Source: an uncultured Flavobacteriaceae bacterium (GTDB taxonomy: Bacteria; Bacteroidota; Bacteroidia; Flavobacteriales; Flavobacteriaceae). From it: 39,786 nt of DNA. The stretch lies in NCBI GenBank assembly GCA_947489085.1, contig CANLCJ010000037.1, positions 1 to 39,786 of the forward strand, in the 5' to 3' direction. Both the position numbers and the translations under genes were made by a program. This document shows, one piece after another, positions 1-39,786 of this stretch. Within the stretch, counting starts at the first letter, position 1. Each line of letters begins with the position of its first letter. The notes beneath the pieces were generated by a model that did no database searches, was not told the DNA's origin, and was given only the letters and a program-made list of their open reading frames with translations.

Positions 1-268
1 AACTGTAAAATCTATTGTGAGTAATAAACACTATTTGAATAGTTTTAATACGACATTTAATATTTAAATTGGTATAATCTATTGAACATATTGAAAAAAT
101 CAGTTCATTTCAAAAAAACAGAACATTACCTAAAAGGTGCTTTTATAGACTAATTATTAAGTAAATCTAATTTTTAAGAGCGTTCCTATTTAATCGTTTA
201 CTACTTATCGAAAGCGGAAGCATCTTTTGTTTTTTACAAACGAAAACTTAGTTTAATTATGTCAATAC
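1..268. other. AT-rich stretch without a recognisable gene
   Basis: No convincing coding frame is visible on either strand. The first part is very AT-rich and holds no clear terminator or promoter. From about position 198 it begins to resemble the DNA upstream of the second peptide gene (shared TACTTATCGAAA), so the right part belongs to a duplicated upstream block. Confidence 0.5.
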
Positions 269-351
269 CACATATAAATAAGTGAATTTACAACACTATT
301 AACAAGAATTATAATGTTAAATTTATAGTAAATTAATCAAACTTTAGTATT
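269..351 (+). repeat. duplicated upstream block, copy 1
   Basis: The roughly 83 bases before the first peptide gene match the DNA before the second one (1177-1260) almost base for base. Shared blocks include AAGTGAATTTACAACA, TATAATGTTAA and AAATTAATCAAACT. Weaker similarity reaches back to about 198. A non-coding block kept this well next to diverged coding sequence probably carries the promoter and 5' leader. I see no clean TAnnTTTG element in it. Confidence 0.75.
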
Positions 352-606
352 ATGAAAAAAATCATTTTATTTACCTTTCTAGTTGTAGGCAGTATTATTT
401 ATGCTACAAACTTGTCTAACAGTATGGAGATTGTAAACGCAGAATCTGCATTAATGCATGGTCCTCGTAATCCTAATAGATATCCCGTGTGTAGCAACTG
501 TCTTCTTATAAGTTGTGATGGTTCTAATGGAAATTGTAGCGGCCATTGTAGAAGGAATGGAAAACTGCGTAATTGTTTCTCAAGCAACGATAGACAAGCT
601 AGGTAA
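352..606 (+). CDS. Cys-rich secreted NVEALA-like peptide, paralogue A
   Basis: This is an 84-residue predicted exported peptide. Residues 1-19 form a basic start (MKK) and a hydrophobic core typical of a signal peptide. A short NVEALA-like motif follows (IVNAESALMHG, residues 27-37). The tail holds six cysteines (47, 50, 55, 62, 66, 75) ending in SGHC-x8-C. NVEALA is a family of small exported peptides known from Bacteroidetes whose function is, as far as I know, unsettled. The motif is imperfect here, so family membership is an inference. Six cysteines suggest three disulfides or a metal site outside the cytoplasm. A paralogue lies about 650 bases downstream, and an inverted repeat follows the stop directly. 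No transporter or maturation gene lies beside it in the window. Confidence 0.8.
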   Translation: MKKIILFTFLVVGSIIYATNLSNSMEIVNAESALMHGPRNPNRYPVCSNCLLISCDGSNGNCSGHCRRNGKLRNCFSSNDRQAR

Positions 607-629
607 GGTGTATCCTATCTGGATACACC
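607..629 (+). terminator. 9-bp perfect hairpin after peptide A
   Basis: GGTGTATCC and GGATACACC flank a 5-base loop directly after the stop codon. No clear T-run follows, so this may be an attenuating or RNA-stabilising hairpin and not a classical intrinsic terminator. Confidence 0.55.
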
Positions 630-649
630 GTGCATTTAAGTTTTAAATG

Positions 650-681
650 GAATACAATTTGCTTAAAAGTAAATTGTATTC
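650..681. repeat. 11-bp perfect inverted repeat
   Basis: GAATACAATTT and AAATTGTATTC are separated by 10 bases, a second hairpin 20 bases after the first. It is followed by TATTTTAAGG. It could be the actual transcript end of peptide A. Confidence 0.6.
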
Positions 682-1176
682 TATTTTAAGGATATAGTAC
701 CGACTGTAAGAGTAAATGCTTTTGTCTAGAATTTGCCAGTTTGTTATAGATTAGCAAGTTTTTGGAGGTTATTACAAGTAAGCTCTACGAGTAGTAATTA
801 AGAAGTACTAAATAAATTGTATTTCGTAATATTAATTTATAATCAAGCCTTATTTTTTCAAAAATAAAAACCCTTTAAGAATTACTTGAGTATTACACTA
901 AAAATTCTTGGATAATGGAGTATCTGTTGTACGAAATCATTCTTTAAAACTTCATGTAACATAGATTTAATTTTAGATGTAATTTTATTAAAATAAGAAT
1001 GATAGTAGGCTATTTTATAAAATAAAAATTGACTGAAGTACCCTTGTAAGTGACTATTGTAAAGCAAATTTAAGTTTTCAACAGTATTCATGTATGGCCA
1101 TATAATACTTATCGAAATAGAGTATGTCTCTAACTGTTTAAAATATATACTTAAACTCAATTAAAGCATACCAATT
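682..1176. other. AT-rich spacer between the peptide genes
   Basis: No supported gene. A minus-strand open frame of 92 codons exists here, but its 5' part lies in DNA that is similar to the non-coding DNA upstream of peptide A, so it is probably chance. From about 1105 the sequence resembles the region from 198 on. Confidence 0.5.
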
Positions 1177-1260
1177 ACACATATATACAAGTGAATTTAC
1201 AACATAATTAACATGATTTATAATGTTAATTTTACAATAAATTAATCAAACTATAGTATT
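1177..1260 (+). repeat. duplicated upstream block, copy 2
   Basis: Counterpart of 269-351, ending at the start codon of the second peptide gene. The match continues into the first codons (MKK-ILF). The duplicated unit therefore spans promoter or leader plus gene. Confidence 0.75.
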
Positions 1261-1527
1261 ATGAAAAAAGTTATTTTATTTATATTTCTAGTTTTAGGAA
1301 GTATAATTTATGCAGGAAATTTATCTGTAAATGAAGATGTATTAAATGTAGAAACATCAAAAAAAGAGCTTATGCATGGGTGTCATGGCAAAAATGGTGT
1401 TAATAAATGTAAAAATTTACCTAAATGTCCACTATGTAGGTATCCTGGAAATAGACTGTCAGGTCATTGTAAGCATAGTGGAAGGGTGCGTAACTGTTCA
1501 AGAAGAAGTACTACTATTAGAGCGTAA
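1261..1527 (+). CDS. Cys-rich secreted NVEALA-like peptide, paralogue B
   Basis: An 88-residue predicted exported peptide and paralogue of the gene at 352. The signal peptides are nearly the same (MKK-ILF-FLV-GSIIYA-NLS). A closer NVEALA-like motif is present (VLNVETSKKELMHG, residues 27-40). It has six cysteines (41, 50, 56, 59, 70, 79). The SGHC-x8-C end and one C-x2-C are shared with paralogue A, while the middle has diverged and the cysteines are partly re-spaced. Slow change of the leader and fast change of the mature part, with cysteines retained, is typical of secreted peptides under diversifying pressure; that reading is inference. A strong intrinsic terminator follows. Function unknown. 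Confidence 0.8.
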   Translation: MKKVILFIFLVLGSIIYAGNLSVNEDVLNVETSKKELMHGCHGKNGVNKCKNLPKCPLCRYPGNRLSGHCKHSGRVRNCSRRSTTIRA

Positions 1528-1579
1528 TTAAACCCAATGAGACGATAAAAAATTGATAAAAAACTTTATTATAACCATT

Positions 1580-1616
1580 AGCAGCTTTAATAGTTTTTAT
1601 TAAGGCTGCTTTTTTA
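1580..1616 (+). terminator. intrinsic terminator after peptide B
   Basis: AGCAGCTTTAATA pairs with TATTAAGGCTGCT (one G-T pair) around a short T-rich loop and is followed by a run of six T. Confidence 0.9.
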
Positions 1617-1674
1617 CGTGAATCTTGCTATACTAAGCTGTATAACTTCAGTAGATGTTGGTGTTTTCTTGAAT

Positions 1675-1699
1675 CGAATTGAAAACAGTTTAAATCACT
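1675..1699. repeat. half copy of a dispersed palindromic repeat (copy 3)
   Basis: This 25-base stretch is the reverse complement of 5867-5891 with a single mismatch. It lies just past the end of the TolC gene. Together with the full copy just upstream of the adaptor gene it brackets the export operon with inverted repeats. Confidence 0.7.
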
Positions 1700-1702
1700 G
1701 CT

Positions 1703-3205
1703 CTATTTAAAAACAATGCTTTCAATAGTAATTTTTTTGTTTTCTATAAAATCGTATAAAGTAAGTTGTCTTAGCGTATAATAATCTAACCAGAAGCGTT
1801 CTAATGCATTTAAATATTGTAAAACAGCACGATCTTTTTCCTGCAAGGCAATATTTAAATCGGTAATAGTTATTTTTCCTAATTTGTACCGTTTTTGTGA
1901 AATATCGTACCGTTTTTGAGCCACTTCTTTTGCTTTTTCTGCAGTTAAAAGAAATTCTCTTTGGTTAGACCAATTGAGCACGTGGAGAAAGATTTCTTGT
2001 TCAAATTCTTGTTGACTTTGGTTTATGTTATTGTTGGTTAGGTCTAAATTAGCTTCTGCTATTTTTCGTCTGGATTTAGATACGCCCCAATCGAATAGGG
2101 GGATGCCAACCCTAAGTGAGACGTTTTGCTGTTGGTTAAAAGAATCGAATAAAGTGTTGAAGTCTTCACCGTTGTTTGAAATTCCAAAATTAGCTTCCAA
2201 ACCAATATTTAAGCGGTTATTGCCACGTTGGGCTGCAACTTCTTTTTCGGCTTCTAGTCGTCTTCTCCTAAATTCTATCACCGCTTTTCTGTTTTGTTGT
2301 GCTTCTTCCAAAGCTTTCTCGAACGTTACATCGAAGAGGGGAAGGGCATTAGGAACGTCTAACTTTAAATTTTCGCTTTCTAACTCTAAATACCGTGCTA
2401 AATTTTGAGATGTTCGTTTAAGCTCTATGGTGTTAGTGGTGACATTGTTTTTAGAATTTAACAAGGTGAGTTCTATTTGTAAAACATCGTTTTCTGCTAT
2501 TTTACCTACTTTATAGCGCCCTTGCGCAATTTTATAAAGCGTGTCTTGGTTAGAGCGGTTTATTTGGGCTATATCTAGCTGTTTTTGAGCTTTAAGCAGT
2601 TGAAAATAACGGCGGGAGGTGCTTACTGCAATTTCCTCCATAGTTTCTACAAATTCTCTTTTAGATTCTTCGTATACTAAAGGCTCGATTTGTTTATCCC
2701 ATCTAAAAGGATTGTATAACAAAGAGTTTTGGGAGTAACGTATTGTAAACGGAATTACAGAAAACCGTACATTATCGTCTAAACCAAAAAGCTCTATACG
2801 TTCTAGATTTGTGTTTATAGATAAAGTACCACCAGTATAAGGTATGCTTTGCGCTAAGGATAAACCGCCTTCCACTAGGAGTTGGTTTTGATTTACAAAT
2901 ATATCTTGTCCAGAATCGTTTGTAATACGTCTTATGGCATTGCTATAGTCTGGTAGGGTAGCATTTAAACGTAATTCTGGTAAAAAACTGGCTTTGTAGT
3001 TTCTATAACGCCAATAATCACGTTGATTACGGTTTAGGTTAATTTTATAATCTGGAGATTTCTCTTGTGCTATTTTAATAGCCTCTTCTAAAGTAATGCT
3101 TTTAGATTGTGCCTTGCTTTTTAGCGGCAATAGTGCAACTAAAAACAATAGATGTATTAGCGTGTTTTTTATACTATCTGGAGAAGGATTACTACTAATT
3201 TTCAT
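1703..3205 (-). CDS. TolC-family outer membrane efflux protein
   Basis: A 500-residue outer-membrane channel of the TolC/OEP family, which forms a trimer reaching across the outer membrane and periplasm. Residues 1-32 are a signal peptide ending at KSKAQS. The mature start, ITLEEAIKIAQEKSPDY, is the usual opening of OEP proteins. Two OEP repeats follow: the first has QLLKAQKQLDIAQ near residue 205, the second has KRYKLGKITITDL near residue 440. Length is normal. It is the last gene of a minus-strand operon, 6 bases after the permease gene, so it should serve the same export system. The ATG at 3205 places the signal peptide correctly. Confidence 0.93.
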   Translation of the reverse strand: MKISSNPSPDSIKNTLIHLLFLVALLPLKSKAQSKSITLEEAIKIAQEKSPDYKINLNRNQRDYWRYRNYKASFLPELRLNATLPDYSNAIRRITNDSGQDIFVNQNQLLVEGGLSLAQSIPYTGGTLSINTNLERIELFGLDDNVRFSVIPFTIRYSQNSLLYNPFRWDKQIEPLVYEESKREFVETMEEIAVSTSRRYFQLLKAQKQLDIAQINRSNQDTLYKIAQGRYKVGKIAENDVLQIELTLLNSKNNVTTNTIELKRTSQNLARYLELESENLKLDVPNALPLFDVTFEKALEEAQQNRKAVIEFRRRRLEAEKEVAAQRGNNRLNIGLEANFGISNNGEDFNTLFDSFNQQQNVSLRVGIPLFDWGVSKSRRKIAEANLDLTNNNINQSQQEFEQEIFLHVLNWSNQREFLLTAEKAKEVAQKRYDISQKRYKLGKITITDLNIALQEKDRAVLQYLNALERFWLDYYTLRQLTLYDFIENKKITIESIVFK

Positions 3206-3211
3206 TTTAAT

Positions 3212-4537
3212 TTATTCGGATCTTAAGGCCTCAATTGGTTTTTTATTTGCAGCAGATTTTGCAGGTAATATACCAAAAACTAAACCAACGCCTACTGCTA
3301 TTGCAAACGAAAGTAATATGGAATTTAGGGATAGCACGGTTTCTATTCCAGAGGTTATTTCTATGCTATAGGCACCAATTATGCCTAATACTATTCCTAT
3401 AATGCCACCACCTACGCTTATAAGTACAGATTCTGCTAAAAATTGTAAAACGACATCTTCCCTCGTAGCACCTATTGCTCTCATTATACCAATTTCCTTA
3501 GTACGCTCTAAAACAGAAGCCAACATAATATTCATAATGCCAATGCCTCCTATTAACAGGGATATGCCAGCAATAATGCTTAGTACAATATTAAATATTT
3601 GTTTTGTTTTTTGCTGCTGTTTTAAAAGCTGTATGGGTATTGTTATTTCAAAATTTAACTTGCCATTGTGCCTGCGTTTTAGCATTTTACTTATTACTTC
3701 TGCGGTAGATTGTAGTGTGTTTGCTTTTTTTACTTGTACGGTAAGCTTATCGATTTGGTTGTTGTTTTTAAGCTTTACCGGCGTTTTACTTAACGTTTGC
3801 TCATCTTTTTTTCGATCTTCAAAACGAATTAAAAACGTTTTTATGGGGATATAAATATCTTGATTAAGATCTCTAATACCTAAATTCTCTTGGGCTTTGG
3901 AAGATACAAATTGTTCCTCTATAATACCAGTTACCTGTAACCATACATGTTTTACTTTAATAAATTTGCCAATGGCGCGTTGGCCTGCAAACAATTTTTT
4001 CTCTATACTTCTTCCAATAATACACACAGGAGCCGCATTTCTTATTTGATGATTAGAAAACAGTTTACCTTGAGCAATTTTAACGTTAGCGGTAGTAAAG
4101 AAATCTGGTGTTACGCCAACGAGCTTTACTTGTTTTTGCCTGCCATTATTAATAACATTAGCAGTTAGAATAACTTCAGGGCTTACAAGGGCTATAGAAG
4201 GTATATGTTTGGCTATACTTTCTGCATCTGATATGTCTAGCCCTTTGGCATATTTTTTAGAGAAGCTGGCTTTTTTCTTGTCTGCCGTTTTATTATTGCC
4301 TGTACTTTGTTGTGGGGTTTTTGGCGTAATAATTATGTTATTAACCCCAATACGTTCTAATTGAGATAGTATTTCTTTTTCGGCGCCTTTGCCTATGGCT
4401 AACATGGTTATAACGGCTGCAACACCAAATATAATGCCTAGCGCAGTAAGAAATGTTCTAACAGTATTGGTTTTAATAACGCGTAATGCTTCTGTAATAC
4501 TGGACTTAATTTTCTCAAAATAAACAGTATCTAGCAT
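3212..4537 (-). CDS. MacB/FtsX-type ABC transporter permease
   Basis: A 441-residue inner-membrane permease with the MacB architecture. A cytoplasmic start carries TVRTFLTALGIIFGVAAV (first membrane helix, about residues 27-50). A large periplasmic domain (about 50-320) follows, then three C-terminal helices forming the FtsX domain (about 325-350, 370-395, 410-430) with the conserved ERTKEIGIMRAIGA coupling segment. In E. coli MacB the ATPase is fused at the N-terminus; here it is absent and the chain begins at the membrane part. The ATPase must come from a separate gene, and none lies in this operon. The gene sits 2 bases after the adaptor and 6 before tolC. Mechanotransmission export is the known family role; the substrate is unknown. 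Confidence 0.9.
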   Translation of the reverse strand: MLDTVYFEKIKSSITEALRVIKTNTVRTFLTALGIIFGVAAVITMLAIGKGAEKEILSQLERIGVNNIIITPKTPQQSTGNNKTADKKKASFSKKYAKGLDISDAESIAKHIPSIALVSPEVILTANVINNGRQKQVKLVGVTPDFFTTANVKIAQGKLFSNHQIRNAAPVCIIGRSIEKKLFAGQRAIGKFIKVKHVWLQVTGIIEEQFVSSKAQENLGIRDLNQDIYIPIKTFLIRFEDRKKDEQTLSKTPVKLKNNNQIDKLTVQVKKANTLQSTAEVISKMLKRRHNGKLNFEITIPIQLLKQQQKTKQIFNIVLSIIAGISLLIGGIGIMNIMLASVLERTKEIGIMRAIGATREDVVLQFLAESVLISVGGGIIGIVLGIIGAYSIEITSGIETVLSLNSILLSFAIAVGVGLVFGILPAKSAANKKPIEALRSE

Positions 4538-4539
4538 AT

Positions 4540-5787
4540 TTAGTCTTTAAGAAGCGTTAAGGGTGTATCGTCTGCGCTATCGGGTTTACTAAGGTATACT
4601 TTATCGCCTTCATTTAAGCCTTTAGTTACAATAATAACTTCATTATTAGCATGGCTTAACTGTAGTTGTTGTTTTTTTATACTGTAACCAGTTTTTACAT
4701 AAGCAAAACTAATAGTATCGCTTGTAAATATAGCTTCCAGAGGTACCATTAGAGCATTGTCTTGGGTTCGGGTTAAAATTCGGTTAGAAGTGGTCATGCC
4801 TGGTCTTATATTCTCGTGCGTGTCGTTAAGTTTTATAAGCATTTGAAACAGTTTTATATTGCTCCCTTTTCTAGTTTCTCCCACGTTGGCTACACTTGTT
4901 ACTTTACCTTGTAATTCTATATTAGGAAACGCATCGAAACCAATAGCTACAGGAAACCCTACTTTTATTTTTCTAACATCTATCTCGTTACAATAGGTTT
5001 TAGATTCCATTTTAGTAAGATCTGGAAGGCTTGCCATAGCAGGATTCCAAGGCGAAATGGTACTTCCTACTGTTGTTTTCTCTCCATCTGAATCTTTAAT
5101 ATAAGTTAACATACCGTCGTTGTTAGAATAGATAGTTAACTTATCTTCTAATGCTTTTAAGTCTTGAATGCGTTTTTTAATCTTAGAAACTTGCGTGCCT
5201 ACTTCAACCATTTTGGCGATGGCCTTTCTCTTTTTTATAGAGTAATTTTCTTTAAGCTCTCTTAAATCACGTTCATTTTTCTCTATGTTAATTTCTAATT
5301 TTCTGATAAGTGTTGGAGCTTCGTAAATAGAATTTTTAAGCTCTAATTTGTCGTCTTCTATACGGAATGCTAAATCTTTTATAGCATTGCGTTCCTGCTT
5401 TAAAGTAAGTGTAGTATCTAGGCGCTCTTGCGTGTATTTAGATTCTGCATTTTCCAAATTTAACAAGGCGTCGTTAATTTTACTGTTAACTTCTGAAGCA
5501 TCGAGTTTACCAATGTAATCTCCTTTTTTTACCAAGGTGCCCTCAGCCACTAAATCTTCAATTTTTAATTGATATATATTGAATTGCCGAGATTCTACAG
5601 GCCCATTAATTTTTTTAGAACTGGTAGATTGTGCTTCGCCAGAGAGTATAATTTCATTTTTAAAAGTACCCTTAACTACAGACGTAATTATAGGTGCATT
5701 TTCGTTAGTGCCACCACCAAACGATGCGTATAAAATTATTAGTATTGTTATTATAGCTCCAATTATAATAATTTTTTTTCTAGGCAT
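4540..5787 (-). CDS. HlyD/MacA-type periplasmic adaptor subunit
   Basis: A 415-residue membrane-fusion protein linking an inner-membrane ABC permease to TolC. An N-terminal membrane anchor (about residues 5-23) has no signal-peptidase site. A beta/lipoyl part near 50-100 includes VKKGDYIGKLD. A long charged helical hairpin (about 105-215) follows, then the second lipoyl half, a beta-barrel (about 255-340, RPGMTTSNRI) and a membrane-proximal domain ending in GLNEGDKVYL. It is the first gene of the adaptor-permease-channel operon. The upstream region holds a palindromic repeat and the icd terminator. I could not find a clean TAnnTTTG promoter. Confidence 0.92.
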   Translation of the reverse strand: MPRKKIIIIGAIITILIILYASFGGGTNENAPIITSVVKGTFKNEIILSGEAQSTSSKKINGPVESRQFNIYQLKIEDLVAEGTLVKKGDYIGKLDASEVNSKINDALLNLENAESKYTQERLDTTLTLKQERNAIKDLAFRIEDDKLELKNSIYEAPTLIRKLEINIEKNERDLRELKENYSIKKRKAIAKMVEVGTQVSKIKKRIQDLKALEDKLTIYSNNDGMLTYIKDSDGEKTTVGSTISPWNPAMASLPDLTKMESKTYCNEIDVRKIKVGFPVAIGFDAFPNIELQGKVTSVANVGETRKGSNIKLFQMLIKLNDTHENIRPGMTTSNRILTRTQDNALMVPLEAIFTSDTISFAYVKTGYSIKKQQLQLSHANNEVIIVTKGLNEGDKVYLSKPDSADDTPLTLLKD

Positions 5788-5866
5788 ATGCGATAATTTA
5801 ATGCAATTTAAAAATAAATAAAAACAAAATAACTAGTGGTTACATTCTTTAATTTCTTTACAAAGT

Positions 5867-5940
5867 AGTGATTTAAACTTTTTTCAATTCGTTATAAAAA
5901 TCTAGAATTTTCACTAGAATCTAAAAAGTTTAAATCATTT
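5867..5940. repeat. dispersed palindromic repeat, copy 1
   Basis: A compact imperfect palindrome. The 15-base end TGATTTAAACTTTTT (5869-5883) recurs as its exact reverse complement at 5923-5937. An inner pair, CTAGAATTTTCACTAGAATC, forms the tip. The reverse complement of the element matches 22491-22645, where an extra block of about 80 bases sits in the middle, and half of it matches 1675-1699. It may be a small non-autonomous mobile element or a REP-like sequence; no transposase is present. Confidence 0.75.
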
Positions 5941-5965
5941 CAAAACAAGAAAGATAAATTAATAA

Positions 5966-5995
5966 AAAAAGTCCCTATTTAGGGACTTTTTAATT
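5966..5995 (-). terminator. bidirectional intrinsic terminator after icd
   Basis: AAAAAGTCCC-TATTT-AGGGACTTTTT forms a tight hairpin with A/T runs on both sides, 20 bases past the icd stop codon. It separates icd from the export operon on the same strand. Confidence 0.9.
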
Positions 5996-6014
5996 AGTAT
6001 TATAACTGCAAATT

Positions 6015-8240
<2,226 letters not shown>

Positions 8241-8441
8241 TTAGAATTATTAAGATGCTAAAAACAGAAGTGATTAAGACGATTTATTTTTAGCGATTGC
8301 GAATATACAAAAAAAGGCGTTTATTTTTTCCATAGTTAATTATGAAAAGGGACTAATCCTTATACATTTAGCAGAATACTAATAAAGTGTGCATCAAGTA
8401 TGAATTTGCTAAGAATAGGTGGCTTATGATGGTAAAAAAGC

Positions 8442-8488
8442 AAAAGCCATATCGGTTTTAGACTTAATTTCTAACCGATATGGCTTTT
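8442..8488. repeat. 16-bp perfect inverted repeat between icd and rplS
   Basis: AAAAGCCATATCGGTT (8442-8457) recurs as its exact reverse complement at 8473-8488 around a 15-base spacer. Read on the minus strand the hairpin ends in TTTTGCTTTTTT, so it could be a second terminator behind rplS. It could also be a protein-binding operator upstream of icd. Confidence 0.75.
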
Positions 8489-8495
8489 AAAACAA

Positions 8496-8525
8496 CAAAA
8501 ACCCCAGCTAGGCTGAGGTTTTTTA
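8496..8525 (-). terminator. rplS terminator
   Basis: AAAAACCCCAGC-TA-GGCTGAGGTTTTTT, a hairpin with one internal mismatch and a T-run on either strand, 30 bases past the rplS stop. Confidence 0.85.
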
Positions 8526-8555
8526 TATGTGTAGACTACACCTAGATTTATAATA

Positions 8556-8906
8556 CTAGCGTCTTCTTTCTTTAATTCTTGCTTTTTTACCAGTAAGACC
8601 TCTAAAGTAGTAAATTCTTGCTCTACGTACTTTACCTCTCTTATTGATTTCGATTTTCTGTAATGCAGGTAAGTTTACAGGGAAGATACGCTCTACACCT
8701 ATAGAACCAGACATTTTACGAATTGTAAATGTTTCTGATGTTCCAGAACCTCTTCTTTGAATTACAACACCTCTAAAAAACTGAGTACGTGTTTTATTAC
8801 CTTCTTTAATTTCGTAGTATACTGTAATTGTATCTCCAGCGCTAAAGTCTGGTAATTCTTTTCTTGCTACAAATTCGTCTTGAACAAATTTTACTAAAGC
8901 TTCCAT
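8556..8906 (-). CDS. rplS: 50S ribosomal protein L19
   Basis: A 116-residue large-subunit protein lying at the interface with the 30S subunit. The family pattern is complete: FSAGDTITVYYEIKEGNK (about 22-39), FFRGVVIQRRGSG, TFTIRKMSGSIGVERIFP, and the basic C-terminus RARIYYFRGLTGKKARIKE. Length is normal. In many bacteria rplS follows rpsP-rimM-trmD; here it stands alone with its own promoter (8980-9009) and terminator. An AAGCCAAATTTGGCTT palindrome lies in the 5' leader. Confidence 0.98.
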   Translation of the reverse strand: MEALVKFVQDEFVARKELPDFSAGDTITVYYEIKEGNKTRTQFFRGVVIQRRGSGTSETFTIRKMSGSIGVERIFPVNLPALQKIEINKRGKVRRARIYYFRGLTGKKARIKERRR

Positions 8907-8966
8907 TTATTTGTATTTAAAATAATTGATTTAGAGTAACATACACGATTTTCGCCAGAGGTTAAG

Positions 8967-8982
8967 CCAAATTTGGCTGCAA
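8967..8982. promoter_or_regulatory. palindrome at the start of the rplS leader
   Basis: AAGCCAAATTTGGCTG is a near-perfect self-complementary stretch within and just downstream of the -7 element of rplS, about 60 bases before the start codon. It could be an operator or a small leader hairpin. Confidence 0.4.
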
Positions 8983-9009
8983 ATATAGCTAATAATTTAC
9001 TAAACACAA
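8980..9009 (-). promoter_or_regulatory. rplS promoter (TTG-N19-TATATTTG)
   Basis: On the minus strand, TTG (9009-9007), 19 bases and TATATTTG (8987-8980) match the Bacteroidetes primary-sigma consensus for both boxes and spacing. It predicts a leader of roughly 65-70 bases. Confidence 0.8.
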
Positions 9010-9046
9010 GCAATTTATAATTATTAGCCACAAAAAGTGCTGTGCT

Positions 9047-9832
9047 TTAAAAATTTTCGAAAACACCTAAACCGAATAACGCATAGTCGTACTTTACAGG
9101 GTCTGTAGCGTCGAGCCGCCTTAAGCTTTGGTCTAATTCGGCTAAAGCCTTAGCATTGTTTTGTTTGCGCTTTAGTAAACCTAACTTTCTGGCTACATTA
9201 CCCGAATGCACATCTAAGGGGCATGAGAGTTGGCTAGGTAAGAGCTGTTTCCAAATGCCAAAATCTACTCCAGTAGTATTAGGCCTTACCATCCAACGTA
9301 AAAACATGTTTATACGTTTTGCGGCAGAGTTTTTTAAAGGGTCGCTAACATGTTTTTGCGTGCGTTGTAAATGTTCTATTTCAAAAAAAACGTTTTTAAA
9401 TTTAGAGATTGCGGTTTGCAAATTTGCCGTTTTAGTGTGTGTAGCAAAAACACTTTCTAGTCCGCCATGTTGCAAGTAAATGTGTTTTAGAGATTTTATA
9501 AATTGTATGCAATCGTCTCCATTAAATGTGCGGTGTACAAAGGGCTTGAGGCGTTCCAAATCGCTGTTTTCATGATTTTTAATAAAATCGTAAGGTGCAG
9601 TATCCAACAAATGCATGAGTTTAGTAGCATTGGTAATAATACTCTTTCTATTGCCCCAAGCTATTGTAGCAGTTAAAAACCCAGAAATTTCAATGTCTTC
9701 TTTCTTTTGAAATAAATGTGGTATTTGTATGGGGTCTGAATTTATAAATTCGGGGGTGTTGTATTGAGAAACTTTAGCATCTAAAAAAGCTTTCAATTCG
9801 GCCTCTGATAGTTTTTTTATGTCATTTTTCAT
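9047..9832 (-). CDS. TIGR02757 (DUF2400) family protein
   Basis: A 261-residue protein of the TIGR02757/DUF2400 family, widespread in Bacteroidetes and of no assigned function that I know. Family signs are FLTATIAWGNRKSI (about 53-66), HRTFNGDD near 95, NMFLRWMVRP near 175 and CPLDVHSGNVARKLGLL near 205. The C-terminal helices ending in DPVKYDYALFGLGVFENF recall helix-hairpin-helix DNA glycosylases, but I see no catalytic Lys/Asp pair I can vouch for. It stands alone, divergent from the MFS gene with 80 bases between. A TATTTTTG box 7 bases upstream of the start (9840-9847) would give an almost leaderless mRNA. Confidence 0.9.
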   Translation of the reverse strand: MKNDIKKLSEAELKAFLDAKVSQYNTPEFINSDPIQIPHLFQKKEDIEISGFLTATIAWGNRKSIITNATKLMHLLDTAPYDFIKNHENSDLERLKPFVHRTFNGDDCIQFIKSLKHIYLQHGGLESVFATHTKTANLQTAISKFKNVFFEIEHLQRTQKHVSDPLKNSAAKRINMFLRWMVRPNTTGVDFGIWKQLLPSQLSCPLDVHSGNVARKLGLLKRKQNNAKALAELDQSLRRLDATDPVKYDYALFGLGVFENF

Positions 9833-9912
9833 AATTAAGCAAAAATAATTGTAATTCGTTTAAGTGTAACATGACTTATGTAACTTTACCACTAATTATT
9901 AAACGTTAACCT

Positions 9913-11088
9913 ATGTCCCCAAATAAAATCATATTACCTATTATTGTTTTTGCACAGTTTTGTTGCACCTCATTATGGTTTGCTGGTAATGCTATAATGC
10001 TCGATTTAATTGCAGAGTTTCATTTGGACACTTCTGCCTTGGGGCATTTAACCTCTTCTGTACAGTTTGGTTTTATAACAGGAACGTTTCTTTTTGCATT
10101 ACTTACTATAACAGATAGATTTCCTCCCTCTAAAGTGTTTTTTGCTTGTGCTTTAGTAGGTGCCGCAGCTAATGTTTGTATTACTTTAAAATCGAATACC
10201 TTATTTTCTCTTTTTTTATTGCGTTTTATTGTAGGTTTCTTTTTGGCTGGAATTTATCCAGTAGGCATGAAAATTGCTGCAGATTATTACAAATCTGGAT
10301 TAGGAAAGTCCTTGGGGTTTTTAGTTGGGGCTTTAGTACTAGGGACTGCTTTTCCCCATGCTTTAAAAGGGTTTAGAGGCGTTATTACGTGGGAATATTT
10401 AGTGTATTGCACCTCTATATTGGCAGCTTTAGGTGGTGTACTAATGTTTGTTTTTGTGCCCAATGGCCCCTACAGAACCTCCTTACAGAAATTTGATATC
10501 TCCATATTCTATAATGTATTTAAGGTAAAACGTTTTAGAATGGCTGCTTTTGGCTATTTTGGACACATGTGGGAACTCTACGCGTTTTGGGCGTTTGTTC
10601 CTGTAGCACTGGCGGCTTTTGCAAGTTACAATAGAATTACTTCTTTCGATGTGTCTTGGGTTAGTTTTAGCGTAATTGCCATAGGCAGTTTAGGCTGTGT
10701 AATTTCTGGCTACTTATCTCAAAACATACCAGCAAAACGCGTAGCTACCATAGCATTAACACTGTCTTGCCTGTGCTGTTTAATATCTCCGTTGGTGTTT
10801 TTAGCGGGCAATACTATAGCTTTTATAGCATTTTTAATGTTTTGGGGTGTTGTTGTTATTGCAGATTCGCCTTTGTTTTCTACTCTAGTGGCTCAAAATG
10901 CACCTGCAGCATCTAAAGGTACAGCGCTTACCATAGTAAATTCTATAGGATTTGCAATAACTATAGTAAGCATACAGTTATTAAATATACTACAAACGGT
11001 TATACCTGTTGCTTACCTTTTTATAATATTGGCTTTGGGGCCCATTTTAGGCCTGTATTTTTTAATTACAACTAGGGGGAAAGCGTAG
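9913..11088 (+). CDS. major facilitator superfamily transporter
   Basis: A 391-residue integral membrane protein with about twelve hydrophobic segments and a short loop after segment 6. Segment 1 is IILPIIVFAQFCCTSLWF; the segment 2-3 loop holds ITDRFPPSKVFF, the place of the MFS DR motif; segment 4 is LLRFIVGFFLAGIYPVGMKIAADYY. The general form fits NarK/NNP-like and sugar-type MFS carriers, but no substrate signature is clear. It is divergent from the TIGR02757 gene and convergent with lolD (10 bases apart), so probably single-cistron. A TAACTTTA box (9881-9888) is a weak -7 candidate. Confidence 0.88.
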   Translation: MSPNKIILPIIVFAQFCCTSLWFAGNAIMLDLIAEFHLDTSALGHLTSSVQFGFITGTFLFALLTITDRFPPSKVFFACALVGAAANVCITLKSNTLFSLFLLRFIVGFFLAGIYPVGMKIAADYYKSGLGKSLGFLVGALVLGTAFPHALKGFRGVITWEYLVYCTSILAALGGVLMFVFVPNGPYRTSLQKFDISIFYNVFKVKRFRMAAFGYFGHMWELYAFWAFVPVALAAFASYNRITSFDVSWVSFSVIAIGSLGCVISGYLSQNIPAKRVATIALTLSCLCCLISPLVFLAGNTIAFIAFLMFWGVVVIADSPLFSTLVAQNAPAASKGTALTIVNSIGFAITIVSIQLLNILQTVIPVAYLFIILALGPILGLYFLITTRGKA

Positions 11089-11098
11089 ACGTAGATTG

Positions 11099-11761
11099 TT
11101 AATGTCTCATATTTCCGTCTATCATAACTAACTTTCTATCTGCCATATTGGCCAACTCTTCATTATGAGTTACAATAACGAAGGTTTGTCCAAACTCATC
11201 TCGTAACCTAAAGAAGAGGTTATGTAGGTTTTCGGCAGACTCGCTGTCTAAATTCCCCGAAGGTTCATCGGCAAAAATAAGATCGGGATTGTTTACAAGA
11301 GCTCTAGCAACAGCAACACGTTGCTGCTCGCCACCAGATAGCTCACTTGGTTTATGTTCAGAGCGGTGCGATAAGCCTAAAAAACTTAGCAACTCTTTAG
11401 CACGTTTTTCGGCTTCGGGTTTAGAAGTACCCTTTATAAAAGCAGGTAAACATACATTTTCTAAAGCAGTAAACTCAGGCAAAAGCTGATGGAATTGGAA
11501 AATAAATCCAATATGTTCATTTCTAAATTTAGCTAAGGCTTTGTCACTTAAAGACTTAATTTCAGTATCGTTAATCTTAAGGCTGTAACTATCTGTTTTA
11601 GATGCTTTATCTAAAGTGCCTAAAATTTGTAGAAGCGTAGTTTTTCCAGCTCCAGAGGCGCCTACAATAGAGACAACTTCTCCTTTTTTTACATCGATAT
11701 TTACACCTTTTAAAACGTGTAAATTATCGTAGTATTTATGTATGTTTTTTCCTTTAATCAT
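11099..11761 (-). CDS. lolD: ABC transporter ATPase, LolD/MacB-type
   Basis: A 220-residue ATPase of the LolD/MacB/FtsE class. Walker A is GASGAGKTT (34-42), the Q-loop is [10 protein letters not shown] (near 89), the signature is LSGGEQQRV (141-149), and Walker B with its catalytic Glu is [14 protein letters not shown] (161-174). In E. coli LolD works with LolC/E to release lipoproteins; no LolC/E gene adjoins it here. It is a solitary gene, convergent with the MFS gene. Since the MacB-like permease at 3212 lacks an ATPase, this protein is one candidate partner, though it is more simply the housekeeping LolD. The name lolD is by family likeness. Confidence 0.9.
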
Positions 11762-11939
11762 TCGTTAAAAAATAATAGCGTGAATTTAACACTTTAGAAT
11801 GTTATGCGCAATTATATAGTGAGTATATGCAGTGTATAATTTAAAATTAACTAAGAAATACGTCTTAATATTCTAAATTCAATAATAGTTATAATTCTAG
11901 TTATCTTAGAATAGCAGCGGTATAGAATATAAAATTAAT

Positions 11940-11947
11940 TAAATTTG
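11940..11947 (+). promoter_or_regulatory. folE -7 element TAAATTTG
   Basis: Exact match to TAnnTTTG, 22 bases before the folE start codon. No TTG at the expected -33 distance. Confidence 0.5.
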
Positions 11948-11969
11948 CAGTTCTTAATTAAATAAAAAC

Positions 11970-12557
11970 ATGCCATATAAAAGTATTGAGGATTATAGCA
12001 CAGAGGTTACTGAAACTATTAAAGCGAAATACAAAACTATAATAGAAGATTTAGGGGAAGATACACAACGCGATGGTTTATTAAAAACACCAGAACGTGC
12101 AGCTAAAGCGATGCAGTTTTTAACGCAGGGTTACGACCAGGATCCGGTTGAAATTTTAACAGGTGCTATGTTTAAAGAGTCTTATAACGAAATGGTTATT
12201 GTTAAAGACATTGAGTTGTACTCACTTTGCGAACACCATATTCTACCTTTTTTTGGAAAAGTACACATTGCTTATATTCCTAACGGCCATATAGTAGGTT
12301 TAAGTAAATTGCCAAGAATTGTAGATGTTTTTGCAAGACGTTTACAGGTGCAGGAGCGCTTAACAGAGCAAATACTAGATTGTATTAACGATACTTTAAA
12401 ACCACAGGGTGTAGCTGTTGTTATAGAAGCTTCCCACATGTGTATGATGATGCGTGGTGTACAAAAACAAAATTCTGTAACTACAACATCAGGGTTTAGA
12501 GGCCAATTTGAAACTATAGAAACGCGTAATGAGTTTCTTAAGCTTATTGGTAAATAA
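11970..12557 (+). CDS. folE: GTP cyclohydrolase I
   Basis: A 195-residue cytosolic enzyme (EC 3.5.4.16) making 7,8-dihydroneopterin triphosphate from GTP, the first step of folate/pterin synthesis. The zinc ligands are in place: Cys87 and His90 in [10 protein letters not shown], and Cys158 in [10 protein letters not shown]. Also present are [16 protein letters not shown] (40-55), [26 protein letters not shown] (from about 110) and the final SGFRGQF. Length is normal for the homodecameric type I enzyme. A small membrane-protein gene follows 47 bases later. Confidence 0.97.
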
Positions 12558-12604
12558 TATTTTGGTATGCTTCTTGATTTCAGTTAGTTAAAATCTAATA
12601 TTGA

Positions 12605-12883
12605 ATGAATAAATACAAAAAACTTTTTTTAAGTCTTCTTTTTGATGCTATGGGCTTTGTATCCTTTTTTATCCCTGGCATTGGAGAGTTTGCCGATGTG
12701 GTATGGGCTCCTGTTTCTGCTTATCTTATGACGAAACTTTATAAGGGCAAAACAGGTAAAATAGCAGCAGCCATTTCTTTTATAGAGGAAGCATTGCCTG
12801 GTTTAGACATTATACCAACATTTACATTAATGTGGTTGTATAGTTATGTTTTTAAATCTGAAGACGAGGTTATTGAGGTGTAA
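12605..12883 (+). CDS. small hydrophobic membrane protein
   Basis: A 92-residue protein not assigned to a characterised family. Two long hydrophobic segments (about 8-45, with a PGIGEFADVVWAPVSA turn, and about 55-85) are joined by a basic loop (KLYKGKTGKIAAA). The second segment, EALPGLDIIPTFTLMW, again has a Pro/Gly break. Two re-entrant or paired helices in the inner membrane are likely. The acidic tail is KSEDEVIEV. It probably shares the folE transcript, which says little about its job. I recall similar short proteins in other Flavobacteriia without a known role. Confidence 0.75.
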   Translation: MNKYKKLFLSLLFDAMGFVSFFIPGIGEFADVVWAPVSAYLMTKLYKGKTGKIAAAISFIEEALPGLDIIPTFTLMWLYSYVFKSEDEVIEV

Positions 12884-12985
12884 ATTCTAAAACAACTCAA
12901 CTCTATTAATTTTGTCGCAGCTAAAAGAACTTAGCAAATGGTATTCTAATGTCGTTTATTGTTAAAACCCTATTGTGTTTGGCAT

Positions 12986-14158
12986 CTAAAATCGATTTGT
13001 TTCTTTTGTTGTAGAAAATAAATCTATTAAACGTTCTAAAAACGCAACATAATCTTTCAACTCTTGCTTTGCAATAAACTCGTTAGCGCGGTGTGCTTGA
13101 TCTATAGAACCAGGGCCGCAAATAATACTTTGTAACCCGGCAGCGTTAAATTGTCCAGCCTCAGATGCGTAGGCTACAGTATCCACATTAGTATTTGGGT
13201 TTATTGCAGCCATAAGCGCTACAATGTCTCCATTTGCAGGGCTATCGAAGGCTGCTACTGATGGATGAATGGTTGAGGTTTCTATTTTAAATTCTTGAAA
13301 ACGCGGCTGCAATTTTAGCATACGTTCTTTACAATGTAATTTAAATGCTTGTAGTATTCTAGATAAATCGTCTTTAGGAATTACCCTAACATCCCATTTA
13401 AATACAGCTTTATCTGCAATAACATTAGGCGCAACACCACCTTTTATGGTGCCTACATGTATTGAGGTGTGTTCGGGCGTAAAACGTTGGTCTATAGTGT
13501 TGGCAGCCAAAGTATCCATTTTAGCTTCTAGCCATAAAATTAAGCGTGCAGCTTCATGAATGGCACTTACTTCTTTTTTTATGCCACTACTATGGCCTGC
13601 CGATCCATTTACAGTGGTTTCAAACAAGCATATGCCTTTGTGTCCAATAATGGGTTGCAGTAAGGAAGGCTCGCCAATTATAGCATATTTTGGTGTTTCT
13701 GTATAGTGGTTTTGCAAATGGGCTATGAGTTCTGGGGCAGAGAGGCAGCCTATTTCCTCATCGTAAGAGAGTGCAAAGTATATGGGTTTTTTTAGGTTGG
13801 CATTTACCAACTGAGGTAATACATTTAGGCAGCAAGCTATAAACCCCTTCATGTCGCAAGTACCTCTGCCATATAGTTTACCGTCTCCTTTATCGGTTAA
13901 CACAAAAGGATCGCTGTTCCAGTTTTGTCCTTTTACGGGTACAACATCAGTGTGTCCAGATAGAATGATACCACCATCTACAGCTGGGCCAATGCGGCAA
14001 TGTAAAGAGGCTTTGGTGCCTTCTGGATTAGGAACAAGGGTGCAGGCAATACCATAAGATTCTATGTGTTGCTTTATCCACATTATAATACTGGTGTTGC
14101 TATCGCCACCAAGTACAGGGAAAGCTACCAATTTGGCTAGTATGTCTTTTGTTGTCAT
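12986..14158 (-). CDS. argE: acetylornithine deacetylase (M20 family)
   Basis: A 390-residue M20 metallohydrolase. The family role is hydrolysis of N2-acetylornithine to ornithine (EC 3.5.1.16) in arginine synthesis. Metal-site residues are His69 and Asp71 (SGHTDVVP), Asp102 (GTCDMKG), and the Glu134-Glu135 pair (SYDEEIG). The dimerisation domain (about 180-290) includes GSAGHSSG. The N-terminus and overall size fit ArgE better than DapE. In Bacteroidetes arginine synthesis often runs through N-succinyl intermediates, so an N-succinyl substrate is possible. The start codon overlaps the miaA stop (ATGA), so the two are translationally coupled. No other arg gene lies nearby. Confidence 0.85.
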   Translation of the reverse strand: MTTKDILAKLVAFPVLGGDSNTSIIMWIKQHIESYGIACTLVPNPEGTKASLHCRIGPAVDGGIILSGHTDVVPVKGQNWNSDPFVLTDKGDGKLYGRGTCDMKGFIACCLNVLPQLVNANLKKPIYFALSYDEEIGCLSAPELIAHLQNHYTETPKYAIIGEPSLLQPIIGHKGICLFETTVNGSAGHSSGIKKEVSAIHEAARLILWLEAKMDTLAANTIDQRFTPEHTSIHVGTIKGGVAPNVIADKAVFKWDVRVIPKDDLSRILQAFKLHCKERMLKLQPRFQEFKIETSTIHPSVAAFDSPANGDIVALMAAINPNTNVDTVAYASEAGQFNAAGLQSIICGPGSIDQAHRANEFIAKQELKDYVAFLERLIDLFSTTKETNRF

Positions 14159-15069
14159 TTTAAATGTGGTGTAAGTGCTTTAATAATAGTATCTGTGGTA
14201 TCTAGATAATCGAACCAAAGCGTGTTCGGGGTTCTTTTAAACCACGTGCCTTGGCGTTTGGCAAAGCGTCTTGTATTTTTTTTAATTTCAGATATGGCAA
14301 AGTCTAACGTCCAAGTACCTTCTAAATATTGAAATAATTCTTTGTAACCCACAGTGTTTAATGCATTGTTGTTTTTATAGGGTACTAACTGCTTAACTTC
14401 GTTTAAAAGGCCTTGTGCGAGCATAATGTCTACGCGTTTATTAATACGATTGTATACAATGTCTCGGTCTGCTGTTAGACCAATTGTTACTGTTTTAAAA
14501 GGGCGTTGTTTATTTTTATGGTTTAAAAAGCTAGAGTAGGGTTGGCCTGTACCTATACAAACCTCTAAAGCACGGATTACCCGATGTGGATTATCTATAG
14601 TTATGGTATTGTATGTTTTTGCATCTAAACTTTTTAATTGCGCTTGCAAATGGGATAGCCCTTTTTCTTGCAATTCTAAATTTAGTGTTTCTCGTATGGT
14701 AGGGGCTACATCTGGGAAAAAATCTAAACCTTTGGTTACTGCATCTACATAAAGCCCCGAGCCTCCAACCATAATAACAGTGTCTTGTGTTTTAAAAAGT
14801 AGGCTTAAACGTTCTAAGGCTTCTTTTTCGAAGGCACCTACACTGTAATTGTCTGCTATAGATTTGTGGTGTATAAAATGGTGTGGCGCACTGGAGAGTT
14901 CTTCTGCTGTGGGTGCAGCGGTACCAATTTGCATTTCTTTAAAGAACTGTCTGGAATCTGCAGAAATTATTTCGGTATTAAAATGTTGCGCCAGTTTAAT
15001 GCTAAGCGCCGTTTTACCAATTGCAGTTGGGCCTACTATAGCTATAAGGTATTTTGTTTTTGCGTCTAT
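14155..15069 (-). CDS. miaA: tRNA dimethylallyltransferase, non-canonical start codon
   Basis: MiaA adds a dimethylallyl group to N6 of A37 in tRNAs reading UNN codons (EC 2.5.1.75). The P-loop GPTAIGKT and the substrate Asp in IISADSRQFF are encoded upstream of the first in-frame ATG (14934), so an ATG start would delete the active site. Between the in-frame TGA (15084-15082) and the P-loop the codons are AAA ATT AGC ACC ATA GAC GCA AAA ACA AAA TAC: no ATG, GTG or TTG. ATA at 15069, giving 304 residues starting (M)DAKTKYLIAIVG, or ATT at 15078 must be used if the gene is active. Body motifs include VMVGGSGLYVDAV and DNPHRVIRALEV. A good promoter lies upstream. Confidence 0.85.
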   Translation of the reverse strand: MDAKTKYLIAIVGPTAIGKTALSIKLAQHFNTEIISADSRQFFKEMQIGTAAPTAEELSSAPHHFIHHKSIADNYSVGAFEKEALERLSLLFKTQDTVIMVGGSGLYVDAVTKGLDFFPDVAPTIRETLNLELQEKGLSHLQAQLKSLDAKTYNTITIDNPHRVIRALEVCIGTGQPYSSFLNHKNKQRPFKTVTIGLTADRDIVYNRINKRVDIMLAQGLLNEVKQLVPYKNNNALNTVGYKELFQYLEGTWTLDFAISEIKKNTRRFAKRQGTWFKRTPNTLWFDYLDTTDTIIKALTPHLK

Positions 15070-15143
15070 GGTGCTAATTTTTCAGATTAATTAAAAATTA
15101 AACCAGAATTTTAAGTATTTCCGGTTTGCAATTTTAACGTTAA

Positions 15144-15174
15144 CAAAGGTACTATGAAAATTAGTTGCTACCAA
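15144..15174 (-). promoter_or_regulatory. miaA promoter (TTG-N20-TACCTTTG)
   Basis: On the minus strand, TTG (15174-15172), 20 bases and TACCTTTG (15151-15144) match the Bacteroidetes consensus. It predicts a leader of about 70 bases before the proposed ATA start, so the missing start codon is not explained by transcription beginning inside the gene. Confidence 0.7.
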
Positions 15175-15377
15175 TTGAAAGTTGCACAGAAGGAGAGGCG
15201 TAGCGCTCTTAATTGTATTATTGTCTTTTAAATTTAGAGTAAGACGGGGTGCCGAATTTTAAAAATTTGAGCTTAAGAAAACTAAATATAGCTTTAACTG
15301 CGTTTATGTTTGTATTGAATTTGAATTAAAACGCGTGTTTTCTTTAGTTGGCTAAAATTGTAAGTGGTGTTGGGTTT
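15175..15377. other. intergenic DNA without a recognised gene
   Basis: No supported coding frame. There is a G-rich patch (AAGGAGAGGCGTAGCGCTCTT, about 15187-15207) holding an AGCGCT palindrome. Higher GC continues on the right into the structured RNA candidate. Confidence 0.4.
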
Positions 15378-15466
15378 GCGTTAAGGATTGTAGCGGCATC
15401 CTTTTTTTGAAGGCACAAAAAAAAAGATATAGTGGAAAGCCTGACCACGCCTAAGCGGGGTAACGC
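15378..15466 (+). ncRNA. Flavo-1-like structured RNA
   Basis: The conserved phrases AAGGATTGTAGCGGCATCCTT and AAAAGATATAGTGGAAAGCC, followed by TGACC, agree with the Flavo-1 RNA motif of Bacteroidetes as I remember it. The structure supports this. GCGTTA (15378-15383) pairs with TAACGC (15461-15466) to close the element. A TTTTTTTG / CAAAAAAA stem surrounds the AAGGCA loop. A small CGC-CTAA-GCG hairpin lies near the 3' end. It sits 150 bases before the next plus-strand gene, so it may be a free-standing small RNA or a leader. No function is established that I know of. An Infernal search with the Rfam model would settle it. Confidence 0.65.
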
Positions 15467-15616
15467 CATTACTATTTAATTTTTAGTGGCTTAACGGCTT
15501 GGTGCTTTTGTACTAACTTATAAAATTGGGTTGTAATTAGCTGTTTAAACCACTTCTGTATTAAGAAAACGTGACCTTGGTTGTATAATTTATTATTTTT
15601 ATATAAAAATTGAATT

Positions 15617-16120
15617 ATGAATGTATTAAACCTATTGTACAGCGCTGTTTTTAGTGTGCTTGCTTGCACTAATGTTGGATTCGCCATAGATGCTACTGCT
15701 CATGTAATGCCCGATGGTATTAATAAAACGGTTTTAGATGAAGGTGCTAAAATTGTAAGTGTTACTGTTAAGGGAACTTCTGGAGATTACAGGTTTAGTG
15801 TTGGCGTTTCTAGCCCAGATACTGGATGCGAGCAATATGCCGATTGGTGGGAAGTAATATCTACCGATGGTAAGTTATTATATAGACGTATTTTAGGGCA
15901 CAGCCATGTTAATGAACAGCCTTTTGTGCGTTCTGGCAGTGGTGTTGGTATTGGGGCTACCGATGAGGTAATTGTTAGAGTACATGTTAACACTTTAGGT
16001 TACGGTACTACTGCGTTTAAAGGTAGTGTGGCTTCTGGTTTTAAAAAGGTTACCATTGCAGCTAATTTTGCAGCTCATGTATTAAACGACGACCCTTTGC
16101 CTACTGGGTGTGCGTTTTAA
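15617..16120 (+). CDS. predicted exported protein of unknown function
   Basis: A 167-residue protein. The N-terminus is hydrophobic (about 1-22) and reads FSVLAC at residues 12-17, which could be a lipobox with lipidated Cys17, or a plain signal peptide. The rest is a compact beta-rich domain. Notable segments are KGTSGDYRFSVGVSSPDTGCEQ (about 53-74), YADWWEVIS, LLYRRILGHSHVNEQPFVRSG and VRVHVNTLGYGTTAFKG. I have a memory of similar uncharacterised proteins in marine bacteria, without a known role. The sterol-desaturase-type gene follows 16 bases later, so the two are probably co-transcribed. Confidence 0.75.
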   Translation: MNVLNLLYSAVFSVLACTNVGFAIDATAHVMPDGINKTVLDEGAKIVSVTVKGTSGDYRFSVGVSSPDTGCEQYADWWEVISTDGKLLYRRILGHSHVNEQPFVRSGSGVGIGATDEVIVRVHVNTLGYGTTAFKGSVASGFKKVTIAANFAAHVLNDDPLPTGCAF

Positions 16121-16136
16121 ATAAAATTGTTTTAAT

Positions 16137-17027
16137 ATGTATAGATATATTGATGCTTTTACGAGTGCTTTTTGGGGCACTCTACAATGGACGTTAGATT
16201 CTATTGTCTTTAACGTGCCTTGGTATACCAATTATTTTTGGGGTTTAATCTTAATATCTCTTTTGGTTTGGGGCTTAGAAATAGCTATACCTTGGCGTAA
16301 ACAACAGGCTATTTTTAGAAAGGACTTTTGGCTGGATGCTGGCTATATGTTTTTTAATTTTTTTGTATTTAGCATAGCTATTAGTGGTTTTTACAATGTA
16401 CTGGAAGTATTGTTTCAAGGTTTTGGTGTTACAATAAGTAGTTTTGCTTTAATAAACCCTGAGCATTGGCCCATGTGGCTACAATTGGTAATTTTCTTTA
16501 TTGTATTAGATTTTGTACAGTGGTTTACACACACGCTTTTACACCGTTTTCCGTTATTATGGCAGTACCACAAGGTACACCATAGTGTCAAGGAAATGGG
16601 CTTTGCGGCGCACTTGCGTTACCATTGGATGGAAAACATTTTGTATAAGCCTTTAAAAACTTTTGGAGTAATGGTTTTGTTTGGTTTTGAGCCTGAGCAG
16701 GCGTATTACATTCATTTTTTAGCCATTACGATAGGGCATTTTAACCATGCCAATATTAAAATTACTTGGGGGCCGCTAAAATATGTTTTCAATAACCCAG
16801 TTATGCATTTATACCACCATGCTTATAGTTTACCCGAAGGACGTTTTGGGGTTAATTTTGGGATTAGTTTAAGCCTTTGGGATTATATTTTTAAAACCAA
16901 TTACATTCCTGAAGATAGTGGTACTGTGCCTTTAGGGTTTGCGGGAGATGATGTGTTCCCTTCTGATTTTATAGGTCAAAATACGTATGGCTTTAAGCGG
17001 CATAAGCGTACAAAAAAAGAGTTGTAA
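16137..17027 (+). CDS. sterol desaturase / fatty-acid hydroxylase family enzyme
   Basis: A 296-residue integral-membrane di-iron enzyme of the fatty-acid-hydroxylase superfamily. Membrane segments lie near 32-50, 65-90 and 112-130. The histidine clusters that bind iron are all present: His132 and His136 (HTLLH), His145, 148 and 149 (HKVHH), His201 and His204 (HFNH), and His224, 227 and 228 (HLYHH). The family oxidises lipids such as sterols, carotenoids and fatty acids with O2; the substrate here is unknown. A second, more distant family member is at 32305. The stop codon lies inside the stem of the terminator that follows. Confidence 0.9.
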   Translation: MYRYIDAFTSAFWGTLQWTLDSIVFNVPWYTNYFWGLILISLLVWGLEIAIPWRKQQAIFRKDFWLDAGYMFFNFFVFSIAISGFYNVLEVLFQGFGVTISSFALINPEHWPMWLQLVIFFIVLDFVQWFTHTLLHRFPLLWQYHKVHHSVKEMGFAAHLRYHWMENILYKPLKTFGVMVLFGFEPEQAYYIHFLAITIGHFNHANIKITWGPLKYVFNNPVMHLYHHAYSLPEGRFGVNFGISLSLWDYIFKTNYIPEDSGTVPLGFAGDDVFPSDFIGQNTYGFKRHKRTKKEL

Positions 17028-17046
17028 ATTTTACAACTCTTTTTTT
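17012..17046. terminator. bidirectional intrinsic terminator, 16-bp perfect stem
   Basis: AAAAAAAGAGTTGTAA, loop ATT, then the exact reverse complement. The stem includes the stop codon of the plus-strand enzyme gene and ends 10 bases before the stop of the minus-strand methyltransferase gene. It serves both convergent genes. Confidence 0.93.
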
Positions 17047-17055
17047 GTGTTTTTG

Positions 17056-18270
17056 TTAGGCTTTGCGTTGCAGTTGCGCCATATAAAAGCCGTCGTAACC
17101 CGAGGTGTGGGCTAAAACTTTTTTATCTTTTACAAATTCGAAATCTTTACCAGCTTCCGATTTTAGAAACGCATTGACTTGATTTTGATTTTCTGAAGGT
17201 AAAACAGAACAGGTAGCGTATACTAATTTACCGCTTGGTTTTACCATTTTAGAGTATTGCTCTAATACTTCTTTTTGCGTAATACGTATACGATCTAAAA
17301 ACTCGGGTTCGAGTTTCCACTTAGCATCTGGATTTCTACGTAACACGCCTAAACCAGAGCAGGGGGCATCTATTAATACACGGTCTGCCTTATGGTGTAG
17401 TTTTTTTATAGGTTTTGTAGAGTCTATAACTTTTAAATCGACATTATGTACGCCGTTACGTCTTGCTCTTACTTTTAGTTTTTTAAGTTTACTTTCGTAA
17501 ATATCCATAGCCACAATTTGGCCTTTATTTTGCATTAAAGAGGCTATGTGTAGTGTTTTTCCGCCTGCTCCAGCACAGGTGTCTACAACCTTCATGCCTG
17601 GTGCCACGTCTAAAAACTCTGCGACTAATTGCGAAGAGGCGTCTTGCACCTCGAACAATCCGTTTTTAAAGGCATCTGTTACAAACACGTTGCGGCGTTC
17701 GGTAAGTTTAAGCGCAGAGGGGTGTCCTTTTATAAATTCGGTTTGTATTTCCAAATCGAAAAGAATGTTCTGTAATTTTTCTTTTGTAGTTTTAAGGGTA
17801 TTAGTTCTTAAAATTACTTCGGCTTGCTCATTTTGTTTAGCAATTTCCTTAGTCCATAAGGCTTCCCCTAACTCGGCTACACCTATTTGGTCTATCCAAT
17901 CTGGAATAGATTCTCTAAATGTTCTAATTTTAGAAAGCTCGTCGAAACGGCCTTTTATTTTGCGCGAAGGTGTGTTTTCAAAGTATTTCCAATCTGGAAG
18001 TTTTATACCTTTTAAGGTTGCCCAGACGGCAAACATACGCCAAATGTTATCGCGATTAAAAGGTGCTTTAACATCTGCTATTTCTGCGTACAAGCGTTTC
18101 CAACGCACAATATCGTAAGTGGTCTCTGCTACAAAACCACGATCGCGTGCTCCCCAACGTTTGTCTCTTTTTAAAAGTTGTTGAATAACTTTATCTGCAT
18201 ACTGCTCCTCGTTAAAGATTTGTGTTAATCCATCTATAACTGCAAAGCAAAGGTTTCTATGTAATCGCAT
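17056..18270 (-). CDS. RsmB/NOP-family RNA m5C methyltransferase
   Basis: A 404-residue SAM-dependent enzyme that methylates C5 of cytosine in RNA. An N-terminal NusB-like helical region (about 1-130) is followed by the Rossmann domain. Counted from the ATG at 18270: motif I is VVDTCAGAGGKT (about 228-239), DAPC holds Cys304, which helps release product, and YATC holds the nucleophile Cys354. The frame extends 7 codons upstream to a TTG, but the ATG start, MRLHRNLCFAV, fits better. RsmB (C967 of 16S rRNA) is the nearest named relative; the exact target is not shown by the sequence. It has its own promoter (18333-18364). Confidence 0.9.
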   Translation of the reverse strand: MRLHRNLCFAVIDGLTQIFNEEQYADKVIQQLLKRDKRWGARDRGFVAETTYDIVRWKRLYAEIADVKAPFNRDNIWRMFAVWATLKGIKLPDWKYFENTPSRKIKGRFDELSKIRTFRESIPDWIDQIGVAELGEALWTKEIAKQNEQAEVILRTNTLKTTKEKLQNILFDLEIQTEFIKGHPSALKLTERRNVFVTDAFKNGLFEVQDASSQLVAEFLDVAPGMKVVDTCAGAGGKTLHIASLMQNKGQIVAMDIYESKLKKLKVRARRNGVHNVDLKVIDSTKPIKKLHHKADRVLIDAPCSGLGVLRRNPDAKWKLEPEFLDRIRITQKEVLEQYSKMVKPSGKLVYATCSVLPSENQNQVNAFLKSEAGKDFEFVKDKKVLAHTSGYDGFYMAQLQRKA

Positions 18271-18332
18271 TTTAATATCCAAATATTTCAATTTATATAA
18301 ATGAAATGGTATACACTTTCATTTAACGAGGG

Positions 18333-18364
18333 CAAAGGTACGTTTTAAATTGTGTAAAGGGCAA
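18333..18364 (-). promoter_or_regulatory. promoter of the RsmB-like gene (TTG-N21-TACCTTTG)
   Basis: On the minus strand, TTG (18364-18362), 21 bases and TACCTTTG (18340-18333) fit the consensus. The transcript would start downstream of about 18330. Confidence 0.7.
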
Positions 18365-18469
18365 TTTGTTTTGGCATATTACCCATTATAGACTTTACAA
18401 CAAGCGTGTGGCCTTTTGTGTTTTTGCATGAAGTTGTTACTGTACAAAGCTAATATATAAAGTAGGCTG

Positions 18470-19645
18470 CTATACTTTTGCAGCATTGTAATGGTTGGCT
18501 AAAAATATGTAGCGTATAAGTAGCGCGATAACAAGTGGTAAAAGTGTTATAGCAAAAACTTGTACGCCAGTAACCCAATGGAATATTAGTAAACATAATA
18601 GAATTACACAAAATTTAATATAACTAACCATCCAAGGTTTTGTGTATGCTTTAATAACAGGAATAAGCATTACAATATTTAAGGCGTTGGCCCAAAGTAA
18701 ATTGTAATTGTTTTTAGTAGCACCGTGGTCTGTGGCAAACCAAAGCAATAATAACACAATTCCAATAACAGCGGTGCTCCCAAAAATTAAAACATCTAGA
18801 ATTTTTGTGGCTTTGTAACGTTTGTAATCTCTATAGGTAACGTATATTATAATACAAGCTAAAAGACTTAATACAAATAATGGGCTGGTAAAAAAGTTGG
18901 TTTGTTTTTTAGCTGGTTGTGCATTAAATATAACTTTGCTTTGTTGCACTAAAGGCGAGTTTGTATTGGCAAATTTAGCATTACCAAAAAAGGTGTTGAT
19001 GTTTTTAGGCAAAAACATGTGTTCTTCTGGGGTTGCTATTCTATCTATTACCGCACCTAAAGCCAAGTCGATACCAAAACTTCCCCACGAATTTTTATTG
19101 AGGTTGTCTTGTATTAATGTTCTAAACGAAACGGGTTTGTAATTGTCTGGTGGTGTAAATGCAATTTCGCTATTACTGGCTTTGCGGGTTACATCCTTAA
19201 TTTTTGTGGCACAATTATCGAAAAAGAAATCGTATAAATAGCCTCTGTGTTCTGGCTTATAATTTATAACTAGGCTATTGTATAGTTTTTGTCGCTCTTC
19301 TGGGCTAAAATTTAATACTTGCTCGTGTATGCTTCTTTTATAATACTCGTAGGTGCGATAAAAACGTGCAAAATCGGTTTTACTTAAAAGGTAATTAAGC
19401 TTGCCTTGTGTAAATTTTAAATAAAAATTAGGGGCATTAAAATCGTAAGCACCATAGCCGTAAACATCGTCTAAACCTGTCTCAGGATCTTTTATTCTAA
19501 ATGCACTATGGCCAAAAGCATCGTATAACTCTGTACCAGAATCTACAGTTAAAACACTAATTGTAGCGCTTTTAGAGAGTTGTTTTGCTTGTGTTTTTCC
19601 TAAAAAAAAACAGAAATAAAATAGAATTACTAAGTATCGTTGCAT
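18470..19645 (-). CDS. DUF4105 / Lnb-domain membrane protein
   Basis: A 391-residue envelope protein. A signal peptide (1-20, ending in GKTQA) is followed by a periplasmic DUF4105 domain. Its hallmarks are VDSGTELYDAFGHSAFRI (about 34-51), the VYGYGAYDF segment, and FDNCATKIKD near 165, with a His and a Cys likely at the active site. Five hydrophobic segments fill about 255-385. Pfam now calls the domain the Lnb N-terminal periplasmic domain, after the Bacteroides lipoprotein N-acyltransferase Lnb; whether this protein has that activity is inference. Its start overlaps the stop of the PorV2-like gene (TAATG), implying coupled translation. Confidence 0.8.
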   Translation of the reverse strand: MQRYLVILFYFCFFLGKTQAKQLSKSATISVLTVDSGTELYDAFGHSAFRIKDPETGLDDVYGYGAYDFNAPNFYLKFTQGKLNYLLSKTDFARFYRTYEYYKRSIHEQVLNFSPEERQKLYNSLVINYKPEHRGYLYDFFFDNCATKIKDVTRKASNSEIAFTPPDNYKPVSFRTLIQDNLNKNSWGSFGIDLALGAVIDRIATPEEHMFLPKNINTFFGNAKFANTNSPLVQQSKVIFNAQPAKKQTNFFTSPLFVLSLLACIIIYVTYRDYKRYKATKILDVLIFGSTAVIGIVLLLLWFATDHGATKNNYNLLWANALNIVMLIPVIKAYTKPWMVSYIKFCVILLCLLIFHWVTGVQVFAITLLPLVIALLIRYIFLANHYNAAKV

Positions 19646-20721
19646 TAGCGAAAGATACTAAAATCTAGCTTTAAAGAAAATACATTTGAGTATAGAGCTA
19701 CACTTTGGTCTCCAATATCTGTAAATGCATAATCTATGTGTATACCATTGTATTTAAAACCAAGCCCTAAACTGGGTTGAAATGTAACTTGTTCTGTATT
19801 GTCTATCTGAAGTTCGTTTTGAAAATTACCCACACCACCTCTTAAATACACAAGGTTAACATAACCAAATTCGAAACCTACAGCAGGGCTAACACTAGCA
19901 AAAGAACTTGCTATAACATCGTTAGTTTCTCCAAAACGAACATTTAAATTCGCAGAAGCTAATAGGGTGTAATCGTAATGAAATTCGAAAAGTTTAGAAA
20001 TGCCCACTTGTAAGCTGGGAATGGTAATTTCTGTGTTTTCGGGCAGGTCTTGGTTTTGGCCTTCTACTGCATTGCTAATGGTAGCAAACTCGTCTTCGTC
20101 TATAGTCCAAGCATTATAAGTTGTGGTAATATCTCTAGCCATAATACCAAACTTCCATTCGTTTTTAGATTGAAATTGTATGCCTACATCTAAACCTACA
20201 CCCCAAGAGGATGCAAAATCGCCAATAACACGTCTTACTATTTTAGCATTTACACCATAATTTAAACCCTTTAAAGGAAGTCTTCTGGCGTAAGAAAATG
20301 TTAGCGCATGGTCTGCAGTAGAAAACAAACTAATTCTGTCGAAATTTATATTGCCTTGCGCATCGATAAGCTGTGTGGTATTTAAAATATCATCTACAGC
20401 AAAACGAATAAAAGACACACCAAAAGCACTGTTTCTATCTAAAGGCTTCGCAAAAGCCACGTAATTATAATTTGCAATATTAGCAAAGTAATTAGAATGC
20501 AATAGTGCAAGCTGGCTATCTTCGATATTTACGAGTCCCGCAGGATTCCAATACCCAGAATTTACGTCGGCAGTATGTGCTGTTACAGCATTACTCATAC
20601 CTAGCGCAGCAGCGTCTACCCCAATATTTAAAAACTCGTTAGAATATTGTCTAGCGGTTTGGCTAAATAGAGAGAGCGTAATTAGGCTAAACAGTGTAGA
20701 AATATATAGTCTCAATCGCAA
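19645..20721 (-). CDS. PorV/PorQ-family outer membrane beta-barrel (PorV2-like), TTG start
   Basis: A 358-residue outer-membrane protein of the PorV/PorQ (FadL-like) family linked to type IX secretion in Bacteroidetes. A signal peptide (1-20, ending LSLFSQ) is followed by FLNIGVDAAALGMSNAVTAHTADVNSGYWNPAGL (about 31-64), the family signature of alternating Gly and NPAGL, then repeated amphipathic beta strands to the C-terminal SLKLDFSIFR. No ATG precedes the signal peptide: an in-frame TAA lies 9 bases upstream, and the start is TTG at 20721 (or the TTG two codons later). It is translationally coupled to the DUF4105 gene. A CATCTTTG box just upstream is one base off the -7 consensus. Confidence 0.87.
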   Translation of the reverse strand: MRLRLYISTLFSLITLSLFSQTARQYSNEFLNIGVDAAALGMSNAVTAHTADVNSGYWNPAGLVNIEDSQLALLHSNYFANIANYNYVAFAKPLDRNSAFGVSFIRFAVDDILNTTQLIDAQGNINFDRISLFSTADHALTFSYARRLPLKGLNYGVNAKIVRRVIGDFASSWGVGLDVGIQFQSKNEWKFGIMARDITTTYNAWTIDEDEFATISNAVEGQNQDLPENTEITIPSLQVGISKLFEFHYDYTLLASANLNVRFGETNDVIASSFASVSPAVGFEFGYVNLVYLRGGVGNFQNELQIDNTEQVTFQPSLGLGFKYNGIHIDYAFTDIGDQSVALYSNVFSLKLDFSIFR

Positions 20722-20913
20722 TTTTTTTTACAAAGATGCACATTAAACGGCTTTTTTCATAGCGTTTTAGGGTAAATCCATAGCCTAACGTACAAATGTA
20801 TAACGGTACATTTCGCTAAATGTTGTTTGCTATTAAATTAAAAAAACGTAGAGATATTATATATTAGTTATGGCTAACACAAATTGTTTTTTATTTTTAC
20901 CAAAATTTTTTAA

Positions 20914-21675
20914 ATGAAGCAGTACATACCGAATGCCTTGACATTGCTAAACTTATTTTGTGGATGTATTGCTGTAATTTTTGCTGTAAATAATGCTTTT
21001 ATCTTCGCAGCATTCTTTGTGTGTTTTGGTATTTTTTTCGATTTTTTTGATGGTTTTGCCGCCAGAAAATTAAATGTACAAAGTGAGCTTGGCTTGCAGT
21101 TAGATTCTCTAGCAGATATGGTAACCAGTGGTTTGGTGCCAGGCGTGATAATGTTTAAATTACTACATTTATCTGTAGGGTCTTGGCAAGATACAACTTC
21201 AGTATTAGAAAACGGTAGCGTGTTTAATTTAGACTTTTCTCAACTAACATTAGATGTTATTTTGCCCTATTTAGGCCTTTGTATCACCTTGGCTTCTGCA
21301 TACCGTTTGGCAAACTTTAATATAGATACAGAGCAGCAAACTTTCTTTAAAGGCTTACCAACACCAGCAAATGCTTTGCTTATCATCTCATTACCTTTAA
21401 TTTTAGAGTTTCAAAATAACGATTTGATTAATAGTATTATACTCAACCAATGGTTTTTGGTATCGCTTACCTGTTTTAGTTGTTGGATTTTAAACGCAAA
21501 ACTTAAATTATTTGCTTTAAAGTTTAAAGACTTTAATTTTAAAACCAATGCCACCCGTTACATCTTTATACTATTATGTGCAGTATTGCTTATTGTTTTA
21601 AAATTTGCTGCGCTACCACTTATCATATTACTTTACATTTTAATGTCTATTTTAGACGCAATAACTACCAAATAA
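20914..21675 (+). CDS. pssA: CDP-diacylglycerol-serine O-phosphatidyltransferase
   Basis: A 253-residue inner-membrane enzyme (EC 2.7.8.8) making phosphatidylserine, the precursor of phosphatidylethanolamine. The CDP-alcohol phosphatidyltransferase motif D-x2-DG-x2-AR-x8-G-x3-D-x3-D is complete: Asp43, Asp46, Gly47, Ala50, Arg51, Gly60, Asp64 and Asp68. About seven hydrophobic segments. It opens with IPNALTLLNLFCGCIAV, typical of the PssA subclass. The terC gene follows 10 bases later, so they are likely co-transcribed. No phosphatidylserine decarboxylase gene is adjacent. Confidence 0.95.
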   Translation: MKQYIPNALTLLNLFCGCIAVIFAVNNAFIFAAFFVCFGIFFDFFDGFAARKLNVQSELGLQLDSLADMVTSGLVPGVIMFKLLHLSVGSWQDTTSVLENGSVFNLDFSQLTLDVILPYLGLCITLASAYRLANFNIDTEQQTFFKGLPTPANALLIISLPLILEFQNNDLINSIILNQWFLVSLTCFSCWILNAKLKLFALKFKDFNFKTNATRYIFILLCAVLLIVLKFAALPLIILLYILMSILDAITTK

Positions 21676-21685
21676 TACAAATTTT

Positions 21686-22489
21686 ATGTTAGAAAACATT
21701 TTTACATTATTAATGTTAGTGTTATTACAAGCCGTTCTAGGTTTCGATAACCTGTTATACATCTCTTTAGAAAGTAAAAAAGCGCCTGTCGATGCCCAAA
21801 AAAGAGTTAGAAAAGTAGGTATACTTATAGCAATAGGCCTGCGTATTGTACTGCTATTTGTATTAGTATCCATTATAGATTTTTTTCAAGAACCGTTTTC
21901 GTTTTTAACAGGAGGTATAGACGATGTACTAAAGTTTGCCTTTAACGGTCATAGTTTAATTGTACTAGCAGGAGGCGGATTTATTATATACACAGCAATT
22001 AAAGAAATCTGGCACATGATTTCTGTTAAAGATCTATCTCACGATCCAGAACATGGAGATGCCCCAAGAACTAAATCGCCTAATGCTGTAATTACTAGTA
22101 TTGTTATTATGAATTTGGTATTCTCCTTCGATTCCATTTTGGCTGCAATAGGCTTAACAAGTTCTATAGAAAGCGAAACAACGGCTTTTATCATTATGGC
22201 TATAGCTATAGTATTTAGTGGTTTATTAATGTTGTTTTTAGCAGATAGAATTTCTACGTTTTTAGCTAAGAACAGAATGTACGAGGTATTAGGGCTTTTT
22301 ATATTATTTATTGTAGGCATTATGCTTTTAACAGAAGGTGGGCATTTAGCGCATTTAAAGATTTTTGGAAACGAAATAGTGCCTATGAGTAAAACAACGT
22401 TCTATTTTGTAATTGTGGTGCTAATAGTTATCGATATTGTACAAGGCAGATACCAAAAGAAATTGTTACAAGAGAAGAATTCTCAATAA
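21686..22489 (+). CDS. TerC-family integral membrane protein
   Basis: A 267-residue protein with about seven membrane helices. It shows the TerC pattern: VLLQAVLGFDNLLYISLES near residue 10-30, with the acidic FDN motif, and a repeat of it in IVIMNLVFSFDSILAAIGL near 140-158. Conserved Asp residues in these two repeats are thought to bind metal. TerC relatives act in tellurium resistance, in Mn2+ export (Alx, MeeY/F type) and in metal supply to exported proteins. Metal handling is the safest call; no ter operon is present. It lies directly behind pssA, and a dispersed palindromic repeat begins 1 base past the stop. Confidence 0.9.
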   Translation: MLENIFTLLMLVLLQAVLGFDNLLYISLESKKAPVDAQKRVRKVGILIAIGLRIVLLFVLVSIIDFFQEPFSFLTGGIDDVLKFAFNGHSLIVLAGGGFIIYTAIKEIWHMISVKDLSHDPEHGDAPRTKSPNAVITSIVIMNLVFSFDSILAAIGLTSSIESETTAFIIMAIAIVFSGLLMLFLADRISTFLAKNRMYEVLGLFILFIVGIMLLTEGGHLAHLKIFGNEIVPMSKTTFYFVIVVLIVIDIVQGRYQKKLLQEKNSQ

Positions 22490-22490
22490 A

Positions 22491-22645
22491 GTAATTTAAA
22501 CTTTTTTGATTCTAGCGAAAATTCTAGATTTTTTGTTCAATTGAAGCGTTTTTAGAAATTCATAGCAGCGCTATGGACTAAGAAAAAGACAAAAATTGAA
22601 TGAAAAAGAAGGTTTTATAGCGAATTGAAAAAAATTAAATCACTT
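22491..22645. repeat. dispersed palindromic repeat, copy 2 (long form)
   Basis: The two ends match the reverse complement of 5867-5940 (ATTTAAACTTTTTTGATTCT on the left, CGAATTGAAAAAAATTAAAT on the right). The middle carries an extra block of about 80 bases (22534-22613) centred on CATAGC-AGC-GCTATG. The whole unit can fold into one long imperfect hairpin. It fills most of the gap between terC and the next gene. Compare copies 1 and 3. Confidence 0.75.
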
Positions 22646-22676
22646 CAAAAATAAAACAATCTTAAAAGATGTATTT

Positions 22677-23273
22677 ATGAACGAGATAAAATTCCCTGTC
22701 GACTTTAAGTTTAATATTGGCACACTTGCTAACGATTTTGTAGCAACAGACAGTCTTGGTATCACTCAAGCTTATGTAAAACAAAAACTATTTAAATTAA
22801 AAGAAGATGTTTTAGTTTACGATGATAAAGACAAGTCGAACTTAAACTATAGAATACAGGCCGACCGTTGGATAGATTTCTCTGCTGCTTATAGCATTAA
22901 AGATGCTAAAGGTGAAGAAATAGGTAAAGTAGCAAGAAAAGGCTGGAAGTCGATATGGAAAGTAGCTTACGAAATTATAGATCAGCACAAAAAGACACAA
23001 TATACCATAAGAGAAGATAATGCTTGGGTTAAAGTGTTTGATGCTCTTTTAGGGGAAGTTCCTGTACTAAGTTTTTTTACGGGCTATTTGTTTAACCCAA
23101 CTTATAGTGTATTAGATTTGCAAAACAAAGCTATCGTTAAGCTGAAAAAAGAACCTTCGTTTTTTGGAAGAAAATTTCAGGTAATAGCTTTAAGTGAGAT
23201 AGATCAAGACGATCAAGAACGTATTATACTTAGTTTAATGATGATGGTACTTTTAGAGCGTAGAAAAGGATAA
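22677..23273 (+). CDS. tubby-like / LURP-one-related protein
   Basis: A 198-residue cytosolic protein with the fold pattern of LURP-one-related/phospholipid-scramblase-like proteins. Short strands and turns recur, as in YVKQKLFKLKEDVLVYDD (33-50), YRIQADRWIDFSAAYSIKDAKG (about 58-79), IGKVARKGWKSIWKVAYEII, YTIREDNAWVKV, and near the end FFGRKFQVIALSEIDQDD. These alternate with a hydrophobic helix-like part (about 118-140). The family is poorly defined in bacteria; lipid or membrane binding is a guess from the tubby fold. It is preceded by the long palindromic repeat and followed by a hairpin. Confidence 0.7.
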   Translation: MNEIKFPVDFKFNIGTLANDFVATDSLGITQAYVKQKLFKLKEDVLVYDDKDKSNLNYRIQADRWIDFSAAYSIKDAKGEEIGKVARKGWKSIWKVAYEIIDQHKKTQYTIREDNAWVKVFDALLGEVPVLSFFTGYLFNPTYSVLDLQNKAIVKLKKEPSFFGRKFQVIALSEIDQDDQERIILSLMMMVLLERRKG

Positions 23274-23347
23274 TTTACCTTAAGTAAAATCGAATAGCTC
23301 TAGTTTACATTCTGCATTAAAATAAAAAGGACTACTAGATAGCGCAT

Positions 23348-23374
23348 AAACAGCACTTTATAGCGGTGCTGTTT
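23348..23374 (+). terminator. 9-bp hairpin after the LURP-one-like gene
   Basis: AAACAGCAC and GTGCTGTTT flank a 9-base loop, 75 bases past the stop. The T-run is short (the stem's own TTT), so termination is likely but not certain. Confidence 0.55.
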
Positions 23375-23441
23375 AACGTATAAGTTATCGCTTATTATAT
23401 ATCAAATATGTTGCAACTCCTAGATTAATAGCATAGTATCA

Positions 23442-23476
23442 TGTAACTTTATGTAAAAACCCGACATGAAGTTACA
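23442..23476 (+). promoter_or_regulatory. short inverted repeat spanning the GH5 start codon
   Basis: TGTAACTT (23442-23449) can pair with AAGTTACA (23469-23476), enclosing the ATG at 23466. If it forms in the mRNA it would bury the start. The left arm overlaps a TAACTTTA box that may instead be the -7 element, in which case the arm would not be transcribed. Confidence 0.3.
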
Positions 23477-24632
23477 CATTAAGCCCTTATTTAGTCTTTT
23501 TCTATTACTAACCCTACTTTCGTTTTTAGTTGTTTTTAATTGTTCAAATTCAGACGATGTTACGGTAACGCAGATAGCCAACGAAGTACCAGAGGAGACA
23601 GACCCAGAAACACCAGAACAAGAAGCGCCTGTAGAAGTTGGTGTAATTAGAGACATAACAGCCAGCGCTCTAGTTGCCGATATGGGGCCAGGATGGAATT
23701 TTGGAAATTCCTTTGATGTTAGAAGTAGAGATAAAACCCTTTGGGGCAATCCATTGCCTACAACACGAACTGTAGATGCTGTTTTCGATAGAGGTTTTAG
23801 AACGCTACGCTTGCCTGTAACTTGGGGTTATAATATGGGAGATGGGCCAAGCTTTACTATAGAACCTAGTTATTTCGATAGGGTAGAGGCTATTGTTAGT
23901 CATGCTTTAGAAAAGGGCATGTATGTTATTATTAATGTACATCATGATGACGAGTGGATTATACCCACCCGCGCTAATGCAAGTGCAACCAATGCACAGT
24001 TAAGCAGAGTTTGGAGCCAAATAGCAACACGGTTTAGAAATTACAGCGACTTTTTAATATTTGAAGTTTTAAACGAGCCACGCCATGTAGGCACACCAGA
24101 AGAGTGGACAGGCGGTACTGCAGAAGGTAGAAGTGTATTAAATACATTTCATAAAACAGCTTTAGATGCTATTAGAGCTACGGGCGGAAACAATACAGAA
24201 CGCAAAATTATGATTCCTCCCTATGCCGCATTGATAAGTGAAACGGTTTGGAATGCGCTGGTAATACCTAATAACGATCCAAATGTTATTATTTCTCTAC
24301 ATGCTTATTTTCCATTAGAGTTTGCCTTATTGGCGACAGATCCAGATTGGGGGTCTACGGAAGATAGAAGACAGGTTACAGACTTAATGAATCGGATTGC
24401 CTCTAATTTTATTAACAGAGGGTTTCCTGTAGTAATGGGGGAGTGGGGAGCAATAGATACTATAGCTTCTGCAGAAGCGCGTGAAACCCATGCCGAGTTT
24501 TTTGTGCAAGCCTGTTTAAGTAAAGGTATTGTACCAATAGTTTGGGACGATGGCGGAGATTTTGGTTTACTAAGTAGACCCATATCCGTTTGGGAGTTTC
24601 CCAACATAGCAGATGCCGCAGCGAATAGATAA
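23466..24632 (+). CDS. glycoside hydrolase family 5 enzyme, predicted lipoprotein
   Basis: A 388-residue exported glycosidase. The signal peptide ends at Cys26 (VVFNC-SNSDD). The -1 Asn is unusual for a lipobox, but the Cys and the acidic residues after it suggest a surface lipoprotein. An acidic Pro/Glu-rich linker spans about 38-57. The GH5 barrel follows: GWNFGNSFD (76-84), RLPVTW (115-120), VHHDDEW (158-164), acid/base Glu204 in LNEPRH, HAYFP (279-283), nucleophile Glu326 in VMGEWGA, and VWDDGG near 359-364. GH5 acts on beta-glucans, mannans and related polymers; the subfamily is not decidable by eye. There is no SusC/SusD pair or other glycosidase nearby, so it is not in a visible polysaccharide-utilisation locus. 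Confidence 0.9.
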   Translation: MKLHIKPLFSLFLLLTLLSFLVVFNCSNSDDVTVTQIANEVPEETDPETPEQEAPVEVGVIRDITASALVADMGPGWNFGNSFDVRSRDKTLWGNPLPTTRTVDAVFDRGFRTLRLPVTWGYNMGDGPSFTIEPSYFDRVEAIVSHALEKGMYVIINVHHDDEWIIPTRANASATNAQLSRVWSQIATRFRNYSDFLIFEVLNEPRHVGTPEEWTGGTAEGRSVLNTFHKTALDAIRATGGNNTERKIMIPPYAALISETVWNALVIPNNDPNVIISLHAYFPLEFALLATDPDWGSTEDRRQVTDLMNRIASNFINRGFPVVMGEWGAIDTIASAEARETHAEFFVQACLSKGIVPIVWDDGGDFGLLSRPISVWEFPNIADAAANR

Positions 24633-24656
24633 AGGGATTAATTATAAGATATAGCG

Positions 24657-24695
24657 TAAGAGGTTAGTTAGGTGCTAATCTCTTATTTTCTTTTT
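24657..24695 (+). terminator. terminator of the GH5 gene
   Basis: TAAGAGGTTAG pairs with CTAATCTCTTA (one G-T pair) and is followed by TTTTCTTTTT. It overlaps the last codons of the convergent lptB gene. Confidence 0.8.
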
Positions 24696-25415
24696 ACGAA
24701 GCTCGAAATTTTGTCCAAGATAGACCTTACGTACCATTTCGTCGTTAGCCAATTCTTCTGGCTCACCAGCTTTTAAAATACTTCCCTCAAACATAAGGTA
24801 AGTTCTATCTGTAATAGCTAAAGTTTCTTGTACGTTATGGTCGGTAATTAAAATGCCTATGTTTTTTTTAGTAAGCTGCGCTACAATACGTTGTATGTCT
24901 TCTACAGCAACAGGATCTACACCAGCAAAAGGCTCATCTAATAAAATAAAATTAGGATCGGTAGCCAAGGCACGTGCAATTTCGGTACGGCGTCTCTCGC
25001 CACCAGAAAGTAAATCGCCCCTGTTTTTTCTTATGTGGCCGAGACTAAACTCTTCAATTAAAGACTCCATTTTCATAACCTGTTCCTTCTTACTAAGTTT
25101 AGTAAGTTGTAATACGCTTAAAATGTTATCTTCAATACTCAATTTTCTAAACACCGAAGCTTCTTGCGCTAGGTAACCAATACCATTTTGTGCTCTCTTG
25201 TACATAGGGAACTTTGTAATTTCGGTACTGTCTAAAAAAATATGTCCGCTGTTTGGTTTTACCAAGCCCACTGTCATGTAAAAAGAGGTTGTCTTTCCTG
25301 CACCATTTGGGCCTAGAAGACCAACAATTTCTCCTTGGTGTACTTCTAAGGAAACGTCTTTTACTACCTTGCGTCCACTGTAGGACTTCATTAAATTTTG
25401 TGCTCTTAAAACCAT
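24675..25415 (-). CDS. lptB: LPS export ABC transporter ATPase LptB
   Basis: A 246-residue cytosolic ATPase that powers LPS extraction by LptFG. Walker A is GPNGAGKTT (35-43), the Q-loop is [17 protein letters not shown] (81-97, characteristic of LptB), the signature is [15 protein letters not shown] (136-150), Walker B with Glu161 is [13 protein letters not shown], and the H-loop is [10 protein letters not shown]. Length is normal. It is the last gene of a minus-strand group with tatC and kdsD, 77 bases after tatC. Grouping with kdsD, which supplies the Kdo precursor of LPS core, fits a role in envelope biogenesis. Confidence 0.95.
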
Positions 25416-25492
25416 AATTGCAATAACGTGAAAAAATATGAATTATTGAGTTTACTTTAAGTCTAAAAAATGCGTATCGCTTTTACAGGATA

Positions 25493-26317
25493 TTAAGCCA
25501 AATGCTGCGCTTTTTTTCGTTGACTTCGAATTACTAATTTCGAGATATAAATACTTATTTGATATAAAATTAATATAGGAATAGCAACAATAATTTGACT
25601 CGCAATATCTGGTGGTGTTATTATAGCAGAAAGTATAAGTACAACTACCAATGCGTATTTCCTGTATTTTCTTAAAAACTCTGGAGTTACCAAGCCTACT
25701 TTGGTTAAAAAATAAATAATAATGGGCAATTCGAAAATTAAACCAGAAGCCAATACAGAAGCCCTAACTAAGCCTATATAAGAGCTAATATCGATTTGAT
25801 TGTCAACTTTTGCAGAGATATTATAATTCGCTAAAAAATTAATAGAGAGCGGGCAAATTATATAATAGCCAAACAGCACTCCTAGAAAAAATAGTAAAGA
25901 TGAAATAGCGATAAAGCCTCTGGAATATTTGCGTTCATCCTCATGCATAGCAGGGCTTATAAAGCGCCATAATTCAAAAATAATATAAGGAAAAGCTAAG
26001 ATAAAACCACCTAAAACAGCAGTCCATATATCTGCAGAAAATTGCCCTGCCATAGTTCTGTTTTGTAGTATTAGCGGGATTTCATCATTACAGAATGTGG
26101 TTTCAATATTTATAAAATTTGCAGTATCGCATAAAAAACTATAGGTGGGAAAGGTCATTTCCAAAGGCGCAAATATAATTTGATCGAATATAAATTTACT
26201 AGATACAAATGCAATACCGCCAATGGCAACTATAGCAATAATTATTCTTATTAAGTGCCAGCGCAATTCTTCGAGATGGTCTAGAAAAGACATCTCATTT
26301 ACATTTTTTTTTGCCAT
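25493..26317 (-). CDS. tatC: Sec-independent protein translocase TatC
   Basis: A 274-residue inner-membrane receptor of the twin-arginine pathway that exports folded proteins. The cytoplasmic N-terminus has the diagnostic MSFLDHLEELRWHLIR (about 9-24). Six hydrophobic segments follow, with FPYIIFELWRFISPAMHEDERK near 110-131 and FELPIIIYFLTKVGLVTPEFLRKYRKY near 200-226. Its first base overlaps the kdsD stop (TAATG). TatA/B is not in the window. Confidence 0.96.
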   Translation of the reverse strand: MAKKNVNEMSFLDHLEELRWHLIRIIIAIVAIGGIAFVSSKFIFDQIIFAPLEMTFPTYSFLCDTANFINIETTFCNDEIPLILQNRTMAGQFSADIWTAVLGGFILAFPYIIFELWRFISPAMHEDERKYSRGFIAISSLLFFLGVLFGYYIICPLSINFLANYNISAKVDNQIDISSYIGLVRASVLASGLIFELPIIIYFLTKVGLVTPEFLRKYRKYALVVVLILSAIITPPDIASQIIVAIPILILYQISIYISKLVIRSQRKKAQHLA

Positions 26318-27270
26318 TATATAATACCTTCTCTTACTAAATCGTGAATATGTATAATTCCATTGTATTTGCCATTGTCTTCTACTAATAGTTGGGAGAT
26401 ACCGTTATCTTCCATTATTTCCTTAGCGTCTACAGCCATAGCGTTACTATCTATGCGTTTTGGCGATGTACTCATTATATCCATAGCTGTTAAATTTTTA
26501 AAATCATCGGTTTGGCTTAGCATGCGTCTTAAATCGCCATCGGTTATTACCCCTAAAAGAACACCGTTTTCTACTACAGCTGTAACTCCTAAGCGTTTTT
26601 CAGTAATCTCAACAATAACGTGCTTAATATTAGTGTTAGGAGTTACTTTAGGCTTAGCGTTAACAGCCGCAATATCGCTAACCCTTAAATAAAGTTTTTT
26701 GCCTAAAGCCCCACCAGGGTGGTACTTGGCAAAATCTGTACTAGAAAAGCCTCTCTTTTTTAACAAACAAACGGCAAGTGCATCTCCAATAACCATTTGG
26801 GCTGTAGTACTGGTTGTGGGTGCTAAGTTGTTGGGGCAGGCTTCTTTCTCTACATAGGCATTTAAAATAAAATCTGCTTGCTGTCCTAAAAAAGAGGTCT
26901 TAACGCTTGTAATTGCAATCATTTTATTTTTTGCAGCTTTAATAAAAGGCACAAGTACTTTAATTTCTGGAGTATTGCCACTTTTAGAAATGCAAATAAC
27001 AACATCATCCTTTAATATAAGCCCTAAGTCTCCGTGAATGGCATCTGCTGCGTGCATAAAAATAGCAGGTGTGCCTGTAGAGTTTAGCGTAGCTACAACT
27101 TTGGTAGCTATAATAGCACTTTTACCAACCCCCGTAATAATAACACGACCTTTGGAATTAAAAATAAGATCTACGCTATTAGCGAAATCTTCATCAACCA
27201 GTGTAGAAAGGTGGGAAATAGCTTTGGCCTCCGATAATATGGTTTTTTTTGCTATTTCTATAGTATTCAT
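26317..27270 (-). CDS. kdsD: D-arabinose-5-phosphate isomerase (SIS-CBS type)
   Basis: A 317-residue cytosolic enzyme (EC 5.3.1.13) interconverting ribulose-5-P and arabinose-5-P, the first step towards Kdo. The SIS domain (about 35-170) has ITGVGKSAIIATKV and STGTPAIFMHAADAIHGDLG. Two CBS modules fill 200-317 (GVITDGDLRR; QLLVEDNGKYNGIIHIHDL). A few more codons are open to a TTG upstream, but the ATG at 27270 gives the normal MNTIEIAKK start. KpsF and GutQ are paralogues with the same chemistry. It heads the kdsD-tatC-lptB group and is divergent from recQ. Confidence 0.93.
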   Translation of the reverse strand: MNTIEIAKKTILSEAKAISHLSTLVDEDFANSVDLIFNSKGRVIITGVGKSAIIATKVVATLNSTGTPAIFMHAADAIHGDLGLILKDDVVICISKSGNTPEIKVLVPFIKAAKNKMIAITSVKTSFLGQQADFILNAYVEKEACPNNLAPTTSTTAQMVIGDALAVCLLKKRGFSSTDFAKYHPGGALGKKLYLRVSDIAAVNAKPKVTPNTNIKHVIVEITEKRLGVTAVVENGVLLGVITDGDLRRMLSQTDDFKNLTAMDIMSTSPKRIDSNAMAVDAKEIMEDNGISQLLVEDNGKYNGIIHIHDLVREGII

Positions 27271-27443
27271 TGTGTTATTCAAACTCTTTTTTCTTTATGG
27301 TGATAACTCTTCTAATGATTTTTTTATCTTTATTATCTCAATTTAAATTTTTGTTGTAAATTCAAATTCCGTTACAAAATTAACGAAAAAAAGAAAGAGG
27401 TCTCTCCATTACTTTTATTAAATTAAAGGTAATGTATACAGTA

Positions 27444-27475
27444 TTGTATAAATTATTAATTAGTTAATAAATTTT
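27444..27475 (+). promoter_or_regulatory. candidate recQ promoter (TTG-N21-TAAATTTT)
   Basis: TTG (27444-27446), 21 bases and TAAATTTT (27468-27475); the -7 box differs from consensus only in the last base. It lies just 9 bases before the start codon, implying a very short leader. Confidence 0.4.
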
Positions 27476-27484
27476 ATAGATTTT

Positions 27485-29689
27485 ATGTCTGACGTAAAAA
27501 CTAATGTGCATGATGCTTTAAAAAAGTATTTCGGTTTCAATAAATTTAAAGGGCTCCAAGAACCTGTTGTAAAAAGTATATTAGAAGGTAACCATACTTT
27601 TGTAATTATGCCTACAGGCGGCGGCAAATCCTTGTGTTATCAACTCCCCGCATTAATGCAAGAAGGTACAGCCATTGTGGTTTCGCCGTTAATTGCGTTA
27701 ATGAAAAATCAAGTAGACGCTATTCGCGGTGTTTCCAGTAACGATGGTGTTGCTCACGTATTAAATTCTTCGCTTAACAAAACCGAAGTAAAGCGTGTTA
27801 AAGAAGATATTACTTCTGGAATAACGAAACTGCTCTATGTAGCACCAGAATCTTTAACAAAAGAAGAAAATGTAGAATTTTTACGCACTGTAAAAATTTC
27901 TTTTCTAGCTATAGATGAGGCGCATTGTATAAGCGAATGGGGGCACGACTTTAGACCAGAATACAGGAACTTAAGGCATATTATTGGACGTATAGGCGAT
28001 AATATACCTATTATAGGCCTAACAGCTACAGCAACACCTAAGGTACAAGAAGATATTATTAAAAATTTAGGTATATCTGGTGCAAGAACCTTTAAAGCGT
28101 CCTTTAATAGACCAAATTTATATTACGAGGTAAGGCCTAAAACCAAAAATGTAGATGCAGACATTATAAGATTTGTAAAACAGAACGAAGGCAAATCGGG
28201 TATTATTTACTGTTTAAGTAGAAAACGTGTTGAAGAGTTAGCTCAAGTTTTACAAGTAAACGGTATAAATGCAGTGCCTTATCATGCAGGTTTAGATGCT
28301 AAAACACGATCTAGCCACCAAGATAAATTTTTAATGGAAGATGTTGAGGTTGTTGTTGCTACAATTGCCTTTGGTATGGGTATAGATAAGCCAGATGTTA
28401 GATTTGTAATACACCACGATATTCCTAAAAGTATAGAAAGTTATTACCAAGAAACAGGCCGCGCAGGCCGTGATGGGGGCGAAGGGCACTGTTTAGCTTA
28501 CTATGCTTATAAAGACATAGAAAAGTTAGAGAAATTCATGTCTGGTAAGCCAGTTGCAGAACAAGAAATAGGGCATGCGCTATTACAAGAAGTTGTAGCT
28601 TTTGCAGAAACGTCCATATCTCGACGTAAATTTATTTTACATTATTTTGGAGAAGCTTTCGATACGGAAACTGGAGAAGGAGGCGATATGGATGATAATG
28701 TAAGACATCCTAAGGCGCAAACAGAGGCTAAAGACAATGCACAATTACTTTTAGAGATTGTAAAAAATACTAATGCAAAGTACAAATCGAAAGATTTGGT
28801 TAATGTTATAACCGGTAAAGAGAATGCTCTAATAAATTCTCATAAAACTAACGAACAGCCCTTTTTTGGAAAAGGCAAACACGAGGAAGCCAAATATTGG
28901 ATGGCGCTACTGCGCCAAGTTTTAGTAGCAGGATACTTAAGAAAAGATATTGAAACGTACGGGGTAATTAAACTAACACCCCAAGGAGACGCTTTTATAG
29001 AGCAGCCTTCCTCTTTTAAAATGACAGCCGATCATGTATTCGATGCTAATACAGATAATGCTGGTATTATTACCGCAGCAAAAGGAGGCACAGCTGTAGC
29101 AGATGCAGTATTAATGGGCATGCTTAAAGATTTACGCAAAAAAAATGCAAAAAAAATTGGAGTACCGCCGTTTGTTATTTTTCAAGACCCTTCTTTAGAA
29201 GACATGGCTTTAAAATACCCTGTAAACCTAGCAGAGCTAAGTAATGTACACGGTGTTGGAGATGGTAAAGCAAAAAAATACGGTAAAGATTTTGTAGATC
29301 TTATTGCCAAATATGTTGAGGATAATGATATTGTGCGTCCAGATGATCTTGTTGTAAAATCTACTGGAATTAATTCGGCAAACAAGCTTTACATTATACA
29401 AAATATAGATAGAAAACTTCCTCTAGACGATATTGCATCTTCCAAAGGCATGTCTATGGAAGATTTTATTAAAGAGATGGAGGTTATTGTATTTTCTGGA
29501 ACAAAGCTAAATATAGACTATTGGTTGGAAGATATTCTAGATGAAGACCAGCAGGAAGAAATACACGAGTATTTTATGGAATCGGAAACCGATAGTATAA
29601 AAGACGCCATAGAAGAATTTGATGGCGATTACGACGATGAAGAATTACGCTTATACCGCATAAAATTTATTAGTGAAGTGGCAAATTAA
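27485..29689 (+). CDS. recQ: ATP-dependent DNA helicase RecQ
   Basis: A 734-residue 3'-5' DNA helicase of recombination and repair. Walker A is PTGGGKSL (43-50), DEAH is in LAIDEAHCISEWGHDFRPEYR (141-161), motif V is FGMGIDKPDVRFVIHHDIP, and the arginine-finger motif VI is QETGRAGRDGG. The RQC part begins near 370 with SISRRKFILHYFGEAF. The HRDC-like domain lies near 540-620 (VPPFVIFQDPSLEDMA; NVHGVGDGKAKKYG), and an acidic tail runs from about 690. The four Zn-binding cysteines of E. coli RecQ are absent: Ser replaces the first (SISRRK) and GDMDDN stands where C-x2-C-x2-C would be. I believe this is usual in flavobacterial RecQ. Confidence 0.95.
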   Translation: MSDVKTNVHDALKKYFGFNKFKGLQEPVVKSILEGNHTFVIMPTGGGKSLCYQLPALMQEGTAIVVSPLIALMKNQVDAIRGVSSNDGVAHVLNSSLNKTEVKRVKEDITSGITKLLYVAPESLTKEENVEFLRTVKISFLAIDEAHCISEWGHDFRPEYRNLRHIIGRIGDNIPIIGLTATATPKVQEDIIKNLGISGARTFKASFNRPNLYYEVRPKTKNVDADIIRFVKQNEGKSGIIYCLSRKRVEELAQVLQVNGINAVPYHAGLDAKTRSSHQDKFLMEDVEVVVATIAFGMGIDKPDVRFVIHHDIPKSIESYYQETGRAGRDGGEGHCLAYYAYKDIEKLEKFMSGKPVAEQEIGHALLQEVVAFAETSISRRKFILHYFGEAFDTETGEGGDMDDNVRHPKAQTEAKDNAQLLLEIVKNTNAKYKSKDLVNVITGKENALINSHKTNEQPFFGKGKHEEAKYWMALLRQVLVAGYLRKDIETYGVIKLTPQGDAFIEQPSSFKMTADHVFDANTDNAGIITAAKGGTAVADAVLMGMLKDLRKKNAKKIGVPPFVIFQDPSLEDMALKYPVNLAELSNVHGVGDGKAKKYGKDFVDLIAKYVEDNDIVRPDDLVVKSTGINSANKLYIIQNIDRKLPLDDIASSKGMSMEDFIKEMEVIVFSGTKLNIDYWLEDILDEDQQEEIHEYFMESETDSIKDAIEEFDGDYDDEELRLYRIKFISEVAN

Positions 29690-29800
29690 TGCATTTTATA
29701 GTTGTAATACAGTGCATTAAATAATTTTGCATATCCAACAAAGGGCAAAGTACAAGTGAGTTTTAAAAGCGAAATACTTCACACTTCAAGCTAACTTCCT

Positions 29801-29808
29801 TATATTTG
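29801..29808 (+). promoter_or_regulatory. -7 element TATATTTG before the immunophilin gene
   Basis: Exact match to TAnnTTTG, 21 bases before the ATG at 29830. A TTG inside this box is in frame with the gene but cannot be the start if this is the promoter. No good -33 TTG is seen. Confidence 0.55.
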
Positions 29809-29829
29809 CTGCTCTTAAAAAATAGAACA

Positions 29830-30762
29830 ATGCAAGACGGATTATACGCAAAATTCAATACTCCAAAAGGAGAAATAGTAGTAAACTTAGAGTATAAGAA
29901 AACACCAGGAACTGTAGGTAACTTTGTTGCTTTAGCAGAAGGTAACCTTGAAAACTCTGCAAAACCTCAAGGCACTCCTTATTACAATGGGTTGAAATTT
30001 CACAGAGTAATCCCAGATTTTATGATACAAGGGGGATGCCCTCAAGGTTCTGGTGCAGGAAATCCAGGGTATCAGTTCGATGATGAATTTCACCCAGATT
30101 TAAAACACGACGGTCCAGGAGTATTATCTATGGCCAATGCAGGACCAGGTACAAATGGAAGTCAATTTTTTATAACACATACAGAAACTGCTTGGCTAGA
30201 TGGTAAGCACACTGTATTTGGTAAAGTGATAGAAGGACAAGATGTTGTAGATGCTGTAAGCCAAGGCGATACTATAGAAAGTTTAGAAATTGTTAAAGTA
30301 GGGGAAGAAGCCAATGCATTTAATGCTGTAGAAGCATTTAGAACTTTTGAAGGTTCTAGAGAAGCACGGTTAGCAGAAGAAAAAGCACAACAAGAAGCTG
30401 AGTTAGATAAAGTAGCAGCAGGTTTCGAAAAAACAGATAGTGGATTGCGCTACCAAATACTTCAAAAAGGAAGTGGTGTTAAAGCAGAAAAAGGTAAAAC
30501 AGTTTCTGTACATTACAAAGGCCAGTTATTAGACGGAACAGTATTCGATTCCTCATATAAAAGAAACGAACCCATAGATTTTCCTTTAGGCGTAGGGCAA
30601 GTTATTCCAGGATGGGATGAAGGTATCGGCTTATTAAATGTAGGCGCTAAAGCAAGATTAGTAATACCTAGTGCTTTGGCTTATGGTAGTAGAGGTGCAG
30701 GCGGTGTTATACCTCCAGATGCAAATTTAATTTTCGATGTAGAATTAATGGATGTAAAGTAA
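29830..30762 (+). CDS. dual-family peptidyl-prolyl isomerase (cyclophilin-FKBP fusion)
   Basis: A 310-residue protein joining two unrelated prolyl-isomerase folds. Residues about 1-150 are a cyclophilin: [26 protein letters not shown], and [13 protein letters not shown] charged helix (about 170-205, rich in Glu/Ala/Lys) links it to an FKBP domain (about 208-310): [31 protein letters not shown], and [23 protein letters not shown]. No signal peptide, so cytosolic. Such dual immunophilins are described from Flavobacterium and from apicomplexans. The start is ATG at 29830; an upstream TTG lies inside the promoter box. A strong terminator follows. Confidence 0.94.
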
Positions 30763-30795
30763 AAATACAAGATTAAAAGCTTAATATTATCGATG

Positions 30796-30821
30796 AAGCG
30801 CTCTTTTGGAGCGCTTTTTTT
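30796..30821 (+). terminator. intrinsic terminator of the immunophilin gene
   Basis: AAGCGCTC, a 5-base loop, GAGCGCTT and then a T-run. Confidence 0.93.
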
Positions 30822-30900
30822 GTTATTTATGTGATTATTTTGAGTTTTAATGGTAGAATCATAAAAAAAATGACGAAATTTAAATAAATCTCAACCCCAC

Positions 30901-30908
30901 TATATTTG
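30901..30908 (+). promoter_or_regulatory. -7 element TATATTTG before the small cytosolic protein
   Basis: Exact TAnnTTTG match that overlaps the only TTG available as a start for the next gene, which makes that gene's true start uncertain. No -33 TTG at the right distance. Confidence 0.45.
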
Positions 30909-31325
30909 GTAAGCGTTAAACATACAGATCTGTACTTAGATGTACTCTTAGAATTAAATTACGATTTTGGCGATGTTTTTATTTTGGAAGGCTTAATTGT
31001 TATTTCGGAAATTAAAGCGGGAGTCAACGTAAGTTGGAATCTACATGGAAAACAAATGGCTAAAGATCTTACCCATTTTTTAGGAGAACATAGTAAAGAT
31101 GTAATATACATTTCTAACCGCATCAATTCTTACTCTGTAGTGGCGTTAGATTGGGTAAAGTTTTTTAAAAACAGCTATACACTAAAAGCCTACTACATTA
31201 TCTCAGATAAGCCCAATAGCAAGTTTAATATCATGATAGAAAATCTCTTTTTTAATAATAAGATAAAAACTTTCGATTCTTTGCACATGGCAATAAACTG
31301 GAGTAAAAAAGGCGCAATATATTAG
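30906..31325 (+). CDS. small cytosolic protein of unknown function (start uncertain)
   Basis: Up to 139 residues, alternating strands and helices: LNYDFGDVFILEGLIVISEIKAG, KDVIYISNRINSYSVVALDWVKF, LKAYYIISDKPNSKFNIMIENLFF, FDSLHMAINW. The pattern (acidic strand, YISNRINSYSV, a closing helix with DSLHMAINW) resembles small STAS/SpoIIAA-like proteins common in Bacteroidetes; I cannot name a function. No ATG lies near the N-terminus. The possible starts are TTG at 30906, inside a perfect -7 box, or CTG at 30930. If the box is used, CTG or another rare codon must start translation, or the gene is broken at its 5' end. The region from LNYDFGD on is certainly coding-like. Confidence 0.6.
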   Translation: MVSVKHTDLYLDVLLELNYDFGDVFILEGLIVISEIKAGVNVSWNLHGKQMAKDLTHFLGEHSKDVIYISNRINSYSVVALDWVKFFKNSYTLKAYYIISDKPNSKFNIMIENLFFNNKIKTFDSLHMAINWSKKGAIY

Positions 31326-31422
31326 TGCCATGTCATTTAAAATTTAAGCGCTTGTGTTGCGGGCGTGTAATTATTTTACAAATGTAAATCGTATAATTCG
31401 GTAGTTGTATGTCAATTCCATA

Positions 31423-32241
31423 TCATGCTTTTAAGTATAGCAAAGGATCTGGATACATATATTCGTAGTCTAGCATAGATCTACTCTTAGCATTAGATAT
31501 AATTTTATAAGAAGTTGCATTGTCCTGTAAAAAAGTAGGAGGCGTAAGCCCAATTTTTAAAGCAGCTTCAGTATAAAAAATCTTTCGTAAAGGATGCTTA
31601 TCGGCACAGCCATTAATAATTTCGCCCCAAACGTGTTTTTGTAAAATAGCGTTTATGAGACCGATACAATCGTCTCTGTGGATAATGTTAACAGGAGCAT
31701 CTCCATTTTTCAACTCTTTTTTATTGGCTAAAAATCTGCCAGGTAAACGATCGTAACCCACTAGGCCAGAAAATCTTAATATGGTTAATCGAGCGCCTAA
31801 AGCATCTTGTAATAAGCGCTCTACTGCTAGCACAGCCTTACCAGAGGCTTTCTCTGGTTGTGCATCTAGATGCTCTAAAATAACAGCATTTGTATTCTTG
31901 TAGACAGAAGTAGAGCTTATAAAAATAACCTTTTGCGAATTGGAGATATAAGGTAATATACTTTGTATTTGCTTTTGGTACACCTCTATAATATTGGGAA
32001 CGCGTTTGGGCGGAAAATTAATAATAATAACATCGCTATCCTTTAAAAAGGATTTATAAACATCGCCATCTGTTTTCCCTAGGGTAAGCAAAAAAGGCGT
32101 GATATTTTTATGCTTAAGCAACTCTATTTTAGATGGTGTTGTTGTAGAGCCTTTAACGGCGATTTGCTGTGCTATAAAGTTAGTGGCTAATGGTAGCCCT
32201 AACCAGCCACACCCCAAAACACTTATGTTTTTAATTGTCAT
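31423..32241 (-). CDS. NAD(P)-binding epimerase/reductase-like protein (YeeZ-like)
   Basis: A 272-residue extended-SDR-like protein. The N-terminal Rossmann motif is VLGCGWLGLPLATNF (about 8-22; GxGxxG form), and the strand IINFPPKRV is near 75. SSTSVYKN (about 109-116) stands where SDR enzymes have Ser and Tyr, and VGYDRLPGRFLANK follows near 163. NIIHRDDCIGLINAIL near 185 is typical of NAD-dependent epimerases. The match is to the YeeZ/YlbE-like group of unproven substrate. It follows the second sterol-desaturase-type gene on the same strand after 63 bases, so the two are probably co-transcribed. Confidence 0.8.
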   Translation of the reverse strand: MTIKNISVLGCGWLGLPLATNFIAQQIAVKGSTTTPSKIELLKHKNITPFLLTLGKTDGDVYKSFLKDSDVIIINFPPKRVPNIIEVYQKQIQSILPYISNSQKVIFISSTSVYKNTNAVILEHLDAQPEKASGKAVLAVERLLQDALGARLTILRFSGLVGYDRLPGRFLANKKELKNGDAPVNIIHRDDCIGLINAILQKHVWGEIINGCADKHPLRKIFYTEAALKIGLTPPTFLQDNATSYKIISNAKSRSMLDYEYMYPDPLLYLKA

Positions 32242-32304
32242 TATTTTATACTTATTTAATAAGGTTTTTAAGGTATATGTCTTGTAATTTATTAAGAGTA
32301 GCCA

Positions 32305-33447
32305 TTAACGTTTACTCTTTTCTTCAGGCAATAAATCATTCTTAAAAGGATTTTTTGTAAATGGAAATAGAAGCTGTTTTGTAAATCCTTTAGGGAAAGA
32401 AGCATCTATAAGACCAGTACCTTTAGGCCATTTGTTTTTAGGAAGGTAATACGTACCAAAAATTTTATCGATAACAGGAAATACCACAGCAAAATTATTG
32501 CCATAATGTTCTGGCTCTTCACAATGGTGCCAGTGGTGGTACTGTGGCGTGGTAATAATGTATTTTAAAAACCCAAAATTTAGTCGCGTATTGGCGTGTA
32601 TTAAAACCGCATGAATGGCAATAAAAAGGATGTAAACATTAAAAGTTATTGTAGAAAACCCCAATACATAAAGAGGAATATAGGTAATACTTCGCGTAAA
32701 AAAAATGTCTATAAAATGCGTTCTTGTACCTGCCAGCCAATCCATATGTTGTGTGGAATGGTGTATGGAATGGAATCGCCATAAATAGTGGTGAGAATGG
32801 AAAAAACGATGTGCCCAATATTGAAAAATATCTGTTATAAAAAGCGCTAGAAGAAGTTCTACGACAAATGGTAAATTAGAGATCCACAAATGTACTTGGT
32901 CTAAATTCATCCACCCAAAAAACGCAACGGCAGGCTTTTTTGTAATAACACCAAATAATTGAATGGCCAAATGGCTAATACCAAAATAAATAAGGTCTGT
33001 TCGCCATTCTTCATGAAATTTAGATTGAAATTTATGTTTAGGAAAAGCCAATTCTATAGGTACAAAAAGTAAGGCCATAATTAACAGATCTAAAATAAGC
33101 CAATCTAAACCAATGCTCCAGTCCATTTTTTCTACAGCTCTACCTTCCACCGTAATTCCTCCAAGTACAACGGTTAACACACCTAAACAAATGCCAATTA
33201 AAGCATTTGTTTTAACTTTGTTAAGGAGTATGCTAATAAGAGCGAAAAGAAATGTGGCAATTATACCGCCAAGCATAAGGTTTTCGGCAATTTGTGCGGT
33301 GTATATTTCCCGAAATTCTGGAGTTGTTAGGTATTCTGGAAATTTAAAACATAGAATACCTGCTAGAGATAAAGCGCCTAGAAATACAGAAATAGCACCG
33401 CTAATTCGGCCTTCACCGACACGCATTCGGGGTGTTTCATTTTTCAT
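32305..33447 (-). CDS. sterol desaturase / fatty-acid hydroxylase family enzyme, second member
   Basis: A 380-residue integral-membrane di-iron enzyme. Its N-terminal 140 residues carry four extra hydrophobic segments not found in the 296-residue relative at 16137. The iron-binding histidines are His213 and His217 (HRFFH), His226, 229 and 230 (HSIHH), His234, and His304, 305, 307 and 308 (HHWHH). The stretch RFHSIHHSTQHMDWLAGTRTH near 224-244 is typical of the C-5 sterol desaturase-like group in bacteria. The lipid substrate is unknown. It is first of a two-gene minus-strand group with the epimerase-like gene. Confidence 0.9.
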   Translation of the reverse strand: MKNETPRMRVGEGRISGAISVFLGALSLAGILCFKFPEYLTTPEFREIYTAQIAENLMLGGIIATFLFALISILLNKVKTNALIGICLGVLTVVLGGITVEGRAVEKMDWSIGLDWLILDLLIMALLFVPIELAFPKHKFQSKFHEEWRTDLIYFGISHLAIQLFGVITKKPAVAFFGWMNLDQVHLWISNLPFVVELLLALFITDIFQYWAHRFFHSHHYLWRFHSIHHSTQHMDWLAGTRTHFIDIFFTRSITYIPLYVLGFSTITFNVYILFIAIHAVLIHANTRLNFGFLKYIITTPQYHHWHHCEEPEHYGNNFAVVFPVIDKIFGTYYLPKNKWPKGTGLIDASFPKGFTKQLLFPFTKNPFKNDLLPEEKSKR

Positions 33448-33644
33448 AAGTTAGTGTGTTTAGGTTATTAAAGATTATAAGTTATAAAAATATAACGGTA
33501 TCTCTATACAACACTTTTAAATTAGTTTTAAAAGCGTAACCAAATCTGTATTATTTGTACGTCTATTTTATTAAGGTAGATTAAGCTTTAACCCTTGATA
33601 AATTAGAGGAAAATCTAACACAAACAGTTAATTATGCTTAGCAA

Positions 33645-34199
33645 TTATTTCCATTTTATGTTACAACCAATACTCGGTTTTTGAGTCGTATTGTTTGGAG
33701 AGCCGTTAAGCAAACACTCGATGGCATGTTTCAAATCTTCTCCAGTAACAGGAATGCCGTTTCCAGGTCTAGAATCGTCCAATTGCCCTCTGTATTCCAA
33801 CTCTAAATCAGCATTAAAAAGGTATAAATCTGGCGTACAAGCTGCATCATAGGCTTTGGCAACAGTTTGCGATTCATCGTATAAATAAGGGAAAGAGTAG
33901 CCCTCATTTTTTGCATGTGTATGCATGTGTTCTGGGCCATCTTGCGGATAATTTATAGCATCGTTACTAGATATGGCTATAAAAGAAATTCCTTTTGCAG
34001 TGTAACTATTTGCTAATGCTACCAAAGCCGCGTTAACATGAATTACAAAAGGGCAATGGTTGCATATAAACATAATAACGGTGCCTTTTTCGCCTCTCAA
34101 TGTTTGTAAATTCAGAGTGTTTTGAGATACAGTATCCAAAAGTGAAAAATGAGGTGCTTTTGTGCCTAAAGGCAGCATATTTGATGGAGTTCTAGCCAT
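33645..34199 (-). CDS. thioredoxin-family (AhpC/TSA-like) protein
   Basis: A 184-residue thioredoxin-fold protein. From the ATG at 34199: MLPLGTKAPHFSLLDT, then strand TVIMFICNHCPFVIH with a redox pair Cys46-x2-Cys49 (CNHC), ISFIAISSND, FPYLYDESQTVAKAYDAACTPDLYLF with the cis-Pro segment ACTPD, and YRGQLDDSRPGN near 140. This is the peroxiredoxin-like thioredoxin family common in marine bacteria; disulfide reductase or peroxidase activity is inferred. The frame is open for 23 more codons upstream, but those encode no leader or conserved sequence, so the ATG at MARTPSNM is preferred. It is divergent from the CsaA-like gene. Confidence 0.9.
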   Translation of the reverse strand: MARTPSNMLPLGTKAPHFSLLDTVSQNTLNLQTLRGEKGTVIMFICNHCPFVIHVNAALVALANSYTAKGISFIAISSNDAINYPQDGPEHMHTHAKNEGYSFPYLYDESQTVAKAYDAACTPDLYLFNADLELEYRGQLDDSRPGNGIPVTGEDLKHAIECLLNGSPNNTTQKPSIGCNIKWK

Positions 34200-34349
34200 G
34201 ATATCGATTGTTTTTTCCAAAGTTCGATATTTCGTAACAAAAACTCTAATAAGTAGCGCCAAAATCATGCTAAGAATTCATACTTTTATTTGGAACGATA
34301 GTTTCAGTGTAGCCATCTCCACCAAAGCAGCCAATATATACCGTAAAAT

Positions 34350-34685
34350 ATGAGCGAATTAGTAACTTACGAAACCTTTGCCAAGGTAGATTTTAGAGTA
34401 GGAACAATAGTAAAGATTGAAGATTTTCCAGAAGCCCGTAAGCCTGCTTATAAGTTAACTGTAGACTTTGGTAATTTGGGGTATAGAAAAACATCTGCGC
34501 AAATTACGGTAAAGTATAGCAAGGCAGATTTGCTTCACAAACAGGTTGTAGCGGTTGTTAATTTTCCAAAAAAGCAAATTGCCAACTTTATGAGCTCGTG
34601 TTTGGTGTTAGGTGCAGTAGATAAAACAAAGGTCTATTTGTTAGCTCCAGAGCTTAAAATACCCAATGGTACTCGTGTAAATTGA
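34350..34685 (+). CDS. csaA: CsaA-like tRNA-binding protein
   Basis: A 111-residue OB-fold protein. It starts with VTYETFAKVDFRVGTIVKIEDFPEARKPAYKLTVDFG, the CsaA/tRNA-binding-domain pattern. Then come SAQIT (about 50), VVAVVNFPKKQIANFMSSCLVLGA and the end LLAPELKIPNGTRVN. CsaA forms a dimer; in Bacillus it was proposed as a secretion chaperone and shown to bind tRNA, so the role is open. Length matches the family. Single gene. Confidence 0.93.
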   Translation: MSELVTYETFAKVDFRVGTIVKIEDFPEARKPAYKLTVDFGNLGYRKTSAQITVKYSKADLLHKQVVAVVNFPKKQIANFMSSCLVLGAVDKTKVYLLAPELKIPNGTRVN

Positions 34686-34801
34686 GTATTTACAAACTGC
34701 TTTTACTTTTAGGTTTTAGTACAAAATACTTTTACAGAGCAGATTTAAATAAAGATTTATGTTCCTTAAAATTCCAATTATTCGGCAATTGCTAACTCTA
34801 T

Positions 34802-34833
34802 AAAAACACGTAAAGTGTTTTTACGAATTCGTA
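34802..34833. repeat. two adjoining palindromes upstream of the sugar cluster
   Basis: AAAAACAC-GTAAA-GTGTTTTT (34802-34822) is followed at once by the 12-base perfect palindrome TACGAATTCGTA (34822-34833). The first could end the csaA transcript. The second has the look of a dimeric-repressor site. It lies about 140 bases before the first gene of the sugar cluster. Confidence 0.5.
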
Positions 34834-34916
34834 ATGAGTATCCTTCAATTTGTGACTTTGTGAATACGCTAAAGAATAGTCCGTTTTTGTTTGTTTTTAA
34901 GTTTTTAAAGCTATAA

Positions 34917-34937
34917 TTTATTCAAAAATTGAATAAA
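34917..34937 (+). promoter_or_regulatory. inverted repeat just before the sugar cluster
   Basis: TTTATTCAA-AAA-TTGAATAAA, 9-bp perfect arms, 34 bases before the start codon at 34972. It could be an operator controlling the operon or a leader hairpin. Confidence 0.45.
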
Positions 34938-34971
34938 AACATCAAAAAACACTAAAAAGCCAAAATTATAT

Positions 34972-37056
34972 ATGAGTAAAACTAAAGCCAATAATCAAGT
35001 TGAAATACGTCTGCTTTCGTTCGATATAGATAATACATTAATGGATTTTCATACCTATAAAAGTAATTTTACTAAAATATGGGGAACCTATCAACCAGAA
35101 CATGTATTATTAACTTATAACACAGGGCGTTTAATAGATGATGTATTGCAACTAATAGAACAAAACGTATTACCAGAGCCAGATTATATTATTTCTGGTG
35201 TAGGAACACATATTTATAATTTTAAAGATAAATGCGTTGTAAAGGAATTTAATGATGTTTTAGACGAGGGTTGGGATTTAGAAAAAGTAGAAGCCATTGT
35301 GCAGAACAGTAACCATCCCATTAGCGAACAGCCTATTCGATTCCAGCATGCCTACAAACGCAGTTATTTTTTCCACGATGCCACTCCAGATTTAATTACA
35401 CAAATAGAGCAGGATTTTAAAAACGAAAAAATGCACGTAAATGTGGTATACTCTGGAGACAAATTCTTAGATGTGTTGCCTCAATTTGCTAATAAAGGAA
35501 ATGCTTTGCAATGGTTACTAGGTACATTGCAGTTGGAAACTAATGCAGTTCTTGTTGCTGGAGACAGTGGTAACGATGCAGCCATGTTCGATTTAAAAGA
35601 TGTTAGAGGCATAGTAGTATCTAATGCACACGAAGAGCTTTACCAATACACAAAATACAAGCAATTGTACCATGCAGAGAAAACACAAGGCGATGGTATT
35701 ATAGAAGGGTTAGTGTATTACAATTTGTTGCCAGAAGAAGCTATTGTTGCCAGTAGTGTAGACCATACAGAGGATTTTTACATAAAAAAAACATTAGATA
35801 CTATTGCATTAGAAGATGGAGATGAAAAAATAGCACTTATTAAAGAAGGCTACGATAAAGCAGTAGAAGCATTAAAAAAGAACATTACACCTTTAGGCTT
35901 TTCGGCCTGTTCCATAAAAGATAATGTAGCTCACGGCACAGACGAAAACTATTATAGTGTGTGGGCAAGAGATGGCGCCATAACTGTTATAGGGTCTCTA
36001 CCTTTAATTCACGATAAAGAGATACATGAATGCCAACGCCAAACACTTTTAACTTTATTTGAGCATATTTCCAGAAACGGACAAATTCCATCTAACGTAC
36101 GTATTAAAGATAATGTACCCGATTACTCTGGTGTAGGAGGAATTTGTTCTATAGATAGTGGCATCTGGGTAGTTATTGCATTTTACGAGTATGTTAATGT
36201 AACTAAGGACATCAAATTTTTAAGAGACCACATAGAAAGTATTAAAGAAACCATGCGCTGGTTGGGGGCTCACGACAGTAATAACGATGCCCTACTTGAA
36301 ATACCAGAAGCTGGAGACTGGACCGATTTATTTGGTAGAAGTTACAATATTTTATACGATGAGATACTATGGTACCGCGCCAATGTGTGTTTTGGCCGTA
36401 TGCTGGAAATGTTGGGAGATAATGCCCAAGCAGGCGAGTACATAAGGTGGTCTCAGGTTATAAAAAAGGAAATTGTACAAAACTTTTGGCCTTCAACACA
36501 ACAACAATTGTTTCAATCGGTATCTTTTGCAGAAAAACAGTTCACTTTAGGAGACACATCTTATTTAATAGCGCAAACTACGCCTTTTGATTTTAGTTGG
36601 AGATGTGATACTTTAGGGAACGTACTGGCTTTTTTACATGGTACTATAGATGCCGAAAAAGCACACCAAACTTTTAAATTCATGTTGGGTGTGGGGGTAA
36701 ACGATCCGTTTCCTATAGCAAATGTATATCCTGTGGTAAGCCCTGGCGATCCAGATTGGAGGCCTTATTACACAGTAAATTTATTAAACTTACCCAACCA
36801 CTACCATAACGGTGGCATCTGGCCATTTGTAGGAGGGTTTTGGGTAAAATTTGTAAATAAACTAGGATTTAAAGATGTCGCAATTTCCGAGTTGTACAAA
36901 CTAGCACTAATAAATAAAGAAGGTATAAATCACGAATGGGAATTTACAGAGTGGGCGCACGGTACCACAGGAAAACCCATGGGTAAAGCTTACCAAGCTT
37001 GGTCGGCAGCGCAGTACATTTCTGCATGCCACGACTTAAAATTAATCAATTCGTAA
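34972..37056 (+). CDS. HAD sugar-phosphate phosphatase fused to an (alpha/alpha)6 glycosidase
   Basis: A 694-residue two-domain protein. Residues about 10-250 are a HAD-IIB phosphatase of the sucrose-phosphatase kind: Asp18 and Asp20 (FDIDNTL), TYNTGR (48-53), SGVGTHIY (75-82), Lys175 (ANKGNAL) and GDSGNDAAMFD (197-207). Residues about 290-690 are a glycosidase domain like GH100 invertases and the glycogen-debranching amylo-1,6-glucosidase: YSVWARDGAI (328-337), SIDSGIW with likely acid Asp395, EAGDWTD (446-452), FDFSWRCDTLGN (539-550), YHNGGIWPF (611-619) and HEWEFTEW (654-661, acidic candidates Glu655 and Glu657). No signal peptide. First gene of the operon, 23 bases before the synthase. 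The fused domains suggest making and splitting the same disaccharide; substrate not proven. Confidence 0.87.
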   Translation: MSKTKANNQVEIRLLSFDIDNTLMDFHTYKSNFTKIWGTYQPEHVLLTYNTGRLIDDVLQLIEQNVLPEPDYIISGVGTHIYNFKDKCVVKEFNDVLDEGWDLEKVEAIVQNSNHPISEQPIRFQHAYKRSYFFHDATPDLITQIEQDFKNEKMHVNVVYSGDKFLDVLPQFANKGNALQWLLGTLQLETNAVLVAGDSGNDAAMFDLKDVRGIVVSNAHEELYQYTKYKQLYHAEKTQGDGIIEGLVYYNLLPEEAIVASSVDHTEDFYIKKTLDTIALEDGDEKIALIKEGYDKAVEALKKNITPLGFSACSIKDNVAHGTDENYYSVWARDGAITVIGSLPLIHDKEIHECQRQTLLTLFEHISRNGQIPSNVRIKDNVPDYSGVGGICSIDSGIWVVIAFYEYVNVTKDIKFLRDHIESIKETMRWLGAHDSNNDALLEIPEAGDWTDLFGRSYNILYDEILWYRANVCFGRMLEMLGDNAQAGEYIRWSQVIKKEIVQNFWPSTQQQLFQSVSFAEKQFTLGDTSYLIAQTTPFDFSWRCDTLGNVLAFLHGTIDAEKAHQTFKFMLGVGVNDPFPIANVYPVVSPGDPDWRPYYTVNLLNLPNHYHNGGIWPFVGGFWVKFVNKLGFKDVAISELYKLALINKEGINHEWEFTEWAHGTTGKPMGKAYQAWSAAQYISACHDLKLINS

Positions 37057-37079
37057 CTAAATAAGAAAACTAAAAAATT

Positions 37080-38354
37080 ATGAAATCAATATTGATGATC
37101 TCGTTACATGGCTATGTAGCAGCAAATGCAGAATTAGGAAAACCAGATACGGGCGGACAAGTAGTTTACGTATTGGAGCTAGCAGAACGTTTTAGTAGAC
37201 TTGGTAAAAAAGTAGATTTGGTAACTCGACAGTTCGAAGATCAACCAGAGTATGATGTTGTAGACGATAATTATAGCGTGTGGCGTATACCTTTTGGAGG
37301 TAAGGCATTTATTAGAAAAGAAGATATGCACGACCACCTAAAAAAGTTTGTAACCAACTGTTTGGCAGCCATACAAAAAGAACGCAAAAAATACGATGTC
37401 GTGTATTCGCATTATTGGGATGCAGGCTGGGCAGGACAAAAAATAGCAGAAGAGTTGGGGATATCGCACGTACATACACCTCATTCTTTAGGTTGGTGGA
37501 AACAACACACCATGGGGAGCGACATGGAGGAAAAGGAAATGGAAAAAAACTACCGATTTAAAGAGCGTATACGTAAAGAATATTTTGTTTACCAAATGTG
37601 TAACCATGTTATTGCAACCACTTTACCTCAGGTAGATTTATTAGCGCAGCAGTACGATGTATTGCCTAGAAACTGCACCATGATTCCTCCCGGAATAGAT
37701 GAGAATAGATTTTACCCCGTACCCACTAAAGAAAACGATAAGATAAGAGCAAAATACGATATTCACCCAACAGACATATTGGCTTTGGGGCGTATGGCGC
37801 ACAACAAAGGTTACGATTTACTTTTAAAGGCATTGCCTACTGTTTTCGATTTATGTCCAGAAGCACGACTGGTGGCAGCCATTGGGGGCGATTCTGAGCA
37901 GGACAAAAAAGGAATAAAAGGCCTTGCCAAATTGGCCAACGATTTGGGTATTGCCGATAAAATTAAATGGAAAAACTACATAGCAGACGAGGATTTGGCT
38001 AATGTATACCGCTCGGCAAATATTTTTGCAATGCCTTCGCGATACGAGCCTTTCGGTATGGTGGCTATAGAAGCTATGGCCTGTGGTACGCCAAGTGTAG
38101 TAACTGTACACGGTGGTTTATACGATTTAATAGATTTTGGAAATCAAGCATTATTTGCAGATCCACACCGTCCAGTAGAATTCGGTGCCATGCTGTCTAT
38201 GCCATTGCTCTATCCAAATTTAAGAAACGAACTTTCTGTTGAAGGCGCACGATTTGCCAGACGAAATTTTGGATGGACAGGTATTGCAAAACGCATGTTA
38301 ACCGTGTTTACAAACTCTATAAACCAACGTACAATGGAGTCTATTATTTATTAA
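37080..38354 (+). CDS. GT4 synthase, sucrose-phosphate/mannosylfructose-phosphate synthase type
   Basis: A 424-residue cytosolic retaining glycosyltransferase that should join a nucleotide-activated hexose to fructose-6-phosphate. The N-terminal signature is ISLHGYVAANAELGKPDTGGQVVYVLELAERF (7-38). Other segments are HYWDAGWAGQ (111-120), HVHTPHSLGWWK (130-141), FKERIRKE (160-167) and PPGIDENRFYP (203-213). The donor site is RYEPFGMVAIEAMACGTPSVV (321-341) with the E-x7-E pair Glu323/Glu331. The wording (FEDQPEYD, GG-x2-FI-RKE, HTPHSLG) is, from memory, nearer to Agrobacterium mannosylfructose-phosphate synthase than to plant sucrose-phosphate synthase, so GDP-mannose is as likely a donor as UDP- or ADP-glucose. 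Confidence 0.88.
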   Translation: MKSILMISLHGYVAANAELGKPDTGGQVVYVLELAERFSRLGKKVDLVTRQFEDQPEYDVVDDNYSVWRIPFGGKAFIRKEDMHDHLKKFVTNCLAAIQKERKKYDVVYSHYWDAGWAGQKIAEELGISHVHTPHSLGWWKQHTMGSDMEEKEMEKNYRFKERIRKEYFVYQMCNHVIATTLPQVDLLAQQYDVLPRNCTMIPPGIDENRFYPVPTKENDKIRAKYDIHPTDILALGRMAHNKGYDLLLKALPTVFDLCPEARLVAAIGGDSEQDKKGIKGLAKLANDLGIADKIKWKNYIADEDLANVYRSANIFAMPSRYEPFGMVAIEAMACGTPSVVTVHGGLYDLIDFGNQALFADPHRPVEFGAMLSMPLLYPNLRNELSVEGARFARRNFGWTGIAKRMLTVFTNSINQRTMESIIY

Positions 38355-38366
38355 AACCCTGTTAGT

Positions 38367-39254
38367 ATGTCTAAAATAGTGTGTTATGGCGAAGTGTTAT
38401 GGGATATTTTTCCAGACGGTAACCAAAAAATAGGTGGAGCGCCTTTAAACGTAGCATTACGTTTAAAGGCCTCTCATCATGATATTAATATGGTAAGTGC
38501 CGTAGGAAAAGATGCTTTAGGAACAAAACTTCTGGATTATCTGGATACACAACACATACCAAACTCTCATATACAAGTTAAACCCGCCTATCCAACAGGT
38601 ACGGTTCGCGTTGAGCTCGATGCTAAAAAATCGGCAACCTACAGCATTACCGCACCAAGCGCATGGGATGCTATAGACCTCAAGCCAGAAACTGTAGCTG
38701 CTGTAAAAGCATCTCATGCCTTTGTTTTTGGAAGCTTGGCAGCACGCCACGAACAGTCTAAAACAACCCTGATGGCACTTTTGGAAGTGGCCAACTATAA
38801 AATTCTAGATTTGAATTTAAGACCTCCGCATTATACTTTAAATGTTTTAAAAGCCTTAATGGAAGCGGCAGATTTTATTAAATTTAATGACGATGAATTA
38901 TTTGAGATTTGCGAAGATTTAGGCATCGCCACAAAACACTTGGAAACGGCCATTAAAGCTATTGCTACTTTAACCAGTACCAACACAATATGTGTAACTT
39001 TAGGAGGAGACGGTGCGGTGTTGCTTAAAGAGGGCGTGTTTTATACCAATTCTGGTTATAAAGTTGAGGTTGTAGATACAGTAGGGGCAGGCGATGCATT
39101 TTTAGGTGCTTTAATAAGTGAATTGCTAAAGGAAACACCAGCTCAAGATGCAGTAAACATAGCATGTGCTACAGGCGCACTGGTAGCTGCACAACAAGGT
39201 GCTTCTCCAATAATTACCCGTACAGAGATTGCTGCACTTATTTCTAGGGCTTAA
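38367..39254 (+). CDS. PfkB-family fructokinase
   Basis: A 295-residue cytosolic ribokinase-family sugar kinase. It opens with CYGEVLWDIFPDG and IGGAPLNVALRL (22-33), the substrate-binding Gly-Gly region of fructokinases. It continues with NLRPPHY (150-156), ICVTLGGDGAVL (208-219) and the anion-hole/base motif DTVGAGDAFLGAL (237-249) with Asp243. Length is typical. Fructose to fructose-6-phosphate is the best call given the two genes before it, 12 bases apart: it would return the fructose freed by the glycosidase domain to the substrate pool of the synthase. Last gene of the cluster. Confidence 0.9.
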   Translation: MSKIVCYGEVLWDIFPDGNQKIGGAPLNVALRLKASHHDINMVSAVGKDALGTKLLDYLDTQHIPNSHIQVKPAYPTGTVRVELDAKKSATYSITAPSAWDAIDLKPETVAAVKASHAFVFGSLAARHEQSKTTLMALLEVANYKILDLNLRPPHYTLNVLKALMEAADFIKFNDDELFEICEDLGIATKHLETAIKAIATLTSTNTICVTLGGDGAVLLKEGVFYTNSGYKVEVVDTVGAGDAFLGALISELLKETPAQDAVNIACATGALVAAQQGASPIITRTEIAALISRA

Positions 39255-39290
39255 AATATAATTTTTAGGTTCTTTCAGGTTGAAATAAAA

Positions 39291-39318
39291 CAAAAAAGTC
39301 AAGCTTTATACCTGACTT
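39291..39318 (-). terminator. intrinsic terminator of the right-edge small gene
   Basis: Read on the minus strand: AAGTCA, 10-11 bases, TGACTT and then a T-run (TTTTTTG). The stem overlaps the stop codon region of the minus-strand gene and supports that gene being real. It also stops the sugar cluster transcript only weakly. Confidence 0.65.
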
Positions 39319-39581
39319 CCCTTATATCTTAAATACCCTATTTCTTGATATTTTTCTTCTATCGGTTTCCGCTCAATATCGGAGTTATAAAAATTCAACT
39401 TCCAAAGGTTAAAGTAGTCTAAATCGGAGTACTCTTCATTTTCTTTTAAAGCTTCATATAAGTCGTACGAAAACATCCAATCTTCATTTCCTGAAGACTC
39501 TTGCAGTATTGTAATGACGTACTTTCTTAACTGATCTATTTGGCTCGTAATAAGCACGTTTTCTGGATAAACAAAATCCAT
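39306..39581 (-). CDS. small acidic protein of unknown function, divergent from an XRE gene
   Basis: A 91-residue cytosolic protein starting MDFVYPENVLITSQIDQL. The frame is open 23 codons further upstream, but that part runs through the divergent regulator gene and is probably not translated. The body is helical and acidic, with aromatic-rich pieces: ILQESSGNEDWMFSYDLYEAL (about 29-49), YSDLDYFNLWKLNFYNSD and KYQEIGYLRYKG. I do not recognise the family. It is 12 bases from a divergent XRE-type regulator, and a terminator follows, so a regulator-target or small self-regulated pair is plausible. Confidence 0.55.
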   Translation of the reverse strand: MDFVYPENVLITSQIDQLRKYVITILQESSGNEDWMFSYDLYEALKENEEYSDLDYFNLWKLNFYNSDIERKPIEEKYQEIGYLRYKGSQV

Positions 39582-39593
39582 CAAAACAAACAA

Positions 39594-39737
39594 ATGATCG
39601 ACATTGGTAAGAAGATAGCGGAACTTAGAAAGGAGAAAAACTGGTCTCAAACTGACCTTGCTAAGGCTGTAGACGTTTCTCGTGATATTATTGGTAAATA
39701 TGAACGTGGGGGTATCCCTCCGTCTAACCCATCTTGA
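39594..39737 (+). pseudogene. truncated XRE-family transcriptional regulator
   Basis: A 47-residue open frame starting MIDIGKKIAELRKEKNWSQ, then TDLAKAVDVSRDIIGKYERG. This is a complete, well-formed helix-turn-helix of the Cro/cI (XRE) type. It stops eight residues later (GIPPSNPS, stop), where related regulators carry on into a fifth helix and a dimerisation or effector part. No shift into the other frames restores the family pattern within the remaining 50 bases. It is either a remnant cut by an insertion or deletion whose far side lies outside the window, or a minimal regulator. Confidence 0.6.
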
Positions 39738-39786
39738 CTATTTTTGATTAAGGTTTTAGTTTTGTCACTACAAAAATTTGTAGCTA

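Follow-up and report, generated by a model that had tools for sequence, protein, structure and literature searches.

A compact set of genes appears to make, and to split again, a fructose-containing disaccharide in a flavobacterium of marine type and in many of its relatives. The three open reading frames that an earlier note had placed at 34972-39254 of the window (the whole stretch of 39,786 nucleotides that was analysed) are located at exactly those positions (Table 1); all three are on the same strand, with 23 bp between the fusion gene and the GT4 gene and 12 bp between the GT4 and PfkB genes. The gene order, the domains, the conserved catalytic residues, the clade of the GT4 and the presence of a relative of a GDP-mannose enzyme are directly seen.

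We propose that the set encodes a pathway that builds and degrades a non-reducing hexosyl-beta-fructofuranoside in the cytoplasm, with mannosylfructose as the most likely product. In this scheme the GT4 would use a nucleotide sugar, GDP-mannose being the most likely donor, to place a hexose on fructose-6-phosphate, the HAD half of the fusion would strip the phosphate to release the free disaccharide, the glycosidase half would hydrolyse it via Asp452 and Glu660, in an InvA-like manner, to hexose and fructose, and a PfkB kinase, at the locus or elsewhere in the genome, would convert fructose to fructose-6-phosphate. Some hexosyl-fructoside pathway of this kind is probable; we infer each of the substrates, the direction of use and the role of the product as a compatible solute. 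A chain that both finishes and splits its product would run a futile cycle unless it were controlled, and no control element was found; a regulated osmolyte cycle, as the earlier note suggested, is a possibility. In its full form, with mannosylfructose, one chain would both complete synthesis and begin breakdown, and the amount of solute would be governed by a switch between the halves that responds, for example, to salt or to the disaccharide; this we offer tentatively, as possible rather than probable.

Table 1. Positions of the genes, domains and proposed catalytic codons in the window
Feature	Positions	Strand	Basis
Fusion protein, 694 aa: HAD phosphatase + glycosidase	34972..37056	+	ORF list and domain profiles
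GT4 glycosyltransferase, 424 aa, proposed hexosyl-fructose-6-phosphate synthase	37080..38354	+	Domain profiles, tree
PfkB kinase, 295 aa, proposed fructokinase	38367..39254	+	Domain profiles, solved relatives
HAD (S6PP) domain, residues 12-253	35005..35730	+	Pfam, alignment
Variable linker, residues 254-285	35731..35826	+	Mean pairwise identity 58%
Glycosidase domain, residues 286-690	35827..37041	+	Pfam, family profile search, tree, alignment
D452 codon, proposed general acid	36325..36327	+	Aligned with the Asp taken as InvA Asp188
E660 codon, proposed general base	36949..36951	+	Aligned with the Glu taken as InvA Glu414

Two domains in one chain beside a GT4

The 694-aa protein carries an S6PP match followed by GDE_C and Glyco_hydro_100 matches, so that a sugar-phosphate phosphatase and a glycosidase do share one chain, as the earlier note had claimed. 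S6PP (PF05116) covers residues 13-252 (E 2.6e-63, 214.3 bits, gathering cut-off 20.3), and the HAD motif positions D18, D20, T51, K175, D198 and D202 do not vary among the 22 aligned fusions. The best curated model for this domain is the equivalog TIGR01485 (sucrose-phosphate phosphatase), at 168.8 bits and below its cut-off of 183.65, and the best solved relative is the sucrose-phosphatase 1s2o. In the glycosidase half, GDE_C matches residues 466-682 with 61.6 bits (cut-off 21) and Glyco_hydro_100 (PF12899) residues 528-686 with a lower score of 51.0 bits (cut-off 23.6). The catalytic residues of InvA from Anabaena are Asp188 and Glu414, as given in PMC10661998.

Eight glycosidase positions (D452, E660, R333, D334, D395, N606, H612 and N613) are invariant in the same 22 fusions, and mean pairwise identity is 90.8% in the glycosidase domain versus 74.5% in the HAD domain. 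Such conservation, in which the glycosidase domain exceeds the phosphatase, argues against a glycosidase half that is non-catalytic in the cell and instead senses or binds the disaccharide to control the phosphatase. Although this arrangement would avoid a futile cycle and has a precedent in the non-functional phosphatase domain on the Synechocystis SPS, mentioned in PMC4390843, we consider it very improbable. A digestive or secreted enzyme was rejected, because the phosphatase half depends on a substrate found in the cytoplasm and no signal peptide was seen by eye. The structure predicted for the fusion with 22 close sequences was poor (mean pLDDT 58) and was discarded for that reason.

In all 24 loci found through the GT4, the fusion gene immediately precedes that of the GT4, and the two are also adjacent in 21 of 21 loci of a second set, indicating that the pairing is due neither to chance nor to an assembly artefact. 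The 24 loci reach back to about fusion residue 200-232 and so cover the complete glycosidase but just the end of the HAD domain; in longer stretches of 12 of them the fusion ORFs measure 635-729 aa. Nine full-length fusion matches were detected among 60 genomes, each with a GT4 beside it, and no fusion without a GT4 was seen in the loci examined (these nine and the 24 found through the GT4). The viral collection yielded no fusion relatives among 435 pattern stretches, and the matches listed in the open-licence literature included no paper on the fusion or on flavobacterial synthesis of sucrose or mannosylfructose.

As PfkB adjoins the GT4 in only 11 of the 24 GT4-found loci, the core of the cluster comprises two genes. 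A PfkB relative is encoded elsewhere in 11 of the 13 genomes lacking a kinase at the locus. The kinase of the window matches Pfam PfkB (E 5.1e-46, 157.8 bits, cut-off 25.8), its best solved relative is chain 2qhp, named fructokinase (E 4.6e-41), and the fructokinase model NF006957 (PRK09434) gives 102.7 bits, below its cut-off of 450. The fructokinase proposed as a member of the cluster is thus present in the window as a fructokinase-like PfkB, but it is not a fixed part.

The fused glycosidase and its relatives

Searching solved chains with a profile of the glycosidase family returned GH100 invertases first and at near full length (5goo, E 5.3e-26). The same search also returned 5ohc-type chains, which we take to be glucosylglycerate hydrolase, covering parts of the domain only, and the glucosylglycerate hydrolase model matches the fusion weakly (20.1 bits, cut-off 550). 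The alignment with the GH100 alkaline/neutral invertases InvA, InvB and CINV1 extends over nearly the whole domain and shares the catalytic Asp and Glu positions; yet the fused domain sits behind a phosphatase and is only 21% identical to InvA (19% to the GH100 enzyme of Acidithiobacillus), and in the glycosidase tree these two split from the other 19 rows at 100/100 on a long branch of 3.35. Placed in such a tree, as had been suggested, the fused domain does not group with characterised GH100. Judging by how the InvA paper is titled in the reference list of PMC10661998, GH100 enzymes are glucosidases, which counts against the proposed mannosylfructose pathway.

Stand-alone relatives of the fused glycosidase have a PfkB kinase nearby or in the same chain in 6 of 12 cases, one being a glycosidase-PfkB fusion, which makes the release of fructose by this domain plausible; an MFS transporter is nearby in 7 of the 12. 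With relatives in sucrose-like loci the fused domain shares 25-29% identity. Both halves have relatives in settings that suit fructose disaccharides. The hydrolase family of the fused domain is not known to act on mannosylfructose.

The fructoside could be made while the glycosidase half acts elsewhere, be it on an alpha-glucan, on glucosylglycerate or on some other glycoside inside the cell, with the fusion doing no more than linking expression. GDE_C is the best Pfam score of the domain, the 5ohc-type chains and the weak glucosylglycerate hydrolase match point the same way, one relative (L086) adjoins GT4-like ORFs and two Deinococcus relatives sit in other sugar clusters. However, the GH100 matches span the domain and the 5ohc type only parts of it, PfkB accompanies half of the stand-alone relatives and the loci examined hold no fusion apart from a GT4, and we regard a separate substrate as improbable.

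The synthase and the identity of the hexose

The second protein matches GT4 domains and GT-B_Sucrose_synth. The sucrose-phosphate synthase (SPS) model TIGR02472 scores 201.3 bits, below its cut-off of 576, a cut-off that may be narrow since a single control genome of 14 exceeds it. Identity as MshA (TIGR03449) was rejected, the score of 221 bits missing the cut-off of 462.5. Seven of the nine TeSPS positions examined are kept, namely His158 (H135), Glu331 (E323), Glu339 (E331), Gln51 (Q27), Arg178 (R163) and Arg249 (R238), with Arg105 represented by K80; the roles of these acceptor-phosphate and catalytic residues are taken from PMC7264703. The other two, Arg253 (N242) and Ala48 (T24), are changed, as is Leu335 (M327); at the positions of N242 and M327 every SPS row carries R/K/H and L, respectively, a difference that speaks for mannose.

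In a midpoint-rooted tree with the references on long branches, the GT4 groups at 99/99 with Paracoccus and L139, in a clade free of SPS rows. Its clade mates belong to GT4+HAD pairs of separate proteins, one on a Paracoccus plasmid and one, with an S6PP HAD, on a viral-classed contig. An unverified MfpsA sequence, which we take as a lead only, is 46% identical to the GT4 and falls in the same clade. Under the same rooting and branch lengths TeSPS, a characterised SPS, pairs with MshA apart from the other SPS rows, so that sucrose is still compatible with a GT4 placed outside that group; for this reason we put mannose as the hexose of the proposed pathway slightly short of an even chance. The earlier assignment of the GT4 to a sucrose-phosphate or mannosylfructose-phosphate type is consistent with the retention of most SPS acceptor-phosphate and catalytic residues, but as the enzyme misses the SPS cut-off and lies in a clade of its own, mannosylfructose is the better half of that alternative.

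All 24 carriers encode a relative of GDP-mannose pyrophosphorylase, a finding of low weight by itself because GDP-mannose enzymes are common. None of the 24 has galU over the cut-off, versus 5 of 14 control genomes, among which genomes with a true SPS are not represented. As galU-model matches below the cut-off occur in all 24 carriers, and the UDPGP search gave one marginal match and 0 of 14 in the controls, and hence no positive control, there is room for another UDP-glucose enzyme. The genome also encodes an ADP-glucose pyrophosphorylase (L144; GlgC over cut-off). Taken together, the clade of the GT4, the GDP-mannose enzyme relative in every carrier and the lack of galU over the cut-off lean towards mannosylfructose over sucrose.

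Were the product sucrose, the pathway would be the same, with a GT4 that takes UDP-glucose or ADP-glucose and a fused invertase. GH100 sucrose invertases top the profile search, the MFS transporters and PfkB kinases near the stand-alone relatives are those expected for sucrose use, the HAD domain resembles sucrose-phosphate phosphatase in both its curated model and its solved relative, ADP-glucose can be made, TeSPS likewise stands apart from other SPS rows, and GH100, PfkB and a GT4/HAD protein occur together in Acidithiobacillus (below). Against this, the GT4 falls far below the SPS cut-off in a clade without an SPS row and galU is over the cut-off in no carrier, and we consider sucrose possible but rather doubtful.

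Known systems and neighbouring genes

The Agrobacterium mannosylfructose pathway reportedly consists of the GT4 MfpsA and the S6PP-type HAD phosphatase MfpsB, the latter said to be a separate protein without a glycosidase domain, unlike the fusion described here. Its product, under the name mannosucrose, rises with NaCl in A. tumefaciens (PMC2918589). SPS/sucrose-phosphatase systems (Thermosynechococcus, Halothermothrix and Bacteroidota GT4-HAD chains) carry out the same types of reaction and share most active-site residues; yet their GT4 belongs to another clade, and whereas the HAD is fused behind the GT4 in 9 of 9 Bacteroidota loci examined, the phosphatase here is joined to the glycosidase and not to the synthase.

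On plasmid p6 of Acidithiobacillus sp. AMEEHan an MFS transporter, a PfkB, a GH100 enzyme and a 720-aa GT4-matching protein stand in a row, the last annotated as a HAD family hydrolase and read by us as SPS/SPP-type. In that plasmid the GH100 enzyme is separate, the phosphatase is on the synthase and the GT4 is 31.5% identical. A plasmid of Paracoccus sp. TOH has a GH32-type protein, an S6PP HAD and a GT4 (59.7% identical) side by side, but all as separate proteins, and its glycosidase matches GH32 weakly (24.6 bits, cut-off 22.1). Given the Acidithiobacillus cluster, the set of four activities is not new; what distinguishes the flavobacterial cluster from known ones, as had been claimed for it more broadly, is the fusion partner of the phosphatase.

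If the proposed mannosylfructose pathway is correct, this sugar as a solute would extend from rhizobia to a group of flavobacteria, the fusion would be a candidate for the enzyme that degrades it and, as a natural single chain that both makes and breaks the sugar, would allow the control of a would-be futile cycle to be studied; annotation would call for caution, since one half scores as sucrose phosphatase and the other as glycogen-debranching or invertase domains.

A Bacteroidetes-type promoter motif was found within 250 bp upstream of the fusion in 0 of 22 cases, a similar pattern across the whole window was not above chance and a sigma-70-type promoter scan was not above shuffles. AAA-ATPase-like and vWA-like genes (named by eye) are each common to the upstream flanks of 18 of 21 loci, and M1-peptidase-like and YdeI-like genes (also by eye) lie downstream in many loci. 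In the window these shared flanking genes do not adjoin the cluster, and nothing about them points to a link with the pathway. Among the neighbours, read by eye for regulators, a CRP-like ORF is placed roughly 3.5-5.7 kb upstream in 8 of the 21 loci but is absent from the window.

Gene cluster and its conserved core

The earlier note's observation of a fused phosphatase-glycosidase, a GT4 glycosyltransferase and a kinase encoded by tightly spaced genes was right, as the three same-strand ORFs carry the corresponding Pfam domains and are separated by 23 bp (fusion-GT4) and 12 bp (GT4-PfkB). For the PfkB kinase the best match of solved structure bears the name fructokinase. The Pfam-matched genes around them in the window encode a RecQ-type helicase, a peptidyl-prolyl isomerase, an NAD-binding protein, a fatty acid hydroxylase, an AhpC/TSA protein and a tRNA-binding domain, and do not suggest the same pathway. 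A single ORF at 29806-30762 (+) combines cyclophilin and FKBP-type peptidyl-prolyl isomerase domains.

Positions of the three cluster genes in the window
Feature	Position	Strand	Basis
Fusion, S6PP-type HAD + glycosidase	34972-37056	+	ORF, Pfam
GT4 glycosyltransferase	37080-38354	+	ORF, Pfam
PfkB kinase	38367-39254	+	ORF, Pfam

Scanning the genome collection with the fusion returned 34 pattern stretches, 21 of which encode a relative; the organisms named are Jejuia, Algibacter, Polaribacter, Tamlana, Hyunsoonleella, Lutibacter and an uncultured Flavobacteriaceae bacterium. The search relies on exact peptides and is biased to close relatives. All 21 loci keep the order fusion, GT4, PfkB-like gene on a single strand, the kinase match at one of them (L042) being limited to a 100-aa piece. 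At eight of these loci a CRP-like ORF, recognized by eye, lies upstream of the AAA-like and vWA-like genes found ahead of the cluster; there is more than one copy in locus L025 (L025:292-1344), one with a receiver domain in front, and single ORFs in the other seven.

The GT4 search, which we judge less biased, found GT4 at E <= 1e-70 in 23 of the family's 299 genomes, which represent 21 of its 236 genera, and, across the phylum, in 2 of 395, namely the window's own genome and a distant carrier of another family, G275. At each of the 24 resulting loci (own, 22 others of the family and G275) GT4 comes directly after the glycosidase end of the fusion, whereas a PfkB kinase follows GT4, starting within about 0.4 kb, in only 11. 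The conserved core is therefore the fusion and GT4, and the kinase is optional; of the three-gene unit proposed earlier the pair stands and the fixed adjoining kinase does not. At 12 of the 13 loci with no adjoining kinase, stretches of 10-13 kb show no PfkB, and G275 likewise lacks one on a 10.9-kb stretch; 11 of these 13 genomes encode a PfkB relative elsewhere (50-59% identity). As G275 carries the whole fusion (58%) and GT4 (70%), the fusion either predates the family set or was acquired by transfer. In G275 a Gfo/Idh/MocA oxidoreductase gene (L076:3825-5078, -) occupies the place where the kinase would be.

The two halves of the fusion

The N-terminal part matches Pfam S6PP (residues 13-252, E 2.6e-63), with sucrose-phosphatase 1s2o as its best solved relative, and at 168.8 bits falls slightly below the sucrose-phosphatase equivalog cut-off (183.65). 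All 22 aligned sequences share D18, D20, T51, K175, D198 and D202, the usual HAD positions. Among the 22 fusions mean pairwise identity is 90.8% for the glycosidase half versus 74.5% for the HAD half, which argues for the former being a working enzyme.

The glycosidase domain exceeds the Pfam cut-offs for GDE_C and GH100 alike. R333-D334, D395, D452, N606, H612-N613-G614 and E660 (fusion numbering) are invariant, together with W450 and G615 (completing H612-N613-G614-G615), in 18 aligned glycosidases hand-picked to span the family; the former set, W450 not among them, is kept too in the Anabaena invertase InvA and the Acidithiobacillus GH100. GH100 invertases are the top matches to a profile of the 18 (InvA, chain 5goo, E 5.3e-26, profile positions 22-390 of 395). 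For InvA, PMC10661998 names the residues D188, E414 and Arg430, citing an earlier paper. In the alignment D452 and E660 fall on the residues taken as D188 and E414, and no position could be assigned with certainty to Arg430. The glycosidase half thus appears to work like a GH100 enzyme, yet we do not class it as GH100, since InvA and the Acidithiobacillus enzyme (21% and 19% identity to the window's domain) branch away from the remaining 19 rows of the tree.

Twelve loci of stand-alone relatives were selected from the search matches, and none has the HAD domain at E 1e-6. A PfkB relative is nearby or in the same chain at six (in L087 a transporter gene intervenes), an MFS transporter is near at seven, and L077:6028-8187 (-) encodes glycosidase and PfkB kinase as a single 719-aa protein, which fits a cytoplasmic enzyme freeing a sugar for a PfkB kinase. 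Against one function for the whole family, no PfkB was seen at the other six loci, L086 adjoins GT4-like ORFs, and Deinococcus relatives annotated GH100 sit in other sugar clusters. On two Deinococcus plasmids (L140:3562-9263, L141:3595-9176) such relatives are arranged alike beside genes for a class II aldolase/adducin family protein, a four-carbon acid sugar kinase family protein and one more carbohydrate kinase.

The putative synthase and its candidate product

Compared with the functional residues of Thermosynechococcus sucrose-phosphate synthase (TeSPS) described in PMC7264703, GT4 retains the catalytic His and Glu together with most of the residues that bind phosphate. Next to the donor phosphates it has N242 for Arg253 and M327 for Leu335, and it also has T24 for Ala48. 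It scores below cut-off with both the SPS (201 bits, cut-off 576) and MshA (221 bits, cut-off 462.5) models. In a 20-row, midpoint-rooted tree it groups with Paracoccus and a viral-collection contig (support 99/99) and not with the SPS of Halothermothrix, Acidithiobacillus and seven Bacteroidota (of nine such GT4-HAD chains observed); N and M at positions 242 and 327 occur in all nine clade members, and none of the 11 other rows has either. A provisional sequence of Agrobacterium MfpsA, given only as a lead, also joins this clade with the same N and M (46% to the window's GT4, 46-49% to other members). Several points weaken a strong reading of the clade: TeSPS, a characterized SPS, likewise lies outside the group of the other SPS rows and clusters with MshA, three of the reference rows are long branches, and the root is a midpoint.

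On the donor side, galU is above cut-off in none of the 24 carriers, all of which give lower-scoring matches (at best 57.8 bits among those listed, vs 326.8), and in 5 of 14 control genomes. UDPGP gave one marginal match among the carriers and none in the controls, so that this search has no positive control. The window genome encodes a mannose-1-phosphate guanylyltransferase-like protein, and with it as query a relative turns up in 24 of 24 carriers: apart from the own copy, identity is 39% in G275 and 78-87% in the other 22, and in G571 a stop codon falls inside the match. The best curated model of the query is bifunctional GMP/PMI (291 bits, under the cut-off of 372.95). ADP-glucose pyrophosphorylase is above cut-off in the own genome. 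Together these results weigh against UDP-glucose as the donor and leave GDP-mannose or ADP-glucose. The carriers may make UDP-glucose, if at all, with another enzyme.

We tentatively favor mannosylfructose as the product, somewhat over sucrose, which is a less probable though serious candidate; where TeSPS falls in the tree led us to rate the former lower and the latter higher than at first. In outline the earlier note's interpretation was right, with mannosylfructose somewhat favored, the kinase optional and an osmolyte role of the putative disaccharide hypothetical.

Precedents and variable glycosidase partners

The activities themselves have parallels. On an Acidithiobacillus plasmid, genes for an MFS transporter, a PfkB kinase and a GH100 enzyme stand in a row with that for a 720-aa protein, which has a GT4 match and is annotated HAD family hydrolase; in our reading this cluster may make and break sucrose. 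Bidomain SPS proteins are described in PMC4390843, and mannosylfructose, as mannosucrose, increases with NaCl in A. tumefaciens (PMC2918589). What is new to us is the joining of phosphatase to glycosidase, of which we found no description among the papers listed in literature searches that covered open-licence papers.

On a plasmid of Paracoccus sp. TOH, GT4 (59.7%) lies 3' of an S6PP HAD, unfused unlike that of the window, and of a protein that matches GH32 weakly (24.6 bits, cut-off 22.1). As GH32 is a family of fructosidases, a GH32-type partner points to a fructoside. In contig L139, GT4 (44% to the window's) overlaps an S6PP HAD 3' of a 320-aa ORF with no Pfam match. Taken together, the two show that the stable unit is the GT4-HAD pair and that the glycosidase partner varies. 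L139:3829-6964 (IMGVR_UViG_3300033149_003834) is classed as viral, and is either a phage-borne disaccharide pathway or a contig wrongly classed. By eye its 320-aa ORF resembles a beta-propeller glycosidase, and other ORFs nearby resemble glycosyltransferases; a cytidylyltransferase and a sigma-factor-like ORF are also present.
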